A DNA stretch of 64,000 nt, taken from assembly GCA_009692045.1 (NCBI GenBank), contig SIAA01000002.1, positions 1 to 64,000 on the forward strand, written 5' to 3'. Made by a program: the position numbers and the translations under genes. The DNA is from Phycisphaerales bacterium (GTDB taxonomy: Bacteria; Planctomycetota; Phycisphaerae; Phycisphaerales; SM1A02). The notes under the pieces are model-generated. The model did not search any database, was not told the DNA's origin, and saw only the letters and a list, made by a program, of their open reading frames with translations. Within the stretch, counting starts at the first letter, position 1. Every line of letters starts with the position of its first letter. Shown in pieces: positions 1 through 64,000 of the stretch.

Positions 1-114
1 GATCGCGCCACCGCTCGTTCCGTAGAAGCCGAGTTGATTGGTATCGACAATCGGGTAGGTGAGTTCACCCGCGGCAGTCATCACACCAACAATGAGGACC
101 ATCATGTCCATCAT
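1..114 (-). CDS. N-terminus of a cut gene, possibly DUF1566/Lcl_C-like
   Basis: Only the first 38 codons are inside the window; the frame stays open to base 1. The start ATG overlaps the stop of the upstream PGPGW gene by the ATGA arrangement, so the two are probably translated together. The N-terminus is hydrophobic (MMDMMVLIVGVMTAAGE), which could be a signal sequence. It is followed by YPIVDTNQLGFY, which resembles the YPIVDTGQ.xCY opening of DUF1566 (Lcl C-terminal) domains. That similarity is from memory and rests on about a dozen residues, so the family call is tentative. Confidence 0.55.
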   Translation of the reverse strand, partial: MMDMMVLIVGVMTAAGELTYPIVDTNQLGFYGTSGGAI

Positions 115-374
115 TGTCGCGGTGGCTCCTCGCGGGACGCGGCACCTCCGCGAATCTTGCGAGCGAACAGTCGTCCGGTTTCCTTGACCCGCTTCAGCCA
201 GCGTTTGGCGAAGGCGAACTCGGCTGCCAGAATCGCCAGCCCGCCGATGATCACCACCAGCCCCGGTCCGGGCGTGACCAGCATCACCACACCCAGCGCC
301 AGCACCGTGCCACCGATGATGGCGACGATCACCTTCTTCGCAGTTCGATAGACCTGTTCGCCGACTCCAGACAT
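111..374 (-). CDS. PGPGW-family small membrane protein
   Basis: An 87-residue protein with a hydrophobic hairpin at about residues 15-55 containing the signature TPGPG followed by GLAILAAEFAFAKRWL. This matches the small putative transmembrane proteins named for their PGPGW motif; here the last motif residue is L (PGPGL). The C-terminus is basic and probably cytoplasmic. Function is unknown in the family. A GATAAT hexamer lies 9 bases before the ATG with no Shine-Dalgarno sequence, suggesting a leaderless message. It leads a unit with the cut gene at the window edge and diverges from the OYE gene. Confidence 0.82.
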   Translation of the reverse strand: MSGVGEQVYRTAKKVIVAIIGGTVLALGVVMLVTPGPGLVVIIGGLAILAAEFAFAKRWLKRVKETGRLFARKIRGGAASREEPPRQ

Positions 375-383
375 CGTCCGAGG

Positions 384-389
384 ATTATC
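384..389 (-). promoter_or_regulatory. -10 element (GATAAT) for the PGPGW gene
   Basis: On the minus strand GATAAT lies 9 bases before the ATG at 374. There is no purine-rich ribosome site between them, so the transcript would begin at or very near the start codon. Confidence 0.5.
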
Positions 390-418
390 TCCGCAAGTCG
401 GTCGCTGCGCTCAGCACC

Positions 419-431
419 GCCTAGACTAGGC
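419..431. promoter_or_regulatory. Palindromic -10 region before the OYE gene
   Basis: GCCTAGACTAGGC is a perfect 13-base palindrome. It contains TAGACT (422-427, plus strand) and, on the other strand, TAGTCT. The plus-strand hexamer lies 6 bases before the ATG at 434. The symmetry means the same DNA could fire in both directions. Confidence 0.5.
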
Positions 432-433
432 CT

Positions 434-1552
434 ATGGATTTGTTCACTCCGGTACATCTGGGGCAACTTGAACTTCGGAATCGCATCGTCATGGCGCCCA
501 TGACTCGCTGCCGCGCCTCGCAGCCGGGCAACATCCCCAGCGCGATCAATGCTCAGTATTACCAACAGCGCGCCGGTGCGGGATTGATTCTCAGCGAGGG
601 TACGCAGGTGAGTGACCTTGCCCGCGGCTATCTGTGGACTCCGGGTATTCACTCCAAGGAACAGGTCACTGGTTGGCGCAAGGTCACGCGCGCAGTTCAC
701 GCCGCCGGAGGCTCGATCGCGTGTCAGCTCTGGCACTGCGGGCGCATCTCTCACTCGTCACTGCGCGCGCTTGGCGAGGCGCCGGTGGGGCCGAGCACGA
801 AGCAGTCCACCTCGACTTGTTTCGCCCTCGATGATGGGGGAAACCCGGGGCGCGTTCTCTGTCAGCAGCCACGGGCGCTGACCACCCTCGAGTGCCGCGG
901 CATCATTCAGGAGTTCGCAGATGCGGCTCGCCATGCCAAGCGGGCTGGTTTTGATGGCGTTCAAATTCACGGCGCCAACGGATATCTGTTCGATCAGTTT
1001 CTGCACTCAATCGTCAATGACCGCAGGGATGAGTACGGCGGAAGCATCGGCAATCGATCGCGCCTATTAGTAGAAGCAGCAGAGGTTGCGGTAGAGGTCT
1101 GGGGACGCGGATTGGTCGGCGTTCGGCTCTCTCCTCAGGGAAGTTTCAATGACATGGGCAACGACCCGACCTGGAAACAGCAACACTTGCATCTAGCGAA
1201 GGCTCTTGGCGCCGCTGGAGTTGCCTATCTCGATCTGTTCAATCAGGGTTGGGCCTATGGCGCTCCCAGCTGGGATGAGAGTTTCGCGCGGGAAATGCGC
1301 GAAGCATTTGGTGGCGCCACGATGCTCTCCGGTGGATTGACGAGCGAGCAGGGGACCAAGTTGATCTCCACCGGTGTGTGCGACATGGTGGTGTTCGGCC
1401 GCGTCTTCATCTCGAATCCCGACTTGGTGGAGAGGTTCCGATTGGGAGCGCCTCTGGCCGAAGCGAATCAGGCAACGTTTTACGGTGGTGGCGCCGAGGG
1501 CTACACCGATTACCCGAGCAAGTTCCCGCCCAAGCGTGAAGTTCGCTCGTGA
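434..1552 (+). CDS. Old yellow enzyme-family NADH:flavin oxidoreductase
   Basis: FMN-dependent TIM-barrel ene-reductase of the NemA/OYE family, 372 residues, the usual length. The start LFTPVHLGQLELRNRIVMAPMTRCRA is the classic N-terminal strand. HGANGYLFDQFL carries the His/Asn pair that binds the electron-poor substrate, followed by NDRRDEYGGSIGNRSRLLVE, the family signature. FGRVFISNPDLVERF near the C-terminus is the phosphate-binding end of the barrel. Such enzymes reduce alpha,beta-unsaturated carbonyls or nitro compounds in the cytoplasm; the real substrate cannot be read from sequence. It stands alone and has a -10 hexamer 6 bases before the start. Confidence 0.9.
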   Translation: MDLFTPVHLGQLELRNRIVMAPMTRCRASQPGNIPSAINAQYYQQRAGAGLILSEGTQVSDLARGYLWTPGIHSKEQVTGWRKVTRAVHAAGGSIACQLWHCGRISHSSLRALGEAPVGPSTKQSTSTCFALDDGGNPGRVLCQQPRALTTLECRGIIQEFADAARHAKRAGFDGVQIHGANGYLFDQFLHSIVNDRRDEYGGSIGNRSRLLVEAAEVAVEVWGRGLVGVRLSPQGSFNDMGNDPTWKQQHLHLAKALGAAGVAYLDLFNQGWAYGAPSWDESFAREMREAFGGATMLSGGLTSEQGTKLISTGVCDMVVFGRVFISNPDLVERFRLGAPLAEANQATFYGGGAEGYTDYPSKFPPKREVRS

Positions 1553-1607
1553 GAGGGCGGGTCAGCGCGGGGGCTATCGCGCGGGCAGTTCGGGTAAGGC
1601 CAGGTGA

Positions 1608-3029
1608 TTATCGCGTGGGCGCCGTAGTCGGAGCGCGATCAGTCGGTTTCAGGATGGGAGCACTCTGCGGCAGCGGCGGGGGAGTCTTGCCCTGTTCCCG
1701 CAGCAAGCCATCTATCAGCGCGGCGCGCTCACTCATCGGCATGGATGGGCTCAAGTCGTTGAAACGGAGCACCCCCTTGCTGTCGATGATGGCGAGATGA
1801 GGGATTCCGGTCACATCGTAAGCAGGGTTGAACACCGGTTGCTTGGTGAACACCACCGGCCAAACAATGCCCACTTCACCCATGAATCCTTCCATGAGTT
1901 GCTGTTCCTTCGCCGCATCGTCCTTGCAATCGATGACGGGCTTGCCGCGCGGATGATGTCGGCCCTGCAGGCTCGTCACACCAAGCAGCACCACGTCTTC
2001 GGGCGAGTAACGCGTCACAAGCTCTTTCAACTTGGGGATGCTGGCGAGGCAGGGGCCGCACCAAGTAGCCCAGAAGTCGAGGACCACGATCTTTCCGTGC
2101 AGTTGCGAGAGCGAAGTCAGTTCCATCGGGCCGCTCGGTCCACGCGCCCAGGTGATCTCCAGCGCTGGCGCAGTGTTGTTGAGAAGCGTGCCCTTCATTA
2201 CAGCACTGTCGATCATCGCCATCGAGCGCTCCAGTCTCTCGATCGCCGCCGCGTCTTGAGCCGCGCGCGCGACCTCGAGAGCCTCGGTGGTGATTCCCAG
2301 CAGTTTCAACCGCAATTCCTCGCGCGGGGCAGCATCGACGCTGGGCCCGAGGCCAAGCACCATCTTCATGTAGTTGCCGATGCCGGAGGAACCTGCGATT
2401 GTTGGCTTGAAGTGACCGGCGACAGCAAGTACTGCCTCCAAGTGCTGGTTCAGAAGCACCGCCGGAGTGCGCTGGAATGCCTGCACAAATGTCACGGTGC
2501 CCCGCAGGTCGATCCAATCGGATAGTGCTGGGCTGCTCAGAATCTGTCCGCCGAACTCCGCTACCGCCGCGGCTTGGCTAACTCGAGGCGATGTGTCGCG
2601 CAGGCAGATCATCGCGTCTATGGACTCGGTGCCGCCCGCCGCCGCAAACTTGGTGAGAAGCTCGCGGATCTCGGCGGCCTTCGCCATAGGGAAGTTTTCG
2701 CGAAACATGATGAGCTGCCCCAGAGAGAGTGAGGTGGGAGAGATGTTGGCCATCTCCTGAGTCTTCATTTCGTCCACCTTGGTGCGCAACTGAGCGAAGG
2801 ACTCCATCATGGCAGCGCGATCATCACTCGGCGCGGGCGAGTTGGCCTTGCTGAAGGCGCTGATGCGGTCTGCGATCTCGGTCAGTTGCGCATCAGTGGT
2901 TGCCGCAGCTTGGGCCCAGGCAACGGCCGGGGCGGCGGTGGCGGCTCCAGAGCAAGTGGGATCGAACTGGCTAAAAGCCAGCGTGGCCAAGCCCAAAACC
3001 AGACCGCTGAGGGGAGGAAAGTGGCTCAT
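1608..3029 (-). CDS. Exported TlpA-like thioredoxin-fold protein with a large N-terminal domain
   Basis: A 473-residue protein with a hydrophobic N-terminal export signal (about residues 1-40) and a C-terminal thioredoxin-like domain from about 290. That domain has the redox motif FWATWCGPC (Cys324, Cys327) and the cis-proline segment VTGIPH (Pro410). These are typical of TlpA/ResA-type periplasmic thiol oxidoreductases. The preceding 240 residues are helical-looking and not recognised. The tail is rich in Pro and Thr. A TAGACT hexamer 9 bases before the ATG suggests leaderless expression, divergent from ettA with only 24 bases between starts. Confidence 0.85.
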   Translation of the reverse strand: MSHFPPLSGLVLGLATLAFSQFDPTCSGAATAAPAVAWAQAAATTDAQLTEIADRISAFSKANSPAPSDDRAAMMESFAQLRTKVDEMKTQEMANISPTSLSLGQLIMFRENFPMAKAAEIRELLTKFAAAGGTESIDAMICLRDTSPRVSQAAAVAEFGGQILSSPALSDWIDLRGTVTFVQAFQRTPAVLLNQHLEAVLAVAGHFKPTIAGSSGIGNYMKMVLGLGPSVDAAPREELRLKLLGITTEALEVARAAQDAAAIERLERSMAMIDSAVMKGTLLNNTAPALEITWARGPSGPMELTSLSQLHGKIVVLDFWATWCGPCLASIPKLKELVTRYSPEDVVLLGVTSLQGRHHPRGKPVIDCKDDAAKEQQLMEGFMGEVGIVWPVVFTKQPVFNPAYDVTGIPHLAIIDSKGVLRFNDLSPSMPMSERAALIDGLLREQGKTPPPLPQSAPILKPTDRAPTTAPTR

Positions 3030-3038
3030 GATGCTGAA

Positions 3039-3044
3039 AGTCTA
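3039..3044 (-). promoter_or_regulatory. -10 element (TAGACT) for the TlpA-like gene
   Basis: On the minus strand TAGACT lies 9 bases before the ATG at 3029 with no Shine-Dalgarno sequence in between. Confidence 0.5.
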
Positions 3045-3053
3045 CCGCGAGTC

Positions 3054-4790
3054 ATGATAGATTCGCCGGGCTCGGAGAACCCATTGGCAGCACCAGCACA
3101 GAGCAAGACGACGGACACCACTCGGATCATCTATTCCATGATCGGGGTGAGCAGGCAAATCGAGAAGCGTCAGGTTCTCAAGGACATCTCGCTCTCGTTC
3201 TATTACGGCGCCAAGATCGGCGTGCTGGGGTTGAACGGCTCCGGCAAGTCCACGCTTCTTCGCATCATGGCGGGTATCGACACTGAGTATGAGGGACGCA
3301 TCGAGCGCGCGCAGGGATATTCGGTGGGGTACCTAGAGCAGGAGCCGCTTCGCAACGAAACGCGCACAGTGTTGGAGGTTGTTCGCGAGGGTGCGGCGGC
3401 CTCCTTCACGCTCCTGCGCGAGTTTGACGAGGTGAGTGAGAAACTCGGCGGCGACCTGTCACCGCAACAGATGGAGAAACTGTTGGCGCGTCAGGGCGAG
3501 CTGCAGGAAAAAATCGATGCCGCTGATGCTTGGTCGGTCGACAGCCAGCTCGAGCAGGCCATGGATGCACTGCGCTGCCCAGCCGGCGACATGCCTCTCA
3601 ACATGGTGAGCGGTGGCGAGAAAAGGCGGGTGGCGTTGACGCGGCTGCTACTGCAGAAGCCGGCGATCCTGCTCCTCGATGAGCCGACGAATCACCTCGA
3701 CGCGGAGAGCGTCTCATGGCTGGAGCATCACTTGGCTCAGTATGAGGGCACGGTCATCGCGGTCACTCATGATCGATACTTCCTGGACAATGTTGCAGGA
3801 TGGATTCTCGAACTAGACCGCGGTGTGGGCTTTCCTTACAAGGGCAACTACACCGGATGGTTGCAGCAAAAACACCGGCGCTTGCAGGTAGAGGAGAAGC
3901 AGGAGTCGGTGCGCCAGAAAACTCTGGCGCGCGAACTCGAGTGGATTCGCCAAGGGCAGAAGGGGCGGCAGGCCAAGAGTAAGGCGCGCATCTCCAACTA
4001 CGAGAGGATGGTCACCGATGACTCGGTGCGAGCCGCCGCCAAGGAGATTGAAATCTTCATTGCACCCGGGCCGCGCCTGGGAAACATCGTCATAGATGCC
4101 AAGAGTGTCACCAAGGCATTCGGCGACAACATCCTGCTGGATAAAGCCTCTTTCAGCATTCCGCCCGGCGCCATCGTGGGCATCATCGGCCCCAACGGCG
4201 CGGGCAAGACAACACTATTCAGGATGATCCTCGGTCGTGAGAAACCCGATGGTGGAGAGTTCCGCGTGGGCGACACCGTCACCCTAGGTTATGTGGAACA
4301 GGGTCGAGACAGCCTTCCTGCGGGTAAGTCGATCTGGGAGTCGATCAGCGATGGAGCGGTGGACATCAAACTGGGGCCGGTCACGGTGAACTCGCGCGCC
4401 TATGTGGCGCGATTCGGATTCACCGGCGCCGAGCAGCAGCGCAGCGTCGAAACTCTCTCTGGTGGAGAGCGCAATCGCGTGCACCTTGCCCGCATGCTTC
4501 GTCAGGGCGCCAATGTGATTCTGCTGGACGAGCCCACCAATGATCTCGATGTGAACACGCTGCGTGCCCTCGAGGAAGCTATTGAGAACTTCGTGGGCAC
4601 AGTGGTAATCATCAGCCATGATCGGTGGTTCCTCGATCGCCTTGCCACCCACATCATTGCCTTCGAGGGCGAGAGCCAGGTTGCCTTCTTCACCGGCAAC
4701 TGGACTGAGTACGACGAAGATCGCCACAAGCGCCTGGGCGCCGAGGCGACTCCGCATCGACTCAAGTATCGCAAGCTGACGCGGGCGTAG
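3054..4790 (+). CDS. ettA: Energy-dependent translational throttle protein EttA (ABC-F)
   Basis: Soluble ABC-F ATPase with two nucleotide-binding domains and no membrane segments. Each has a Walker A (GLNGSGKST; GPNGAGKTT), a signature loop (VSGGEKRR; LSGGERNR) and a Walker B (LLLDEPTNHLD; LLDEPTNDLD). The first domain and linker match EttA closely (KDISLSF.YGAKIGVLGLNG). EttA binds the ribosomal E site and gates early elongation according to the ADP/ATP ratio. The ATG at 3054 gives 578 residues and leaves room for the conserved IIYSM segment that in EttA sits next to the N-terminus; longer forms would overlap the divergent gene. Confidence 0.93.
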   Translation: MIDSPGSENPLAAPAQSKTTDTTRIIYSMIGVSRQIEKRQVLKDISLSFYYGAKIGVLGLNGSGKSTLLRIMAGIDTEYEGRIERAQGYSVGYLEQEPLRNETRTVLEVVREGAAASFTLLREFDEVSEKLGGDLSPQQMEKLLARQGELQEKIDAADAWSVDSQLEQAMDALRCPAGDMPLNMVSGGEKRRVALTRLLLQKPAILLLDEPTNHLDAESVSWLEHHLAQYEGTVIAVTHDRYFLDNVAGWILELDRGVGFPYKGNYTGWLQQKHRRLQVEEKQESVRQKTLARELEWIRQGQKGRQAKSKARISNYERMVTDDSVRAAAKEIEIFIAPGPRLGNIVIDAKSVTKAFGDNILLDKASFSIPPGAIVGIIGPNGAGKTTLFRMILGREKPDGGEFRVGDTVTLGYVEQGRDSLPAGKSIWESISDGAVDIKLGPVTVNSRAYVARFGFTGAEQQRSVETLSGGERNRVHLARMLRQGANVILLDEPTNDLDVNTLRALEEAIENFVGTVVIISHDRWFLDRLATHIIAFEGESQVAFFTGNWTEYDEDRHKRLGAEATPHRLKYRKLTRA

Positions 4791-4816
4791 GGAGCGATCC
4801 ACTTGTTTCGGTGGGC

Positions 4817-4822
4817 TAGACT
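4817..4822 (+). promoter_or_regulatory. -10 element (TAGACT) for the aminopeptidase gene
   Basis: TAGACT lies 6 bases before the ATG at 4829, in the 38-base gap after ettA. No ribosome-binding site is visible. Confidence 0.5.
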
Positions 4823-4828
4823 GCGGGC

Positions 4829-6037
4829 ATGAAACCCCCAGAAGTAACGGTTATCGCGGGCATTCCCGCCCAGAACACCGCGCTGTACTGGGCCATCCGC
4901 TTCAGCGCCGGCGACCCCGCCGCGTTCATCGACTTCGGAACTGGGGGAGTTGTCTCGGTCCCGAGCAGGGGGAGCAACACTAGTGTCTGCGCTGTTGCGC
5001 GAACTCGGCGCATCCTCATCGTCCGTGACATCGAGATGGAGAGAGCGCGGCGGAGCGCGCGTGTCGACTCTGTTCACAGTCCGAGTGAGTTCACTCCAGA
5101 TGGAGGCTTCGCCAGTGATCGGGAGACGGCGACCGCGCAGGCGCTTGCCGAGTGTCTGCGCCGGGCGGACGTAAAGGCGGTGCGCGCCGATCGAACGCTG
5201 GCTCTGGTGTACGCCGAGCAACTTCGGCTCAGCGGTATCGCGATCACATACGACGCGGACCTCGCTGTCGCGGGTCGCCGCTGCAAGGATGAGCAGGAGA
5301 TCGCCTGGCTAGGTGAGGCGCAGGCGGCGACCGAACGCGCCATTCGCATGGCGTGTGAGACGGTTGCCCGCGCACAGGCGCAGGGCGATGGCGTGCTGCT
5401 TGCGGGCTCAGAACCGCTGAATTGTGAGCTTCTGCGCCGCCGCATTGACCTGCAACTTCTCGCCGAGGGGTATGACAATCCGGTTTGCATCGTCGCCAGC
5501 GGCCCGCGCGGAGCGGACTGCCACGACCGAGGCAGCGGTGTGATCCGCACGGGCGAACCAGTCATCATCGATGTCTTCCCTCTCAATCGCACCACGCTCT
5601 ACAGCGGTGATTGCACTCGATGCGTGGTTCACGGTGCCGTACCTGATCAAGTGTGTCGCATGCATGCGGCCGTGCTGGCCGCCAAGCGCGCCGCGATCGC
5701 GGCAACCAGGGCCGGTGTGACCGGCGAATCGATCCACGCGGTGACAGCCGCAGAGATAACTCGCGCTGGGTATCAGATGGGGATGCCGCCCAAAGATGCT
5801 CCCGACTCGTGGTGCGGAATGGTGCACGGCACCGGTCATGGCATCGGTCTCAGCGTCCATGAGCAACCGCTCTTGGATAAGGGCGGCCCCGCGTTAGTCG
5901 AAGGCGATGCCATCACCATTGAGCCCGGGCTCTACTGCAAGGCGATCGGGGGAATCCGCATTGAGGACATGGTGATCGTCACCAAGTCAGGCTGCGTGAA
6001 CCTCAATACCTTGCCGGAAAGCCTTGAGTGGTGCTGA
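4829..6037 (+). CDS. M24 metallopeptidase, Xaa-Pro aminopeptidase type
   Basis: A 402-residue cytoplasmic pita-bread-fold peptidase. The metal ligands of family M24 are visible: the first Asp in IIDVFPL, the second in YSGDCTR, the His in GTGHGIGLSVHE, the Glu in IEPGLY and the last Glu in GGIRIEDMVIV. The roughly 170-residue N-terminal domain is the creatinase-like half found in Xaa-Pro aminopeptidases and absent from methionine aminopeptidase, which is encoded separately at 62405-63220. It should release N-terminal residues preceding proline, though dipeptidase or creatinase-like activity is possible. Confidence 0.88.
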   Translation: MKPPEVTVIAGIPAQNTALYWAIRFSAGDPAAFIDFGTGGVVSVPSRGSNTSVCAVARTRRILIVRDIEMERARRSARVDSVHSPSEFTPDGGFASDRETATAQALAECLRRADVKAVRADRTLALVYAEQLRLSGIAITYDADLAVAGRRCKDEQEIAWLGEAQAATERAIRMACETVARAQAQGDGVLLAGSEPLNCELLRRRIDLQLLAEGYDNPVCIVASGPRGADCHDRGSGVIRTGEPVIIDVFPLNRTTLYSGDCTRCVVHGAVPDQVCRMHAAVLAAKRAAIAATRAGVTGESIHAVTAAEITRAGYQMGMPPKDAPDSWCGMVHGTGHGIGLSVHEQPLLDKGGPALVEGDAITIEPGLYCKAIGGIRIEDMVIVTKSGCVNLNTLPESLEWC

Positions 6038-6067
6038 AAAGCGTCGACTCGTTGACCAAGTAGAGCG

Positions 6068-6790
6068 TCAGTCGGCCGCATCTTCGGCCGCTCCCGAATC
6101 AGCATCTGCCTTGGGTAGTTTGGGCTTGCGAACTGGAGCCTCGGCCGCCTCGCGCTCCGCCAGACGGCACACATCCGCAAGCACCTGGTGCAGAGCCTCA
6201 TGGTCGGGGACTGAATCCAAGAAGGCAAGGACCGCATCAACCTGACGGCTCGCCTCAAGGCCTGTATCGAGCATTCCGATCGCGGCATCACCAAGTTCGC
6301 GCATTGATCGCACGAACCACTTCATATCCGGCGCCTCGGGCTTCTTAGGAGGATCGATTCGCGTGCGCACGGTGATCTCGCCGATGGACACGATGGGAGT
6401 CAGTCTTAGAAGTGTCATGGGTTCGCGGCACATGACCGCGACGGGAATCTCTCGTGCCAAGGCACTCAGGCGCAATCGCCTAGCATCAGCTCCAACTAGG
6501 GGAGGCTCGAGCAGGTAGCAGCCGGACTCAATCTTCATCTCTTCTGTAACGCCCGACGACATCACCACAACCTTCTTCCGAGCGTCGAGGGCGAGCTGGA
6601 TGCGCTGGCGCCGCGCTTCCTGCAGGGGTAGAGCAATGCGGGCGATGAGCCCGAACTGCCCATCGGCATGAGCCAACTGAATCCCGCGCATTGCCAGCCG
6701 CTCTGCCTCAAACCACTCACTGGACTTCAGTGATGCCGAGGCGGATTCCAGCAGGCTCTCTACACGGGTGTTCTTCACTGTCAATGTCAT
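6068..6790 (-). CDS. Unknown protein, last gene of the bam-lpx operon
   Basis: A 240-residue soluble protein not recognised. Residues 1-60 look like a TPR-like helical pair (ESASASLKSSEWFEAERLAMRGIQLA). The middle has a beta-rich stretch that includes ESGCYLLEPPLVGADARRLR. The C-terminus is acidic and low-complexity. The start ATG overlaps the lpxA stop by four bases (6787-6790), so it is probably translated with lipid A genes; a role in envelope biogenesis is only implied by that position. It converges with the aminopeptidase gene across 30 bases. Confidence 0.7.
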   Translation of the reverse strand: MTLTVKNTRVESLLESASASLKSSEWFEAERLAMRGIQLAHADGQFGLIARIALPLQEARRQRIQLALDARKKVVVMSSGVTEEMKIESGCYLLEPPLVGADARRLRLSALAREIPVAVMCREPMTLLRLTPIVSIGEITVRTRIDPPKKPEAPDMKWFVRSMRELGDAAIGMLDTGLEASRQVDAVLAFLDSVPDHEALHQVLADVCRLAEREAAEAPVRKPKLPKADADSGAAEDAAD

Positions 6791-7626
6791 ACCTTCCTCA
6801 AGGGGCGCGCGGCCCGTTTGTCATCAGATCGATGCTGCTCCAGAGCGCGACCGTGTACTCCTCCATTGCTTTGCTCCAAGAACAGGCTCAGGCGTTTGAT
6901 GCCAGCCAGATGAGGATAGTCAGCCATCAAGGACGCCAACTTGTCAGGCATGCTGCCGCCGCGGGCGCGGAACAGCCGCTTGTAGGCATCCTTCATACCG
7001 TCAAGTTCAGCCTCGTTCATGCCCGCCCGACTCATGGCGATGTGATTGAATCCGCGCACCGCAGCGGGGGCGCCCTCAACCAGCATGAAGGGAGGAACAT
7101 CTTTGCTGACTCGGGACATGGCTCCAATGAAAGCGCAATATCCGATACGAGCGAAGTGATGCACGCCGGCCGCGCCACCGATGTTGGCATAGTCCTCGAC
7201 ATGAACATGACCGGCGAGCATGGCGTTGTTGGCCATGATGGTGTGATTGCCAATCTTGCAATCATGGGCGATATGAACATTGGCCATGAAGAGATTGTGC
7301 GAACCGATGCTGGTGATGCCGCCGCCGTTTCCCGTGCCGCGGTGAATAGTTGAGTGCTCGCGGACCTGGTTGTAGTCGCCCATCTCCAGCCAAGTTGGTT
7401 CACCATGCCACTTGAGGTCCTGGGGATCCCCTCCCACCACGCAGAATGGATGCAGTGTGTTGCCCCTGCCGACTCGAGTAAGGCCCGTGATGTGACAGTG
7501 GGGCCGTAGCACCGTGTCATCCCCGATGGTGACGCGGGGGCCGATTACGCAATAGGCACCAACGATGGCGCTGCTAGCCAGCTCGGCGGTGGGATCAACT
7601 ATTGCTGTGGGGTGGATGTGTGCCAA
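6787..7626 (-). CDS. lpxA: UDP-N-acetylglucosamine acyltransferase LpxA
   Basis: Left-handed beta-helix acyltransferase that adds a 3-hydroxyacyl chain to UDP-GlcNAc, the first step of lipid A synthesis. The N-terminus IHPTAIVDPTAELASSAIVGAYCVIGP and the repeated hexapeptides are typical. HSTIHRGTG and NIGGAAGVHHF match the active-site regions of LpxA. The C-terminal 80 residues are the helical domain. Length (279) is slightly above the usual 255-265. It lies 6 bases downstream of lpxC-fabZ and overlaps the next gene by four bases. Confidence 0.95.
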   Translation of the reverse strand: MAHIHPTAIVDPTAELASSAIVGAYCVIGPRVTIGDDTVLRPHCHITGLTRVGRGNTLHPFCVVGGDPQDLKWHGEPTWLEMGDYNQVREHSTIHRGTGNGGGITSIGSHNLFMANVHIAHDCKIGNHTIMANNAMLAGHVHVEDYANIGGAAGVHHFARIGYCAFIGAMSRVSKDVPPFMLVEGAPAAVRGFNHIAMSRAGMNEAELDGMKDAYKRLFRARGGSMPDKLASLMADYPHLAGIKRLSLFLEQSNGGVHGRALEQHRSDDKRAARPLRKV

Positions 7627-7632
7627 TGGACC

Positions 7633-8991
7633 TCAGGACGCGGAATCCAACTCGGCGTCGACCAACATGAATCGGATGAGAGCTTCGGCCGCTAGTTTGC
7701 CTCCGACCGAGGCTTTGCATTGTACGGCAGCGCTGCGCGCACTCGCCCTCAATGTCTCAGCCTCGAGTACCAGAGTGTCGCCGGGGGTGACTGCCCGACG
7801 CAACTTTACCTTGTCGAGGCTGAGCAAAATGGCGATTTTCCCCGTGTGCTCTAGGGTTTGACTGAGGAGGAGCCCGCCCAACTGCCCCATCGCTTCCACG
7901 ATGAGTACCCCAGGCATGATCGGGGTGCCGGGGTAGTGGCCCACGAAAAATGGCTCGTTGATGGTGACATTCTTTATGCCCATGGCGTAGCGGTCGCCAT
8001 CGAGCTCGATCACCTTGTCGACCAAGAGCATGGGATAGCGATGGGGGAGTACCCGCTGAATGGCGCGGGCATCCATGACGCGACCTTGGGCGATGCGATT
8101 GGAGACAGTCTGCACTCGCATCTGCTCCCGCATGCGCATGGCCATGCGGCGATTCAATCCATGCCCCGAGCGATGGGCCAGCACACGACACTGAATGAAG
8201 CAACCGGTCAGGTAGAGATCGCCAATGACATCAAGCACCTTGTGACGCACCGGTTCGTTGTCGAAGCGATACTGATTGTCAATGGGGCCGTCCTCGCCGA
8301 TCACCAGCACTTCTCGGGGCGTTAGATGGCGGCAAAGCCCGGCGTTCCACAGAGCTTCAGCCTCCTCGCGCAGGCTGTAGGTACGAGCCGGGGCGACTTC
8401 GGTCAGATAGTCACTCTTGCCCAGCTCGAAGCTCCAAGTCTGCTTGCCGATGCGATGGTCGTTCTCGCGGTAGTCGAGATCGAATACCACATGCATGCCC
8501 TCGCCCTCGTGAGGGAAAGCGGCAATCATGGAGTCTTCCTCCTGGATCACGATGGGCTCGCGCAGCCGGAACACTTTCCGTTCGGCATCCTGGGGCGAGG
8601 TGCCTACTTCGACGATGGCATCGGTGAAGGGTTGAGCACTGCCATCTCCACAGGGCAGTTCTGGTCCGCGCAAACGGATGATGGCGTTGTCGATTCCCAT
8701 CCCCGAGAGCGCACTCATGCAGTGCTCAATGGTGTCGATGGTGGTATCGCCCGACTTGAGAGTCGTGCGCCGAGGCCGCGGTACTACATTGCTCGCCAGC
8801 GCCGGAATGGCCACGGGCGGATCAACATCAATTCTCTCGAAGACAATTCCTGAGTCCGGGGCGGCGGGGCAGAAAATCGCCTCCGCCTCCTGACCAAAGA
8901 GAAGTCCCTTGCCCTTGACGGTCACGCTGGCCGTGAGAGTTCTCTGCCGCTTGGAATCGGGAATGAGAGGATTGGGGCGGGACTCTGCCAT
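7633..8991 (-). CDS. lpxC-fabZ: Bifunctional LpxC-FabZ: UDP-3-O-acyl-GlcNAc deacetylase / 3-hydroxyacyl-ACP dehydratase
   Basis: A 452-residue fusion. Residues 1 to about 300 are LpxC: the zinc ligands are in EHCMSALSGMGIDN and RHKVLDVIGDL, and the general-base region is in AHRSGHGLNRR. This zinc enzyme catalyses the committed step of lipid A synthesis. Residues from about 310 to 445 are FabZ: HRYPMLLVDKVIEL and GHYPGTPIMPGVLIVEAMGQ carry the catalytic His and Glu of the hotdog dehydratase. The fusion is known from Bacteroidetes and Planctomycetes. It couples use of 3-hydroxyacyl-ACP for lipid A and for fatty-acid elongation. It sits between lpxD and lpxA. Confidence 0.96.
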   Translation of the reverse strand: MAESRPNPLIPDSKRQRTLTASVTVKGKGLLFGQEAEAIFCPAAPDSGIVFERIDVDPPVAIPALASNVVPRPRRTTLKSGDTTIDTIEHCMSALSGMGIDNAIIRLRGPELPCGDGSAQPFTDAIVEVGTSPQDAERKVFRLREPIVIQEEDSMIAAFPHEGEGMHVVFDLDYRENDHRIGKQTWSFELGKSDYLTEVAPARTYSLREEAEALWNAGLCRHLTPREVLVIGEDGPIDNQYRFDNEPVRHKVLDVIGDLYLTGCFIQCRVLAHRSGHGLNRRMAMRMREQMRVQTVSNRIAQGRVMDARAIQRVLPHRYPMLLVDKVIELDGDRYAMGIKNVTINEPFFVGHYPGTPIMPGVLIVEAMGQLGGLLLSQTLEHTGKIAILLSLDKVKLRRAVTPGDTLVLEAETLRASARSAAVQCKASVGGKLAAEALIRFMLVDAELDSAS

Positions 8992-8994
8992 CGA

Positions 8995-10053
8995 TCAGGA
9001 TGAGGTCACTTGGGGAGGGTTATTCACCAGTTTCTTGAGAGCACCGGCAAGGGGCGCGAGTGTACGAATTGCCACAATTTCGCGCAATGCCGTCCGCGCC
9101 TCCTGGGCCGGAATGCCAATGAAAGTTGCCCCAGCAGGCACATTGGTCCATAAGGCGCATTTGGCTCCGAGCCGGGCGCCGTCACCTACGGTTACGTGAT
9201 CTCGAATGCCACTCTGCCCGCCGATGCGAACACCATCGCCGATGGTGACACTGCCAGCAATGGCTGTCTGCCCGGCTATCACGCAGTTGCGGCCGATGCG
9301 GGTGTTGTGTCCGACTTGGCAGAGGTTGTCAATCTTGGAGCCGACACCGACGACGGTTGATCCGAACTTGGCGCGATCAACGCAAGTGGCGGCGCCGATC
9401 TCCACTCCATCATGCAGATGGACATTCCCGAGGTGGGGGATGCGTCGCAGCGATTTGCCATCGGAGCTGGGTCGATAGCCGAATCCGTCGCTGCCGATGA
9501 TGGCACCGGGGTGCAGGATCACATCGCACCCGAGCAGGCATCTTTCGCGCACAACTGCACCGGCGTGCAGGACGCAGCGCTCGCCGATCACAGCATGATC
9601 TCCTACGAAGCAACCGGCATGAAGCACGCATCCTGCGCCGATGCGAGCGTGGGCGAGCACCGTGGCATTGGGGCCGATGCGAGCGGTAGCGTGAACTTGC
9701 GCCGATTCATCGCACCAGGCGCGGGGGTGAGTTCCGATTGCCGGAAGCACCGGCTCGGGGGCGAAGAACTCCAGCACGGAAATGAGAGCCAGTTGGGCAT
9801 CGGGCACTTCAATGAGGGCCCGCTCGGCGGGATCGTGGCCGCTGACAACGAGCCCTTTGGTTACCAACGCAACCAGAGCGCGTGACTGCCCGAACCGGCG
9901 GGCGTGAGCCTTATCCGCAATGAAAGTGAGTTGAGTGCACGCGGCAGAATCCAGCGAATCGACCCCGTCTATCCGGAGATCGCCTCGGCCCTTCAGTGAT
10001 CCGCCGAGCCGCTCAGCGAGTTCAGCCGAAGTGGCAGAGCGACCATCGGTCAT
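8995..10053 (-). CDS. lpxD: UDP-3-O-(3-hydroxyacyl)glucosamine N-acyltransferase LpxD (operon copy)
   Basis: A 352-residue hexapeptide-repeat acyltransferase. The N-terminal uridine-binding domain is seen in residues 1-105 (SAELAERLGGSLKGRGDLRIDG, QLTFIADKAHARR). The beta-helix follows with IGSDGFGY and the catalytic-His neighbourhood NLCQVGHNTRIG. It transfers the second 3-hydroxyacyl chain to give diacylated UDP-glucosamine. The start overlaps the preceding OmpH gene by four bases. A second, diverged LpxD lies at 13868-15007 on the other strand. Confidence 0.94.
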   Translation of the reverse strand: MTDGRSATSAELAERLGGSLKGRGDLRIDGVDSLDSAACTQLTFIADKAHARRFGQSRALVALVTKGLVVSGHDPAERALIEVPDAQLALISVLEFFAPEPVLPAIGTHPRAWCDESAQVHATARIGPNATVLAHARIGAGCVLHAGCFVGDHAVIGERCVLHAGAVVRERCLLGCDVILHPGAIIGSDGFGYRPSSDGKSLRRIPHLGNVHLHDGVEIGAATCVDRAKFGSTVVGVGSKIDNLCQVGHNTRIGRNCVIAGQTAIAGSVTIGDGVRIGGQSGIRDHVTVGDGARLGAKCALWTNVPAGATFIGIPAQEARTALREIVAIRTLAPLAGALKKLVNNPPQVTSS

Positions 10054-10643
10054 GGAGCTCTGGTCGACTTGAAATCGGCGTTCGCCTGCTGGATCACCAG
10101 ATCCGTGACGTCAAGCGCTGTGTTGCTGTAAAGCATTCTCCGGCCGTTGATCTGGGAGAGAGTGCCCTGGAAGTCGGCAGGTTCGATCGCGGGAATGGTG
10201 TCGTCGATGAAGATGACATCAATCTTGAGTTGAGCGCCGATAGTGGCGGATGCTGTCTTGATGGAGGTATAGGCCTCGCGGGTGGCGTTGGCGCGCTCGG
10301 ACTCCATCTTGAGTTGCACAAAGCCCTGCAGAGCGTTCAGTTCTCCGGCCTTCTCAACGGCTCGCTTGCTGGCATCGGTGTAGGCGTCGGTCCCGGGACG
10401 AAAACTGTCGAGTTCATCCTGCAGACCAACGAGTTCCTCCTTCGCTGCCTCAACCCGTGCCATCAATCCGGAGCGAATCTCCTCTTGGCGGGCGATGGCG
10501 GCCTTGAGACTGTCCAGTCCGTTATATATTTTTTCCAAGTCTACGCAGGCGATAACAGCGGGCCTGTCCGGAGCCACGGCGGCGTAAAGTGCCGCAACTA
10601 CCACGGCGAACGAGAGAAAGTGGATTGGGGATAGGCGTCGCAT
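10050..10643 (-). CDS. OmpH/Skp-family periplasmic chaperone (second copy)
   Basis: A 197-residue exported protein with an N-terminal signal anchor (IHFLSFAVVVAALYAAVAP), a strand (AVIACVDLEKIYNGLDSL) and a long charged coiled-coil segment, the plan of Skp. Skp trimers hold unfolded outer-membrane proteins on the way to BamA. It follows a first OmpH-like gene by 4 bases and overlaps lpxD by four. Two adjacent Skp-like genes are unusual; the C-terminal part (KIDVIFIDDTIPAIEP) is characteristic of OmpH. Confidence 0.85.
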   Translation of the reverse strand: MRRLSPIHFLSFAVVVAALYAAVAPDRPAVIACVDLEKIYNGLDSLKAAIARQEEIRSGLMARVEAAKEELVGLQDELDSFRPGTDAYTDASKRAVEKAGELNALQGFVQLKMESERANATREAYTSIKTASATIGAQLKIDVIFIDDTIPAIEPADFQGTLSQINGRRMLYSNTALDVTDLVIQQANADFKSTRAP

Positions 10644-10647
10644 GTGC

Positions 10648-11334
10648 TTAGGGTTTGGTGGTATTGGGTGCAGTGGTATTGGGCGTGCTGGCGCTGGGTG
10701 CGGTGGCGCCAGATTGCTGCGAACCCGTGCGCGCGTTATTCATGCGCAGGATCAGCTCATCGGAAACATCGTCTTTCTTGGCGCAGTAGAGCAGGCGTCG
10801 ACGCATGATCTGTTCGGTGATCTGCTGAGAAACGGGCTGCTGGGAGCGGGGGTCGGCGCGGAAGTCAGCCAATCCGTCGTTTACCACCACATAGTCGTAT
10901 CCCTGTGACTCAGCGAGCCGACCTGCCTCGGCAACGATGTTGCGGAACAACCCTTCCCAGCGCAAGGCATACTCGCGATCCCACTGAGTTCGTTGCAGTG
11001 TGAACCACTCCTTGAGACGCAACTGCTCCAAAGCGAGTTCATCGCGGCGAGCCTGCCGCGCTGTGGGTTCTTTCAGGGTGTCCGCCTCCTTGGCGCGCGC
11101 CTGCAGGTCCTCACTGCGTCTCTTGAACTCATCCTCGACGCGGCCGAGCATGGCCTGCATGGAAGCCTCCATCTCGGCGCGCTCCACCAACTTGTCGAGC
11201 ATCTTCAGGAGGTCGATCGATGCCATCGCGGCGGGCTGGACTGCCGTTCGAACCGCAGCAAAGGCGAGGCTCCCCACCACAAGAACCAGACCGGCAAGGA
11301 GCAGACTGACAAACGAGAAGCGGCGAGAGTGCAT
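10648..11334 (-). CDS. OmpH/Skp-family periplasmic chaperone (first copy)
   Basis: A 228-residue protein. The start chosen is the ATG at 11334 because it begins a good signal peptide (HSRRFSFVSLLLAGLVLVVGSLAFA). A longer reading frame to 11403 would overlap the end of bamA. The mature part begins with a strand (MASIDLLKMLDKLVE), continues as a long charged helix, and ends in a Ser/Thr/Pro-rich tail. It lies 49 bases downstream of bamA, the order bamA-skp-lpxD known from Proteobacteria. Confidence 0.85.
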   Translation of the reverse strand: MHSRRFSFVSLLLAGLVLVVGSLAFAAVRTAVQPAAMASIDLLKMLDKLVERAEMEASMQAMLGRVEDEFKRRSEDLQARAKEADTLKEPTARQARRDELALEQLRLKEWFTLQRTQWDREYALRWEGLFRNIVAEAGRLAESQGYDYVVVNDGLADFRADPRSQQPVSQQITEQIMRRRLLYCAKKDDVSDELILRMNNARTGSQQSGATAPSASTPNTTAPNTTKP

Positions 11335-11383
11335 CAGATGTTTCTCCACATCGGGAAGTGTACGCGCAGGCGGAAACGCCGGA

Positions 11384-13801
11384 TCAGAAGGGCAGTTCCG
11401 CATTGAAGGAGAACACCTGCGTCTGATCGGTCTCTTGCTTCATAATCGGCACAGCAAAGTCGAAGGCAAGAGGGACCGGGCCGAGTTGGGGAATGTAAAG
11501 CCGTAGCCCGGTTCCCAGGGAAGCACGATACTGATCGAAACCGACGGTATTGGTGACCGTGCCGGTGTCGCAGAAGAACACCATGCTGATGAACTTGTCG
11601 AACACGGGAATTTCGTATTGCGTGCCCACGTTTATCTTCCACTGGCCGCCGATGGGATCGCCGTCAGGTGTTCCCGCCGAGTTGACAGTCGGGGTGCCGT
11701 CCATGGTCTCGGCACTGAGAGGAGAGATGCTATGGAACTGGAATCCCCGAAGCGAGCGGCCGCCTAGGTAGTAGCGTTCGAACACCGGAGCGGAGTCGCT
11801 GAAGATGTAGCCCACATCCGCGCTCAATCGGAGGACGGACTTGCGACCGAAGAAGTCCTCATCGAGAGTGAAGAAGGTGGTGTAACCAGCCTCGACGGCG
11901 GGATAGTGATAGTCCCCACCCATCGCTCCGAAGTATGAGGTGCCAAGGGTGACTCTCGATCCTGAGGACGGTCGGAAGTTATTGTCGGTCGTAGTTCTCG
12001 TGACATTCAACCCGACGGAGTTGATGAATGAGGGACCGCGCTGCTCGTACATCTCAATGGGGGTGGAGGGATCAAAGTTGTCGAGCTGCACGCTCTGCAG
12101 ACTGAGTCGGGTACCGCCTGCCCAAACATCACCGAATGACTTGCCCAGCCCGAAGATTCCGGCGAGACGATCTTCGTTGTAGTCGGGGTAGATGCGCTGA
12201 CGGTAAAAACTGCTGGCGCTTCCTGAGAACTCGGAGTCGAATAGATGGGGATCGGCCACGCTGACCGAGTAGGTGCTCAAATCGATTCCGGGTGCCACGG
12301 AGAGATTGAAACTCTGCCCCGCGCCTCGGAAGGCTCGGCCGGTAAGAAACTCCTGCATGGTGCGCGGATAGTCAGCGATGTCGAAGTTGTGCTGTTGCAG
12401 CGAGACTTCGCCAAAGAACCCGCTGTCGGTGCCGGCGCCGATTCCAAAGTTCACCGAGCCGGTGTTCTTCTCTTTCACTTCCACCAGTACATCGCGAGTG
12501 CCCTCCTCGGCATCGGGCTGCTGGAGCGTGACGCGGACATCATTGAAAAGGCGGGTCCCCTGCAGGCGTTCCTTGGCGAGGACCATCTCGCGCGCGTCGA
12601 TGGTGCGGCCAGGAAGAATACGCACGAGCCGTCTCACCACATTGTCCTTGGTTAGGGAGTTGCCCTGAATGCGCACGATTCCCGCTATCGATGACCCACC
12701 CTCCATGATGCTGATGATCATGTCCACTTCGGGCGCCTCGCCGATGCGAACATAGGTGTTACCCAGTTGGACTTCCGCGTATCCCATGGACTGATAAGAG
12801 GCCCGAATAGAGTCGACACTCTTCTGCACCAGATCCTGCGTGAAGGGGTCGCCCGGGCGAATGACCAGCAGGGCCTTGATCTGCTCCGTGGAAAACAGTC
12901 CAGTTTCCTTGCGATCAACTCCACTGCCCTCGATCATCACCGAGCGCAGGTAATAGAGACGACCCTCCTCGATGACAAAGACGACCTTGGCCTCTTTGCC
13001 ATCGGCGCTGATCTCTATCCGGTGACCCACGCGCACATCCATGTAGCCGCGATCCTTATAAAAGCGATCAAGTGTCGAGACATCGTCCACCAGCACTTCT
13101 TCGTCGAGCTGCCCCTTCTGGAAGATGAACACCCACGGCTTGGTTTTTATCTGCGCCCCCAAGTGCGTGCTCTCGAAGGCGTTCACTCCCACGAACTCGA
13201 TGTCGCGGATACGAACCCGCGGGCCCTCGATGATTCGGAAAATCAGAATGCCGGTGTCCACAAGGCGCGTCTCATCGACCTTGACCTCGACCAGGTAGTG
13301 GCCGCGGCTGCGGTACTGGTCCTTGATCTTGAAGACGGCGCGCTCCAGCAGAAAGTCGTCTCGGGGGCCGCCCGGGTAGAGGGCGATCACTCCTCGCAGT
13401 TCCTGATCGCTGATCGACTTGTTTCCCACCACTTGGATGTCTTGCACAATGGGCTGCTCGACGAAGATGTAACTCACCTTGACGGTGCCATCGAGCAGAA
13501 GTTCGGCATCGGCAGTTACGGAGTCGAAGTGGCCCAGTCGATAGAGCGTCGTCACATCGTCGCGCACCGCGGAGGCATCGAAGGGCTGCCCGGCCGCGAC
13601 GCGCAGATTGTTGCGAATCTCCTGCTCCGTCACAACCCCTAGACCGCGCAGCTCAACAGATGCCACCGGTCGATCTGCCAGAGATTCATCGTCGAGATTC
13701 GAGGTGGCCGATGCCAACGTACTCCCCGCCACCGCGAGTGGAGTGAGCAATGCCAAGAGAATAGCGATCCAGGCCTGCGCCTTCTGGATCGTGGGTTGCA
13801 T
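11384..13801 (-). CDS. bamA: Outer membrane assembly factor BamA (Omp85)
   Basis: An 805-residue Omp85 protein with a signal peptide (QAWIAILLALLTPLAVAGSTLASA). Successive POTRA-like repeats run to about residue 420; one ends SYIFVEQPIVQDIQVVGN. A C-terminal 16-strand barrel has GGRSLRGF for the conserved (V/I)RGF loop and a final aromatic-ending strand (FSFNAELPF). It inserts beta-barrel proteins into the outer membrane. The start at 13801 is chosen over longer forms because it begins the signal peptide and has TATCCT 6 bases upstream. It heads the operon that continues to 6068. Confidence 0.95.
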   Translation of the reverse strand: MQPTIQKAQAWIAILLALLTPLAVAGSTLASATSNLDDESLADRPVASVELRGLGVVTEQEIRNNLRVAAGQPFDASAVRDDVTTLYRLGHFDSVTADAELLLDGTVKVSYIFVEQPIVQDIQVVGNKSISDQELRGVIALYPGGPRDDFLLERAVFKIKDQYRSRGHYLVEVKVDETRLVDTGILIFRIIEGPRVRIRDIEFVGVNAFESTHLGAQIKTKPWVFIFQKGQLDEEVLVDDVSTLDRFYKDRGYMDVRVGHRIEISADGKEAKVVFVIEEGRLYYLRSVMIEGSGVDRKETGLFSTEQIKALLVIRPGDPFTQDLVQKSVDSIRASYQSMGYAEVQLGNTYVRIGEAPEVDMIISIMEGGSSIAGIVRIQGNSLTKDNVVRRLVRILPGRTIDAREMVLAKERLQGTRLFNDVRVTLQQPDAEEGTRDVLVEVKEKNTGSVNFGIGAGTDSGFFGEVSLQQHNFDIADYPRTMQEFLTGRAFRGAGQSFNLSVAPGIDLSTYSVSVADPHLFDSEFSGSASSFYRQRIYPDYNEDRLAGIFGLGKSFGDVWAGGTRLSLQSVQLDNFDPSTPIEMYEQRGPSFINSVGLNVTRTTTDNNFRPSSGSRVTLGTSYFGAMGGDYHYPAVEAGYTTFFTLDEDFFGRKSVLRLSADVGYIFSDSAPVFERYYLGGRSLRGFQFHSISPLSAETMDGTPTVNSAGTPDGDPIGGQWKINVGTQYEIPVFDKFISMVFFCDTGTVTNTVGFDQYRASLGTGLRLYIPQLGPVPLAFDFAVPIMKQETDQTQVFSFNAELPF

Positions 13802-13807
13802 CGGAGG

Positions 13808-13813
13808 AGGATA
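13808..13813 (-). promoter_or_regulatory. -10 element (TATCCT) for the bamA-lpx operon
   Basis: On the minus strand TATCCT lies 6 bases before the bamA ATG at 13801; there is no Shine-Dalgarno sequence. Confidence 0.5.
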
Positions 13814-13854
13814 CTTGCCGCTAGGTTGCCTCGCCACCATTCGAGAGCATGCGT

Positions 13855-13860
13855 TACCCT
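13855..13860 (+). promoter_or_regulatory. -10 element (TACCCT) for lpxD2
   Basis: TACCCT lies 7 bases before the ATG at 13868. Together with the hexamer at 13808 it gives a divergent pair of leaderless-type promoters in a 66-base gap. Confidence 0.42.
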
Positions 13861-13867
13861 TACGTTT

Positions 13868-15007
13868 ATGGGCGCGGTGCGCGCTATCAAGGCATTCACA
13901 CTCTCGGAAATCGCAGCGCGCATCGGAGCCGAGCTTCGCGGCGATGGCTCGCGACGAGTTTGGGGAGTGGGCGCCATTGATACGGCAACTGGAGAGGAAC
14001 TCACCTTTCTCGCCAACCCCAAGTACCGGCACCATCTTGCTACAACCAAGGCTGCAGCCGTCATTGCCGGCCAGGGCACCGAGGTCGGTCCGGGTGTGGC
14101 GCTGCTCGAGTGTGCTGATCCATACCTCGCCTTCCGGGAGGCGATGGTGATGCTCTATGGCTTCCGCCAGCATCATCCGCTGGTCCCATCCGCAGGGAGC
14201 GGTGGTGAATCCGATGCCGGCGCGGGCTTCGCGAGGGCGAATCCGAGGGCGACCGAGATTTCTTCCCGCGCCAGTGTGCATTCATCCGCGGTGATCGGTG
14301 ACGGTTGCATCATTTACCCCTTTGCCGTGGTTGAGGCGGGCGCCTCGATTGGCGCGAACTGCGTGATCTACCCCCACGCCTTCGTGGGCCGCGATTGCTA
14401 CCTCGGTGCATCATGCGTGATCTATGCCAATGTGTCTCTCTATGAGGGCTGCACCCTGGGTGATCGAGTGGTGATTCAATCAGGCACCGTCATCGGCTGT
14501 GATGGATATGGATTCGCCACCAGTGGTGGTGCTCATGCGCGCATCCCTCAGGTGGGGAGTGTCAGTATTGAGAGCGATGTTGATATCGGCTCCTGCTGCG
14601 TGATCTCGCGGGCGGCAATCGGTGAGACGCGCATCGGCGAGGGCACCAAGATCGCTGACCTTGTGGCGGTGGGACACGGCACGACGATCGGTAAGCACTG
14701 CCTAATCGTCAGTCTTGTGGGCATCAGCGGCTCGGTGCGGATCGGTAACTATGTCGTGATTGGAGGACAGACCGGCATCACTGGTCATCTCAAGATTGGT
14801 GACGGGGCACAGATCGCCGGCAAGACAGCGGTGGTGACGGATATTCCTGCAGGGATGAAAGTGGCGGGCATCCCCGGAGTCGATCACGACCTTGCCAAAC
14901 GAAATGCCTTTGCCGGCCTCAATCTCTACGAGCTCTCCAAGCGGGTGAAGCAAATGGAAAGACAGCTGGCGCAGTTACTGAAGAACGAATCCCCTGAACA
15001 ACCATGA
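13868..15007 (+). CDS. lpxD: Second LpxD-like hexapeptide N-acyltransferase
   Basis: A 379-residue protein with the full LpxD plan: uridine-binding N-terminal domain (AFTLSEIAARIGAELRGDG, EELTFLANPKYRHHL), hexapeptide beta-helix, the IGCDGYGF motif, the catalytic neighbourhood DLVAVGHGTTIG, and a C-terminal helix. It differs clearly from the operon copy at 8995-10053 and carries a 20-residue insertion before the helix. It could have a different acyl-chain preference or act on another sugar nucleotide. Start 13868 is chosen because the longer frame runs into bamA. It overlaps gcvT by four bases. Confidence 0.9.
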   Translation: MGAVRAIKAFTLSEIAARIGAELRGDGSRRVWGVGAIDTATGEELTFLANPKYRHHLATTKAAAVIAGQGTEVGPGVALLECADPYLAFREAMVMLYGFRQHHPLVPSAGSGGESDAGAGFARANPRATEISSRASVHSSAVIGDGCIIYPFAVVEAGASIGANCVIYPHAFVGRDCYLGASCVIYANVSLYEGCTLGDRVVIQSGTVIGCDGYGFATSGGAHARIPQVGSVSIESDVDIGSCCVISRAAIGETRIGEGTKIADLVAVGHGTTIGKHCLIVSLVGISGSVRIGNYVVIGGQTGITGHLKIGDGAQIAGKTAVVTDIPAGMKVAGIPGVDHDLAKRNAFAGLNLYELSKRVKQMERQLAQLLKNESPEQP

Positions 15008-16143
15008 GTACCACTTCAACATCGGCTCTGATGCATACGCCATTTCACGCCCTCCACTTGGAACACGGCGGCCGCATGGTCGGCTATGCCGGATGGGATA
15101 TGCCTCTCACCTACGGGTCGATCATTGAGGAGCACCATCAGGTGCGGCGCAGCGGTGGGTTCTTCGATGTCTCGCACATGGGGCGCGTTCGTTTCACCGG
15201 GCGGCATGCGCGCCGATTCCTCGACCGGGTGTGCACTCGGCAGATTCTGGGAATGGAGGTTGGGCAGTGCCGTTACTCCCTGGTGTGCAACGAGCAGGGT
15301 GGCTGCCACGATGATGTCCTCATCTACTGCTACGACGAGGATGATTACCTCGTGGTGTGCAATGCGGCGAATCGCGAGAAGTTGCTGCGACACTTTGAGG
15401 CATCGCGAGGCGATCTGGCCTTCAAGATGGATGACCAGACGGTCTCGACCGCCATGGTGGCGCTGCAAGGACCAAAGGTGATGGAGCTGATAGGAAACTT
15501 CAGTCGCGAGATTCCCAGCCTCAAGCGCTACCGCTTCACGCAGAAGAACATGCTGGTGGTGAAGCTGACCGTTTCCAGAACGGGTTACACCGGTGAAGAT
15601 GGGGTGGAGATCATTCTTGGATCAACCATGGCGCGGACGGCGATGAACATGTTTCTCAAGGATGTAAAGAGCGCGACCGCGATCATCAAGCCCACGGGGC
15701 TGGGTGCGCGCGACTCTCTTCGGCTAGAGGCTGGAATGCCCCTGTATGGGCACGAGATCGATGAGCAAACTGATCCTCTGACGGCTGGATTGGCCTTCGG
15801 CGTGAAGCTCAACAAGGGAGACGACGACGAACGCGCTGGGCGCTTCATCGGTCAGGAGGCGTTGCAGGCGATCGCTCAGGCGGGGCTGAAGCGCAAGTTG
15901 GTGGGTCTGAAGCTGGAGGGTCGTCGCAGTGCGCGTCAGGGAATGCCCGTGACCAAGAGCGGCTCGCAACTTGGCGTGATCACCAGCGGCTGCCTAAGTC
16001 CGACTCTCGATTGCGCGATCGCCATGGCCTTCGTTCCAGTTGAGAACGCCGAAGTAGGCACGGCAGTAGAAGTAGACCTCGGCCGCGGATCGGTGGCCGC
16101 GCAGGTCGTCCCCATGCCGTTTTACAAAGCCCCCGCTCCGTAA
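15004..16143 (+). CDS. gcvT: Glycine cleavage system T protein (aminomethyltransferase)
   Basis: A 379-residue tetrahydrofolate-dependent aminomethyltransferase. It takes the aminomethyl group from the lipoylated H protein to make methylene-THF and ammonia. The N-terminus (TPFHALHLEHGGRMVGYAGW), FDVSHMGRVRFTG, the central YTGEDGVEI and the folate-site stretch GLGARDSLRLEAGMPLYGHE are all GcvT hallmarks, and SGCLSPTLDCAIAMAFV ends the C-terminal barrel. gcvH and gcvP are not in the window. The start overlaps lpxD2 by four bases. Confidence 0.95.
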   Translation: MSTTSTSALMHTPFHALHLEHGGRMVGYAGWDMPLTYGSIIEEHHQVRRSGGFFDVSHMGRVRFTGRHARRFLDRVCTRQILGMEVGQCRYSLVCNEQGGCHDDVLIYCYDEDDYLVVCNAANREKLLRHFEASRGDLAFKMDDQTVSTAMVALQGPKVMELIGNFSREIPSLKRYRFTQKNMLVVKLTVSRTGYTGEDGVEIILGSTMARTAMNMFLKDVKSATAIIKPTGLGARDSLRLEAGMPLYGHEIDEQTDPLTAGLAFGVKLNKGDDDERAGRFIGQEALQAIAQAGLKRKLVGLKLEGRRSARQGMPVTKSGSQLGVITSGCLSPTLDCAIAMAFVPVENAEVGTAVEVDLGRGSVAAQVVPMPFYKAPAP

Positions 16144-16154
16144 GAACTCGGGTT

Positions 16155-17057
16155 TCAGTTCTGCTCGGGCTTGCGGCTCGGGCGCGGCGGCTGTGACTCA
16201 GCGTGGCTATCTCGGAAAAAGCGAGAGGGCTTCTCACACTCCATCTGACTGGCAAGGCGGCGCAGCGCCTCGACCTCGATCTGGCGCACACGCTCGCGCG
16301 TCAATCCCACGAGTTCGCCAATCTGCTTCAGAGTGAGGGGCTCGTGCCCATTCAGGCCGTATCGAAGCCTAAGTACCCTGGCATCTCGCTCGTCGATTGT
16401 GTCGAGCAACTTCAGAATGAGCGTCAGGGACTCATGACTCACGGTAGCCGCCTCTGGGCTACCAGTGCGCGAGTCGGGAACCAGATCACCGACATCAACG
16501 GCGTTGCCATCCTCGCCAGTGGGTGCTTGGTTGGGGGAGTGATAGGCCTTGACGGCGCGCAGCACTATCTCCAGTTTCTTCACCGGAAGCTTCATCACTT
16601 TGGAAAGCTCCTGCAGACTTGGTGGTCTCCCTAGTTCCTCTTCGAGTTTGCGATTGGCCTCCTTCCACCGTGAGATCAGATCGACCATGTAAGCGGGGAT
16701 GTGAATGGGCTGCACGGCATTGATCAGTGTGCGCTTGATCGCCTGCTTGATCCACCAGGATGCGTAGGTCGAGAAGCGAGCGCCCTGGGCGGGATCGAAT
16801 CCCTCGACGGCCCGAATGAGGCCGATGTTTCCCTCTTCGATCAGATCAGCGAGCTGCATGCCCCGGTAGGCATAGTTCTTGGAAATCGAAACCACCAGCC
16901 GCAGGTTGGCGCGGATCATTCGATCCTTCGAACTCGGGCAACTGTCGTTGATCACCTTCCAAGCAAGCGACTTCTCCTCCTCTGGTGTCAGGAGTGGAGT
17001 CTCGTTTGCTTCTCGAAGGTAAAGCTGGATTTCGGTTTGAACTTGAGCCTTGGACAT
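16155..17057 (-). CDS. RNA polymerase sigma-70 factor, primary/group 2 type without region 1.1
   Basis: A 300-residue sigma factor. Region 1.2 is near residues 5-35. Region 2 is typical (ANLRLVVSISKNYAYRG, LIEEGNIGLIRAVEGFDP, RFSTYASWWIKQAIKR), with the -10-reading helix intact. Region 3 has IHIPAYMVDLI and region 4 has RVLRLRYGLNG and GLTRERVRQIEVEALRRL. No region 1.1 or long acidic insert is present, so it resembles RpoS/HrdB-like group 2 factors or a short primary factor. The start has a good Shine-Dalgarno site (AGAGGA). Confidence 0.92.
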   Translation of the reverse strand: MSKAQVQTEIQLYLREANETPLLTPEEEKSLAWKVINDSCPSSKDRMIRANLRLVVSISKNYAYRGMQLADLIEEGNIGLIRAVEGFDPAQGARFSTYASWWIKQAIKRTLINAVQPIHIPAYMVDLISRWKEANRKLEEELGRPPSLQELSKVMKLPVKKLEIVLRAVKAYHSPNQAPTGEDGNAVDVGDLVPDSRTGSPEAATVSHESLTLILKLLDTIDERDARVLRLRYGLNGHEPLTLKQIGELVGLTRERVRQIEVEALRRLASQMECEKPSRFFRDSHAESQPPRPSRKPEQN

Positions 17058-17102
17058 CAGTTCCTCTGAACAAAGAACTAGCGGGAGGAACCCGGACTCA
17101 GC

Positions 17103-17108
17103 ATCCTA
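17103..17108 (-). promoter_or_regulatory. -10 element (TAGGAT) for the sigma factor gene
   Basis: TAGGAT on the minus strand is 45 bases before the ATG, leaving a short leader with a Shine-Dalgarno site. A TTGCCA lies 19 bases further upstream as a weak -35. Confidence 0.35.
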
Positions 17109-17219
17109 GTTCGGAGGGTCCTGCTCTTGGCAAGCACAATCTGACAAAATGTCTCCAAGTTTTGTAATTGTGAATCGACCGTGGACACAACCCCCAAGAG
17201 ATAGGTGTTTGGGGCTTGC

Positions 17220-17225
17220 TAAGAT
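17220..17225 (+). promoter_or_regulatory. -10 element (TAAGAT) for the UVR-motif gene
   Basis: TAAGAT lies 7 bases before the ATG at 17233 and no ribosome site is present. This supports the 17233 start over the longer frame that begins at 17149. Confidence 0.48.
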
Positions 17226-17232
17226 CAATGCG

Positions 17233-17949
17233 ATGGGCAGCGTGGATATTTCCGCAATTCTCAAGGACTGGCCCTCCGAGCCCGGTCGGGTACAGGTTCG
17301 AGTAGTGCAAACCGAGGAAGGTCGGAGCATCCTGCAGGTGCGCCTAGAGATGGGCATCATCCAGATGGAGAGAGATGGTCGGCCAGATGGGAGGGTTGGG
17401 TTCGATGCAGTTTTGCAGCTTCGCGATGCCGCCCAAGCGGAGCCGCTCTCAGCAGAAGCATGCGCTGCCATCAGGGAGGAGGCCAATCAGTTTCACCAGC
17501 GTGCGGTCGCGCTGGTGGCTGTAGAGGACTTCGCGCGGTCGGTGGCCGACAGCCGGCACGCTATGGAGGCGGCGGTGCTGATGCGCGACAAAGCGCAGCG
17601 ACCCGAGGATCGCGCCGCTGGTGCCGCTCCGATTCCCGCCCTCATCGTGCTGCGAAGTCGCGCGGAAGCCTCAGGCGCCCTGCGAGTTCGCGACACGCGG
17701 ACAGCAATCGCTGCGATCGACGCAGGGCTGATCGAGTTGCGCTCGGTGTTTCATGATCGCGGCGGACTGGCGGCGTTCGAGCGCAGCGGCGAGGCGGCTG
17801 TGCTGAGAGCCATGCGCGAGATGCTGGTGCCGCGTTTGCCCTCCAGTCAGCGAGCCGAGTTGGAAGAGCGACTCAAGGCGGCAGTGATGGCGGAGAACTA
17901 CGAGCTTGCCGCGATTCTTCGTAATGAGTTGCGCCAGATCAGGGAGTGA
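17233..17949 (+). CDS. UVR-motif protein of unknown function
   Basis: A 238-residue soluble protein. Residues 1-75 are beta-rich (SVDISAILKDWPSEPGRVQVR). The middle is a long Ala-rich helical region. The C-terminus is a UvrB/UvrC-type motif (QRAELEERLKAAVMAENYELAA followed by ILRNEL). That motif mediates protein contacts in UvrB, UvrC and McsA. Here it could pair with McsA (34799-35302), which has the same motif, but this is inference. No zinc fingers or nuclease domain are seen. It diverges from the sigma factor gene. Confidence 0.8.
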   Translation: MGSVDISAILKDWPSEPGRVQVRVVQTEEGRSILQVRLEMGIIQMERDGRPDGRVGFDAVLQLRDAAQAEPLSAEACAAIREEANQFHQRAVALVAVEDFARSVADSRHAMEAAVLMRDKAQRPEDRAAGAAPIPALIVLRSRAEASGALRVRDTRTAIAAIDAGLIELRSVFHDRGGLAAFERSGEAAVLRAMREMLVPRLPSSQRAELEERLKAAVMAENYELAAILRNELRQIRE

Positions 17950-17985
17950 CACTGACGGCGGGGGCGAGTCATGTCACCCTCGGGG

Positions 17986-18462
17986 TCACAGAGAGGACTC
18001 AAATCCGATATTGGTGAAGCCAGCGCGAACCACGGCGTTATAAGTGGATACGACATTTCCCCAAGCGGCGTGGGGGTGCGGTGCAATGAGGATGGAGTGA
18101 TCGATGGCAAGCATGCTGCTATCCCCAGTGCGCAGGTCTTGCAGAACTGTCAGAAGCTCTTGCTCATTCCGAGGCTGCGGCCAATCACCATCAATGCGGA
18201 GCCAACCTTGCGCGGCATCGGTGACTCGCACCACCAGAGGCGGAGCAGCTGCGGGGTTGGAACCCTCAGCCGATGCCGCCGCGGGGATCTCCAGCGGGAA
18301 TACCTCTTCACTGGTGCCAAACTTGGCCGTGCACAGGAAGTACAGCAGTAGCAGGAACACCACATCGATGAGGGAGACAACGGCTAGCACCATGGCGCGC
18401 GCTGGGAGATTCCCGCGCAGCCTTCGACCGCGGCGGTGGTGATCACCAGAACCAGATTTCAT
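17986..18462 (-). CDS. ExbD/TolR-family biopolymer transport protein (second copy)
   Basis: A 158-residue protein with a basic cytoplasmic N-terminus, one transmembrane helix (LAVVSLIDVVFLLLLYFL) carrying the family's proton-path Asp, and a periplasmic C-terminal domain ending in FTNIGFES. ExbD/TolR dimers sit inside an ExbB/TolQ pentamer and couple the proton gradient to a periplasmic partner. Its start overlaps the first exbD stop by four bases, and it closes the operon doxX-vwa-exbB-exbD-exbD. Confidence 0.88.
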   Translation of the reverse strand: MKSGSGDHHRRGRRLRGNLPARAMVLAVVSLIDVVFLLLLYFLCTAKFGTSEEVFPLEIPAAASAEGSNPAAAPPLVVRVTDAAQGWLRIDGDWPQPRNEQELLTVLQDLRTGDSSMLAIDHSILIAPHPHAAWGNVVSTYNAVVRAGFTNIGFESSL

Positions 18463-18932
18463 ACAGACCCCGCTTGGGCTCGAGTAGCCACAAGGCGAAT
18501 CCGCGCGGCGGGAAGGTGGGCCAGTTCTGCCGCTCTGACAGCAGCCTCAATGACGGGGCGAACATCCCCGTAGGTGGAGCGGCGATCGGCCCGGATGTTG
18601 ATCTCCGCCATGGGTCGTGCCGCAAGCGCAGCAGTGAGCTCATCGGTGAGACTCTGAATACTCGCGGCCGTGAGGGAGTACCGGCTGTCATTGAGAACGA
18701 TTACTGCCCCGGTATCCGCTGTTGGCGCCATGAGATTCAACACCAGCGGCGTCGGCGCCTCATCGGGAATACTGGCGCCGTTCACGGTGGAAGGGAGCTG
18801 AATGCCCGCTGTATTGACCTCGCCAACTCGCGCCACTAGCACAAAAAAAATGACCAGCAGAAAGGAGAGGTCAATCAGGGGCGTGAGGTTTGTCTGTAGA
18901 GTCGGAATCTGATGGCGGTGGAGTCGACTCAT
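18459..18932 (-). CDS. ExbD/TolR-family biopolymer transport protein (first copy)
   Basis: A 157-residue protein. The TM helix TNLTPLIDLSFLLVIFFVLVA contains the conserved proton-path Asp. The periplasmic part ends with the usual DRRSTYGDVRPVIEAA helix and IRLVATRA strand. It lies 3 bases after exbB and overlaps the second exbD. Two ExbD proteins with one ExbB suggest a heterodimeric core, as reported for some gliding and TonB-like motors. Confidence 0.9.
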   Translation of the reverse strand: MSRLHRHQIPTLQTNLTPLIDLSFLLVIFFVLVARVGEVNTAGIQLPSTVNGASIPDEAPTPLVLNLMAPTADTGAVIVLNDSRYSLTAASIQSLTDELTAALAARPMAEINIRADRRSTYGDVRPVIEAAVRAAELAHLPAARIRLVATRAQAGSV

Positions 18933-18935
18933 TCG

Positions 18936-19535
18936 TCAACTCGCCTTGGCGAGGCGTTCGAGAGCAGCGTCAAGGGACTCACTGCTGCGTTCGTCCACTG
19001 TGTTGCGCATCGAGGCGTAGGCGATAAGCGCCGGAATGGCTACAACGAGCCCCCAAAAAGTTGTGACGAGTGCCGTGCCGATTCCCCCGGCCAGAATGGC
19101 GGGATTGGCATTTCCGCCACTGGTGGCGATGGACCAGAAGGAGAGAATCATTCCATAGACCGTGCCAAAGAGTCCGACCATCGGACTGGCCTGGGCCAAA
19201 ATGTTGAGTGGTTCCAATGCCCGCAGTCGCGAGGCGAAGAGCTCCTCACTCGCGACCTCTGCGGCTGCGAGAACGGCGTCACGGCCGAGTGCCCTGGCCG
19301 ATTCACCCGCACGGAGGATTCGACTCAGATCGCTGGTACTGTTTTTCCCAACTGCCATGAAAGAGGCGCGAGAGTTGCGCCGGCGCAGCCAGCCGATCAG
19401 CGAAACGTTGAGGACGCTCGCTAGAAGCAGTACCCAGATGATCGCGCTGCCAATCCATTCAACCTGCTTGGAGCCATCGGCGGCGATGTTGTAGGAAATG
19501 AAAAATATCGTGCCTAGAGAGGGCATCTCGTTCAT
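18936..19535 (-). CDS. ExbB/TolQ/MotA-family proton channel protein
   Basis: A 199-residue, three-helix inner-membrane protein: helix 1 at about residues 28-48 (SAIIWVLLLASVLNVSLIGWL), then a cytoplasmic domain. The conserved block LEPLNILAQASPMVGLFGTVYG begins helix 2 and TALVTTFWGLVVAIPALIAY is helix 3. It should form the pentameric channel around the two ExbD proteins. The start overlaps the VWA gene by four bases. Confidence 0.92.
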   Translation of the reverse strand: MNEMPSLGTIFFISYNIAADGSKQVEWIGSAIIWVLLLASVLNVSLIGWLRRRNSRASFMAVGKNSTSDLSRILRAGESARALGRDAVLAAAEVASEELFASRLRALEPLNILAQASPMVGLFGTVYGMILSFWSIATSGGNANPAILAGGIGTALVTTFWGLVVAIPALIAYASMRNTVDERSSESLDAALERLAKAS

Positions 19536-20458
19536 GGAAGTTGGCCCTTAACCGGCTGCAGCCCCAATCGGTTGCGATCGAGAAATGTGTAGGTGCCGCC
19601 CTGAGCCCTAGCGGTGGCAGGGAGGACTCCATCGCTGGACATCTCCAGGCACTCGACAATGTGCACAGCAGTTCTGCGTCTGCCGGTTCCTCCGCTGCGT
19701 GGATTCAGCAGGTCGAGTTGGGCGCAGAGTTCTGCGGCACCCAGATCTAGAGCGCCGCTGGTCCCGGCCCCTGACCCCAGGAAAAAAATCACTTCAGGTT
19801 TAGCGGCGAACGCCGCGGCAAGGGCCGCGCTGGGGTCGCTACCACCCGAGCAAATGATGTGATCCCGAAGCCATGCCGTGGCAGTTTCGCCGGCGCCTTC
19901 CACGGCGCTGACGAGGCGCCCCGGGGGCACAACGATTGCTCTGCCACTTTGAAAGGCAACAACAAGGAATTCCTGATTCGAATCGAGCGCCTCAATCGAT
20001 CGATTCAACTCGGCGCATACCGCGGCGAATGCTCCCACCATCGATCCGGAGGCATCGATTACATAGGCGATATCCCGGGCGGTCTGTGAAGTCGCGGTCG
20101 CAAATCTGCTCGGCGCCACCTTTGATGACACCACTGTACTGATCGCCCCCAGCGATGATGTGATGGCCGCACGCGCGGGTGGATTGGCCGAGGGGGGTTC
20201 CGGCACTGGCAGCACCGCGGCCTCAGCCGGAGTGAGAGTGGGGACGGCCTCGATCAGTGTGACACTCTCGGCGGTTACTTCAGGGGAAGCAGGAGTGGGC
20301 GTAGAAGTCAGCCTCGTGCGCATCAATCCCAGCGCGGAGTCATCCTCCTGTAGCCGAGCGACTGAGACACCGGTTGCCAAGAGCGCGGCGAGAACAGCGC
20401 AGTGGATCAGGAGGCTAGTGCCGATGTACCGAAGCGGGCTGCAGGCGGGGCCACTCAT
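19532..20458 (-). CDS. Membrane-anchored, proline-linked VWA-domain protein
   Basis: A 308-residue protein. It has a short cytoplasmic N-terminus, one TM helix (IGTSLLIHCAVLAALLATGV), a periplasmic Pro/Ala/Glu-rich linker (about residues 55-110) and a C-terminal von Willebrand A domain beginning AYVIDASGSM, whose DxSxS is an intact metal-dependent adhesion site. The plan is TonB-like (TM, Pro-rich spacer, interaction domain) but with VWA in place of the TonB domain. It precedes exbB with a four-base overlap. The ATG at 20458 starts the TM segment and the longer frame would overlap doxX. Confidence 0.86.
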   Translation of the reverse strand: MSGPACSPLRYIGTSLLIHCAVLAALLATGVSVARLQEDDSALGLMRTRLTSTPTPASPEVTAESVTLIEAVPTLTPAEAAVLPVPEPPSANPPARAAITSSLGAISTVVSSKVAPSRFATATSQTARDIAYVIDASGSMVGAFAAVCAELNRSIEALDSNQEFLVVAFQSGRAIVVPPGRLVSAVEGAGETATAWLRDHIICSGGSDPSAALAAAFAAKPEVIFFLGSGAGTSGALDLGAAELCAQLDLLNPRSGGTGRRRTAVHIVECLEMSSDGVLPATARAQGGTYTFLDRNRLGLQPVKGQLP

Positions 20459-20502
20459 TTGAGTGTTGCCGACCTTGCTTGCAGCAACAGTTGTCACGAC
20501 TG

Positions 20503-21162
20503 TCACGCCGACTTGGTCGAGCGGCTCGACTTGCCGCCGCTCTTGCCACCGGAACTGGGGAAGAGAATGGCATCCAAACTCACTGGCCCCGGCCCAGTCA
20601 CCATCACCCAGAGCGCGAGGACACCGAGGGCACACTGGACGAAGACGCGGTTGTGGATCTCAACCGGTAGGTCGAAGCCATAGGTGGTTTGCATTACCGA
20701 GAGACTGGTGAGCCAGAATGCCATCGCCATGTTGATGGTCAAACCCAGCGACCAAACGCGGGTGAGAAATCCGAAGAGGATCAAGGCACCTCCCACCAGT
20801 TCGGTGAGGGCGGCAATCCAGGCGAGGGCGCAGGGGTAGGGAATCTCGCGCTCGTGCAACATCAGCGCGATGCGGTAGAGCGACTTGCCCGACATCGCCC
20901 CTGCGGAGGCATCTCCACCTGCAGCATCATCGGACCTGGGTGGGCTGCTGGTGCCGCCTGGTCCGGGCGCAGCAGGCTCAGATGATCCTGCCAGCCAAGT
21001 TGTACCGACGCCAAGTTCTCGCAGCGTCTCGCTCTGGGCGGGATCAAACTCAACTGTCTTGGTGATCTTGGCCCATCCGACCGGAAGAAACGCCGCGCAA
21101 AGAACCAGCCTTGCCAGCAGCGGCATGAGATTCAAGGAGAAAGATTGAGTGACGGCGGCCAT
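20503..21162 (-). CDS. DoxX-family membrane protein
   Basis: A 219-residue protein with four TM segments: about residues 14-32 (LLARLVLCAAFLPVGWAKI), 108-130 (ALAWIAALTELVGGALILFGF), 135-160 and 175-195. The LCAAFLPVGWAKI opening and the ELVGGALILFGFLTR turn are typical of DoxX. A 60-residue Gly/Pro/Ser-rich loop between the first and second helices is longer than usual, and the tail is Ser/Lys/Gly-rich. DoxX proteins are linked to quinone or thiol redox in membranes. Start 21162 begins the first helix segment. Confidence 0.85.
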   Translation of the reverse strand: MAAVTQSFSLNLMPLLARLVLCAAFLPVGWAKITKTVEFDPAQSETLRELGVGTTWLAGSSEPAAPGPGGTSSPPRSDDAAGGDASAGAMSGKSLYRIALMLHEREIPYPCALAWIAALTELVGGALILFGFLTRVWSLGLTINMAMAFWLTSLSVMQTTYGFDLPVEIHNRVFVQCALGVLALWVMVTGPGPVSLDAILFPSSGGKSGGKSSRSTKSA

Positions 21163-21184
21163 GCTCGATGGGGGTTCTCCCACT

Positions 21185-21190
21185 ATCTTA
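21185..21190 (-). promoter_or_regulatory. -10 element (TAAGAT) for the doxX-exbD operon
   Basis: TAAGAT on the minus strand is 22 bases before the ATG at 21162, in the gap that also carries the 5' side of the tRNA gene on the other strand. Confidence 0.38.
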
Positions 21191-21200
21191 GTGAAAGAGA

Positions 21201-21282
<82 letters not shown>

Positions 21283-21309
21283 TTCTCTTGAGGGAAGTAC
21301 CCTCCACGC

Positions 21310-22674
21310 ATGGACTGGACGCCCGATTCATGGCGGAAATTTCCTACTCGCCAGCAGCCTGCCTATCGGGATGAGGCTGGACTTCGGGCAGCTTGCGCCC
21401 TCCTGGCGACGCTGCCCCCGCTGGTGACCAGCTGGGAAATCGAGTCGCTTAAGTCGCAGCTGGACATGGCGGCCTCGGGCGAGACCTTTCTTCTCCAGGG
21501 GGGCGACTGCGCCGAGAGTTTCGACGACTGCACCCCCAGCGCCATCACCAGTCGATTGAAAGTTCTGCTGCAGATGAGTCTGGTGCTCACTTACGGCACC
21601 CGCAAGCGCGTTGTGCGAGTAGGGCGATTCGCCGGGCAATACGCCAAGCCTCGTACGGTTGATAGCGAGTCTCGTGGTGGCGTCGACCTCCCTGCGTACC
21701 GAGGCGACAATGTAAACGGATTGGCCTTCGATGCCAGCGTGCGCACGCCCGATCCGCTGCTGCTGCTGCGGGGCCATGAACGGGCAGCGATGACTCTCAA
21801 CTTTGTGCGCTCTCTGGTTGATGGAGGATTCGCCGACCTTCACCATCCCGAGTATTGGGACCTGGAGTTCGTCAAACACTCGCCTCTCTCGACTGAGTAC
21901 GGGCGCATGGTGCGATCGATCGGCGAGAGCCTTACATTTATGGAGACGCTGGCGGGAATGCGCGCCTCGCAGATCAGTCGCGTGGATTTTTTCACCAGCC
22001 ATGAGTGCCTGCTGCTCCCCTATGAGCAGGCGCTGACCCGCGAGGTCCCTAGGCGAAGCGGCTGGTGGAACCTCTCCACCCACTTCCCCTGGCTGGGTAT
22101 GCGCACCGCCAAGATGGGAGAGGGGCATGTTGAGTATCTGCGGGGAATCAGGAACCCCGTGGCGGTGAAGGTTGGACCGACTACCGACATCGATGAACTG
22201 CTCTCGATCATCGATACGCTGGATCCGCAGCGCGAGCCCGGGAAGATCACCATCATTCATCGCATGGGAGCGCATGAGATTTTACAGCGGTTGCCCCCGG
22301 TCATTGCGGCGATAGGAGCTACTGGACGCAAAGTGCTGTGGTGCTGCGATCCCATGCATGGCAATACTGATACGGTCGTTCCTGCCTCGGGTGCAGGCAA
22401 GGGAGTGCCGGTGAAGACCCGCAAGTTTGGGCACATCCTTGCCGAGATTGAGCAAGCATTTGAGATTCACGGCAAGATGGGAACCGTACTCGGGGGAGTT
22501 CACTTTGAACTCACGGGTGAAAATGTTACGGAATGCACCGGGGGAGCTCGCGGCTTGAGTGACGAGGATCTTGCCCGTGCATATCGCACGCAGGTCGATC
22601 CTCGATTGAACTATGAACAGGCGTTGGAGTTGGCCATGCTGATGTCACGGCGAATGTCAGGCGGGGGTTGGTAG
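21310..22674 (+). CDS. 3-deoxy-7-phosphoheptulonate synthase, class II
   Basis: First enzyme of the shikimate pathway: phosphoenolpyruvate plus erythrose 4-phosphate to DAHP. The 454-residue protein begins WTPDSWRKFPTRQQPAY, typical of the plant-type AroA(II) family, and has LLQGGDCAESF, VGRFAGQYAKPR, WWNLSTHFPW, VKVGPTTD, CDPMHGNT and GGVHFELTGENVTEC. These include metal and substrate ligands. It sits between the tRNA and the KS pair. A small GAGGG/CCCTC hairpin (21291-21305) lies just before the start. Confidence 0.96.
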   Translation: MDWTPDSWRKFPTRQQPAYRDEAGLRAACALLATLPPLVTSWEIESLKSQLDMAASGETFLLQGGDCAESFDDCTPSAITSRLKVLLQMSLVLTYGTRKRVVRVGRFAGQYAKPRTVDSESRGGVDLPAYRGDNVNGLAFDASVRTPDPLLLLRGHERAAMTLNFVRSLVDGGFADLHHPEYWDLEFVKHSPLSTEYGRMVRSIGESLTFMETLAGMRASQISRVDFFTSHECLLLPYEQALTREVPRRSGWWNLSTHFPWLGMRTAKMGEGHVEYLRGIRNPVAVKVGPTTDIDELLSIIDTLDPQREPGKITIIHRMGAHEILQRLPPVIAAIGATGRKVLWCCDPMHGNTDTVVPASGAGKGVPVKTRKFGHILAEIEQAFEIHGKMGTVLGGVHFELTGENVTECTGGARGLSDEDLARAYRTQVDPRLNYEQALELAMLMSRRMSGGGW

Positions 22675-22677
22675 GAT
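22672..22677 (+). promoter_or_regulatory. -10 element (TAGGAT) for the KS pair
   Basis: TAGGAT overlaps the TAG stop of the DAHP synthase gene and lies 10 bases before the ATG at 22688. Confidence 0.4.
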
Positions 22678-22687
22678 TGCGCGCCCG

Positions 22688-24022
22688 ATGAGTCAGGCAA
22701 AGCGAAGCGTGGTTGTGACGGGCATAGGCCCGGTGTGTGGATTTGGAGTGGGCGCCAAGCTCTTTTGGGATGGGCTCACTAGCGGCGCAACCTGCATCGC
22801 ACCCGTGGTGCGCTTCGACGCCTCCGAGTTTCCCTGCTCTGTCGCCGCCTTCATAACGGACGAACAACTCGACATTCTGACCCAGGTGCCACGCAGTTAT
22901 CGCAAGGCAACCAAGGTGATGGCGCGCGACATCGAGATTGCTGTGGCGGCAGCAGCTGCCGCCGTGGCTAGCGCCGGGCTGACTACGCGGGGCACCGCCG
23001 AGGGGCAGCCGCCCACGATTTCGCCCGATCGCGTTGGTGCCCACATCGGTGCCGGACTGATCGCGGCCGAGATCAATGAACTCACTGCCGCGTTTGTGAC
23101 GAGCCGCCACGAGGATGGCACCTTTGATTATGGCCAGTGGGGAACAAGCGGGATGCAGAACCTTACGCCCCTGTGGTTGCTCAAGTATCTGCCCAACATG
23201 CTCGCCTGTCATGTCACGATCATTCATGACTGTCAGGGACCATCGAACACCATCACCTGCGGTGAAGTTTCGGCGGCTCTTTCCATCGGCGAGTCGATGC
23301 GAGCGATTCAGCGCGGTGCCGCCGACGCCTGTCTTTCTGGGGGCGCCGAGAGCAAGATCAATCCCATGGGCCTGCTGCGCCAGCATTTCGCCAAGCGAAC
23401 CGCGTTGGTGCCAGCAGGTAGTGACGGGACGGAGGTAGTCCGACCATTCACCCGCGATGCTCCCGGAACCGTGCTGGGCGAAGGCGGCGGCATACTCGTG
23501 CTGGAGGCAGCCGAAACCGCCCGCGCGCGCGGCGCGGTGCCGCTAGCGCGAGTCGCCGGGTTTGCTGCAGGTCACTGCGCCTGCGCCGATACATTGGGAA
23601 TCGATCTCTCAGCCGCGGGGGGAGATGTGGCGGCGGTGCTTCGGGCCGCCCTCGCCGATGCTCAGATTTCACCCGATGAGATTGATGTGATTGTGCCGCT
23701 GGGGGCGGCGATTCCCTCCAGTGACTCTGCGGAGAGAGAGGCGATTCTTGAGGTGTTCGGCGCACGCGCTGCCACCATTCCTCTTATCACTCTTGTTCCC
23801 GCTATCGGCAACTGCGGCGCTGGCGCTAGCGCTCTGGCTGCGATCGCGGCGGTTCTGTGCCTGCACTCGCAGACCATTCCGGCGCGGCGAAATGGGGATG
23901 GTGCGACTGATCTTGATGCCGGTGCCGCGCCCAGTCGCTCCGGCAGTTTCAAGTACTGCGCCGTTCTCTCCCTCAGCCTCGGGGGACAGGTTGCCGCCAT
24001 TGTGTTGGGGAGGGACAGTTGA
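22688..24022 (+). CDS. Catalytically dead beta-ketoacyl synthase homologue (KS-beta / chain-length-factor-like)
   Basis: A 444-residue thiolase-fold protein of the FabF family. Aligned without gaps to its neighbour, the nucleophile position in GPSNTITCGEVSAALSIG is Glu193 (a Cys lies two residues earlier). The first catalytic His is Leu (IVPLGAAIPSSDSAE) and the second is Asn (PAIGNCGAGAS); the catalytic Lys is also lost. It should therefore not condense. It may form a heterodimer with the active KS downstream, as chain-length factors do in type II polyketide systems. It couples to fabF through a TTGA overlap. Confidence 0.85.
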   Translation: MSQAKRSVVVTGIGPVCGFGVGAKLFWDGLTSGATCIAPVVRFDASEFPCSVAAFITDEQLDILTQVPRSYRKATKVMARDIEIAVAAAAAAVASAGLTTRGTAEGQPPTISPDRVGAHIGAGLIAAEINELTAAFVTSRHEDGTFDYGQWGTSGMQNLTPLWLLKYLPNMLACHVTIIHDCQGPSNTITCGEVSAALSIGESMRAIQRGAADACLSGGAESKINPMGLLRQHFAKRTALVPAGSDGTEVVRPFTRDAPGTVLGEGGGILVLEAAETARARGAVPLARVAGFAAGHCACADTLGIDLSAAGGDVAAVLRAALADAQISPDEIDVIVPLGAAIPSSDSAEREAILEVFGARAATIPLITLVPAIGNCGAGASALAAIAAVLCLHSQTIPARRNGDGATDLDAGAAPSRSGSFKYCAVLSLSLGGQVAAIVLGRDS

Positions 24023-25338
24023 GCCCACCGCGCATAGTCGTCACGGGAATGGGGTGGATCACACCGCTCGGTCATGATCTTGATACGGTGTGGAAGCGAT
24101 TAGTGACCTCCTCATCGGGGATGGCCAAGACAACCCGCTTTAGCGCTGGAACTTTTCCGACATCCTTCAGCGCCGAAGTGCGTGATTACGATGTCGCTAA
24201 GTTTGTAGCCGACCCATCAGCGCACGCCTCGGCGGGTCTCAACTCGCAGTTCGCCCTCGGTGCGGCGGCGCAGGCGTGGAAGCAAGCTGGACTCGATCGT
24301 TCCTGCGCCCGCGATATGCGCCGAGTAGGCATGTACCTCGGTGCGGGGGAAGGTGTACTCGACTCAGACAACTTTGTAGCGGTGAATCTGGCATCGTGGG
24401 ATGCGGGGGCGGGCAAGACTCAGGGCAAGGTGTGGATTCGGGAGGCGCTCGCCCGCATGTCGGCGCTGCGAGAGATCGAGCAGGAACCAAACATGCCCCT
24501 GGCGCATCTGGCGCGCGAGTTTGGTATCCGAGGTCCCAGCTACAACTGTTTGACCGCTTGCGCCGCCAGCACCCAGGCGATCGGCGAAGCCGTTGACATT
24601 CTCCGCCGTGGCGATACCGATGTGATGCTCGCTGGTGGCACTCACACCATGATCCATCTGCTGGGAGTGACAGGATTCAATCGACTGACCGCCCTCTCGA
24701 CTTCAGGGAGCGATCCGACCACCGCGTCCCGACCCTTCAGCGCTGACCGTGATGGATTCGTAATGGGTGAGGGCTCGGGAATGGTGATTCTCGAAACTCT
24801 CGATCACGCGCGCGCCCGTGGCGCCAAGCCGCTCGCCGAAGTCACCGGCTATGGATCGAGCGCCGACGCCTTTCGCATCACCGACATTCAGCCGGACGGT
24901 CGGGGAGCCGCCGCGGCCATGCTGGGTGCTCTGCGCCAAGCGGGTATTGACCCTCATGTCATGCGGGGCGCCAATCGCGGTCCGATCGATTACATAAGCG
25001 CCCACGGCACGGGCACCAAAGAGAATGACTCCATCGAGACGCGAGCGGTAAAGCGGGTGTTCGGCGAGGGCGCCCGCAACATCCCCATGTCCAGCATCAA
25101 GAGCATGATGGGCCACTTGATCGCAGCCGCTGGCGCGGTCGAGTTCATCTCCTGCGTGCTCTCCATCGAGCGAGGCATGCTGCTGCCGACGATCAATCTG
25201 AACAAGCCCGATCCAGCCCTTGACCTCGACTATGTGCCCAATCATGCGCGCCCGGCGCAGATTGACATCTGCCTGAGCAACTCCTTCGGATTTGGCGGGC
25301 AGAATGACACCGTTGTAATTCGACGATTCGAGGAGTAG
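24019..25338 (+). CDS. Beta-ketoacyl-ACP synthase, FabF type (active partner)
   Basis: A 439-residue condensing enzyme with an intact triad: Cys181 (NCLTACAASTQAIG), His329 (ISAHGTGTKENDS) and His366 (SIKSMMGHLIAAAGAVE), plus the FabF C-terminal LSNSFGFGGQN. The start is TTG at 24019, overlapping the upstream stop as TTGA. An insert of about 40 residues between positions 112 and 160 is not found in E. coli FabF. It elongates acyl-ACP with malonyl-ACP. With the dead homologue upstream it may make a specialised chain rather than general fatty acids. Confidence 0.92.
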   Translation: MSPPRIVVTGMGWITPLGHDLDTVWKRLVTSSSGMAKTTRFSAGTFPTSFSAEVRDYDVAKFVADPSAHASAGLNSQFALGAAAQAWKQAGLDRSCARDMRRVGMYLGAGEGVLDSDNFVAVNLASWDAGAGKTQGKVWIREALARMSALREIEQEPNMPLAHLAREFGIRGPSYNCLTACAASTQAIGEAVDILRRGDTDVMLAGGTHTMIHLLGVTGFNRLTALSTSGSDPTTASRPFSADRDGFVMGEGSGMVILETLDHARARGAKPLAEVTGYGSSADAFRITDIQPDGRGAAAAMLGALRQAGIDPHVMRGANRGPIDYISAHGTGTKENDSIETRAVKRVFGEGARNIPMSSIKSMMGHLIAAAGAVEFISCVLSIERGMLLPTINLNKPDPALDLDYVPNHARPAQIDICLSNSFGFGGQNDTVVIRRFEE

Positions 25339-25344
25339 GTCATC

Positions 25345-25971
25345 ATGGTCGCACTGTCACGCGGAGTGTGGCGCTGGCTAATCGTCCTGCTCCTGTTCAT
25401 GCCGATGCTCCTGTGGGCGGGATGGTCAGCCTGTGAGACTCCGGTTTGGTGGGCGGCAGCGAGTCGTTGCTCGGGCGAAGCGGGGAAAGAGCGGGCGCAG
25501 GTTGTGGAGAGTGCATTTGTCGCAGCGCTGCACAAAGTTCGCAAGGATGGAGAACGATGGGCCGTCTCAATTTTGCAGGACGACTTGAACGCGTGGCTCT
25601 CCTGCCGTGCGCCCGAGTGGATCGCCTTCGATGACTCAATCGCCGAACTGGCACGGATTGCCGATCACCGCGTGCGCTTTCATGAGGAGGCGATGACCGT
25701 GGCCCGATCCGATTCGGGATTCATAGGCAGCGTTGTTGTTTGCCCGCGCGTCATTGCTGGGAAGATTTCCATTCAGTTACTCAAGGCATCTCTGGGAACA
25801 ATGCCGGTGCCGGCGGCGTTTCTGGGCTTGGATCTCACCGAGCTACAGGCGGGGGTTGAGGTGGCGCTGCTGGCGCCTCTTGCGGATGGACGCCGGGTCG
25901 AGCTGCTCGATCTCGAGGTGGGAGAGGGCACACTCGCGCTGGCATTTCGGACGCACGATCCGCGGCGCTGA
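25345..25971 (+). CDS. Unknown exported or membrane-anchored protein
   Basis: A 208-residue protein not recognised. Residues 8-30 form a hydrophobic segment (WRWLIVLLLFMPMLLWAGWS). The rest looks soluble and is presumably outside the inner membrane, with alternating beta and helix (DDLNAWLSCRAPEW, LLDLEVGEGTLALAFRTH). It begins 6 bases after fabF with GAGGAG upstream, so it is probably co-transcribed with the KS pair. Its second half has the feel of a lipid-binding beta sheet, but that is a guess. Confidence 0.72.
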   Translation: MVALSRGVWRWLIVLLLFMPMLLWAGWSACETPVWWAAASRCSGEAGKERAQVVESAFVAALHKVRKDGERWAVSILQDDLNAWLSCRAPEWIAFDDSIAELARIADHRVRFHEEAMTVARSDSGFIGSVVVCPRVIAGKISIQLLKASLGTMPVPAAFLGLDLTELQAGVEVALLAPLADGRRVELLDLEVGEGTLALAFRTHDPRR

Positions 25972-26009
25972 TAGCGTGATTGGCGCCGAACCGGGGATGC
26001 CACGACCTG

Positions 26010-26015
26010 TACACT
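26010..26015 (+). promoter_or_regulatory. -10 element (TACACT) for nuoG
   Basis: TACACT lies 12 bases before the ATG at 26028 with no ribosome site. Confidence 0.38.
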
Positions 26016-26027
26016 CCGATTCCCGCC

Positions 26028-27716
26028 ATGCCGATTATCACGATCAATGGAAAGCCGTTCGAGTTTGTGAAGGGTCAGAAGATCCTCGAGGTAGCCATTG
26101 AGCACCGGGAGGAGATTCCTCACTATTGCTATCACCCTGGGCTTTCTATTCCGGCCAACTGCCGCATCTGCCTCGCGGAGGTCTCGCAGGTCAATCATCG
26201 CAGCGGCAAGTTGGAGCTGATTCCCAAGCTTCTTCCCACTTGCCAGACTGATGCGGTGGATGGCATGGAGGTGACGACTCACAGCGCCAAGGCGCAGGAG
26301 AATCAGAAGGCGGTGATGGAGTATCTGCTCATCAACCACCCCGTCGACTGTCCGGTCTGCGATCAGGCCGGAGAGTGTCACTTGCAGGACTACTCATATG
26401 AGTATGGCCGCGGTGAAAGTCGCTTCGTGGAAGAGAAGATCAAGAATCCCAAGAAGGATGTGGGTCCCCATGTGCTTCTCTACAGTGATCGCTGCATCAT
26501 GTGCACCCGCTGCGTGCGCTTCACCCGCGAGGTGACGGGCACGGGTGAGTTGATGGTCGAGGGTAGAGGTGGCACCGAGTCAATCGATGTCTTCCCGGGC
26601 CTGGCCCTAGACAATGAACTCTCGGGCAATGTCGTGGACATCTGTCCGGTCGGGGCTCTGCTTGACAAGGACTTTCTCTTTCAACAGCGCGTGTGGCTGC
26701 TCAAGTCGGCCGCGTCGATTGATGGGATCACCGGCAGCGGCGACAACATCACCGTCGAGCACAATGAGGGACGCGTCTATCGGGTCAAGCCTCGCACCAA
26801 TCTCGAGGTCAACAAGTGGTGGATCAGCGATGAGGTTCGCTACGGCTGGAAGTTTGTCCACGATGAGACTCGCTTGACTCTGCCCGCCACCAAGTCCCAA
26901 CCTGCGGCCAAGCCGGAGCAGGCCCACGAGGCGTGGAAGTCGGCGCTATCGAGCGCGGACAGTCTGCTCTCTGGTGCGGTGAGGTCGGGATCACGAGTTG
27001 CCCTCTGTGTAAGTCCCATGCTCTCGTGCGAGGATGCATTCCTGCTCGCCCACATGGTTCTCGCCTACGACAAGGAGGCACTCCTCGGCGTTGGGCCAGT
27101 GCCAAGAAGCGGGGCCGACAAGACCTTCCCCGGGGGATTCACTCTCTGCGCCGAAAAGGCGCCCAATGCCCGCGGAGTGCGGCGAGTGCTCGATGCGGTG
27201 GCCGCTGCCGCGCGTCGCACTACAGGCGGCGGTTCAGCCGGATCATCAGTTGTGGATTGGCAGGCATTCACTACGGCTGTCAGTTCCATGAAGCGGGCAG
27301 TGTGCGTAATGACCGGCAACTATGGAGCGCCGTGGGTAGCACCTGGGTCACTTGCGGCGTTCTCCGAGTGCAAACTCATCATGCTCGACACTTTGCCCAA
27401 CCGGTTGACGACCACTGCGGATGTCCTGCTCCCCGCGGCTACCTGGCTGGAGAAGTCCGGATCATTCGAGAGCGCTTCTGGTCGCCTGCAGGGATTCGAT
27501 GCCGCCATTGACTGCATCGAGTCGGTGCGCAGCGAAGCCCAAATAGCCATCGACCTGGACGCGCTGCGCCGAGGCGCGTGGCCCAACAGCTTTACCCTCA
27601 AGACAATCCGCGCCGAAATGGCGACGACGTTGGGGCTCGAGGCCTTCGGCACAGAGATAGGACCCACCGCAGTCCGCAAGTCCGTCCCTTCCGACATGGT
27701 CTACATCCAACTTTGA
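26028..27716 (+). CDS. nuoG: NADH-quinone oxidoreductase subunit G (NuoG)
   Basis: A 562-residue iron-sulfur subunit of complex I. A [2Fe-2S] ferredoxin domain comes first (HYCYHPGLSIPANCRICLAEV, then PTCQT). The His-Cys cluster region follows (HPVDCPVCDQAGECHLQDYS), then the [4Fe-4S] loop (CIMCTRCVRFTRE, DICPVGALL) and a shortened molybdopterin-like C-terminal domain (LLPAATWLEKSGSFESASGR). NuoG is normally 680-900 residues, so the C-terminal domain is reduced. No other nuo gene is in the window. It overlaps the MATE gene by TTGA. A NAD-reducing hydrogenase or formate dehydrogenase subunit is less likely. Confidence 0.9.
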   Translation: MPIITINGKPFEFVKGQKILEVAIEHREEIPHYCYHPGLSIPANCRICLAEVSQVNHRSGKLELIPKLLPTCQTDAVDGMEVTTHSAKAQENQKAVMEYLLINHPVDCPVCDQAGECHLQDYSYEYGRGESRFVEEKIKNPKKDVGPHVLLYSDRCIMCTRCVRFTREVTGTGELMVEGRGGTESIDVFPGLALDNELSGNVVDICPVGALLDKDFLFQQRVWLLKSAASIDGITGSGDNITVEHNEGRVYRVKPRTNLEVNKWWISDEVRYGWKFVHDETRLTLPATKSQPAAKPEQAHEAWKSALSSADSLLSGAVRSGSRVALCVSPMLSCEDAFLLAHMVLAYDKEALLGVGPVPRSGADKTFPGGFTLCAEKAPNARGVRRVLDAVAAAARRTTGGGSAGSSVVDWQAFTTAVSSMKRAVCVMTGNYGAPWVAPGSLAAFSECKLIMLDTLPNRLTTTADVLLPAATWLEKSGSFESASGRLQGFDAAIDCIESVRSEAQIAIDLDALRRGAWPNSFTLKTIRAEMATTLGLEAFGTEIGPTAVRKSVPSDMVYIQL

Positions 27717-29176
27717 GTGCTCCGGCACAAACTCCCCGGCCCTCTGCCCGGGGCTTAGGGGCGGTGTTCGAGGTGTGGTCGCTAGCGTGGCCCACCGTCA
27801 TCACCATGACCTCGTACACCATGATGCAGTTCGTGGATGCGGTCATGGTGGCGCAAGTCGGGTCACTCGAGGTCGCAGCTCAGGGCAACGGTGGTATCTG
27901 GTCATTCGCGCCCTTGGCGTTTCTGTTTGGCATCACCTCACTAGTAAACACGTTTGTCTCGCAGAACCTCGGAGCAGGACGCCTGCATGCTGCCGCGCGC
28001 TATGGATGGGCGGGGCTTTGGTTCGCCGCGGCCGCTTGGCTGTTCCTGATGATTCCCTATGGGTTTGCGCTACCTCAGATCTTTGGGCTGATGGGGCATT
28101 CGGCTGATCTCACCCGGATGGAACTGCAGTACTCAAGTGTGTTGGTATTCGGCAGCATCGTGACTATCGGCACCAAGTCGATGAGCAACTTCTTCTTCGG
28201 GCTGCACCGCCCCAAGATCATCACCATCGCCGCCATCTCCGGCAACATCGTCAATGTGGTGGGGAACTTCATTCTCATCTACGGTGAGCAAGGGCTCCCC
28301 AAGCTCGGCCTTCCTGGGATACCGGGAACTCCTGCTCTGGGAGTGATGGGGGCGGCCATCGCCACCATCATCGGAACCGCGGTTGAGTTCGCCATTCCGC
28401 TGTGCGTGTTTCTCTCGCGCAAGCTCGACCGCGAGCTGGGTGTGAGGTCGGCATGGCGCGTTGATGTGACGGCAATCAAGGAGTTGCTGCGAATAGGCTG
28501 GCCCGCCAGCATTCAGTTCGGCAACGAGATTGTTTGCTGGGCGATCTTCATGAGCATTCTGGTGGGGCGCTTCGGGGAAATGCACATGGCAGCGGGGTGG
28601 ATCGTGCTTCGTTACATGCACATGTCGTTCATGCCTGCGGTTGGGTTCAGCGTCGCTACGACTTCGCTGGTAGGTCGGTACATCGGAGCAGGGGATCAGC
28701 ACACCGCAGTTCTGCGGGCCCGCACGGCCGTTGCCCTCTCCTGTGCCTATATGACGCTGTGCGGGGTTGCCATGTGGGTATTCCGCAGCGAACTTCTTGG
28801 GGTGTTCATCGATGAGTCGAGCGGGGATGTTGCCGCGCAGGCGGAACTGCTGCGAATCGGCAGCGCCATCATGCTCTGCGCCGCTGTTTTTCAGACCTTT
28901 GACGCGGTAGGGATCGTCTACAGCGGGGCGCTTCGGGGCGCGGGGGACACCCTCTGGCCCGGCGTTGTCACGATAGTCCTCTCTTGGGGAGTCGTTGTTG
29001 CCCTGGGAGATGCCCTGACGCGCCTGGCCCCCGGTTTGGAGTCGGTCGGACCTTGGATCGGAGCCGCAACCTACTGCATTCTTCTGGGAGCACTGATGGC
29101 TTGGCGGTTCGAAAGGGGTGCTTGGAAGTCGGTTCGCCTGCTGAGCCCCGATCCACCCCGGGAGGGCGTGGCTTGA
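27713..29176 (+). CDS. MATE-family multidrug/Na+ antiporter
   Basis: A 487-residue inner-membrane transporter with about 12 hydrophobic segments in two similar halves. The first half starts EVWSLAWPTVITMTSYTMMQFVD and the second RIGWPASIQFGNEIVCWAIF. The pattern is that of NorM/DinF exporters driven by Na+ or H+. The start is inferred as TTG at 27713, overlapping the nuoG stop as TTGA; the frame extends far into nuoG but no better start lies near. Substrate is unknown. Confidence 0.88.
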   Translation: MSAPAQTPRPSARGLGAVFEVWSLAWPTVITMTSYTMMQFVDAVMVAQVGSLEVAAQGNGGIWSFAPLAFLFGITSLVNTFVSQNLGAGRLHAAARYGWAGLWFAAAAWLFLMIPYGFALPQIFGLMGHSADLTRMELQYSSVLVFGSIVTIGTKSMSNFFFGLHRPKIITIAAISGNIVNVVGNFILIYGEQGLPKLGLPGIPGTPALGVMGAAIATIIGTAVEFAIPLCVFLSRKLDRELGVRSAWRVDVTAIKELLRIGWPASIQFGNEIVCWAIFMSILVGRFGEMHMAAGWIVLRYMHMSFMPAVGFSVATTSLVGRYIGAGDQHTAVLRARTAVALSCAYMTLCGVAMWVFRSELLGVFIDESSGDVAAQAELLRIGSAIMLCAAVFQTFDAVGIVYSGALRGAGDTLWPGVVTIVLSWGVVVALGDALTRLAPGLESVGPWIGAATYCILLGALMAWRFERGAWKSVRLLSPDPPREGVA

Positions 29177-29233
29177 GTTAGCGGCTGCTTGCAGTACATT
29201 GGTGGGCTCAACTCACCCGAGGAGCTTCCAAGA

Positions 29234-30142
29234 ATGACAAGCGTAGACACAATCGTTCACGATCCTAAAGTTGCGGCCCAGTGCTTTGCCAAGGCCAAGT
29301 CACTACTCGGGGACGGTCTTCGCTCCGAAGCGATCGTGGAACTCCGCAAGTCAGTTGAAGCTGAGGGAAGCACCGAGCAGATGTTTCAGTTGGCTTACCT
29401 GCTCGACTTGGAAGGGGAAGAGAACGAGGCGATCGAACTGTATGAGTGCCTGTGCCGGTTACCAAAGCCGCCAGTGAACGCTCTCATCAACCTTGCTGTG
29501 CTCCTTGAGGATCGAAATCAATCGCAGAACGCCGAGCGATGTCTGACCAAGGTTTTGGAAACCAACGCCGTCCACGGTCGAGCCCGACTCTTCTTCAAGG
29601 ATGCTCAGGCAAGTCGCAACATGATGTTCGACGAAGCCGAGGCGCGCGATCAGGCCAAGCGCGACGCCATGCTCGATACGCCAGTTACCGATTTCGAGTT
29701 GTCGGTGCGGGCGCGGAACTGCCTCAAGAAGATGCAGATTCGCACTCTCGGTGATCTGCTGAAGATCTCCGAGGCGGAACTGCTTGCCTACAAGAACTTC
29801 GGCGAGACGAGTCTGGTGGAAATCAAGTCGATGCTTCAGGACAAAGGGCTGCGATTGGGCCAGGGAGTCGACGGTGGCAGCTATACCGCCAAGCGTCCTG
29901 AGCACTATCAGGAACTGGTAGACAAACACGGGGCTGAATCCCTCAACCGGTCAGTAGCCGCCTTGAATCTCTCGGTGCGCGCGCGCAAGGCATTGCAGTT
30001 GTTGAACATCAACACTGTGGGCGACTTGGCCAGTGTCACCGAGGCCGAGTTGATGGGGGTGAAGAACTTCGGCGCCACCAGCCTCGAGGAGATCAAGATC
30101 AATATGGCCGATGCCGGACTGAGCCTGCGAACTCTCGACTGA
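29234..30142 (+). CDS. TPR protein with two RNA polymerase alpha C-terminal domains
   Basis: A 302-residue soluble protein. Residues 10-125 are TPR-like helical repeats (AAQCFAKAKSLLGDG, QLAYLLDLEGEENEAIELY). Residues 152-209 and 242-300 are two alpha-CTD folds, each with LSVRAR..L......T.GDL....EAEL...KNFG.TSL.EI, the helix-hairpin-helix that in RpoA contacts UP elements and regulators. It is not RpoA itself: the assembly domain is missing. The architecture is known from planctomycetes. A role in tuning transcription is inferred. GAGGAG precedes the ATG. Confidence 0.92.
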   Translation: MTSVDTIVHDPKVAAQCFAKAKSLLGDGLRSEAIVELRKSVEAEGSTEQMFQLAYLLDLEGEENEAIELYECLCRLPKPPVNALINLAVLLEDRNQSQNAERCLTKVLETNAVHGRARLFFKDAQASRNMMFDEAEARDQAKRDAMLDTPVTDFELSVRARNCLKKMQIRTLGDLLKISEAELLAYKNFGETSLVEIKSMLQDKGLRLGQGVDGGSYTAKRPEHYQELVDKHGAESLNRSVAALNLSVRARKALQLLNINTVGDLASVTEAELMGVKNFGATSLEEIKINMADAGLSLRTLD

Positions 30143-30211
30143 GCCGCGGCGAGGTTCTATTGCCCGGGGGTGAAACTCAACCTGCGAGGGCTGGCGCGCC
30201 GATAAACACGG

Positions 30212-31552
30212 GTGCCCCGCTGGCTGAAACCGCTGTCTTTCCTATGCCCGCTGGTGGTGGCAGCCTGTCACGTATCTGAGCACGGTCAGACGCGCTCGAT
30301 CGAAGCGCGATCAATAGTTGCCAGCAGCCCCCCAACTGTCGAGTTCCCTCCGGTTGCCCAGCCCCGTGTGCTCAGACCGGCTCCGAGGCCGAGTGCGCCG
30401 ACTGAGGAGCCCATGGTTCGCGTGCGAATCGACTCTTTGCGCAGTGCCGCCTCTCGCCTCTCATTTGATCACCCCAGCGGGTCACTTCAGGTTGGGTCAG
30501 CGAAGATCAGCACTCCGTTCTCGCTTCGCCTCGAAGAAGGGTCCTGGATCATCAACCCATCTGGCGGCAAGGAACTCGAGTTTCCCGCGCTGCAACCACT
30601 GTTGATCGAGCCTGCACGCGCCGCGTCCGGAATCGTTCAGTATCAGGGTGTCGACTGGCCCGGCCGCGTCGAAGTTGTTGCTGTTTCCGATGAGGGCGCC
30701 CACGCAATGGATGTCGTCGTGCAGGTTCTCATGGAGACTTACCTCCCTGGTGTGATCGCCAAGGAGATGTACCACAGTTGGGACGACGATGCCTTTGAGG
30801 CCCAGGCTATCGCCGCCCGTAGCTATGCAGTCGTGGAGCACGAGAGGTGGCGCGATCGCCGTCACTATGACCTCGTTGCAGGTCAAGCGTCGCAGGCTTG
30901 GGTGGGAGCGACAACTCATCCGCGCAGCGTGAAGGCGGTGGCAGCGACTCGGGGGCAACTGCTCATGTTCGAGGACAGGGTAGTGCCCGCCTACTACTCG
31001 AGTTGCTGCGGCGGTCATCCCGCCAATGCCGCCGAGTGTGTCACTGAGAATCCCAACCACAACATTGCCCCGCTGCGCGCCGGTGATGCTGCGGTGCGCC
31101 ACAACTGCTGCGGCTCAGCCAAGGTAGCCCGCTGGACTGCCACGATTACGAGTGCCGAGGTAGTCAGGGCATTGAGTCAGATAACCAGCCCGAGCATGGT
31201 GAGTGGTGACTTTCGTGGTCTCAGCGGTCTGAGCTCGATAGAGGTGCAGCGCCGCAATCAGTCCGGTCGCGCCACCGAGTTTCGCATTCGCGACAACAAG
31301 GGAAAGATTGCCTCGCTAGGCGCGGAAGACCTCCGGCGTGCTCTCGCCAGCGTCAAGGGCGGACCCCTCAAGAGCGGTGACTTCACTGTGCACATTTCCT
31401 CAGGTAAGTGTCGCTTTGACGGTCGAGGATTCGGACACGGCTCGGGGATGTGTCAACATGGTGCTCAGGCGATGGCCCTGACCGGGTCAAGCGAGGTCGC
31501 CATCCTTCAGCGTTACTATCCGCATGCTCGCCTGGTCACGGCGTGGCACTAG
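30212..31552 (+). CDS. SpoIID/LytB-domain lipoprotein
   Basis: A 446-residue protein starting at GTG. The N-terminus has a lipoprotein signal (LCPLVVAAC), then a Pro-rich spacer. The SpoIID domain starts near VLMETYLPGVIAKEMYHSW and contains EAQAIAARSYAV, PAYYSSCCGGHPANAAE and the closing GRGFGHGSGMCQHGAQAMA. In Bacillus SpoIID is a lytic transglycosylase acting on stripped peptidoglycan. Finding it on a lipoprotein implies a cell-wall remodelling role at the outer or inner membrane. Cys pairs (CCGG, NCCG) in the domain are notable. Confidence 0.9.
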   Translation: MPRWLKPLSFLCPLVVAACHVSEHGQTRSIEARSIVASSPPTVEFPPVAQPRVLRPAPRPSAPTEEPMVRVRIDSLRSAASRLSFDHPSGSLQVGSAKISTPFSLRLEEGSWIINPSGGKELEFPALQPLLIEPARAASGIVQYQGVDWPGRVEVVAVSDEGAHAMDVVVQVLMETYLPGVIAKEMYHSWDDDAFEAQAIAARSYAVVEHERWRDRRHYDLVAGQASQAWVGATTHPRSVKAVAATRGQLLMFEDRVVPAYYSSCCGGHPANAAECVTENPNHNIAPLRAGDAAVRHNCCGSAKVARWTATITSAEVVRALSQITSPSMVSGDFRGLSGLSSIEVQRRNQSGRATEFRIRDNKGKIASLGAEDLRRALASVKGGPLKSGDFTVHISSGKCRFDGRGFGHGSGMCQHGAQAMALTGSSEVAILQRYYPHARLVTAWH

Positions 31553-31554
31553 GG

Positions 31555-32187
31555 ATGTTCACAGGACTCATTCAAACAGTCGGAGCCGTGCACTCCATCG
31601 CACCCTCGTCGGATGGCGCCCGCCTTTGCGTCAGCGCAGGCCCGTGGGGAGTGGCGCACGCGATCGGAGACTCGGTGGCCGTGAGCGGCGTGTGTTTGAC
31701 CGTTAGCGGCAATCAGGAGGGAACGCTGAGTTTTGATGTGGTTCCGCAGACATTGGCACTTACCCGGCTGGGAGTGTTGCGGGTTGGGGAACGGGTGAAT
31801 CTTGAGGGCGCACTGCGCGCCGATGGTGTTCTGGGGGGGCATCTGGTGACGGGGCATGTTGACGGCATCGCCACTCTGAGGGAGCGCACCGACGGGCAAT
31901 CAGGCACTCGACTGCGACTGGAGAGCGAGAGCGATCTTTTGTCCGTCTGTCTGCCTCAAGGGAGTGTGACGGTAGATGGCGTGTCTCTCACCATTTCGGG
32001 CTGTGCGGCGGGTGAGCAGGTGCGCTGGATCGAGGTGGCATTGATCCCTCAGACTCTCGCCGCGACGACGCTGAGAGAGCTTGCCGTCGGGCAGGTCGTC
32101 AACATCGAGTGTGACCATCTGGCCAAGTTGGTTCAGTCTGCGGTAGCGCGGCAACTTGCCCGCATGAAACCGACTAGGGAACGCTGA
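31555..32187 (+). CDS. ribE: Riboflavin synthase, alpha subunit
   Basis: A 210-residue enzyme that dismutates two 6,7-dimethyl-8-ribityllumazines to riboflavin. It has two similar barrels: the first begins MFTGLIQTVGAV and contains VAVSGVCLTV, the second repeats this with VTVDGVSLTISG. GHVDGIATLRER lies between them. The usual length is about 200. It starts 2 bases after the spoIID stop and its last 14 bases overlap the convergent phosphatase gene. Other rib genes are not in the window. Confidence 0.95.
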   Translation: MFTGLIQTVGAVHSIAPSSDGARLCVSAGPWGVAHAIGDSVAVSGVCLTVSGNQEGTLSFDVVPQTLALTRLGVLRVGERVNLEGALRADGVLGGHLVTGHVDGIATLRERTDGQSGTRLRLESESDLLSVCLPQGSVTVDGVSLTISGCAAGEQVRWIEVALIPQTLAATTLRELAVGQVVNIECDHLAKLVQSAVARQLARMKPTRER

Positions 32188-33397
32188 CACAGAGCAAGGT
32201 CAGATCATCAGACTGCTCTTCGTCGCGGGCATCAGCGTCAACTCGGCGGGCAACCGCATCCACAAAGGCGCGAGGGTCCGACAGATGGGCGAGCGATCTG
32301 AATACCTCGTGATAGCGAAGATTGGGCATGCGCGGCTGCCCCACCAGATGTCCAGGATTGGGGAACGCCTGCTCGAATCCATCGGAGTAGAGGAGCAGCT
32401 TGTCACCGGATTTCAGACTTGCTTGCGTCTCCTCGTATCGCTCATCCTCAAATACTCCCAGCAATCCGCCTTGAGTATCGATGGCGATGAGTTCGCCATC
32501 GGGGCGTAATCGCAGCGGTGGCGGATGGCCACCACAGGCTAGGCGCATGGAGAGATCGCGGGTGTCGAGGACGATGTAAATGGCGGTGGCGAAGCGCGTC
32601 GATTGGGAACTGCGCGCGAGCAAGTCAGCATTTACTCGAGCTAACGCCTCGCCCGGAGGCATGATGCGATAGGTGGAGCCATCGATTTCCTTGGTGGGGA
32701 GGCTTCGGGCTATCACCAGAGTGAGCAGGGCAGCTGGAACTCCGTGGCCGACTGCGTCAGCAATAAAGTAACCAATGTGGTGTTCGTCCAGGCGTTGCAC
32801 GGTGTAGATGTCCCCACTCACATAGCTGGCGGGTCGCCACAGTGCCGAGCAGGAGACGCCACCTACCGTGGGAATCGTTCGCGGCAGGAACTCTCTTTGA
32901 ACGCTGGACGCCAGTTGCAGTTCGTCCTGGATGCGATCCAGATCGACTTTCATTCCCCCCGTTGAGTGAACGGCATGCTGCTTCTCGCCGCGCAGTTTGT
33001 CGATCTCCTGCGAGCGAGCGATCAGTCCCCGCAGTACTCCCGCCACCAGATCGATTGAGGCGCTCAGGGGCAGCACCGTCAGCGCAATGGGTTCAACCGT
33101 TCCCCGAGCATCGTCGATAAGAGCGAGCGTAGGAAGTCCCAGTCGGTTCGCCGAATCCATGGCACAGTCGACACGCGGATCGGGCTCGCCTCTGGTACCG
33201 AACAGGATCACCGCTTCGGCAGCGTCGAAGGTGGTGTGGTCAACGAGGCGGTCTCCCGCCACCACGCCGGCACCCGAGTGGAACCGAGCGTTCAGAGCCT
33301 CAGCAAGCGCCATGGCATCACCCTCACGATCCTCTCGGCACAGGATCGGAACTCGGGGAACCTTATGAGGCAGGGACAAGGGCGAGTGGTCGGGCAT
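32174..33397 (-). CDS. PP2C/SpoIIE-type serine phosphatase (RsbU-like)
   Basis: A 407-residue protein. Residues 1-130 look like a receiver-type sensing domain that is not recognised (EAVILFGTRGE, LPTLALIDDARG). A helical linker leads into a PP2C domain starting at LASSVQREFLPRTIPTVGG, the usual SpoIIE/RsbU signature. Metal-binding Asp residues are in YVSGDIYTV, ADAVGHGVPAAL, LLYSDGFEQAF and EEQSDDLTLLCV. It would dephosphorylate an anti-anti-sigma protein; none is seen nearby. A TATCCT hexamer lies 9 bases before the ATG. Confidence 0.88.
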   Translation of the reverse strand: MPDHSPLSLPHKVPRVPILCREDREGDAMALAEALNARFHSGAGVVAGDRLVDHTTFDAAEAVILFGTRGEPDPRVDCAMDSANRLGLPTLALIDDARGTVEPIALTVLPLSASIDLVAGVLRGLIARSQEIDKLRGEKQHAVHSTGGMKVDLDRIQDELQLASSVQREFLPRTIPTVGGVSCSALWRPASYVSGDIYTVQRLDEHHIGYFIADAVGHGVPAALLTLVIARSLPTKEIDGSTYRIMPPGEALARVNADLLARSSQSTRFATAIYIVLDTRDLSMRLACGGHPPPLRLRPDGELIAIDTQGGLLGVFEDERYEETQASLKSGDKLLLYSDGFEQAFPNPGHLVGQPRMPNLRYHEVFRSLAHLSDPRAFVDAVARRVDADARDEEQSDDLTLLCVSVP

Positions 33398-33406
33398 GGA
33401 AGGGAC

Positions 33407-33416
33407 AGGATATGAT
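33407..33416. promoter_or_regulatory. Overlapping divergent -10 elements (phosphatase / pterin dehydratase)
   Basis: On the minus strand TATCCT (33407-33412) serves the start at 33397; on the plus strand TATGAT (33411-33416) serves the start at 33424. The two hexamers share two base pairs, so polymerase cannot sit on both at once. Both starts lack ribosome-binding sites and lie 7-9 bases away. Confidence 0.5.
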
Positions 33417-33423
33417 GCGCGGG

Positions 33424-33708
33424 ATGAAGTGCTTGGCGGACGACGAGATCGCGCAGCAGTTGCAGGTTTTTCCCGAGTGGGCGCGTATTGGCGATGACAT
33501 TCAGCGAACCTTCAAGTTCAGCAGTTTCGACGCTGCCATTCGCTTCGTAGATGCCATCGCCCTTCACGCGGAGTCGGTGCAGCACCATCCCGACATTCTC
33601 ATCCGCTACAGCAAAGTCACGCTGACTCTGAGTACCCATGATGCCGGCGGGCTGACTACATCGGACTTCGATCTGGCCCGCGAGGCCGATCGGCTTGCAA
33701 CTATCTAG
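33424..33708 (+). CDS. Pterin-4a-carbinolamine dehydratase
   Basis: A 94-residue protein of the PCD/DCoH family, which dehydrates the 4a-hydroxypterin formed by aromatic amino acid hydroxylases; in many bacteria it has a folate-related role. The signature SVQHHPDILIRYSKVTLTLSTHD with its His-His-Pro motif is intact, as is the opening LADDEIAQQL. The start at 33424 is preferred over 33412 because the earlier ATG lies inside a TATGAT -10 hexamer. It converges with mcsB, overlapping by four bases. Confidence 0.9.
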   Translation: MKCLADDEIAQQLQVFPEWARIGDDIQRTFKFSSFDAAIRFVDAIALHAESVQHHPDILIRYSKVTLTLSTHDAGGLTTSDFDLAREADRLATI

Positions 33709-34802
33709 TTGGCCGTGACATTGGCGATCGCCATCCGGACGGTTGCTGCACGCAGGGCGAGATCGCTCTCGGCTGACGCTATCTCAGCTCGGATGTCCCT
33801 CACCTCAGCCGCGTTAGTTTCCGAGGTACTACCTGCGGCGGCGCTCGCTGCCAGATGGGCCGGCTGAATAGCCAGCATCAATCTGTTGATCTGACCGAAG
33901 GTCGCGTTCTGAACCAGGCCGATGGAAATGCCAAAGCGAAGCCGACCAAGGAACTTCATGGCGTCTTCGAGGGTCAGGAGTCGGGCGCACTGCAGAATCG
34001 CGAGTGCTCGCACCACGAGATCTTCCACCTGCATGCGCCGGTTCTCCAGCAGAACGGCTCTTGTCTCCCGTTCATATTCAACTAGGCGGGGCACAATCCG
34101 CTCGCTGAAGGTTCCCATCAAGTCGGCCTCGGCAACCCCAAGAGTGATCTGATTGGAGACCTGATAGAAGTCAGCCACAGTTTCGGAGCCCTCCCCGTAA
34201 AACCCCCGAATCGCCAGATTCAGGTCTTTCGCCGCCCGTTTCACTCGATCCAGTTCCTTGTACATCCTCAAGGCCGGCAGGTGCATCATGGCGGAGATGC
34301 GAATCCCGCAGCCGACATTGGTGGGACAAGCGGTGAGGAATCCCCAGCGTTCGTGATAGGCGAAATCAAACCGAGAGGCGAGGGAACTCTCGAGTTCGAG
34401 CGCGGCTGTGAATGTGTCGGCAACCCGATTACCGGGGCGAAGGGCCTGAATGCGTAGGTGATCCTCCTCGTTGACCATGACGCTGCAGGAGTCATCGGGA
34501 GCAATGCCGACACAGCGAGGGCCATCCGCGGCAATGAACTGTTGTGACACCAAGTGGCGCTCTACCAGAATGCCGAGTTTTGAAGGGGGGCACTCACCCA
34601 GTGTGTGCCAAGACATCTCTGGACAAGCCAGTGAACCGCGTTGGGTAACTGTGCGCACAATTTCAGAGCGCTGGGTGTCGGTGGCGCGCCAGACAAAGGG
34701 AAATCCGGCTAGGTTGCGGGCCAGGCGGACACGCACCGACACCACGACATCGCCATCGGGACCCGGATCGCCCAACCACGGTCCCACCGGATCCGAACTC
34801 AT
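33705..34802 (-). CDS. mcsB: Protein arginine kinase McsB
   Basis: A 365-residue ATP:guanido phosphotransferase-fold kinase that phosphorylates arginines in proteins, marking them for ClpCP in Firmicutes. Key blocks are SVRVRLARNLAGFPF, FDFAYHERWGFLTACPTNVG with the catalytic-loop Cys, AIRGFYGEGSETV with the catalytic Glu, and GRLRFGISIGL. It overlaps mcsA by four bases, the order known from Bacillus and planctomycetes. ctsR and clpC are not next to it. Confidence 0.93.
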   Translation of the reverse strand: MSSDPVGPWLGDPGPDGDVVVSVRVRLARNLAGFPFVWRATDTQRSEIVRTVTQRGSLACPEMSWHTLGECPPSKLGILVERHLVSQQFIAADGPRCVGIAPDDSCSVMVNEEDHLRIQALRPGNRVADTFTAALELESSLASRFDFAYHERWGFLTACPTNVGCGIRISAMMHLPALRMYKELDRVKRAAKDLNLAIRGFYGEGSETVADFYQVSNQITLGVAEADLMGTFSERIVPRLVEYERETRAVLLENRRMQVEDLVVRALAILQCARLLTLEDAMKFLGRLRFGISIGLVQNATFGQINRLMLAIQPAHLAASAAAGSTSETNAAEVRDIRAEIASAESDLALRAATVRMAIANVTAN

Positions 34803-35302
34803 GGTGACTCCGGCGTACTGCTGGGGCCCAGGGTGTGAAGCTCGTCACGCAGACGAGCCGCCTCTTCGTATTGTTCCGACTTCACGGCTGCTTGCAGTGC
34901 CGTCAGTAGCGACTCGCGTCTGGCAGTACGTGCCGCAGCTCCTCGGTGATCGTCAGGCACTCGACCCGAGTGTTTGGTAGCGCCCGCCTGAGCTCTTTCA
35001 ATCACCTTTGCTAGAAACGAACCGAAGGCGTCATAACAGTGTTCGCAGCCGAGTACTCCCGACTTGCGGTATTCGCTCAGTGATAGTCCGCATCCGGTGC
35101 AAACGCGCGTTGGTTTGGCAGCATCGCTCCGCCCGGCCGTTGTCTCCACCTTGGTGATGATTTGCACCTGAGGTAGGCCCAGGGGCAGCTCGTAGCCGCG
35201 CTCCGCCGCATGGGCGGCGCAAAGGTGCACGGTGCGATTCACACCATTCTTGATCACAGTCTCGTGCACCAGCGCGATATTGTCACAGAGATCGCAGTTC
35301 AT
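34799..35302 (-). CDS. mcsA: McsA-like activator with zinc fingers and UVR motif
   Basis: A 167-residue protein. It has two zinc-finger pairs: CDLC near the start with CAAHAAERGYELP, and CTGCG with CEHCYDAFG. A linker leads to a C-terminal UVR motif (LLTALQAAVKSEQYEEAARLRDEL). McsA binds and activates McsB through these zinc modules. The ORF ends in a short Ser/Pro tail. It precedes mcsB with a four-base overlap and has its own promoter-like region with a palindrome at 35339-35367. Confidence 0.92.
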   Translation of the reverse strand: MNCDLCDNIALVHETVIKNGVNRTVHLCAAHAAERGYELPLGLPQVQIITKVETTAGRSDAAKPTRVCTGCGLSLSEYRKSGVLGCEHCYDAFGSFLAKVIERAQAGATKHSGRVPDDHRGAAARTARRESLLTALQAAVKSEQYEEAARLRDELHTLGPSSTPESP

Positions 35303-35338
35303 CAGTGGGGGAATCCCTCACAGGAGGCATCCTGTCCC

Positions 35339-35367
35339 ATTGTAGGGGAAGCAGTTTCTGCTTCCAA
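35339..35367 (-). promoter_or_regulatory. mcsA promoter with an embedded palindrome
   Basis: On the minus strand TTGGAA (35362-35367) and TACAAT (35339-35344) are separated by exactly 17 bases, the best sigma-70-like -35/-10 pair in the window. The spacer and -35 contain a perfect palindrome GGAAGCAG-3-CTGCTTCC (35347-35365), well placed to be a repressor site. It does not match the CtsR or CIRCE consensus. Confidence 0.55.
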
Positions 35368-35385
35368 CCTGACCCCGGTCAGGTT
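35366..35385. repeat. Perfect inverted repeat at the kdsA stop
   Basis: AACCTGACC and GGTCAGGTT are exact complements separated by two bases. The hairpin holds the kdsA stop codon (35379-35381) and has no T-run, so it may end or stabilise the kdsA message or extend the mcsA control region. Confidence 0.5.
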
Positions 35386-36221
35386 CGGATGGCCGCACGG
35401 ATGCGGGCAAGAGTGAGAAGCAGCGAGCGGACTGAACTCAGCTTCAGGCTGGTACTGGCATCGCTCAAAGCTCGCGCGGGCTCGGGATGGCACTCCAGAA
35501 ATATCGCGTCGGTTCCGGCGGCGACCGCAGCACGAGCGAGGAGTTCGGCACGCTCGGGCCGTCCGCCGCTACTCGAGCCCTCAGCGCCTGGCAGTTGTGT
35601 TGAGTGTGTGACATCAAAGCAGACCCGGGTGCCTAGCGCCTGCATGTCGGCGATGGCAGTGAAGTCGTTCACTAGGCGGTTATAGCCAAAGAATGTGCCC
35701 CGCTCCGTGAGCATGGCACGAGTGCAGCCGCCCTCCTTCAACTTGCTGAGGGCATTCACCATCTCGCTCGGTGCCATGAACTGACCCTTCTTCACATTGA
35801 CGGGTTTACCTGTCATGGCCGCAGCGGCGAGGAGGTCGGTCTGGCGGCAGAGAAATGCCGGAATCTGCAGCATGTCTACCGATTGGGCCGCGCGTGCCGC
35901 CTGCGAAGCCTCATGGATGTCGGTAACCACGGGAACCGAAAGAGCATCACGCAAGCGAGCGAGTTGGTCGCATCCCTTCTCTAGGCCAGGGCCGCGGAAC
36001 CCGGAGATAGAGGAGCGATTCGCCTTGTCGAAGCTGGCCTTGAAGAGGTAGGAGAATCCGGCCTCTAGGCAGGCATCCCGCAGAGTCTCTCCGACCTCAA
36101 GGCAGGTCTCGTGGCTCTCCAGAACACACAGACCACCCAGGACCAACAGGGGGGCATCCCGCAGCGGCCTTGAGAAAAAGGCCTCGGAATCGAACAGGCT
36201 GCCGGGATGAGGTCGGGTCAT
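35379..36221 (-). CDS. kdsA: 3-deoxy-8-phosphooctulonate synthase KdsA
   Basis: A 280-residue enzyme that condenses phosphoenolpyruvate with arabinose 5-phosphate to KDO-8-phosphate, for the lipopolysaccharide core. Typical blocks are GLCVLESHETCLEVGE, FKASFDKANRSSISGFRGPGLE, VTDIHEASQA, PAFLCRQTDLL, VKKGQFMAP, ERGTFFGYNRLVND and FDVTHSTQLPG, ending IFLECHPEPARALSDA. The start at 36221 gives the standard family length; the upstream extension to 36371 would be a spurious 50 residues. It supports real LPS production together with lpxA, lpxC and lpxD. Confidence 0.95.
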   Translation of the reverse strand: MTRPHPGSLFDSEAFFSRPLRDAPLLVLGGLCVLESHETCLEVGETLRDACLEAGFSYLFKASFDKANRSSISGFRGPGLEKGCDQLARLRDALSVPVVTDIHEASQAARAAQSVDMLQIPAFLCRQTDLLAAAAMTGKPVNVKKGQFMAPSEMVNALSKLKEGGCTRAMLTERGTFFGYNRLVNDFTAIADMQALGTRVCFDVTHSTQLPGAEGSSSGGRPERAELLARAAVAAGTDAIFLECHPEPARALSDASTSLKLSSVRSLLLTLARIRAAIRT

Positions 36222-36357
36222 GGAATAGTTCGTGGTTATGCTCGCGGGCGCTTGGAGGCGGTCCAGTTGTATCCGAAGATTGGGTGCGGCGCAGAGAGCG
36301 CCACCAGCAAGAGAACTGAGCAGGCAGCAGCGCGTAAGCGTTTGCAGGGAGGTAAGG

Positions 36358-37149
36358 ATGTCGAGCGACAAGGGCGGTACATCATTCGCGCACGAAGTTT
36401 ATTCTCATATTCGTAAGCGCTTCCCCTCCAGGCAGATTGAGATCTCTGGTCCGATGACCCTCATTCTGGATGGCCGGGTGCTGCCTCTGGAGAACTTGTA
36501 CCGCATGGTGCTGCAATCGGCGGATACCCCAGGCGAGGTCATCATCAGTTACTTGGATCGCGTCCTCTGCACCGAGGCGGCTGCCGTGGGCGTGATGCCC
36601 TTTGCTCTGGCGCGTCGGCGCGTCATGCCCCGCATCCAGCCCGAGTCGCTGCTTGAGGAGCTAGGGAGAGAACATGTAGCCCATATCCCCTTTGTAAATG
36701 ACACGGTGATTGTGTTCGTGGTGGATCTTCCAGACATGACCGTGACGCTATCTACCGAGCAGTTGATCCGGTGGAAGATCGAACCGGAAGAACTTGAGGA
36801 GGTCGCCAAAGCGAATCTGAGTTCGTTCACCACGGAGATAGAGGCGCGATTGGTGGAATCCTCCGAGGGCGGTCGCGCCGCAGTGCTCACCACCAAGGAT
36901 GGCTACGACGCCTCACGCCTCCTGCTCGACGGACTTTACGAACGACTATCTCCCAAACTGGGTTGCGATTTCCTGGTGGCTACTCCGGCTAGGGATGTCT
37001 TTGTGGCGATGACGCAAGCGCCTCACCAGTTCGTCCAACGAGTTCAGGAGCGGGCTGAGCGCGACTTTATGACCATGCCCTACCCCATCACCGATCGGCT
37101 CTTCATAGTTACGCGTGATGGCGTTGCCGGAACACTTAGAGCTGCCTGA
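36358..37149 (+). CDS. DUF1444 (YtpQ-like) protein
   Basis: A 263-residue cytoplasmic-looking protein. The family signs are FAHEVYSHIRKRFPSRQIE at the start, GPMTLILDGRVLPLENLYRMV, the central IVFVVDLPDMTVTLSTEQL, and TTKDGYDASRLLLDG near the C-terminus. Function is unknown in the family. The ATG at 36358 has a strong GGGAGG site 6 bases upstream, which rules out the longer frame from 36232. It diverges from kdsA. Confidence 0.82.
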   Translation: MSSDKGGTSFAHEVYSHIRKRFPSRQIEISGPMTLILDGRVLPLENLYRMVLQSADTPGEVIISYLDRVLCTEAAAVGVMPFALARRRVMPRIQPESLLEELGREHVAHIPFVNDTVIVFVVDLPDMTVTLSTEQLIRWKIEPEELEEVAKANLSSFTTEIEARLVESSEGGRAAVLTTKDGYDASRLLLDGLYERLSPKLGCDFLVATPARDVFVAMTQAPHQFVQRVQERAERDFMTMPYPITDRLFIVTRDGVAGTLRAA

Positions 37150-37152
37150 ACC

Positions 37153-37563
37153 TCACGTCGAAGGCACGAAGCTTACGCCGCTGGCCACATAGAAGTTTAT
37201 TAGTTCACCCGTGCTGAAATCACTCGATGATTGCCCGCGAGGCAGAGTGATCCACATGGGAATCACCACATGGGCCAACAGTTTGTTGGTGCGAAGGTCG
37301 GTGGCAAGCACCCGCCCCTGAACGATGCGCGGTTCACCCAGACATGGCTCGATGAAAACTCCGCCCGCAACCGCTCTGCTGATCTTCAGCGCCGAGGCGT
37401 GAACCACACCTCTGATGCGCCGACCAACCTGAGCGCCCTCCGGCAGTCCTGGGCAGGCCAGCTTGAGCAGATAGTTGCTGTCTGGCACAGTGATCGTGAC
37501 CGTGGAGCCGCAACTGCTCGAGAGCACAACCGACGCAACATCATCAGCCGAGATGGATTCCAT
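37153..37563 (-). CDS. Unknown small beta-rich protein
   Basis: A 136-residue soluble protein not recognised. It is rich in beta strands (TVTITVPDSNYLLKLACPGL, VIPMWITLPRGQ) with VASGVSFVPS at the end. No signal or TM segment is seen. A TATTCT hexamer 7 bases before the ATG and the absence of a ribosome site fit the leaderless pattern. It converges with the DUF1444 gene across 3 bases. A PilZ-like barrel is one possibility but motifs are not clear. Confidence 0.7.
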   Translation of the reverse strand: MESISADDVASVVLSSSCGSTVTITVPDSNYLLKLACPGLPEGAQVGRRIRGVVHASALKISRAVAGGVFIEPCLGEPRIVQGRVLATDLRTNKLLAHVVIPMWITLPRGQSSSDFSTGELINFYVASGVSFVPST

Positions 37564-37570
37564 GAGCAGG

Positions 37571-37576
37571 AGAATA
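37571..37576 (-). promoter_or_regulatory. -10 element (TATTCT) for the unknown gene
   Basis: TATTCT on the minus strand lies 7 bases before the ATG at 37563; no Shine-Dalgarno sequence. Confidence 0.45.
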
Positions 37577-37641
37577 GCGGCAGAACTCCCCTAGCGGCAT
37601 CTTGCCAGCAGCGGCGCTGAGAGCCAAACGTGAGGTGAAAC

Positions 37642-38232
37642 TCAGCCAGTTCGCATGGCGAGAAAGTTGGCGAGCAGGCGCGGTCCGTCCACGGTCAAGA
37701 AACTCTCGGGATGAAACTGCACTCCCTCCATGGGTGCGCTTCCCGGGGGTGCCTTCCAGCGCAGGCCCATTATCTCCCCTTTGTCTGTCCATGCGCTCAC
37801 TTGAAAGGAGTCTGGCACGGTGAGCGGATCGACAATCAGCGAGTGGTAACGGGTTGCCACGAATGGCTGGGGTAATCCCGCCATCAGCCCTAGGCCATCG
37901 TGATGCATCAGCGAGGTCTTGCCGTGAACCGGCGTGTCATTTCGCCGCACCGTCATGCCGTGCGCTGCAGCAATTGTCTGGTGGCCTAGGCACACTCCGA
38001 GTATCGGAATGTGTCCGCGCAGAAGGGGCACGATCTCTTGGCACACGCCGCTCTCAGTGGGAGTACACGGCCCAGGAGAGAGCACAAGCAACTCAGGTTT
38101 CAAGGCGATCAGCGCCTGAGCCGTTGCCTCGTCATTGCGAACAACCCTCACCTCGAGTGCGCTATCTATTTCGCCGAATCGCTGCACCAGATTCCAGGTG
38201 AATGAGTCGTAGTTGTCGATTACCAGCAGCAC
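37642..38232 (-). CDS. trpG: Anthranilate / aminodeoxychorismate synthase glutamine amidotransferase
   Basis: A 196-residue class I glutaminase that supplies ammonia for anthranilate (TrpG) or aminodeoxychorismate (PabA) synthesis. The triad is complete: Cys in LGVCLGHQTIAAAHG, His and Glu in VQFHPESFLT. LLVIDNYDSFTWNLVQ and LSPGPCTPTESG are diagnostic. The start codon is GTG. No trpE or pabB is adjacent, so it may serve both pathways. It lies 78 bases upstream of the unknown gene on the same strand. Confidence 0.93.
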   Translation of the reverse strand: MLLVIDNYDSFTWNLVQRFGEIDSALEVRVVRNDEATAQALIALKPELLVLSPGPCTPTESGVCQEIVPLLRGHIPILGVCLGHQTIAAAHGMTVRRNDTPVHGKTSLMHHDGLGLMAGLPQPFVATRYHSLIVDPLTVPDSFQVSAWTDKGEIMGLRWKAPPGSAPMEGVQFHPESFLTVDGPRLLANFLAMRTG

Positions 38233-38277
38233 GAATGATGGGATTGTCTGGGAAGAGGTAGGTCAGTTGCTCATGTG

Positions 38278-39381
38278 TCAGGGGGCAAGGACCCGTTTGT
38301 GGGTGCCTGTCCCGTCAAGAACGGCGATCTCACCCGCGCCGAGTTTGGTGATCCCTGCTCGAACCACAACCCGACCCGCGGCCGACTTGAGAGTGAGAGC
38401 GCCGCCCTCGGCATCGGTGGCAGCACCAGCGGCCAGCACCGTACCGCCCTCGAGATTCATCAGGTTGAGGATGCCGCCGGCGGATCCAACACCGAGAGCA
38501 ACCACTCGCTTCCCGCCGGCAAACATAGCGATAGTCCCACCATCTTCAGCTCCGCCCTCGGCAACAAGGTTGGGTTCACCCTTGGGGCCGGCGATAGCAA
38601 GTTTGCCACTGCCATCTTCGCGGGCCTGCGCTGCGAACACCTGGCTCCCCGCTCCATTGCTCACTTGAACGAATCCCCCGGTGGGGCCGACCGCTGCACC
38701 TAGACCCGCGACGGTGGCACCCGATGGATTCATCGCCTCAATCACACCGCCGGAACTGGTTGCTGCCAACTGGGCCGCGAGAGTTCCAGTCACCGTGCCG
38801 ATCCGAAGAGCGCCTCCCGCGGAGTCTCCGGTAGCAGCGAGCAGTTCACTGCCGCTAGGGGAGCGCAGGCTGAGCTTCGTTGCTCCATCCGGAGCGACGG
38901 TGAGTTTACCCGTCACATGGGACTCGCCATCGCTGAGTTCGATAGCACCGCCTGCTGCGCCCGCCATCACCGCGACCGCGCCTGAACTCGCGGGTCCGAG
39001 CACTTCCATTCGTCCGCCGGTCTCGGTGGCAAACATCGCCGCCGCGGCGCGACCCTGCCCATGAAACACCACAATGTCGCCGCCCTTCTCGGAACTGGCA
39101 AGGCGTACCGTGTTGGCGCCGCCATCGGCCCACATATCGAACTGGCCACCACCTCCCTGATTGGAGAGCAGCACCGTGACTCGGTTGGCATCATCGACCA
39201 GCTCGATGCGCTTGGCGCGTAGTACATCGGGGGTGCGCGCCTGCTGCATGGCGCCAAGCAGAATGGCGCCTATGGCAGGGGTCACCGCCACCAGAGCCAA
39301 CAAGCGCCAGCGACGCAAGCCGGTTTGTGTCTGTGCCAGTTGAAGTTCGATCCTGGATAGTCGCTCGTTGATGTTGTTCAT
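38278..39381 (-). CDS. Membrane-anchored protein of about twelve GG-repeats
   Basis: A 367-residue protein. Residues 1-22 are a short coiled coil (NERLSRIELQLAQTQTG), then a TM helix (LLALVAVTPAIGAILLGAM). After a linker (LRAKRIELVDDANRV) come about twelve repeats of 20-26 residues with the plan GG-x-hydrophobic-x-hydrophobic...G..V..hydrophobic-x-A, to the C-terminus. This pattern suggests a beta-solenoid or trimeric beta-prism stalk on the periplasmic side. The family is not recognised. It has a GGAG ribosome site and a -10 inside the palindrome shared with the next gene. Confidence 0.8.
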   Translation of the reverse strand: MNNINERLSRIELQLAQTQTGLRRWRLLALVAVTPAIGAILLGAMQQARTPDVLRAKRIELVDDANRVTVLLSNQGGGGQFDMWADGGANTVRLASSEKGGDIVVFHGQGRAAAAMFATETGGRMEVLGPASSGAVAVMAGAAGGAIELSDGESHVTGKLTVAPDGATKLSLRSPSGSELLAATGDSAGGALRIGTVTGTLAAQLAATSSGGVIEAMNPSGATVAGLGAAVGPTGGFVQVSNGAGSQVFAAQAREDGSGKLAIAGPKGEPNLVAEGGAEDGGTIAMFAGGKRVVALGVGSAGGILNLMNLEGGTVLAAGAATDAEGGALTLKSAAGRVVVRAGITKLGAGEIAVLDGTGTHKRVLAP

Positions 39382-39397
39382 AGTTTGCTCCGCGCGC

Positions 39398-39412
39398 CCG
39401 CTAGGATAGCGG
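39398..39412. promoter_or_regulatory. Palindromic divergent -10 region
   Basis: CCGCTA-GGA-TAGCGG is a perfect inverted repeat in the gap between divergent genes. It contains TAGGAT (39402-39407, plus) and TATCCT (39403-39408, minus), one per gene, offset by one base. Both genes have Shine-Dalgarno sites here, so leaders of about 15-20 bases are expected. Confidence 0.5.
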
Positions 39413-39430
39413 CGCAGTGGAGGATTGGTA

Positions 39431-40627
39431 ATGACAACGGTGCCTAGGAGAGGTGTGAGAAGTCAGGCGAAGTCCCGTGCTATCGGTATCGGCCTCATCG
39501 GTACCAAGTTCATGGGAAGAGCTCACTCCAATGCCTGGGCTGGATGCGGTCGGTTCTTTGATCTGCCGCTTGAGGTGAGAATGGCTTGCACCGCAGGTCG
39601 CGACCCTGCCGAGACTCATGCCTTCGGAAAGCGTTGGGGTTGGACGCGGTCAACCGTGCGCTGGCAAGACCTCATCGAGGCGGATGATGTCGACCTGATC
39701 GATGTGTCGACTCCCAACAACTTGCATGCCGAGATGTCAATAGCCGCGTTGCAAGCGGGCAAGCATGTTGCCTGTGAAAAACCATTGGCGGGAACACTGG
39801 GGCAAGCGCGGCGCATGCGCGATGCGGCGCGTCGAGCCGCGCGGAGCGGCATCAAGACATTTGTGTGGTTCAACTACAGGCGGGCACCCGCCGTGGCCCT
39901 GGCGCACCGGCTGGTGCAAAGCGGGAAGCTCGGTCGAGTTGTTCATGTTCGTGCCGCCTACCTGCAGGACTGGGGAGGGCCATCAACCCCCTTGCTTTGG
40001 CGATTTCAGGCCGGGCAGGCAGGATCGGGGGCGCACGGTGATCTGAACGCGCACATCATCGACATGGCGCGCTTCATCACAGGCGATGAACTAGGCGAAG
40101 TATCTGGTGCCATCGAGGAGACCTTCATCAAGACTCGTGCCGTGGTGGGTGCTAAGGGAAAGGGCGCGCGCGGCAAGTCAACAGTCGATGACTGCGTCCT
40201 GTTCATAGGCCGCTTCTTAGGCGGCGCCGTGGCAAGTTTCGAGTCGACCCGCCTGGCGACGGGCAACAAGAACCGTAACTGCATCGAGATCAATGGCGAT
40301 CGCGGTTCAGTTCGCTTTGACTTTGAGCGAATGAATGAACTGGAGTACTGGGATGATTCGCGTCCCAAGGAAGTGCAGGGTTGGACTCGCATCATGTGTA
40401 CAGAGGGAGTGCATCCATATATGCATGCCTACTGGCCTCCGGCGCATCTGATCGGCTACGAACACGGCTTCACCAGCCAAGCCGCCGACATTGTGCAGGT
40501 GCTCGGAGGAGGCCGAAGCGAGGTTGCCCTACCCGACTTCGAGGATGCCTACAAGACGCAGTGCGTGCTTGATGCAGCAATCCGCAGTGCTCGGCGCAAG
40601 CGCGCTATCCGCGTGGCCTACGACTGA
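39431..40627 (+). CDS. Gfo/Idh/MocA-family oxidoreductase
   Basis: A 398-residue NAD(P)-dependent dehydrogenase. The N-terminal Rossmann fold has IGIGLIGTKFMGRAHSNAW, then DVSTPNNLHAEMSIAAL and ACEKPLAGTLGQAR with the catalytic Lys of the EKP motif. The C-terminal alpha/beta domain includes DLNAHIIDMARFITGD with the catalytic Asp/His region. Substrates in this family are usually sugars or inositols. A clear GGAGG site precedes the ATG. It lies 7 bases upstream of squalene-hopene cyclase, so a sugar linked to hopanoids is conceivable. Confidence 0.92.
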   Translation: MTTVPRRGVRSQAKSRAIGIGLIGTKFMGRAHSNAWAGCGRFFDLPLEVRMACTAGRDPAETHAFGKRWGWTRSTVRWQDLIEADDVDLIDVSTPNNLHAEMSIAALQAGKHVACEKPLAGTLGQARRMRDAARRAARSGIKTFVWFNYRRAPAVALAHRLVQSGKLGRVVHVRAAYLQDWGGPSTPLLWRFQAGQAGSGAHGDLNAHIIDMARFITGDELGEVSGAIEETFIKTRAVVGAKGKGARGKSTVDDCVLFIGRFLGGAVASFESTRLATGNKNRNCIEINGDRGSVRFDFERMNELEYWDDSRPKEVQGWTRIMCTEGVHPYMHAYWPPAHLIGYEHGFTSQAADIVQVLGGGRSEVALPDFEDAYKTQCVLDAAIRSARRKRAIRVAYD

Positions 40628-40634
40628 TCGTGAT

Positions 40635-42707
40635 ATGGCAATCGACCCACTCAGACTTGACCGACTTCACCTGAGCGCCACCCGTGCGCTCGCGGCTCTG
40701 AGGGACCGGCAACGCCCGGATGGCCATTGGTGCGGTGAACTGGAGGGCGACTCTATTCTGCAGAGCGAGTACATCCTGATGAAGTGGATTCTCGCTCAGG
40801 AGAGAGCGCCGATGGCGAATGGCCAGGATGGCTGGCAGACTTTGGGGAGAATCGCCCAGCACCTGCGCGGACAGCAGCGTAGTGATGGAGGATGGGGCCA
40901 GTTTCCGGGATCAGCAGTCGATCTGAGTGGCACGGTCAAGGCTTACTTTGCGCTGAAGTTGATGGGAGATGGTGCCGACGCCTCGCACATGGAGCGGGCT
41001 CGAAAGCGCATCATTGACCTGGGCGGCGCGGAACGCATCAACAGCTTCTCCAACTTCTATCTGGCGTGTCTGGGCCAGGTGCCGTGGAGCGCCATCCCCG
41101 AGATTCCCCCGGAAATCGTGTGGTTACCCCGCTGGTCATACTTCCACTTGGACAAGGTGAGTGCTTGGACTCGCACCATGATTTTGCCGCTGGCGATTGT
41201 ATCGGCGATGCGTCCCATTAGGCCAGTCTCGTCCGCACAGGGCATCGACGAGTTGTTCGTGAGCCTGCGCGAGCGCGGGCGCCTCTCCATGCGGCGCGAG
41301 GTGCCGGCAGTGTGGCAGGGGATCTTCCGCATGGCGAACGCTGCTCTGAGTTTCAGCCGCCTCACCGGGCCGCCCACGCGCGCGCGCGCGATCGCTGACT
41401 CGTTCGCATGGATCATGGAGCGGGCAAGTCAGGGCGCACCTGCACAGACTGCAGGTCTGGGAGCGATCTTCCCACCGATGGTCTACATACAAATTGTGTT
41501 TCATGCTCTGGGCATCGAGAGACATGACGCAAGAGTCAAGCAGGCTGAGCTGGATCTTGATGCGCTGTTTATCGAGTCATGTTCCGAGGGGCCGATCCGC
41601 ATTCAACCCTGCTTCTCTCCGGTGTGGGATACGGGTATCGCTCTCTCCGCTCTCGCCGACTGCGGATTGCGCCGGGGGGATGCATCGGTTGATTCCGCGA
41701 CAGCATGGTTGCTCTCCCAAGAGGTGCATCATGCTGGCGACTGGGCACGCGGGTTGACTCGGGCTCAGCAGAACCAGCCGCAAGGTTGCTGGTCGTTTGA
41801 GTACGCCAATGCGTGGTATCCCGATAGTGATGACACCGCGATGGTTGCCATGGCACTCGCCCGTACAGGCGGGGCCGCGGCCAACGAGGCGGCAGTTCTG
41901 GCGGCGCGGCGGGGAGTTCACTGGTTCTGCGGAATGCAGAATGAGGATGGCGGCTGGGCGGCCTTTGATCGCACCACAGATCGTCCGCTGCTTGAGTATG
42001 TTCCATTCGCCGATCACAACGCCATGCAGGATCCCTCCTGCCCAGACATCACCGGTCGCGTGCTCGAGTGTCTCTCCTGTCATGACTATCGGGTCGGTAA
42101 CAGCACAGTGGATCGTGCCCTTGCTTACCTGCAGTCGAAGCAAGAAGCGGATGGCTCCTTCATCGGACGGTGGGGTGTCAACTACATCTATGGAACTTGG
42201 CAGGCGGTGGTAGGACCGATCCGCTGCGGAGTGGCTTGCACAGAACCGTGGATCCAACGCGCGGGCGCATGGATGAAGAGTGTGCAGAAACCGGATGGTT
42301 CATTCGGTGAGAGCGCGAACTCATACATTGAACCGGCTCTCAAGGGAGTCGGTCCTTCAACAGCATCGCAGACGGCATGGGGGGCGATGGTGCTGCAAGA
42401 GGTGTTCGGCGCCCATGATCCCAACCTGTTTCGAGCATTGGAGTGGTTGGCAGGTATGCAACTCTCAGAGAGTGATGCGACCGATCCCACGGTGAATCCT
42501 GACGGCGATCTCGCGGGCTCCTGGTGCGAGCGAGAGTTCACCGGCACGGGATTCCCCAAGGTGTTTTATCTGCGCTATCACCTCTACCGGCTCTACTTTC
42601 CGCTAATGGCATTGGGTCGGTGCTTGGAGGCGAACGGTCGCCCAGTTGCGCTCAAAACGGCGCGGGAGAGTCAACAGCCATCTGCACCTGAGTGTGTGGG
42701 TGCGTGA
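40635..42707 (+). CDS. shc: Squalene-hopene cyclase
   Basis: A 690-residue monotopic membrane cyclase converting squalene to hopene/hopanol. The catalytic DXDD motif is at Asp397-Asp400 (WYPDSDDTAMVA). QW repeats are spread along the chain (QRSDGGWGQF, QNEDGGWAAFD, QKPDGSFGES). GRWGVNYIYGTWQ and GVACTEPWIQRA are typical near the C-terminal barrel. No hpn cluster (hpnCDE, hpnH) is next to it. The last 56 bases overlap the convergent pseudouridine synthase gene. Confidence 0.96.
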   Translation: MAIDPLRLDRLHLSATRALAALRDRQRPDGHWCGELEGDSILQSEYILMKWILAQERAPMANGQDGWQTLGRIAQHLRGQQRSDGGWGQFPGSAVDLSGTVKAYFALKLMGDGADASHMERARKRIIDLGGAERINSFSNFYLACLGQVPWSAIPEIPPEIVWLPRWSYFHLDKVSAWTRTMILPLAIVSAMRPIRPVSSAQGIDELFVSLRERGRLSMRREVPAVWQGIFRMANAALSFSRLTGPPTRARAIADSFAWIMERASQGAPAQTAGLGAIFPPMVYIQIVFHALGIERHDARVKQAELDLDALFIESCSEGPIRIQPCFSPVWDTGIALSALADCGLRRGDASVDSATAWLLSQEVHHAGDWARGLTRAQQNQPQGCWSFEYANAWYPDSDDTAMVAMALARTGGAAANEAAVLAARRGVHWFCGMQNEDGGWAAFDRTTDRPLLEYVPFADHNAMQDPSCPDITGRVLECLSCHDYRVGNSTVDRALAYLQSKQEADGSFIGRWGVNYIYGTWQAVVGPIRCGVACTEPWIQRAGAWMKSVQKPDGSFGESANSYIEPALKGVGPSTASQTAWGAMVLQEVFGAHDPNLFRALEWLAGMQLSESDATDPTVNPDGDLAGSWCEREFTGTGFPKVFYLRYHLYRLYFPLMALGRCLEANGRPVALKTARESQQPSAPECVGA

Positions 42708-43296
42708 AGCTCAGGCGAGTAGCGTGCAGACACAGGCGATTCGCAAGTGCCACTACAGGGGCAGGTGCATACAGATCATCCCCGAGAATCGGATGGCCGA
42801 GAGCTTGCAGATGCAGTCGAATCTGGTGGCTGCGCCCGGTGCGGGGAATGAGCTGGAGTCGGGCGCGCGTTGGTGACTCCATGCGCTCGAGCACCAGCCA
42901 CTGAGTGATTGCTGACCGGCCGAGCTCTCGATCAATCACCTGCAGCGGGGGGTTCACCATGTCCTTGCGCATGGGCAGGTCAATCACGCCCTGATCCTCA
43001 CTTGGTGCCCCGGCAACAAGCGCCTGATAGTGCTTTTCTATCTGGCGCGTCTCGAACTGCATGGACAGTTCTCGGTGCGTCCGAGCATCGAGCGCCATAA
43101 CAATCGTTCCCGAAGTATCTCGATCCAATCTGTGCACGATTCTCGCGCCGAGAAACTGACTGGCAACTCTAGTAGCCAAACAGTCAGCCTTCTCCGGGCC
43201 GATTCCGGGCACCGAGAGCAGACCGCTCTCTTTGTTGATCACCATCAACCACTCATCTCGATACAGAACGCTCCAGCCATCGCCTAGACTTGTCAC
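42652..43296 (-). CDS. RluA-family pseudouridine synthase
   Basis: A 214-residue enzyme isomerising uridine in rRNA or tRNA. The catalytic Asp is in the motif RIVHRLDRDTSGTIV. INKESGLLSVPG and GRSHQIRLHLQALGHPILGDDLYA are the other family blocks. No S4 domain is present. An ATG at 43380 would extend the protein by 28 residues but overlaps the divergent gene, so the GTG at 43296 is taken; the start is uncertain. The 3' end overlaps squalene-hopene cyclase by 56 bases. Confidence 0.85.
   Translation of the reverse strand: MTSLGDGWSVLYRDEWLMVINKESGLLSVPGIGPEKADCLATRVASQFLGARIVHRLDRDTSGTIVMALDARTHRELSMQFETRQIEKHYQALVAGAPSEDQGVIDLPMRKDMVNPPLQVIDRELGRSAITQWLVLERMESPTRARLQLIPRTGRSHQIRLHLQALGHPILGDDLYAPAPVVALANRLCLHATRLSFTHPHTQVQMAVDSPAPF
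43285..43290 (+). promoter_or_regulatory. -10 element (TAGACT) for the beta-propeller gene
   Basis: TAGACT lies 22 bases before the ATG at 43313, inside the start region of the divergent pseudouridine synthase gene. Confidence 0.38.
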
Positions 43297-43312
43297 CCTT
43301 GGATTCAACCAT

Positions 43313-44521
43313 ATGAGAAGCCTTTCTGCTGCTGATTGTTCCGCCGGTCCATTTTCACTTGCCTTGCGCCTCGGAGCCACTTTCTGCGCGGCGCTGTGTG
43401 GGCAACTGGCCGAGGGCAGGAGCCAGGAGGCCGCTCCAGAGCCCGCGTGGATTGTTGCCGAAGCCGCGCGACTGAGCCATCAGGTACAGCTGACATTCCC
43501 CCAGCGCTTTCTCAAGGCCGGGGAAGCATACTTTTCTCCTGACGGCAGGATGATTGTGTTTCAGGCGATCGAGCGCCCGGCCGAGGGGGTCACAGCCGAT
43601 GAGTTCTATGGCATGTATGTGGCGGACCTCAAGGGTGACGCACCGGGTGAGGAGCGACTTGAGAACATCCGACGAGTGTCTCCGCCTCGCAGCGCGAATA
43701 CCTGCGGTTGGTTTGATGCTGCCCGAAGCGGCAGCCTGATCTTCGCGTCCACAGTGACTCCTCCTACGGGAGTCGAGTCGCCGGGTTACCAGCGCGGAAC
43801 AGGTCGATATCGCTGGGCATTCCCCGCGGAGATGCGGGTGGTGCGCGTTCGACTAGACCGCGCCGATGGCACCGCACTCTCTCTGCAACCGGTCACAGGT
43901 GATGGCAAGGGCTATGTGGCTGAGTGCAGCACATCAGCTGATGGCAAGTGGCTGGTGTACTGCTCACTGACCTCGGGTGATGGCAACATCTTCGTCAAAG
44001 AGCTGGCAACGGACCGCGAGGTGCCACTAGTTATGAATCGCGGTTACGACGGCGGGCCGTTCTTTTCACCGGACGGTAAGCGCATCTGTTACCGATCTGA
44101 TCGACAGGGCAATGACCTGCTTCAGGTGTTCGTAGCGGATCTCGAGTTTGCCCCAGATGGCGCGATCAAGGGTGCGATAAATGAGCGGCAGCTGACGGAC
44201 AATGAGTATGTCAACTGGGGGCCGTTCTGGCATCCCGACGGCAAGCGATTGGTTTATGCAAGTAGCCAGATGGGGCATCAGAACTACGAGGTATTCGAGA
44301 TTGATGTGCCTGCTGCGGGGCAGAGCGATGGTGTCGAAAAGGGGGGCGATTCCGCGGCGGCCGAATGTTCTAGCAAGCCCGTGCCGCGCCGAGTCACAAA
44401 CGCTGAGGGCGCCGATGTTCTCCCAGCATTCGATGCCACCGGCAAGCGCTTTCTGTGGACTAGCAAGCGCGGCAGTGACGCCACTTCCCAGTTGTGGATC
44501 GCCGAGTACCGCGACCCATGA
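43313..44521 (+). CDS. Exported TolB-like beta-propeller protein
   Basis: A 402-residue protein with an N-terminal hydrophobic segment (FSLALRLGATFCAALCGQL) that looks like a signal peptide. The rest is PD40/WD40-like blades with repeated SPDG(K/R) turns: YFSPDGRMIVFQ, STSADGKWLVYCS, FFSPDGKRICYRSDRQG, FWHPDGKRLVYASSQMG. The function is unknown; TolB itself binds Pal, but this protein lacks the TolB N-terminal domain. The stop overlaps the nadB start by four bases. Confidence 0.85.
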   Translation: MRSLSAADCSAGPFSLALRLGATFCAALCGQLAEGRSQEAAPEPAWIVAEAARLSHQVQLTFPQRFLKAGEAYFSPDGRMIVFQAIERPAEGVTADEFYGMYVADLKGDAPGEERLENIRRVSPPRSANTCGWFDAARSGSLIFASTVTPPTGVESPGYQRGTGRYRWAFPAEMRVVRVRLDRADGTALSLQPVTGDGKGYVAECSTSADGKWLVYCSLTSGDGNIFVKELATDREVPLVMNRGYDGGPFFSPDGKRICYRSDRQGNDLLQVFVADLEFAPDGAIKGAINERQLTDNEYVNWGPFWHPDGKRLVYASSQMGHQNYEVFEIDVPAAGQSDGVEKGGDSAAAECSSKPVPRRVTNAEGADVLPAFDATGKRFLWTSKRGSDATSQLWIAEYRDP

Positions 44522-46188
44522 GCGCCCTCGAGCCCCGCCGCTGGTTGATTCCCTTTCGCAGCAATCTGCTGCCGCAGATGTTCTGCGACACGCTGGTGAT
44601 AGGCAGCGGGGTGGCGGGACTGCGGGTGGGAATCGGTGCGGCGGAATCGGGCGATACGATTGTCCTTGCCAAGGATGATCTGGAAGTGTCTTGCACTTCA
44701 CTGGCTCAGGGAGGTATTGCCGCCGTTACCGCCGCCGATGACTCAATCGAGCAGCACATTGCCGACACGCTGACTGCGGGCTTCGGACTCTGTGAGGAAG
44801 CAGCGGTGCGTCAGCTGATTGAGGGCGGACCTGCCGAGATTGATCGCCTGATTAAGTGGGGCATGAGAGTTGATCGAGGTGAGGATGGGTGCCCGCAGCT
44901 CGGTCTCGAGGGCGGGCATAGCAGACCCCGCATTCTTCACAGCGATGGCGATGCCACTGGTCGGGAACTGTTCAGAACCCTGCTGAAAAAGGCGCAGTCC
45001 TGCAAGCGCCTGCGCCTGTTCGATAGGTGCCATGCTCTGGACATCCTCACTGTGCCCGTGAGCGGACGCGGAGCAAGCGGCACTCGTGCGGCCGGTGCCA
45101 TCACCTGGCATCCTCGTTACGGATTGCAGATTATCTGGGCTCGAGCCACGGTACTCGCGTCGGGCGGTGCCGGTCAGGTTTACCGTGAGACTTCAAACCC
45201 CACCGTGGCTACCGGTGATGCCATTGCTCTGGGCTATCGCGCCGGCGCTTGGCTGGCAGACCTGGAGTTTGTCCAGTTTCATCCAACTGCGCTTTACATC
45301 GCGGGAGCACCACGTCACCTGATCTCCGAGGCGGTGCGCGGCGAAGGAGCGCTTCTGATCGATAGTCACGGGGATCGCTTCATGCCCGCGAGACACCCTA
45401 TGGCCGACCTCGCTCCCCGCGACTTCGTAAGCCGCGGCATCGTGGAGCACTTGGCGGCAACTGGAGGATCTCATGTGTTTCTTGATGCGAGGAAAACCGG
45501 CGGGCGTTTCGCCTCTCGCTTTCCCAGCCTCGGTCGCATGCTGGCGGGATATGGCATCGATCCCGCCCACGACTTGATTCCTGTTCATCCCGCGGCGCAC
45601 TTCACCATCGGAGGCGCGTGGACTGATCTGGATGGCCGAACGAGTATCGCCGGTCTCTATGCTTGCGGAGAAGCCGCTGCCAACGGATTGCACGGCGCCA
45701 ATCGGTTGGCAAGCAACAGTCTGCTGGAGGGCCTAGTGTTTGGTGCTCGCGTGGCGGCGGCGACTGCCGGTGACGAGTTGGCAGACCCGGTTCCGATCCA
45801 TATGGAAGGGGCAGTTCGCGCGCGGCAGGGAGCCGAACTGGATCTCTCCGACATTCGGTCGAGTCTGCGCAGCACCATGTGGCGCAATGTGGGAATCCTC
45901 CGCGAGGGCTCGCGACTCTCGGAAGTTCTCTCGATGTTTGATTTCTGGAGCCGCTACTCGCTCGATGCGGTGTTTGATCATCCCAGCGGCTGGGATGTGC
46001 AGAACATGCTGATGGCTGGTGCGCTGATCACTCGTGCTGCTCTGCACCGCACCGAATCGCGAGGGGTTCACTCGCGCACGGACTATCCGTTGCTCGACCC
46101 ATGCCTTGCCTGCCACCTGCTGTGGCGAGTTGGCGAAGACACCCCGCGGCGAGTGCCGGTGGGCGCACTCTCGGGAGTGCTGGCATGA
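44518..46188 (+). CDS. nadB: L-aspartate oxidase NadB
   Basis: A 556-residue FAD flavoprotein making iminoaspartate for NAD synthesis. FAD-binding VIGSGVAGLRVGIGAAESG opens the protein after 26 residues. SCTSLAQGGIAAV, LEGGHSRPRILHSDGDATG, FVQFHPTAL and GEAAANGLHGANRLASNSLLEG are diagnostic for NadB over succinate dehydrogenase A. nadA and nadC are not in the window. The start at 44518 overlaps the propeller gene stop as ATGA. Confidence 0.95.
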   Translation: MSALEPRRWLIPFRSNLLPQMFCDTLVIGSGVAGLRVGIGAAESGDTIVLAKDDLEVSCTSLAQGGIAAVTAADDSIEQHIADTLTAGFGLCEEAAVRQLIEGGPAEIDRLIKWGMRVDRGEDGCPQLGLEGGHSRPRILHSDGDATGRELFRTLLKKAQSCKRLRLFDRCHALDILTVPVSGRGASGTRAAGAITWHPRYGLQIIWARATVLASGGAGQVYRETSNPTVATGDAIALGYRAGAWLADLEFVQFHPTALYIAGAPRHLISEAVRGEGALLIDSHGDRFMPARHPMADLAPRDFVSRGIVEHLAATGGSHVFLDARKTGGRFASRFPSLGRMLAGYGIDPAHDLIPVHPAAHFTIGGAWTDLDGRTSIAGLYACGEAAANGLHGANRLASNSLLEGLVFGARVAAATAGDELADPVPIHMEGAVRARQGAELDLSDIRSSLRSTMWRNVGILREGSRLSEVLSMFDFWSRYSLDAVFDHPSGWDVQNMLMAGALITRAALHRTESRGVHSRTDYPLLDPCLACHLLWRVGEDTPRRVPVGALSGVLA

Positions 46189-46892
46189 GATGGACAGCCG
46201 CCGAGCCCGCTGCCATCAGAGCAATTGCGCTCGTATGCCTCGCGGGGGCAGTCGGCTGCGAACCACAGCGCACCGAGTATGTATATAGGCCTAGTTTCAT
46301 GCGTGAAGGCGAACAATCGGCGTCTCTGACTCGAGCGGATGGAACTCGAATGGTCTTCACAGATGAACCTTTCACTACCGATGATCACAAGGGAGAGCAC
46401 AACTTTGCTCTGGGTGCCGAGCGGGAGCCCGTGGTGTATCCGACCATCAACTCCCTGCAGTGGCGGGGGACACCGCCGGCCAAGGCTCCACCACCTACAC
46501 CCTTGAAGATCCGCGAAGAGACCGATCGCGGAGAGGTGATTCTGCGGGCAATCACCCCCGATCATGTGCTCTCTCACCTCGTGAATGCCCTGCGGGAACA
46601 GGAGTACAAGCCGCTTTACGATTGCATCCTCAGCGAGCAGGCGCGAATCGGTTTCGAGTCCAAGGGTGGGTATCCGGCCTTCGTGGAGTGGTGCGATCGC
46701 AACCGGGAGCCAGCACTGGAGACACTGAATCGCATGGGCTTTGGGATGCACAACTCGGAAGTAATCATCGTCAAGACCGGGCCGCAGTCGGTGACAGCCC
46801 GTCTAGCCCCGCAGGTGGCGGGGGCATTTCGCTTCAAGGAACTGAATATGTCCTACCAGGGTGGGGCGATCAGACTCGATGGATTGCGCTGA
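46185..46892 (+). CDS. Unknown lipoprotein
   Basis: A 235-residue protein with a lipoprotein signal: hydrophobic AIRAIALVCLAGAVGC with the lipobox ending at a Cys, then EPQRTEYVYRPSF. The mature part has a Pro-rich spacer (about residues 95-105) and an alpha/beta domain (ITPDHVLSHLVNALREQEYK). No family recognised; the last domain could be NTF2-like. It overlaps the nadB stop by ATGA, so it is co-translated with nadB. Confidence 0.78.
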   Translation: MRWTAAEPAAIRAIALVCLAGAVGCEPQRTEYVYRPSFMREGEQSASLTRADGTRMVFTDEPFTTDDHKGEHNFALGAEREPVVYPTINSLQWRGTPPAKAPPPTPLKIREETDRGEVILRAITPDHVLSHLVNALREQEYKPLYDCILSEQARIGFESKGGYPAFVEWCDRNREPALETLNRMGFGMHNSEVIIVKTGPQSVTARLAPQVAGAFRFKELNMSYQGGAIRLDGLR

Positions 46893-46941
46893 ACGAGCTC
46901 GCGCCCTTCGCGCCTAGTTCAATCGCATCCGCGAACGCTGC

Positions 46942-48480
46942 TCACTCGAAGGCACCGCGATCGAGAATCTCGAAGTCCCAGATGCGGCGAATGTCCCTCT
47001 TGGACATCCCTCCCAACTGACTCAACTCCCGCACCAGGGTCCTCGGTCGGCGCACGGCCAACTTCCCCAGCATATTGAACTTGTGCCGCAGTATCTCTTC
47101 GAGTTGGGCCGTGGTGTTGCGGGCATGACCTGCGGGATACATCACTAGCCCGCTCTCGAGACGCCGACCATCTCCCGTCTCCATCACCACGCTGGTGGGG
47201 ATGCCGTCAGGGTAGCGCCGGTCATACTCAACGCCGCCATGCTCAAACGAGATGCGCTCCATCAACGCGCGCGTGCTCGGATCAGCGATCGATTGGGGCG
47301 AGTAGTCGTGTGGTCCCAGCATGCAGGCTCTCCACCAGTCGTCGTTGGTGTAATCGGCGGCCGCGGGGCCACCCTTGGCTGCGACTTCGCCTATCTTTCT
47401 CAGGAGAGTTGCCACGATGTAAAGCATGGAGTGATCGGCGCTCTGGCGGGTCTTGGGGTCGCGCTTGGCAGGATCGCCGATGATGCCGTAGGCGGGTTCG
47501 TAGGCAATGATCTTGACCGATTTGATGAGCTGGGGGTTGGCCGCGACATCGGGGTTGAGATGCACCAGATCGATCACTCCCTGCAGCGCTCCTGCAGACT
47601 GGTGCTCGTACAGACCGAGCTTGAAGTGCATTCCCATCACGGCGAAGTCGTCGCCGTCAAAGCTGAGCACCAAATCGAATGGGCTGTCACCGGATGTTTT
47701 CACAAACTGACGGAACATGCACTCGGGGTTTCGGAAAATGTCGCGCGGCCCGAGGAATCCGTCCATCGATCGGCGCATGCACAGGATGGCTGCCTCGGCA
47801 GATATGGCCGCCGATGCCCCCTTGGAGTCGCTCAGCTGCTTACCGGCCCGGATGGCGCGCCAGGGAATGTAGTGCGCTACCACCATGCCTATGGCCGACT
47901 CAATTTGCTCGGCCGTCGCCCCGGTCATGGCTCCATAGACAGCGGCCGAGGCAATGGCGCCGTGAACAACATGATCGATCTTGAAGGTCTTGAGGCTGAA
48001 TACTTCGGCGAGGCGTCCACGGATTTCATCGAGGCAGACCATACCCCGCAAGGCAGCCGCTCCACCCTGTCCTGCCACCTGAGAAGCGGCGATGCAAACG
48101 GGATAAAAGTCGTTGTGGCCAAACTCACCCGCGGTGTGTCCGAGCGCAGGATTGAAACCGAAATTGGTGCCGTTGCTGTCCCACTCGCGAACTGCCGCGG
48201 AGTTGGCGACGACTGCCTTCTCGGGAGCGACTGAGCGCTTCGAGCCAAAGAGCGATGCACCCGACTTATCGCGGTACTGCAGAGCCTCGCGGCGCAAAAC
48301 GCGCGGGGCGTTGGTGCCGAGTGCAAGCGCACTGAGTCCGCAGAGCACCGCATCAGTGTGAAAGAGGCTGGTGCGGGCGAGCACGGCATCCGAGGGGTTG
48401 CCATTCGCCATAAAGTCGAGGGAATACTGGGCGATCCCCAGCGCCTGATTGGTATTTCGCGGCAATGAAACGCTTGGCAT
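46942..48480 (-). CDS. MmgE/PrpD-family dehydratase
   Basis: A 512-residue enzyme of the 2-methylcitrate dehydratase family. Visible hallmarks are AVANSAAVREWDSNGTNF, GHNDFYPVCIAASQVAG, the helical GAMTGATAEQIESAIGM segment and the C-terminal DRRYPDGIPTSVVME. PrpD dehydrates 2-methylcitrate in propionate breakdown, but many family members act on other acids. The start at 48480 has GGAGG 5 bases upstream. It is the last gene of a minus unit with UPF0316 and the B12/GTPase gene, which fits a propionyl-CoA link. Confidence 0.88.
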   Translation of the reverse strand: MPSVSLPRNTNQALGIAQYSLDFMANGNPSDAVLARTSLFHTDAVLCGLSALALGTNAPRVLRREALQYRDKSGASLFGSKRSVAPEKAVVANSAAVREWDSNGTNFGFNPALGHTAGEFGHNDFYPVCIAASQVAGQGGAAALRGMVCLDEIRGRLAEVFSLKTFKIDHVVHGAIASAAVYGAMTGATAEQIESAIGMVVAHYIPWRAIRAGKQLSDSKGASAAISAEAAILCMRRSMDGFLGPRDIFRNPECMFRQFVKTSGDSPFDLVLSFDGDDFAVMGMHFKLGLYEHQSAGALQGVIDLVHLNPDVAANPQLIKSVKIIAYEPAYGIIGDPAKRDPKTRQSADHSMLYIVATLLRKIGEVAAKGGPAAADYTNDDWWRACMLGPHDYSPQSIADPSTRALMERISFEHGGVEYDRRYPDGIPTSVVMETGDGRRLESGLVMYPAGHARNTTAQLEEILRHKFNMLGKLAVRRPRTLVRELSQLGGMSKRDIRRIWDFEILDRGAFE

Positions 48481-48520
48481 GAGTCCTCCAGTTTGGGGGG
48501 CGGATGCTAACCGCAGAAAC

Positions 48521-49057
48521 CTACTTCGAAGTCGCTGAGGCCGTGCGGATGTCATCCACAATGTAGTAGCAGGCGGGGTCGATAGCGCGAGCTCGCTCGA
48601 TCGCGCTGGGTGCACCGCGCCGTGTGGTCTCTATGAAGAGCATCTGCACAGGGCCATCACGACCTTCGCCGTCAAAGCTGGTGACTGTGAGGCCCTCCGC
48701 ACGCAGAGTGATCGCCATCTGCGGCCCGTTCCGTGTGAACACACGCACCACTTGGCGCCCCAGGGCAAAGTGTCCTTCCAGAGTAATGCCGATGAAGTTG
48801 CCGGCGGCGAATCCCATGGCGTAGGCAATGGCGTACCAAGGATTCTCTCCCACTGTCTCGATCACTTGCGAAACCACCAGCACCCACACCAGCACTTCGA
48901 AGAATCCCAGGGCGCACGCCAGAGTCCGGCGTCCATGGATGACGGCAACGGTGCGCAGCACACCGGTGGAGACATCAACCACCCGCGCCAGCACAATGCC
49001 CACGCAAACTAGGGTCGCATGAAGAAGGCTGGGTTCGGTAGCCGCTGCCAGGGGCAT
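48521..49057 (-). CDS. UPF0316 (DUF2179/DUF5698) membrane protein
   Basis: A 178-residue protein. Three TM segments are seen at about residues 13-35, 44-66 and 72-92, with the family stretch ARVVDVSTGVLRTVAVIHGRR and YAIAYAMGFAAGNFIGI. The C-terminal cytoplasmic domain (VVRVFTRNGPQMAITLRAEGLTV) is the DUF2179 fold. Function is unknown. It begins 3 bases after the B12/GTPase stop, indicating one transcript. Confidence 0.87.
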   Translation of the reverse strand: MPLAAATEPSLLHATLVCVGIVLARVVDVSTGVLRTVAVIHGRRTLACALGFFEVLVWVLVVSQVIETVGENPWYAIAYAMGFAAGNFIGITLEGHFALGRQVVRVFTRNGPQMAITLRAEGLTVTSFDGEGRDGPVQMLFIETTRRGAPSAIERARAIDPACYYIVDDIRTASATSK

Positions 49058-49060
49058 TGG

Positions 49061-50179
49061 TTACTTCAGCAGGGCATCGAGCAGTTGGACGATGCCCTTT
49101 CCCTGAGTGGCAATCGTTTCCATGATTGGTCGGCCATCTGCGATGTCGAGAAGTTCGCGCACGAGCTGGGCCTCGCCTGCGTAATCGGCCTTGTTGACCA
49201 CGAAGATATCGGCAATCTCGAGAATGCCTGCTTTATCCATCTGCACCGAATCTCCCATGCCGGGCACCACTACCACCGCGGTGCGATCAACATGGCGGCG
49301 AATCGCAACATCATTTTGACCAGCACCAACTGTTTCGATAAGTAGAGTGTCGAAGCCAGCCGCACCGATGAGTCCGATGATGGAATCCAGCGTTGAGTAA
49401 TCCTCGCCCGCGATGGCCAGGCTTCGATAGAAAACCGCCTCGTCCACGGCGTTGAAGTCAACCCGCAGCCGATCTCCCAGGAGCGCGCCGCCGGTGATGG
49501 GACTCATGGGATCAAACGCCACCACGGCAATGCGCTGTGAGCGCCTGACAGATTCGGCGGCCATCGCCGCTACCAAAGTGGACTTGCCTGCGCCCGGCGC
49601 CCCGGTGATGCCGATTACCCGAGCGCTTCGGCGCAGGGGGGTGCCAGCGGGTAGACGCCCGGCGTGTGCGAGGGAAATCAGCCGCGCCAGCGAGGCGGAG
49701 GGTGGTCCGGTAGTGAGGGGCGCGTAGGGGCAAACTGCATCCCGGACCGCACCCACTATCTCATCGAGCCCAGTTCCCGTGTGGAATACACGACGGACAC
49801 CTGCGTGTATGAGTTTGGGGACATCTTCCTGAGGGATGATTCCCCCCACATCGATGACAATGTCACCGCGGCCAACTTTGCCGCACTGCTCCACGAGCCG
49901 AGGAACCAGAACCAAGTGAGAGTTGCTCATCATCGAGCACGAGAGGCAGTCGGCGTCCTCATCGCGCGCTGATATGGCGAGGCTGCGCGGCGTCTGCCAG
50001 AGTCCGCTGTAGATCACATGAATGCCACTATCACGCATCATGCGGGCAATGAGCTTCACGCCGCGGTCGTGCCCGTCGAGCCCCATTTTCCCCAGCAGAA
50101 CGCGGGGTCGGTGGCTCAGATCCGAGCAGCGATCCAGCTTCTGTATGGAGGTCGTGGGATCAGGCAGAGCGCGTGGCAT
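49061..50179 (-). CDS. Fusion of B12-binding domain and MeaB-type GTPase, lacking a mutase domain
   Basis: A 372-residue protein. Residues 22-150 are a methylmalonyl-CoA-mutase-type cobalamin-binding domain (MGLDGHDRGVK with the cobalt-ligand His37; DIVIDVGGIIPQEDVPKL). Residues 185-372 are a MeaB-like G3E GTPase: Walker A GAPGAGKST (193-201), IETVGAGQND, IFVVNKAD. The order equals the first two domains of IcmF (isobutyryl-CoA mutase) but it stops before the mutase domain, and it also lacks the C-terminal dimerisation arm of stand-alone MeaB. It should load or protect a cobalamin-dependent acyl-CoA mutase encoded elsewhere. Confidence 0.9.
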   Translation of the reverse strand: MPRALPDPTTSIQKLDRCSDLSHRPRVLLGKMGLDGHDRGVKLIARMMRDSGIHVIYSGLWQTPRSLAISARDEDADCLSCSMMSNSHLVLVPRLVEQCGKVGRGDIVIDVGGIIPQEDVPKLIHAGVRRVFHTGTGLDEIVGAVRDAVCPYAPLTTGPPSASLARLISLAHAGRLPAGTPLRRSARVIGITGAPGAGKSTLVAAMAAESVRRSQRIAVVAFDPMSPITGGALLGDRLRVDFNAVDEAVFYRSLAIAGEDYSTLDSIIGLIGAAGFDTLLIETVGAGQNDVAIRRHVDRTAVVVVPGMGDSVQMDKAGILEIADIFVVNKADYAGEAQLVRELLDIADGRPIMETIATQGKGIVQLLDALLK

Positions 50180-50272
50180 TGGCGGGCGGCCATGGTAGTC
50201 GCCCCTGACTGAGCGGTTTCACTAGTTCTGCCTGTCGGTGCCATCATCCCCGGTGCCACTGGCAGCCGCGCT

Positions 50273-50920
50273 CTACTCCGCTTCTGTGTCAGCGATCGAT
50301 GCCGATTCAATGACCGTCGCCGTTTCTGTCCACTTCCCAGGAAAGAATCGCTGGGCCAGCGCGCCCGCGATGAGGTTCACATGCAGATGTTTGTAGTCAT
50401 CAAGGAGAAAACTTCCTTGCTGAGTCTGAATCGTAACTATGGACTTGCTCATCCAGCGGCTCATGTCGATACTAGTCACCTCGTTCGCGCTAATCACTAT
50501 TCCATCAATGATCAGCGAACCATCTGCCTCTAGGGATATGCGTTTGCGACTTGCCGTCACAATCGTCCATAAGACAAATGGTGTTCCCAGCACACCGCAC
50601 CCGATGAAGTAGACCCAGAACTGCAGGAGGCTGTCATACGCTGGCGGCCTGGCTGGCGGCGCATTGGCGTAGGTATCCAGAACTGACCTTGCTGATTCAT
50701 ACCGACCGACTTCCTCGGCAGTGAGTGCTCGAGTGCCCTGCAATGTTTGCAGAGAGTTGCTCGCTTCGCCAGCGGCTTCATACTCATTGGCTGCCGCGAG
50801 CCTGGCGGGAATCGTCACCCAGTAGTCCCAGGCGCCCCATGCGCCCAATACAAAGCAGAGAATGGCATAGCCCAGATTCCACCACTTGAATCTAGGTTGC
50901 AGTTGGGTCACGATTCGCAT
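50273..50920 (-). CDS. Two-TM membrane protein with PH-like C-terminal domain
   Basis: A 215-residue protein not recognised. TM1 is at about residues 15-33 (LGYAILCFVLGAWGAWDYWV), followed by a helical periplasmic part rich in Ala and Glu. TM2 is at about 100-122 (FWVYFIGCGVLGTPFVLWTI). The C-terminal cytoplasmic domain (RISLEADGSLIIDGIVI, SKSIVTIQTQQGSFLLDDYK) is PH-like in strand pattern. A TAGACT hexamer 10 bases before the ATG suggests leaderless expression. Confidence 0.8.
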   Translation of the reverse strand: MRIVTQLQPRFKWWNLGYAILCFVLGAWGAWDYWVTIPARLAAANEYEAAGEASNSLQTLQGTRALTAEEVGRYESARSVLDTYANAPPARPPAYDSLLQFWVYFIGCGVLGTPFVLWTIVTASRKRISLEADGSLIIDGIVISANEVTSIDMSRWMSKSIVTIQTQQGSFLLDDYKHLHVNLIAGALAQRFFPGKWTETATVIESASIADTEAE

Positions 50921-50930
50921 GATTGTTTCT

Positions 50931-50936
50931 AAGTCT
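50931..50936 (-). promoter_or_regulatory. -10 element (TAGACT) for the PH-like gene
   Basis: TAGACT on the minus strand lies 10 bases before the ATG at 50920 with no ribosome site. Confidence 0.5.
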
Positions 50937-50951
50937 ACACCCTCAATGAAG

Positions 50952-50986
50952 AACCAGCCGCAGCGGCCTTGGCGCTACGGCTGGTT
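50952..50986. terminator. Strong hairpin, possible terminator
   Basis: AACCAGCCG pairs with CGGCTGGTT (9 bp). Inside it AGCG pairs with CGCT, leaving a 7-base loop. On the minus strand it is followed by TTCTTCATT, a weak T-rich stretch, so it could end a minus-strand RNA from the nrdJ side. It lies 15 bases upstream of the PH-like gene's -10. Confidence 0.5.
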
Positions 50987-51055
50987 TGAGGGGGTCGCAG
51001 ATGCTTCCCCAAACTGGATCATCCGCGAAAAGTCACGGCCATTCGGGACGGATCA

Positions 51056-51334
51056 CCTGCGCGCAGCTTGCTGCTTTGCGCAGGGGTTGAACTCCACCAG
51101 TTCCGTGTCGGTTCAACCAAGGCAGGCGAGTATCCGTTCGCCTACCGATTCGTCAAAGCCCTGAACGAATGCCATCACCTTCGCGGATTATTGCGGGATA
51201 CGACAGGTGTCGGAGTGAAATCTGTCGCGATCCCTAGGCGGTGCCCGCGATCCTTGCGGACGGGCGGCAAGCATCGTGCAGGCCGCGTCGATTATGGCAA
51301 GGGCATTTGAACCCCTTACGGGGGTGGCCCTTGC
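51056..51334. ncRNA. Hairpin-rich non-coding block, candidate structured RNA
   Basis: The 360 bases between the hairpin at 50952 and the nrdJ stop hold no credible gene but at least six strong helices in series: CCTGCGC/GCGCAGG with inner GCAGC/GCTGC (51056-51084); GGTTGAAC/GTTCAACC (51085-51118); AGGCGA/TCGCCT (51124-51143); ATTCGT/ACGAAT (51148-51170); GGGAT plus CGACAG with CTGTCG plus ATCCC (51195-51234); and GCAAGGGC/GCCCTTGC with inner CCCC/GGGG (51297-51334). It does not match tmRNA, RNase P, 4.5S or 6S patterns that I can recall. The strand is not settled; minus would make it the nrdJ 3' region or a processed RNA. Confidence 0.45.
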
Positions 51335-51346
51335 GGGGGGTTCCAC

Positions 51347-54300
51347 TCAGCTGCAGCCCATGCTCTGGCCGCAGTTGAGGCATCTGTAGCAAGTGCCGTT
51401 GCGAACGGTGATCGAGCCGCAACCATCACATGCGGGCGCATCGCCCATCAGTTGCGCGGTGGTTTGGTCGAGCACGCTCTTGGTGAACTGCTCAGTATGA
51501 GAGTGCGAGAGAGGTCCATCGAGATAGGTGTCGGTCGTTGTGGAGGAGGTCGAGACGATCACTTTGACTCCATCTTGAAGTGGTGTCCTCGGTGCAGCGG
51601 TAATGGAGCGGTCGAGATGAACACTGGGGTTCGAAACGGTCCTCTCCTCTGCGAGATGGGTGGACAGGATGCGATCGTGGATCGCCTGGGGCGAAGTTGG
51701 GACGAAAGTCCGATTGGAGAGATGACCTGATTGATCGATGCATGCTGTGTCCTCCTTGACTGGTGTGTTGTGGGCATCGGCGCCTCCTTGCCGCCTAGGC
51801 GAGTTGGCTTCGCGGTATCCGGGAATGAACTGCATTCCGAACCAGCGAAAGATGTAGTCGACTAGGCTCTTGGCGAAGGGGATTTCGTCGTTGGTAGTCA
51901 TCCCCATCGGCTCAAACCTCTGATGAGCGAACTTATTGACGAGGCTCTCAACCGGCACGCCATACTGAAGTGCCACGCTGATGGCGGTTCCGAGTGAGTC
52001 CATCAAACCGCCAATGGTCGAGCCTTCCTTGGCCATGGTGATGAACAACTCGCCGGGGCGACCATCGTCATAAATGCCAACAATGAGATAGCCCTCGTGG
52101 CCGCCCACATTGAACTTATGGGTGATGCTGCGCCGTGTGTCGGGCAGCCGGCGCCTGTTGGGGCGTTCGATGACGCGCTCCACAATGCGCTCGACGATGC
52201 GCTCCGTTACCAGAACTGCAGTCGGTGCTGCCGCTAGCACCGGTGCGGCGCTGGCTGCCATCACATTCTCCGCCGCTGCTGCTGTCCTAGTGCGGGACTC
52301 GCTGGCGCTATCCTCCTTCGACTCAGTCGAGTCGGCTTTGGAGGAAAGAGGCTGACTCAACTTGCAGCCGTCACGGTAGAGAGCATTGGCCTTGAGTCCG
52401 AGCTCCCAGCTCAATCGGTAGCAATCGGCGATGTCGGTCTCGGTCGCCTCGTTGGGCAGATTGATGGTCTTACTGATGGCGCCAGAGACGAATGGTTGCG
52501 CCGCAGCCATCATCTTGATGTGACCCTCGGGAGCGATCAGTCGTACCCCAAGAGCGCCGCAGCGATTGGCGCAGTCGAACACAGGCAGATGGGATTCTCT
52601 GACATGGGGGGCACCCTCCAGCGTCTGGCTACCGCAGATGCGGCGATTCAGTCCCTCGCACTGCTGGCGGGTGAATCCCAAGGTGCGAAGTCCGTTGAAG
52701 GATTCATCGCGGCGCGCCTTGGTGACATCAATATTGCCGGCTCGCAGCAGACGCTCCGGTACCGACCAAGCGCTGAATGCGTGGTCCAGTTTGATCACCG
52801 TAGGCAGGGAGTTTTCCAGGGCAAGCAACTCTTCGTTGGTGTATCCCTTGGACAAGAGCGCCTCGCGTAGAGACAGACCGCTGGTTGAGGTGCCATCTTC
52901 AGTTGGGAGGGCCGTGTCAAGGCTGAGCGTGCCCATCACATGAACGATGATGGCATCGATCTGCGCCTGGGAGTAACCAAGAGTCTTGAGTGCGGGACGG
53001 AGAGACTGATTGGCGATCTTGAAGTGTCCGCCACCGGCGAGCTTCTTGAACTTGGTGATGGAAAAGTCTGGTTCAACGCCAGTGGTATCGCAGTCCATCA
53101 AGAGTCCGATGGTTCCGGTGGGCGCGATCACCGTAACTTGAGCATTGCGAAAGCCGTGGCGCTCGCCCAGAGTCAGAGCATCGTCCCAAGCCTGGAGTGC
53201 CGCCGAGAGAAGGCTCTGCGAGTTCGTCAAACCTATGCGGCTCCCTCCTAGAGTGCTGTCCGAGCGATCGCCAAACTGAGAGTGATCGAGGGGGACGGGT
53301 CTGGTTCGCAGAGACTCCCATTCATTGGATTGGCGAGGGAGTCCCTGCGCTGCACGGCGGTGGTTGCGCAGAACCCGCATCATGCTTTCACGATTGGTAG
53401 AGAAGCCGGCAAACGCGCCATGCTCCTTGGCCATCAAGGCACTTGCGGCGTAGGAGCGTCCCGTCAATACCGAGGTGATCGCACCGCACACGGCTCTACC
53501 CATGTCGCTGTCGTAGGGGACTCCCGCCTGCATGAGCATGGCACCCAGATTGGCGTAACCAAGCCCGAGCGTGCGGTACTTCCAACTGAGTTCGGCAATC
53601 TCGCGGGAGGGGAAGGCCGCCATTAGCACCGAGATTTCCAACACCACTGTCCACAGGTTCACCGCATGTTCAAAGCCTTCGACATCAAAAGTGCGGCTGT
53701 CGGCGTCGTAGAACTTGAGCAGATTGATCGAGGCCAGATTGCAGGCCGTGTTGTCGAGGAACATGTACTCGCTGCAGGGATTGCTGGCGTTGATGCGACC
53801 GCCAGCGGGGCAGGTGTGCCAGTCATTGATGGTTGAGTCGAACTGCACGCCGGGATCAGCGCAGCGCCAAGCGGCGTAGTTGATCTGCGACCAGAGAGTA
53901 CGGGCGGGAATGGAGCCAGCTGGCTTGTCGCTGGTGCGCTGACGAAGATTCCATGTTGCGTCAGCATCCACTGCGTCGAAGAACGCATCGCTGAGGCGAA
54001 CGGAATTGTTGGAGTTCTGTCCGCTCACCGTGCCGTAGGCCTCACCATTGAAGTCGTAGTCCAACTTCAAGCCCAGCCTCGCCGCTACATCGCGCTGCGA
54101 CTGCGGTAGCACCCTCAAGCCCTCAACCATGGCACTCACCTTGAGTTCTTCGCGAACCTTCCAGTTGATGAACTGTTCGATATCCGGATGATCAATGTCG
54201 AGGCAGCACATCTTGGCGGCACGGCGGGTCGTTCCGCCAGACTTGATCGCACCCGCGGCGCGGTCGCCCACGCGCAGGAAACTCATCAGGCCCGAGGACT

Positions 54301-55000
54301 TGCCACCTCCCGAGAGCGACTCCTGCTCGCCACGCAGGCTGGAGAAGTTCGTTCCCGTACCGGAGCCGTACTTGAAAAGGCGCGCTTCGCGAACCCAAAG
54401 GTCCATGATGCCGCCGTCGTTGACGAGATCATCGTTGACTGATTGGATGAAGCAGGCATGCGGCTGGGGATGGCTGTAGGAGTCGCTAGCCAAGCTGGCT
54501 GCACCTGTGCAATGATCGGCAATCCAGTGCCCTTGGGCCGGGCCGTTGATTCCGTAGGCGTAGTTCAGACCGGTGTTGAACCACTGGGGGCTGTTGGGTG
54601 CAGCTGCTTGGGTGAGCAGCATCCACGAGATTTCATCGTAAAAAGCCTGAGCATCGAGAGGCGAGTCGAAATAACCGTGCCGCTCTCCCCAATGCTTCCA
54701 GCATCCAGCAAGGCGGTGGACGACTTGGCTGGCAGACTGCTCTGGGCCGAGAACCGCATGGCCATTTTCGTCGAACATCGCTGCGCCGCTGGCATCGACT
54801 TGCGGCACGCCAGCCTTGCGGAAGTACTTGCTTAGAACGATGTCAGTTGCCAGTTGGCTCCAGTCGCGCGGCACTTCAGCGTCCACCATCTCGAAGACGG
54901 TAGAGCCGTCAGCTTTGAGGATTCGGCTGGTGCGCTTGGTCCATTCGACAGTATGGAAGACATCCTTGCCCTGAGTGGTAAATCTTCGCGCGATTTTCAT
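51347..55000 (-). CDS. nrdJ: Adenosylcobalamin-dependent class II ribonucleotide reductase
   Basis: A 1217-residue enzyme reducing ribonucleotides to deoxyribonucleotides with B12 as radical source. Recognisable blocks are AAPNSPQWFNTGLNYAYG, HACFIQSVNDDL, LFKYGSGTGTNFSSLRG, RRAAKMCCLDIDHPDIEQFI, NPCSEYMFLDNTACNLASINL and ATVIAPTGTIGLLMDCDTTG-like (VTVIAPTGTIGLLMDCDTTG). An Ala/Ser-rich insert near 910-970 contains ERIVERIVERVIERP repeats, followed by a TSCPD-like region. The end has two CxxC pairs (CDGCG, CYRCLNCG) forming a zinc finger. AAGGA precedes the ATG. It follows dcd by 107 bases. Confidence 0.96.
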   Translation of the reverse strand: MKIARRFTTQGKDVFHTVEWTKRTSRILKADGSTVFEMVDAEVPRDWSQLATDIVLSKYFRKAGVPQVDASGAAMFDENGHAVLGPEQSASQVVHRLAGCWKHWGERHGYFDSPLDAQAFYDEISWMLLTQAAAPNSPQWFNTGLNYAYGINGPAQGHWIADHCTGAASLASDSYSHPQPHACFIQSVNDDLVNDGGIMDLWVREARLFKYGSGTGTNFSSLRGEQESLSGGGKSSGLMSFLRVGDRAAGAIKSGGTTRRAAKMCCLDIDHPDIEQFINWKVREELKVSAMVEGLRVLPQSQRDVAARLGLKLDYDFNGEAYGTVSGQNSNNSVRLSDAFFDAVDADATWNLRQRTSDKPAGSIPARTLWSQINYAAWRCADPGVQFDSTINDWHTCPAGGRINASNPCSEYMFLDNTACNLASINLLKFYDADSRTFDVEGFEHAVNLWTVVLEISVLMAAFPSREIAELSWKYRTLGLGYANLGAMLMQAGVPYDSDMGRAVCGAITSVLTGRSYAASALMAKEHGAFAGFSTNRESMMRVLRNHRRAAQGLPRQSNEWESLRTRPVPLDHSQFGDRSDSTLGGSRIGLTNSQSLLSAALQAWDDALTLGERHGFRNAQVTVIAPTGTIGLLMDCDTTGVEPDFSITKFKKLAGGGHFKIANQSLRPALKTLGYSQAQIDAIIVHVMGTLSLDTALPTEDGTSTSGLSLREALLSKGYTNEELLALENSLPTVIKLDHAFSAWSVPERLLRAGNIDVTKARRDESFNGLRTLGFTRQQCEGLNRRICGSQTLEGAPHVRESHLPVFDCANRCGALGVRLIAPEGHIKMMAAAQPFVSGAISKTINLPNEATETDIADCYRLSWELGLKANALYRDGCKLSQPLSSKADSTESKEDSASESRTRTAAAAENVMAASAAPVLAAAPTAVLVTERIVERIVERVIERPNRRRLPDTRRSITHKFNVGGHEGYLIVGIYDDGRPGELFITMAKEGSTIGGLMDSLGTAISVALQYGVPVESLVNKFAHQRFEPMGMTTNDEIPFAKSLVDYIFRWFGMQFIPGYREANSPRRQGGADAHNTPVKEDTACIDQSGHLSNRTFVPTSPQAIHDRILSTHLAEERTVSNPSVHLDRSITAAPRTPLQDGVKVIVSTSSTTTDTYLDGPLSHSHTEQFTKSVLDQTTAQLMGDAPACDGCGSITVRNGTCYRCLNCGQSMGCS

Positions 55001-55107
55001 GAGTCGTTCCTTGCGCCGGGTGAGTCGCTGATGAATGAATAGAAAATACGATTCGAAGCAATGAGAGAGAGAGGCTTCCTGATGGAGAGCATCGAGGCCA
55101 TTTCGGA

Positions 55108-55692
55108 CTAGGGGTTGCCCATGCCATCTACACGAGGAAGAGTGAGCCCTGACTGATCCTGATACTTGCCCTTCTTGTCGGCATAACTGACGGAACAGAC
55201 ACGATCAGCTCGCAGAAAGAGCATCTGTGCTATCCCCTCATTGGCGTAGATCTTGGCGGGCAGGGGAGTGGTGTTGGAGATTTCGATCGTGACTTTGCCG
55301 CGCCACTCCGGTTCAAGTGGTGTGACATTCACGATGATGCCGCAGCGCGCGTAGGTTGACTTGCCCACACAGATCGCCAGGATGTCGCGGGGGATTCGAA
55401 AGACCTCGACAGTTTCAGCCAAGGCGAAGGAGTTGGGCGGAATGATCACATGGTCGCGGCCGACCTGCGCGGTGTCGATCGTGATGAATGAATCATTGCT
55501 GAATCGTTTGGGATCAACGATGGCGACTCCGCCTGAGGTGGCGTTGGTGAACACCTTGAACCGCGTCCCCACGCGCACGTCGTATCCATAACTGGAAACC
55601 CCGTAGGAAATGATTGACTGCCGCTTGGAGTTCTCTTCGAAAGGCTCGATGCTGATCGTCTCTCTAATCTGGGAATCGCAAAGAATGCTCAT
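55108..55692 (-). CDS. dcd: dCTP deaminase
   Basis: A 194-residue enzyme converting dCTP to dUTP, the first step to dTTP. The start [11 protein letters not shown] is typical and has CAGGAG 7 bases upstream, which rules out the longer frame to 55746. [50 protein letters not shown] and [13 protein letters not shown] hold the nucleotide-binding and catalytic Glu residues. Being followed by nrdJ on the same strand, it forms a small deoxynucleotide unit. Confidence 0.96.
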
Positions 55693-56034
55693 CAAACCAC
55701 TCCTGATTGAGGTTTCGACCAACTTCGTTCCGCAGACAACTGCCATTCTCCGCCACCGGCGATTCAGTCCGCCGTGCCACCATCAACGAGGACGCAGGGT
55801 AGCCCCACCAATAGTGTTTGCAATGGCTCGAACCACGAAATATGGTGTATTTGTAATCATCCCGTCTAAGTGGTTGTACGAACTCAGGTTACATGACTGA
55901 GCCTGGTCTAGATGTTGTGTTGTTAGGCTGTCGGGTGCTGTCGGCAGCCCAATGGATCGGGGTTGGGAGACCGCTTTGGAACTCGTTTTAGGCCTCGTCA
56001 CTCGTCCTCTAGACTCGTTGTGGTGGAAGCTGAC
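55693..56034. promoter_or_regulatory. AT-richer divergent gap between dcd and uvrD
   Basis: This 342-base gap has no credible gene. For dcd, on the minus strand, a TTGCAA (55818-55823) and TACCCT (55796-55801) are 16 bases apart, a possible promoter giving a leader of about 95 bases. For uvrD, TAGACT (56010-56015) lies 19 bases before the ATG. A small GCTG/CAGC hairpin (about 55939-55950) is also present. Nothing else was recognised. Confidence 0.4.
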
Positions 56035-58227
56035 ATGGAACTCGCGAATGGCCTGACAGACGCCCAGCGAGCTGCGGTCTGCCACGGTGATGGACCGCTG
56101 CTGGTCCTAGCGGGGCCGGGATCGGGCAAAACCCGCGTGATTACACGGAGAATCGCCCTGCTCATCTCGCGCGGCGCAGCGCCGGAATCGATTCTCGCTC
56201 TGACATTCACTAATAAGGCTGCTGAGGAAATGCGCTCTCGTGTGGCTTGTCTGCTGCAGGTTTCGCAGCCTTGGCGCATGGGACTGATCGTCTCGACCTT
56301 TCACTCGTTTTGCGCCTTGCTGCTGCGGAGGTATGGCACTAACTCCGCGAGCGCGTCGGGAACGGTCGCATTGCAGCCGGGGTTCACCATCTACGACGCC
56401 GAAGATGCGCGCAGCGCCGTGGGGAAGGCGATCGACTCGTCAGGGCTCGACAAGAAAAACTGGCCGGCAGGCCAAGTGGCCCAGCGCATCTCTCGGGCAA
56501 AGAATCTGTTGCTTGACGCTCGGGCCTACCGGCTCGAAGCTGGAGACTTTCAGTCCAAGACGATCGCCCGCATCTACGAGGCATACGAATCGATCCTCGC
56601 TCGCAACAACGCCCTCGACTTCGATGATCTGCTCCTGCGTACTGCCAACATGTTGCGCCACGATCAACGCGTCCGCGAGGAGCTGCAGCAGCGCTTTCAT
56701 CATGTCCTAGTGGATGAGTATCAAGACACCAACTATGCCCAGTTCGTAGTTGCCGGAGCGATCGCCGCGGGTAGCAACAACTTTGTAGTGGTCGGTGATC
56801 CGGATCAATCCATCTTTGGCTGGCGCGGCGCCGACATCCGCAACATCCTCGACTTTGAGCGCCACTTCCGCGGGGCCAAGGTCTTGCCTCTGGGAGAGAA
56901 CTTTCGCTCAACGGGCTACATCGTGCGCGCTGCTGCGGGCTTGATCGGGCACAACACCAAACGGAAACACAAGGAACTCACAACACAGCTCCCTGATGGC
57001 GCCAAGCCGCGACTGGTTCGCACTTTCGATGAGTTTGAGGAGGCGCGCCTGGCAGTCAGCGCCATTGAAGAGTCCGCCGCGGGTGGAGTGCCATACTCCG
57101 GAATGGCAGTGCTCTACCGCATGAACGCATTGAGCCGGACACTCGAGGACGAACTTCGAAGGCGAACCATCCCCTATGTGATCGTGCGCGGCACCGCCTT
57201 CTATGAGCGCCGTGAGGTCAAGGACGCGCTGGCATACTTGCGCGTGCTCGCCAATCCGGCTGACGAAGTTGCGCTGCGGCGGATGCTCAGCACCCCACCG
57301 AAGGGCATTGGCAACTCAACCCTGCTGCGGGCGGAAGTAGTGGGATTGTCGCGTTCGCTCACACTCCTGCAAGCGCTGTCATCGAGTGAGGCGCTCGCTC
57401 TGCCTGCGCGCGCGACCAAGGCGATCACCGCATTCCTGCTGCAGTTGTCAAGGTGGCGCGGCACGCTGGAGCGGGGCTTCGCGTCGGAGCTAGGAGCGTT
57501 TGTGCGCGAGGTCGTGACTGGCAGCGGATTGGCCGGTCATATCGCCAGCAGCGCAGCCGACACGGAAGAGATCGGGGATCGCACCAGCAATCTGGATGAG
57601 CTGATAAATGCAGCGGCGCAGCACGGCGAGGAGATGCTGGCGTTTGCCGCGACTGCAGCACAGGTCACCTTGCTGGAAGCTCTGCAGTCATTCTTGGCAT
57701 CCGTCACTCTGGTGGCTGATGCCGATGTCATCGACCCCGAGCGGGGAGCCGTCACTCTGATGAGTCTCCACGCCTCCAAGGGATTGGAGTTTCACACCGT
57801 CGTGATCGTGGGAGTGGAGGAGGGGATCCTCCCCCATTCGCGTTCCCTCAACGACTCCGATCAACTTGAGGAGGAGCGGCGCCTGCTATTCGTAGGGATG
57901 ACGCGAGCAGAGCGGGCGCTGCTGATCACGTCCGCCACCATGCGGGGTGTCCGCGGCGTACGCATGCCTTCTATCGAGAGCATGTTCATTAGGGAAATCC
58001 CCGATGATTCCGTGGTGCGTGTGGGTCTGGCGCCCGTGGCAAACGGGCGCGAAGAGAGGCGGCCGCTTTGGAAGGCGGGCATGATGGTTCGACACCCGGA
58101 GTTCGGGGTCGGTTGCATAGAAGCGATTCTGCCGCGCGGCGAACTCACCAGCGTGCGTGTGCAGTTCAAGAGTGGTCCCGCCCGGACGCTGGTCACCGAG
58201 TACGCCAAGTTGCTGCCTCTGGGATAG
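56035..58227 (+). CDS. UvrD/PcrA-type superfamily 1 DNA helicase
   Basis: A 730-residue 3'-5' helicase for repair and replication. Motif I is LAGPGSGKTRVI, Ia is ILALTFTNKAAEEM, II is VLVDEYQDTNYAQ, III is VVGDPDQSIFGWRGAD, IV is LGENFRS, V is VTLMSLHASKGLEFHTVVI and VI is EEERRLLFVGMTRAERALLI. The C-terminal 60 residues (GMMVRHPEFGVGCIEAI) form the Tudor-like polymerase-binding tail of PcrA/UvrD. The start at 56035 is chosen from the family N-terminus (LANGLTDAQRAAVCHGDGP). Confidence 0.95.
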   Translation: MELANGLTDAQRAAVCHGDGPLLVLAGPGSGKTRVITRRIALLISRGAAPESILALTFTNKAAEEMRSRVACLLQVSQPWRMGLIVSTFHSFCALLLRRYGTNSASASGTVALQPGFTIYDAEDARSAVGKAIDSSGLDKKNWPAGQVAQRISRAKNLLLDARAYRLEAGDFQSKTIARIYEAYESILARNNALDFDDLLLRTANMLRHDQRVREELQQRFHHVLVDEYQDTNYAQFVVAGAIAAGSNNFVVVGDPDQSIFGWRGADIRNILDFERHFRGAKVLPLGENFRSTGYIVRAAAGLIGHNTKRKHKELTTQLPDGAKPRLVRTFDEFEEARLAVSAIEESAAGGVPYSGMAVLYRMNALSRTLEDELRRRTIPYVIVRGTAFYERREVKDALAYLRVLANPADEVALRRMLSTPPKGIGNSTLLRAEVVGLSRSLTLLQALSSSEALALPARATKAITAFLLQLSRWRGTLERGFASELGAFVREVVTGSGLAGHIASSAADTEEIGDRTSNLDELINAAAQHGEEMLAFAATAAQVTLLEALQSFLASVTLVADADVIDPERGAVTLMSLHASKGLEFHTVVIVGVEEGILPHSRSLNDSDQLEEERRLLFVGMTRAERALLITSATMRGVRGVRMPSIESMFIREIPDDSVVRVGLAPVANGREERRPLWKAGMMVRHPEFGVGCIEAILPRGELTSVRVQFKSGPARTLVTEYAKLLPLG

Positions 58228-58236
58228 TGACTGCCG

Positions 58237-58251
58237 CCGATCTAGGATCGG
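58237..58251. promoter_or_regulatory. Palindrome with a central TAGGAT
   Basis: CCGATC-TAG-GATCGG is a perfect inverted repeat 10 bases after the uvrD stop. It contains TAGGAT (58243-58248), so it may be the promoter or an operator for the GspG-like gene, about 100 bases before that start. Confidence 0.38.
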
Positions 58252-58346
58252 AATCTGCTTCTTCCCGGTGTCACCTCGCCTCAGTATCACTAGCATGGTG
58301 TCATCATTCACTAACGAGTCAACCGCCTGGAGGCGACTTGCAAAAC

Positions 58347-58937
58347 ATGAATTACTCATCACAAGACAGTCGAGAGGGCAGAGGATGCGCGTTGCTGGTC
58401 TGCGCAGCCATTCTGCTGCCGGTGAGCGGTGCCATCGCCCATTTTCTCGGCGGTGGTCTTTTGTATCTGTTCCCAGCCGCGGCCCTATGTCTCTTTGCGA
58501 TCGTTTTGTGCATTCACTCCATCAGGCGTCTAAACAGAGGGTGCATTCTGGTGGGGCTGTTTATGGGCTGCGCCGTGCCCATAGCGGCCTGCTGCCTGGC
58601 AACTGGCATCGTCGTCAGTCTGGTTGGCACCTGGGCGAAATACGCTGATGCCATTAGCCCTGACTTTGGAACCGCCATGCGCGGTGGTGTCTTGCTTTGG
58701 CGAGTTGAATCCTATCGTGGTATCGAGGGCTCTCTGCCCACCGATCTTGCTCAGCTTGACCTCGAGGAAGGGGAGATCATTGATGGATGGGGGACGCCAT
58801 TCATTTACCTAGTGGCACCCGACACCGGGAAGTTCACCCTCCGCAGTTTCGGTCCTGATCGCATCGATGGCACCAGCGATGACATTCTCATCGAGGAGTT
58901 CAGCAGCGTCGCTCCTCGTGCAACTTCATCTCCCTGA
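58347..58937 (+). CDS. Membrane protein with a GspG-like C-terminal domain
   Basis: A 196-residue protein with three TM segments in residues 15-110 (CALLVCAAILLPVSGAIAHFL, GLLYLFPAAALCLFAIVLCIHS, VGLFMGCAVPIAACCLATGIVVSLV). The C-terminal part reads LPTDLAQLDLEEGEIIDGWG, then PFIYLVAPDTG, RSFGPDRIDGTSDD. This matches the C-terminal half of type II secretion pseudopilins (DGWG.pf, S.G.Dg..GT.DD, a calcium site in GspG). No prepilin signal is present. A TTG at 58338 with GGAGG four bases before it is an alternative start. Confidence 0.78.
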   Translation: MNYSSQDSREGRGCALLVCAAILLPVSGAIAHFLGGGLLYLFPAAALCLFAIVLCIHSIRRLNRGCILVGLFMGCAVPIAACCLATGIVVSLVGTWAKYADAISPDFGTAMRGGVLLWRVESYRGIEGSLPTDLAQLDLEEGEIIDGWGTPFIYLVAPDTGKFTLRSFGPDRIDGTSDDILIEEFSSVAPRATSSP

Positions 58938-61112
58938 ACACAATCCGGTCTGCCACTCGACGAACGACCACTCGTCGACCAGTTCCTCGAGCCGTTTGCT
59001 CATCGGTTTGCCTGCGCCATGACCAGCCTCGCGGTCTACCCAGAGCATGATGGGGTCTTGCAGGGGATCGTTGCTAGCAAGCGTCTGCATTCGCGCCACC
59101 ATCTTGCGAGCGTGCATGGGATGCACCCGCGAGTCGTTCTCACCGGCACTGACAAAGAGCGCGGGGTATCGAGTTCCCTTGGTGACATGGTGATAGGGCG
59201 AATAGGCATGCAGCCAAGCGAAGTCAGCAGCATTAGCGGGGTCGCCATACTCGGGCACCCAGTACTTCGCTAGCAAGAACTGGTCATAGCGCAGCATGTC
59301 AAGAAGCGGTACGCCGCAAATACCGCAGGCGAACAGATCGGGTCGCTGAGTGACGGCCGTTCCCACCAGCAGGCCACCGTTGGATCGTCCCATCACCGCG
59401 AGTCGATCACTCGCGGTCCACTTGCGCGCGATCACATCGGCTGCCACCGAGTAGAGGTCGTCGTACACATTCTGCTTGCGCCCAAGCATGCCGGCGCGGT
59501 GCCAATCCTCGCCGTATTCACTGCCTCCGCGCAGATTTGCCACCACATAAACCCCACCATCCATATACCACGGCCAGTTGGAGGCGATGAAGGAAGGTGT
59601 CAGGGCAATGTTGAATCCGCCGTAGCCGTAAAGCACGCAGGGGTGTCCACCATCACGCGGCTGCAGGTCGGTGCGGTGGATGATGAAGTAGGGGATGCGC
59701 GTCCCATCCGTGGAGGTGGCGAACTCTTGTTCGACGGCAACCTTCGTGGGATCAACGGGCACATCCGGCTTCACCCACACCGTGGGAGATTTCTCGGGCT
59801 TCGACCAATCAAGCGTGTAAATCGTGGTGGGCGAGTTGTAACTGGTGTAGGCGAAGAATCCCTGGTGGAGCAGATCCTCACTGCGGGTAGTGGCGGTGCC
59901 GATGCCCGGCAGAGTCAGCGTCTGCAGATTGGTGCCGTCAAGATTTGCCACGCTGACGCGGCTGGAAGCGTCCTGCTGCCAAGTAATCACCACCTTGCCG
60001 AGCGCGAGTGAGACATCCTCCATCACCATAGTCGGATGCTCAGAAATCACAGTCCTGGCGCTCTCGAGCAGCTTGTTGGATGCACTGAGCACCGATTCTT
60101 CTCCAACTGCCTTGGGCTGTGTCAACTGGCGCAGATCAATGCACAGAAGCCTGCCCCGCGGAGAGTTCCACGTCGTTGTGAAGTAGAAGTTTCCTGCCTG
60201 TACTCCCACCGGATCGAACCGGGCATCGAGTCCAGTGGCAATGGGAATCCTGTTCATCACCCTGTCGGTGCTCACGCCAAGGGCGGGAGCAATGAAGAGA
60301 TCATTCGAAGCCCAGCCGTGGGAATACCCTCCTATGAACCACTCGCCATCGAAGGAAACTCCCAAGAAGGGGACATCGCTGGGATGGTCCTGGCGGAGGA
60401 GGACTGGATCACGTGCAACCGCTTCACCGAGGCGATGCACGCGCCACTCTCTCGAGTATGGATCCTTGGCATCGCGCAGCACCCCATAGACGAAGCGTTC
60501 CTGATCGGGGAACCAGCCGCCGAATGAAACCTTCCCCTCGATGCGGTCGGCGTAATCAGCCTGCTCCATCACCGCGCGGACGCGCAGCACGCTCATCTCA
60601 TTCCCACCCTCGCTCAGCCCATATGCGACCCTCGCCCCCTTGTGGCTGGGCATCCACCAGTCCAGACTGATCAGGCCTGCGGCGCTCATGAGATTGGGGT
60701 CGAGCAGAGTCATGGCGTCACCACCCCCAACAGGCCTGGTCTTAAGCGCCGGTTGATTCTCGCGGCCAGTTCTCTCGGTGAAGAACATGATTCCGCGGCG
60801 CATTCGGGGCAGACCATAGGAGGGGATTTCCAGCAGAGGCCGCAGCTGCGCGGTGAGGTGCTCGCGGCAGGGGAGAGCATCGAGTGTGGCTCGGGTGAAG
60901 GCGTGCTGCTGATCGGTCCATGCAGCAACTGGGGGCGCGTCCCGCTCCAGCTGCTCGAGCCAGCGAAACTCATCGGTGATCGTCACTCCGTGCAGCTGCT
61001 CGGTTACTGCCTGCTGCTCGGTAATCGGCGGAGTGCTTGCCGATGAGGCGGCGCAGATGAGCGAGAGCCCAAGAACCGGCAATGTGAGCGGGAGTTCGAT
61101 GCCAATGTTCAT
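58926..61112 (-). CDS. Prolyl oligopeptidase (S9A)
   Basis: A 728-residue serine peptidase with a signal peptide (LTLPVLGLSLICAASSAS), so it acts outside the cytoplasm. The N-terminal half is a seven-bladed propeller. The catalytic domain has the nucleophile Ser in VMGRSNGGLLVG (GRSNGG where GGSNGG is usual), the Asp in SAGENDSRVHP and the His in REAGHGAGKP. VLYGYGGFNIALTP and NLRGGSEYGEDWHRAGM are diagnostic. It cleaves after proline in short peptides. Its end overlaps the GspG-like gene by 12 bases. Confidence 0.95.
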   Translation of the reverse strand: MNIGIELPLTLPVLGLSLICAASSASTPPITEQQAVTEQLHGVTITDEFRWLEQLERDAPPVAAWTDQQHAFTRATLDALPCREHLTAQLRPLLEIPSYGLPRMRRGIMFFTERTGRENQPALKTRPVGGGDAMTLLDPNLMSAAGLISLDWWMPSHKGARVAYGLSEGGNEMSVLRVRAVMEQADYADRIEGKVSFGGWFPDQERFVYGVLRDAKDPYSREWRVHRLGEAVARDPVLLRQDHPSDVPFLGVSFDGEWFIGGYSHGWASNDLFIAPALGVSTDRVMNRIPIATGLDARFDPVGVQAGNFYFTTTWNSPRGRLLCIDLRQLTQPKAVGEESVLSASNKLLESARTVISEHPTMVMEDVSLALGKVVITWQQDASSRVSVANLDGTNLQTLTLPGIGTATTRSEDLLHQGFFAYTSYNSPTTIYTLDWSKPEKSPTVWVKPDVPVDPTKVAVEQEFATSTDGTRIPYFIIHRTDLQPRDGGHPCVLYGYGGFNIALTPSFIASNWPWYMDGGVYVVANLRGGSEYGEDWHRAGMLGRKQNVYDDLYSVAADVIARKWTASDRLAVMGRSNGGLLVGTAVTQRPDLFACGICGVPLLDMLRYDQFLLAKYWVPEYGDPANAADFAWLHAYSPYHHVTKGTRYPALFVSAGENDSRVHPMHARKMVARMQTLASNDPLQDPIMLWVDREAGHGAGKPMSKRLEELVDEWSFVEWQTGLCSGR

Positions 61113-61120
61113 AGGCGGCG

Positions 61121-61126
61121 ATCTTA
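61121..61126 (-). promoter_or_regulatory. -10 element (TAAGAT) for the prolyl oligopeptidase gene
   Basis: TAAGAT on the minus strand lies 8 bases before the ATG at 61112; no ribosome site. Confidence 0.5.
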
Positions 61127-61156
61127 GGGCAGGGGGCCTTGGTGTTGCCGCGAGAG

Positions 61157-61162
61157 TAGATT
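61157..61162 (+). promoter_or_regulatory. -10 element (TAGATT) for serA
   Basis: TAGATT lies 6 bases before the ATG at 61169. With the element at 61121 it forms a divergent leaderless-type pair in a 56-base gap. Confidence 0.5.
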
Positions 61163-61168
61163 GCCCCC

Positions 61169-62374
61169 ATGCAGCCAGTCGCAGTTCTTGCCGAATCGAT
61201 TCACCTCAATGCGGATCGGGCGCTCGAGGAGGCGGGGCTGAAAGTAGAGCGGGTGCCAGGAGCTCTTGAGGGTGCTGCTCTCAGAGAGGCGATTGCCCGA
61301 GCAGCTGTGATCGGAATCAGATCGAAGACACAGCTGGGCGCCGAGGTATTTCGGTGCGGGCCGCTTCCGGCAGCGATCGGCTGCTTCTGTATCGGCACCA
61401 ATCAAGTCGCGCTTCGTCCCGCTGCAAGGGCGGGGGTAGCGGTTTTCAACTCACCGTTCTCGAACACCCGCAGCGTGGCCGAGATGACGGTGAGTGAGGT
61501 GGTGGCATTGGTGCGTCGATTGTTTGAGAAGTCGTCGCAGATGCACCGAGGGCACTGGGACAAGTCGGCTAGGGATGCCCACGAGTTGCGTGGTCGAACG
61601 TTGGGCATCATCGGATACGGGCACATCGGGTCTCAGGTTTCCGTCTTGGCCGAGTCGCTGGGAATGCGGGTGGTGTTCCATGACATTGCCCGGCGCATGC
61701 CGCTGGGGAACGCCACTTCACGAACCTCACTTGATGCCGTGTTGAAGGAGTCCGATGTCGTAACCATCCATGTTCCCTCGACAGCAGCAACGGAGGGCAT
61801 GATCGCCACAGAGCAACTCGCGCGCATGCGCCCCGGCGCCGTGCTGGTGAATAATGCCCGCGGATCAGTGGTGGACCTTGAGGCACTGGCTGCAGCCATC
61901 CGGCGCGGCCACATCGGGGGAGCCGCCATTGATGTGTTTCCCGAGGAACCCTCAGGATCGAGCGAGACTTTTTTCAGTCCGCTTCAGGGACTTCCCAATG
62001 TCATTCTCACTCCGCACATCGGCGGTAGTACCGAAGAGGCTCAGGAGGCGATCGCCGTGGAGGTGAGCGAAAAGCTGGCGGCATTTCATCTGCGCGGGTC
62101 CACTGCAACCAGTGTGAATATGCCCGAGGTAGAGCTGCCATCCCCTCGGGATGGGCAGGTTCGTCTCATGCATGTTCACCGCAATGTGCCGGGAGTGCTG
62201 GGCAAGATGCACACGATTCTTGCCGCTTCGGGCGTGAACATCAATGCCGAGTACCTGCAGTCAGACAGCGAAGTTTCCTATGTGATTCTTGATGTTGATC
62301 CCTTTGCGGCCGAGGACATCCTGCCCAAGCTGGAGCAGATGCCCGAGACTATTCGCCTGCGCGTTCGCAGCTAG
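61169..62374 (+). CDS. serA: D-3-phosphoglycerate dehydrogenase SerA
   Basis: A 401-residue NAD-dependent enzyme, the first step of serine synthesis. The NAD fold has LGIIGYGHIGSQVSVLAESLG. The active-site residues are the Arg in VNNARGSVVD, the Glu in DVFPEEP and the His in LTPHIGGSTEEAQ. A C-terminal ACT domain (VRLMHVHRNVPGVLGKMHTI) indicates serine feedback as in E. coli SerA, whose length it matches. Glycine cleavage (gcvT) in the same window shares one-carbon flow with serine. Confidence 0.95.
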   Translation: MQPVAVLAESIHLNADRALEEAGLKVERVPGALEGAALREAIARAAVIGIRSKTQLGAEVFRCGPLPAAIGCFCIGTNQVALRPAARAGVAVFNSPFSNTRSVAEMTVSEVVALVRRLFEKSSQMHRGHWDKSARDAHELRGRTLGIIGYGHIGSQVSVLAESLGMRVVFHDIARRMPLGNATSRTSLDAVLKESDVVTIHVPSTAATEGMIATEQLARMRPGAVLVNNARGSVVDLEALAAAIRRGHIGGAAIDVFPEEPSGSSETFFSPLQGLPNVILTPHIGGSTEEAQEAIAVEVSEKLAAFHLRGSTATSVNMPEVELPSPRDGQVRLMHVHRNVPGVLGKMHTILAASGVNINAEYLQSDSEVSYVILDVDPFAAEDILPKLEQMPETIRLRVRS

Positions 62375-62404
62375 AGTTCCCCCGCGGAGCAATCGGCGTA
62401 TGCA

Positions 62405-63220
62405 TCAAGTTCCGACAATGTCAGGAAGTTCGAACAGCGCTTGGGTGAGATTGCGTGGGCCCGCAGGAGTGATGAGCACATCGGCTTCGTAGTGCACGCT
62501 CGTCGAGTTGTCGGCGGTGTAGATGGGCCATTCCTTGCCGCGCACGATTGTTTCTGTGGATGAAAGGGCGATCATCGGTTCAACCGCCAGCAGCATCCCG
62601 GGCTCGAGCACTTTCCAAGCATCCTCCCACTCGCCGGGATAACTGGGGACCGAGTTGGCAATGAAGGGCGGCTCGTGCAGAACTCGTCCGTAGCCGTGCC
62701 CCCCTAGCCCGCGGACCAAGCAGTAGCCGCAATCGCGCTCCACATGATCCTGAACTGCGCGCGCGAAGTCCACTAGAGGTCGACCAGGACGCATGGCAAT
62801 CACTCCCAGCCGCAATGACTCGCGCCCACTGCGCATCAGGGAGAGTGCGACATCGTCCGCGCTGCCGATGGCGTAGGTCCAGGCCGCATCACCTAGCCAT
62901 CCCCGATGGCAGACTCCGATGTCTACCGAGAGAACATCACCCCTGACCAGCGGGGCAGGACTCATCAGGTGAGTGCCGTGAACGACGCACTCGTTGAGAG
63001 AGAGGCAGGCATGGCTGGGAAAGGGAGGATGCCCGCGGGCCTTGTAACCCAGGAAGCAACTAGTGCACTGCAGATCAACCAGGGTGCGCGCCACGAATGA
63101 GTCAATCTCGGAGAGCGTCAGCCCTACTCTGAGGTAACCAACGAGGGCCCGGTGCACCGCCACCACGCAATCAGCCGATTTCACGGCGGCGGCCAAATCC
63201 TGTTCATTGGTCACGGGCAT
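62405..63220 (-). CDS. map: Methionine aminopeptidase, type I
   Basis: A 271-residue metalloenzyme removing the initiator methionine. The five metal ligands are present: Asp in SVDIGVCHRG, Asp in GWLGDAAWTY, His in GLGGHGYGRVLHEPP, Glu in LAVEPMIAL and Glu in VHYEADVLIT. The substrate His in NECVVHGTH is also visible. Length and fold match MetAP I without a zinc-finger extension. It follows hutI on the minus strand, with TAAGAT 8 bases before the ATG. Confidence 0.95.
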   Translation of the reverse strand: MPVTNEQDLAAAVKSADCVVAVHRALVGYLRVGLTLSEIDSFVARTLVDLQCTSCFLGYKARGHPPFPSHACLSLNECVVHGTHLMSPAPLVRGDVLSVDIGVCHRGWLGDAAWTYAIGSADDVALSLMRSGRESLRLGVIAMRPGRPLVDFARAVQDHVERDCGYCLVRGLGGHGYGRVLHEPPFIANSVPSYPGEWEDAWKVLEPGMLLAVEPMIALSSTETIVRGKEWPIYTADNSTSVHYEADVLITPAGPRNLTQALFELPDIVGT

Positions 63221-63228
63221 CGGGGCGA

Positions 63229-63234
63229 ATCTTA
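63229..63234 (-). promoter_or_regulatory. -10 element (TAAGAT) for map
   Basis: TAAGAT on the minus strand lies 8 bases before the map ATG at 63220 and includes the TAA stop codon of hutI (63232-63234). Confidence 0.42.
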
Positions 63235-64000
63235 GTCCGCGAGCGTCATCCCTAGAGCCAGGTTCACGCTGCGGCAGGCATTGGTGTCGACACCGATGGC
63301 GCCTCCGAGTCCCAGCACCAGGTCTGGCCCGGCATCGGCAAAGGATGCCAGCAGTGAGAGTTCATCTCTCGCCGCCAGCATCTGAAGTTGCGCCCGTCGC
63401 TTCGGAGCAAGGCAGCCACAGTGATCCGAGGCGCTGAGAGCGCAGGCGGCATTCCAAGTTGCGGCCGTGATCGCCTCCTCGAGAGAGAGGCGCATGAAGC
63501 GAGTGGCAAGATAGATAGAGAATGAGAGCGAGGGCGAAGGGGCACTGCCAGGATTGAAGTTACTCGCGATCGCCAGAGCACCCCCCTGATCGAGGAACTC
63601 GCGAGCGCGCATGGAGGGCGTACCGAGGGCGAAGGGAGTGCAGGGGAGAGCAACACCGATTGATGTGCTGCGGGCGAGTTGCGCGAGGTCTGCGTCGGTT
63701 GTGGCCTCAAGGTGATCCACGGTCCGCGCCCCCAGAGATATCGCCTCCGACACCATTCCTAGCGAGTTGAACTGATCAGCATGAACCCGAATAGGAAGAC
63801 CGAGTCGCTTGGCGGCGCTGAAGTAGCGCAGACAATCGGCAAGCGACCACGCCCCGGTTTCGCAGAAGGCATCGCAGCAGATCCCGGGATAGGCCGCCGC
63901 GACTGCGGGCAGAGTCTCTTCAATCATGCGTGTCACACCATCCGATTGAGATGGATCGAGAGCGTGAGCCCCCAGGAATGTGGGATGAACTTCTACCGGT
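63232..64000 (-). CDS. hutI: Imidazolonepropionase HutI, 5' end cut by the window
   Basis: The C-terminal 256 codons of an amidohydrolase that opens imidazolone-5-propionate in histidine breakdown. The frame is open to base 64000. The visible part starts VEVHPTFLGAHALDPSQSDG, then DAFCETGAW, RVHADQFNSLGMV, TVDHLEATTDADLAQL and ASNFNPGSAPSPSL. The last segment has Asn where family members usually have the metal-binding Asp of ATDFNPGS, which may matter for activity. An internal GTG at 63936 is not the real start. The gene stop overlaps the -10 of map. Confidence 0.9.
   Translation of the reverse strand, partial: PVEVHPTFLGAHALDPSQSDGVTRMIEETLPAVAAAYPGICCDAFCETGAWSLADCLRYFSAAKRLGLPIRVHADQFNSLGMVSEAISLGARTVDHLEATTDADLAQLARSTSIGVALPCTPFALGTPSMRAREFLDQGGALAIASNFNPGSAPSPSLSFSIYLATRFMRLSLEEAITAATWNAACALSASDHCGCLAPKRRAQLQMLAARDELSLLASFADAGPDLVLGLGGAIGVDTNACRSVNLALGMTLAD

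Follow-up and report, generated by a model that had tools for sequence, protein, structure and literature searches.

A structured RNA downstream of nrdJ

The intergenic region downstream of nrdJ in the window, as we term the whole 64,000-nucleotide stretch of DNA analysed here, encodes a conserved RNA on the minus strand, which is also the nrdJ strand, and this RNA is strongly supported as a previously uncatalogued structured RNA family that is absent from Rfam. The region (50921–51346) extends from the nrdJ stop (51347, minus strand) to the start of the next gene (50920, minus strand) and contains no gene; on the RNA strand the longest stop-free stretch is 40 codons. A conserved small protein was considered for this gap and rejected, as no sense frame in the window RNA is longer than 40 codons and the helices covary. 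The nrdJ gene itself (51347–55000, minus strand) codes for an adenosylcobalamin-dependent (class II) ribonucleotide reductase, with matches to Pfam PF02867 and PF08471 and to NCBIfam TIGR02504 (NrdJ_Z) above cut-off. It is followed by the RNA gap, then by a gene for a protein of 215 aa that matches neither Pfam nor NCBIfam (50273–50920, minus strand), and then by a gene for a MeaB-type GTPase. This MeaB-like GTPase (49061–50179) has a B12-binding domain fused to its N-terminus and lacks the mutase part, and is also found next to nrdJ in the congener. Homologues of the 215-aa protein are present in 163 of 181 genomes of the family, often adjoining a MeaB-type protein with a B12-binding domain.

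A sequence-only reading had described a hairpin-rich non-coding block after nrdJ at 50952–51340, and this description holds: no gene lies in the gap, the described hairpins are present (I1, I4, I7, I9, I10 and I11 are found in the gap), and the fold on both strands is more stable than that of every dinucleotide shuffle (z = -5.97 for the plus and -6.55 for the minus strand). Its coordinates are essentially right, the RNA spanning roughly 51334 down to 50937, and its list of hairpins fixed no strand. In the congener, the gap folds with z = -8.0 on the nrdJ-sense strand versus -3.4 on the other, and the sense strand gives the more stable fold in 29 of 33 homologues.

The approximate extent of the whole RNA is 50937–51334 on the minus strand (the 5' end is not mapped), and from 5' to 3' it is composed of 5' hairpins, a long-range helix P1, a three-hairpin junction core and a terminator-like hairpin, a layout shared with the congener gap. 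All features described here are on the minus strand. Hairpin A (51297–51334; GCAAGGGC..GCCCTTGC) directly follows nrdJ, lacks a U-run and is not conserved in sequence; hairpin B (51244–51264; CCCG..CGGG) is seen in the fold, contains AAGGA and is lineage-specific; and hairpin C (51195–51234) has in its loop region a CUCCGAC sequence (51209–51217) that is conserved in an alignment of 36 homologues. The P1 helix is formed in the fold by CCGCGAA (51180–51186) and UUCGCGG (51023–51029), corresponding to CGCGAUGGG..CCCAUCGCG in relatives. Within it lies the junction core (51049–51149), in which helix P2 (51147–51151 with 51050–51054; family consensus CGGUC and GRCCG) closes three hairpins, with all five P2 pairs compensated among 75 distinct sequences. 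Both folding and covariation define H1 (51121–51146; GGUAGGCGA[ACGGAUAC]UCGCCUGCC) and H3 (51056–51084; CCUGCGC..GCGCAGG), the latter being variable in length in the family, and H2 (51085–51118; GGUUGAAC..GUUCAACC) covaries in all eight of its main-stem pairs.

The RNA ends in a terminator-like hairpin (50937–50995) with a weak U-rich flank. The proposal in the sequence-only reading that 50952–50986 is a minus-strand terminator fits with this, in that these positions form the inner stem of the hairpin, and the minus strand is the one that encodes the conserved RNA. The terminator region in relatives consists of a strong G+C stem followed by UUUU, and the congener gap ends in a hairpin with UUUUUCUUU. 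At a number of loci (L032, L033, L035, L036, L141, L143, L160 and others) a pyrimidine stretch of 14–23 nt (CUUCUCUUCCCUCCCCCC) is positioned just before the terminator, and in one relative (G017, locus L016, after position 5400) the RNA is followed by a terminator hairpin repeat (GCTGCGGCGGGCCCTTTTCTTT) and tandem CGCGCCCGAGGGCGCGA units.

Distribution, covariation and known RNA families

Gene order is unchanged in the congener, which is the sole further genome of the genus, and its gap measures 427 nt compared with 426 nt in the window; the regions 3' of nrdJ in other genera share a common core, GGUCGGCGAGUGGAUGGACCCUCCUUGCACUGGUCGGACGAGCACGGA. A profile of nine sequences, run with nhmmer, matched 27 of 31 nrdJ loci at E<1e-5, in each case 3' of nrdJ and in the same orientation. 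In contrast, blastn recovered no true homologue in relatives, because the RNA sequence has diverged; short blastn matches in two genomes (G057 and G019, RNA positions 306–342) lie within coding sequence and were discarded as chance. The core structure was written from alignments, and a first covariance model, R1, was used to align 28 homologues from which the window and congener were left out; a second model, R2, was built from these. Although blind to both, R2 finds the window and congener RNAs, and its match at 51049–51149 on the minus strand (41.3 bits, E 1.7e-6) is the sole match in the window genome. One copy of the RNA was found in each of 114 of the 181 genomes of the same family, and a search over 397 genomes of the class gave no match outside the family, with the proviso that the stricter filters used for these family and class searches may overlook weak members. 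Three loci missed by the model (L018, L028 and L034) nonetheless retain a similar terminator region. In L028 and L034 the first 450 nt after nrdJ contain four AAAGGA/CAAGGA sites together with the same type of terminator, and this region probably represents a divergent version of the RNA, all of whose loops have turned to A-A-GGA or similar.

The position of the RNA is constant, as it lies directly 3' of nrdJ and on the same strand in all 39 genomes in which both are on one contig, at about 70–560 nt from the nrdJ match. The 215-aa protein gene is found 3' of the RNA in only part of the relatives, and the gene in this position changes in both kind and strand, including NuoA-like genes, lipoprotein genes and genes on the opposite strand (L018, L032), such that nrdJ, the constant upstream neighbour, is the sole constant neighbour of the RNA. 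This variability also leads us to reject a 5' regulatory element. A terminator-bearing riboswitch for the 215-aa protein and MeaB gene pair, perhaps sensing cobalamin, would suit the gene arrangement of the window and congener, and that of a few relatives, where both genes follow the RNA and both MeaB and NrdJ are linked to B12, but with nrdJ alone constant and the Rfam cobalamin riboswitch models unmatched in the window and relatives, we consider it highly improbable.

The helices of the core are supported by compensatory changes. In the 28-homologue R2 alignment 21 of the 28 base pairs have double changes (11.9 ± 1.8 when shuffled) and the covariation score is 0.320, compared with 0.189 for shuffled alignments and 0.06–0.12 for slid structures; although these counts lean towards the structure because the alignment was fitted to it, this is a strong signal, far above both controls. 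With 75 distinct sequences, compensation is seen at 24 of 28 pairs, with 289 double-changed cells against 94 ± 13, and de novo folding of the alignment with RNAalifold predicts 16 pairs, 13 of which are compensated. The downstream region of nrdJ is thus both conserved and subject to compensatory change in relatives, and the suggestion in the sequence-only reading that it may be a new structured RNA withstands the alignment and covariation test that had been proposed for it. A second suggestion, that of a decayed mobile element, does not, since the RNA is present as one copy per genome at a fixed location with a conserved structure; its sequence is single-copy in the window genome and gave no match among plasmids and phages.

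The covariance-model search of Rfam 15 proposed alongside this test was also run and gave no credible match for the gap (E up to 5), the whole window (at gathering thresholds), the congener or six relatives (E up to 1). The earlier statement that no common large bacterial RNA fits agrees with this. RNase P RNA and tmRNA, which are of a similar size class, and SRP RNA were rejected as identities of the nrdJ-linked RNA because each is encoded at another locus of the genome, where they score 258, 144 and 47.7 bits, respectively, with curated cut-offs. No description of this RNA was found in the open-licence literature.

A-N-GGA loops and CsrA

Both H1 and H2 present a conserved motif in their loops, ACGGA in H1 (51133–51137) and CACGGA in H2 (51102–51106). 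In the first alignment, A16, G18, G19 and A20 of H1 are invariant, and C45, (A46), G48, G49 and A50 of H2 nearly so. The letter between A and GGA is free: with one representative from each of 31 genera, it is T in 22, C in five and A in three for H1, and C in 12, G in seven, T in six and A in five for H2, with one exception in each case. The stems bearing these loops covary, while the loop letters A and GGA stay fixed. The high-affinity site for CsrA/RsmE is an ANGGAX hairpin loop in which N is variable (PMC4005645), and CsrA/RsmA proteins read the A and the GGA but not the N, best when these are positioned atop a stem (PMC4005645; PMC7652899). As judged from their sequence, A-N-GGA loops with a free N are the recognition signature of CsrA/RsmA. 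The two motifs are about 30 nt apart.

Additional copies of the motif occur elsewhere in the RNA. Across the whole RNAs of the 31 genus representatives, A-N-GGA is present 140 times, whereas 50.4 copies are expected and the antisense strand has 48, an enrichment that in part reflects the repeated counting of the two conserved sites; each RNA has two to seven copies, with a mean of 4.5 against 1.6 expected, where some five or more would be typical of an RNA of the CsrB/RsmZ class. The window RNA has four and is not enriched by count, RNase P RNA and tmRNA of the same genome having three each, so that the argument for CsrA rests on conservation of the motif rather than on its number. In single-sequence folds the GGA is fully unpaired in 54 of 144 cases, and many others are partly paired.

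A candidate protein partner is encoded in these genomes. CsrA (PF02599) is present in 177 of the 181 genomes of the family, including all 104 of good quality. Most have two, a typical CsrA of about 85 bits encoded beside fliW, and a divergent paralogue of about 47–56 bits that has a short insertion and occurs in almost every genome of the family. In the window genome and several genera (g5, g17, g59 and g60) only the divergent CsrA is present, without FliW, and the RNA is kept, which makes the FliW-independent paralogue the best candidate partner. The likely partner is therefore the divergent CsrA not linked to FliW, the sole CsrA of the window genome (G000, contig C37, 8756–8920, L070), which aligns over its full length with Escherichia coli CsrA and retains MLxxTRR at its N-terminus as well as the VHR strand. 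Counting against a role for CsrA, the 67 family genomes without an R2 match nearly all encode it. The FliW-linked CsrA also seemed to be lost together with a change in H1 (GUGGA to GUGAA/CGAA), but on the nrdJ tree this amounts to just one change, which provides no independent support.

Comparison with RNAs that act on CsrA reveals both similarities and differences. As in CsrB/CsrC and RsmX/RsmY/RsmZ, A-N-GGA is displayed in hairpin loops, there is a 3' terminator, and the genome encodes CsrA, whereas the nrdJ-linked RNA has two conserved and zero to five variable sites in place of the 22 GGA of CsrB, and it differs from the CsrB/RsmZ group in its conserved junction architecture, its linkage to nrdJ and in a host that is not a gammaproteobacterium but probably belongs to Planctomycetota, judging by an LpxC-FabZ fusion, a PEP-CTERM-like tail in a relative and comparable traits. 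CsrA-sequestering sRNAs have been identified in Gammaproteobacteria only, and TwoAYGGAY and Bacillaceae-1 are proposed CsrA binders outside that group, as predictions only (PMC4333381). These two (RF01731 and RF01690, respectively) likewise have two hairpins with AYGGAY-type loops and predicted CsrA binding, but their helices, size and host group are different, and neither model matched any of six relatives at E<1, nor did TwoAYGGAY match the window at E<5. A precedent is RsmU of Xanthomonas, an RsmA-sequestering sRNA derived from an mRNA 3' UTR (PMC7694677), which is similarly located 3' of a protein-coding gene, has GGA motifs and lacks an Rfam match (PMC7694677). Its host gene is comEA-like, however, and the sequences are unrelated by description; moreover, RsmA binding has been shown for RsmU, and was retained by a GGA mutant (PMC7694677), whereas for the nrdJ-linked RNA we infer binding of CsrA.

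Proposed role and alternatives

We consider it reasonably probable, on the basis of the conserved loop motifs, that this structured RNA of about 300–400 nt binds CsrA and probably sequesters it. The RNA would be transcribed with nrdJ or just behind it and end at its own terminator hairpin, with its hairpin loops displaying A-N-GGA at the two invariant core sites in H1 and H2 and at variable extra sites. The H1 and H2 loops could clamp one homodimeric CsrA, one loop per subunit, and the extra sites could bind further CsrA. Accumulation of the RNA would then lower the amount of free CsrA, and mRNAs targeted by CsrA would be released from translational repression. With the RNA made from the 3' end of nrdJ, the activity of CsrA would be linked to the expression of this gene, and, given that the RNA lies behind nrdJ, its abundance may serve as a readout of nrdJ transcription.

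A 3' regulatory region of nrdJ had been raised in the sequence-only reading, and this may be how the RNA acts, because it is always directly 3' of the gene. In its strictest form, the RNA would be a cis-acting element of the nrdJ mRNA without a role in trans, its fold and terminator setting the end, stability or processing of the transcript, and it could do so with CsrA bound in cis. We regard this as unlikely, though it is the strongest of the alternatives: the invariable location and orientation, the terminator-like end and a sigma-70 scan in which no good promoter of the RNA's own was found are all consistent with it, but the distance to nrdJ varies widely, the conserved structure far exceeds the needs of a terminator or stabiliser, and the invariant loop motifs with their free letter suggest a specific protein.

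That protein need not be CsrA, and the RNA might instead form another ribonucleoprotein or a ligand-binding aptamer, with A-N-GGA incidental. High conservation of the primary sequence of the core (GGUCGGCGAGUGGAUGGACC..GCACGGA) and the single copy per genome fit this notion, and more letters of the core are conserved than a mere sponge would require, which makes another partner possible. In both loops, however, the letters read by CsrA are kept while the unread letter varies, and CsrA co-occurs everywhere, such that we consider a partner other than CsrA to be improbable. Slightly more doubtful still is a base-pairing small RNA, in which the pyrimidine-rich segment that precedes the terminator (CUCUUCCCUCCCC) would be an anti-Shine-Dalgarno seed and the remainder a scaffold. 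In roughly half of the lineages the long pyrimidine run significantly exceeds that of shuffled sequences, but it is lacking in the window RNA (7 nt, 6.7 expected) and many others, whereas the A-N-GGA loops are universal.

Returning to CsrA sequestration, we advance only tentatively a wider reading in which an RNA outside Gammaproteobacteria may antagonise the FliW-independent CsrA, often with the FliW-linked CsrA as a separate protein, so that control by RNA and by protein would be split between the two, and in which the output may be tied to a B12-dependent reductase and hence to the supply of DNA precursors. The joint action of FliW and sRNAs in any species is described in a review as still to be determined (PMC7652899). 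Many of the genomes studied here have FliW, two CsrA paralogues and the RNA, and others have the RNA and one CsrA only; if the RNA binds CsrA, the question of joint action would be directly testable in them. The nrdJ-linked RNA adds a well-supported structured RNA family to a lineage with hardly any described regulatory RNAs, and if the assignment to CsrA is right, it would function like the CsrB/RsmZ-type RNAs, which have been reported from Gammaproteobacteria only.
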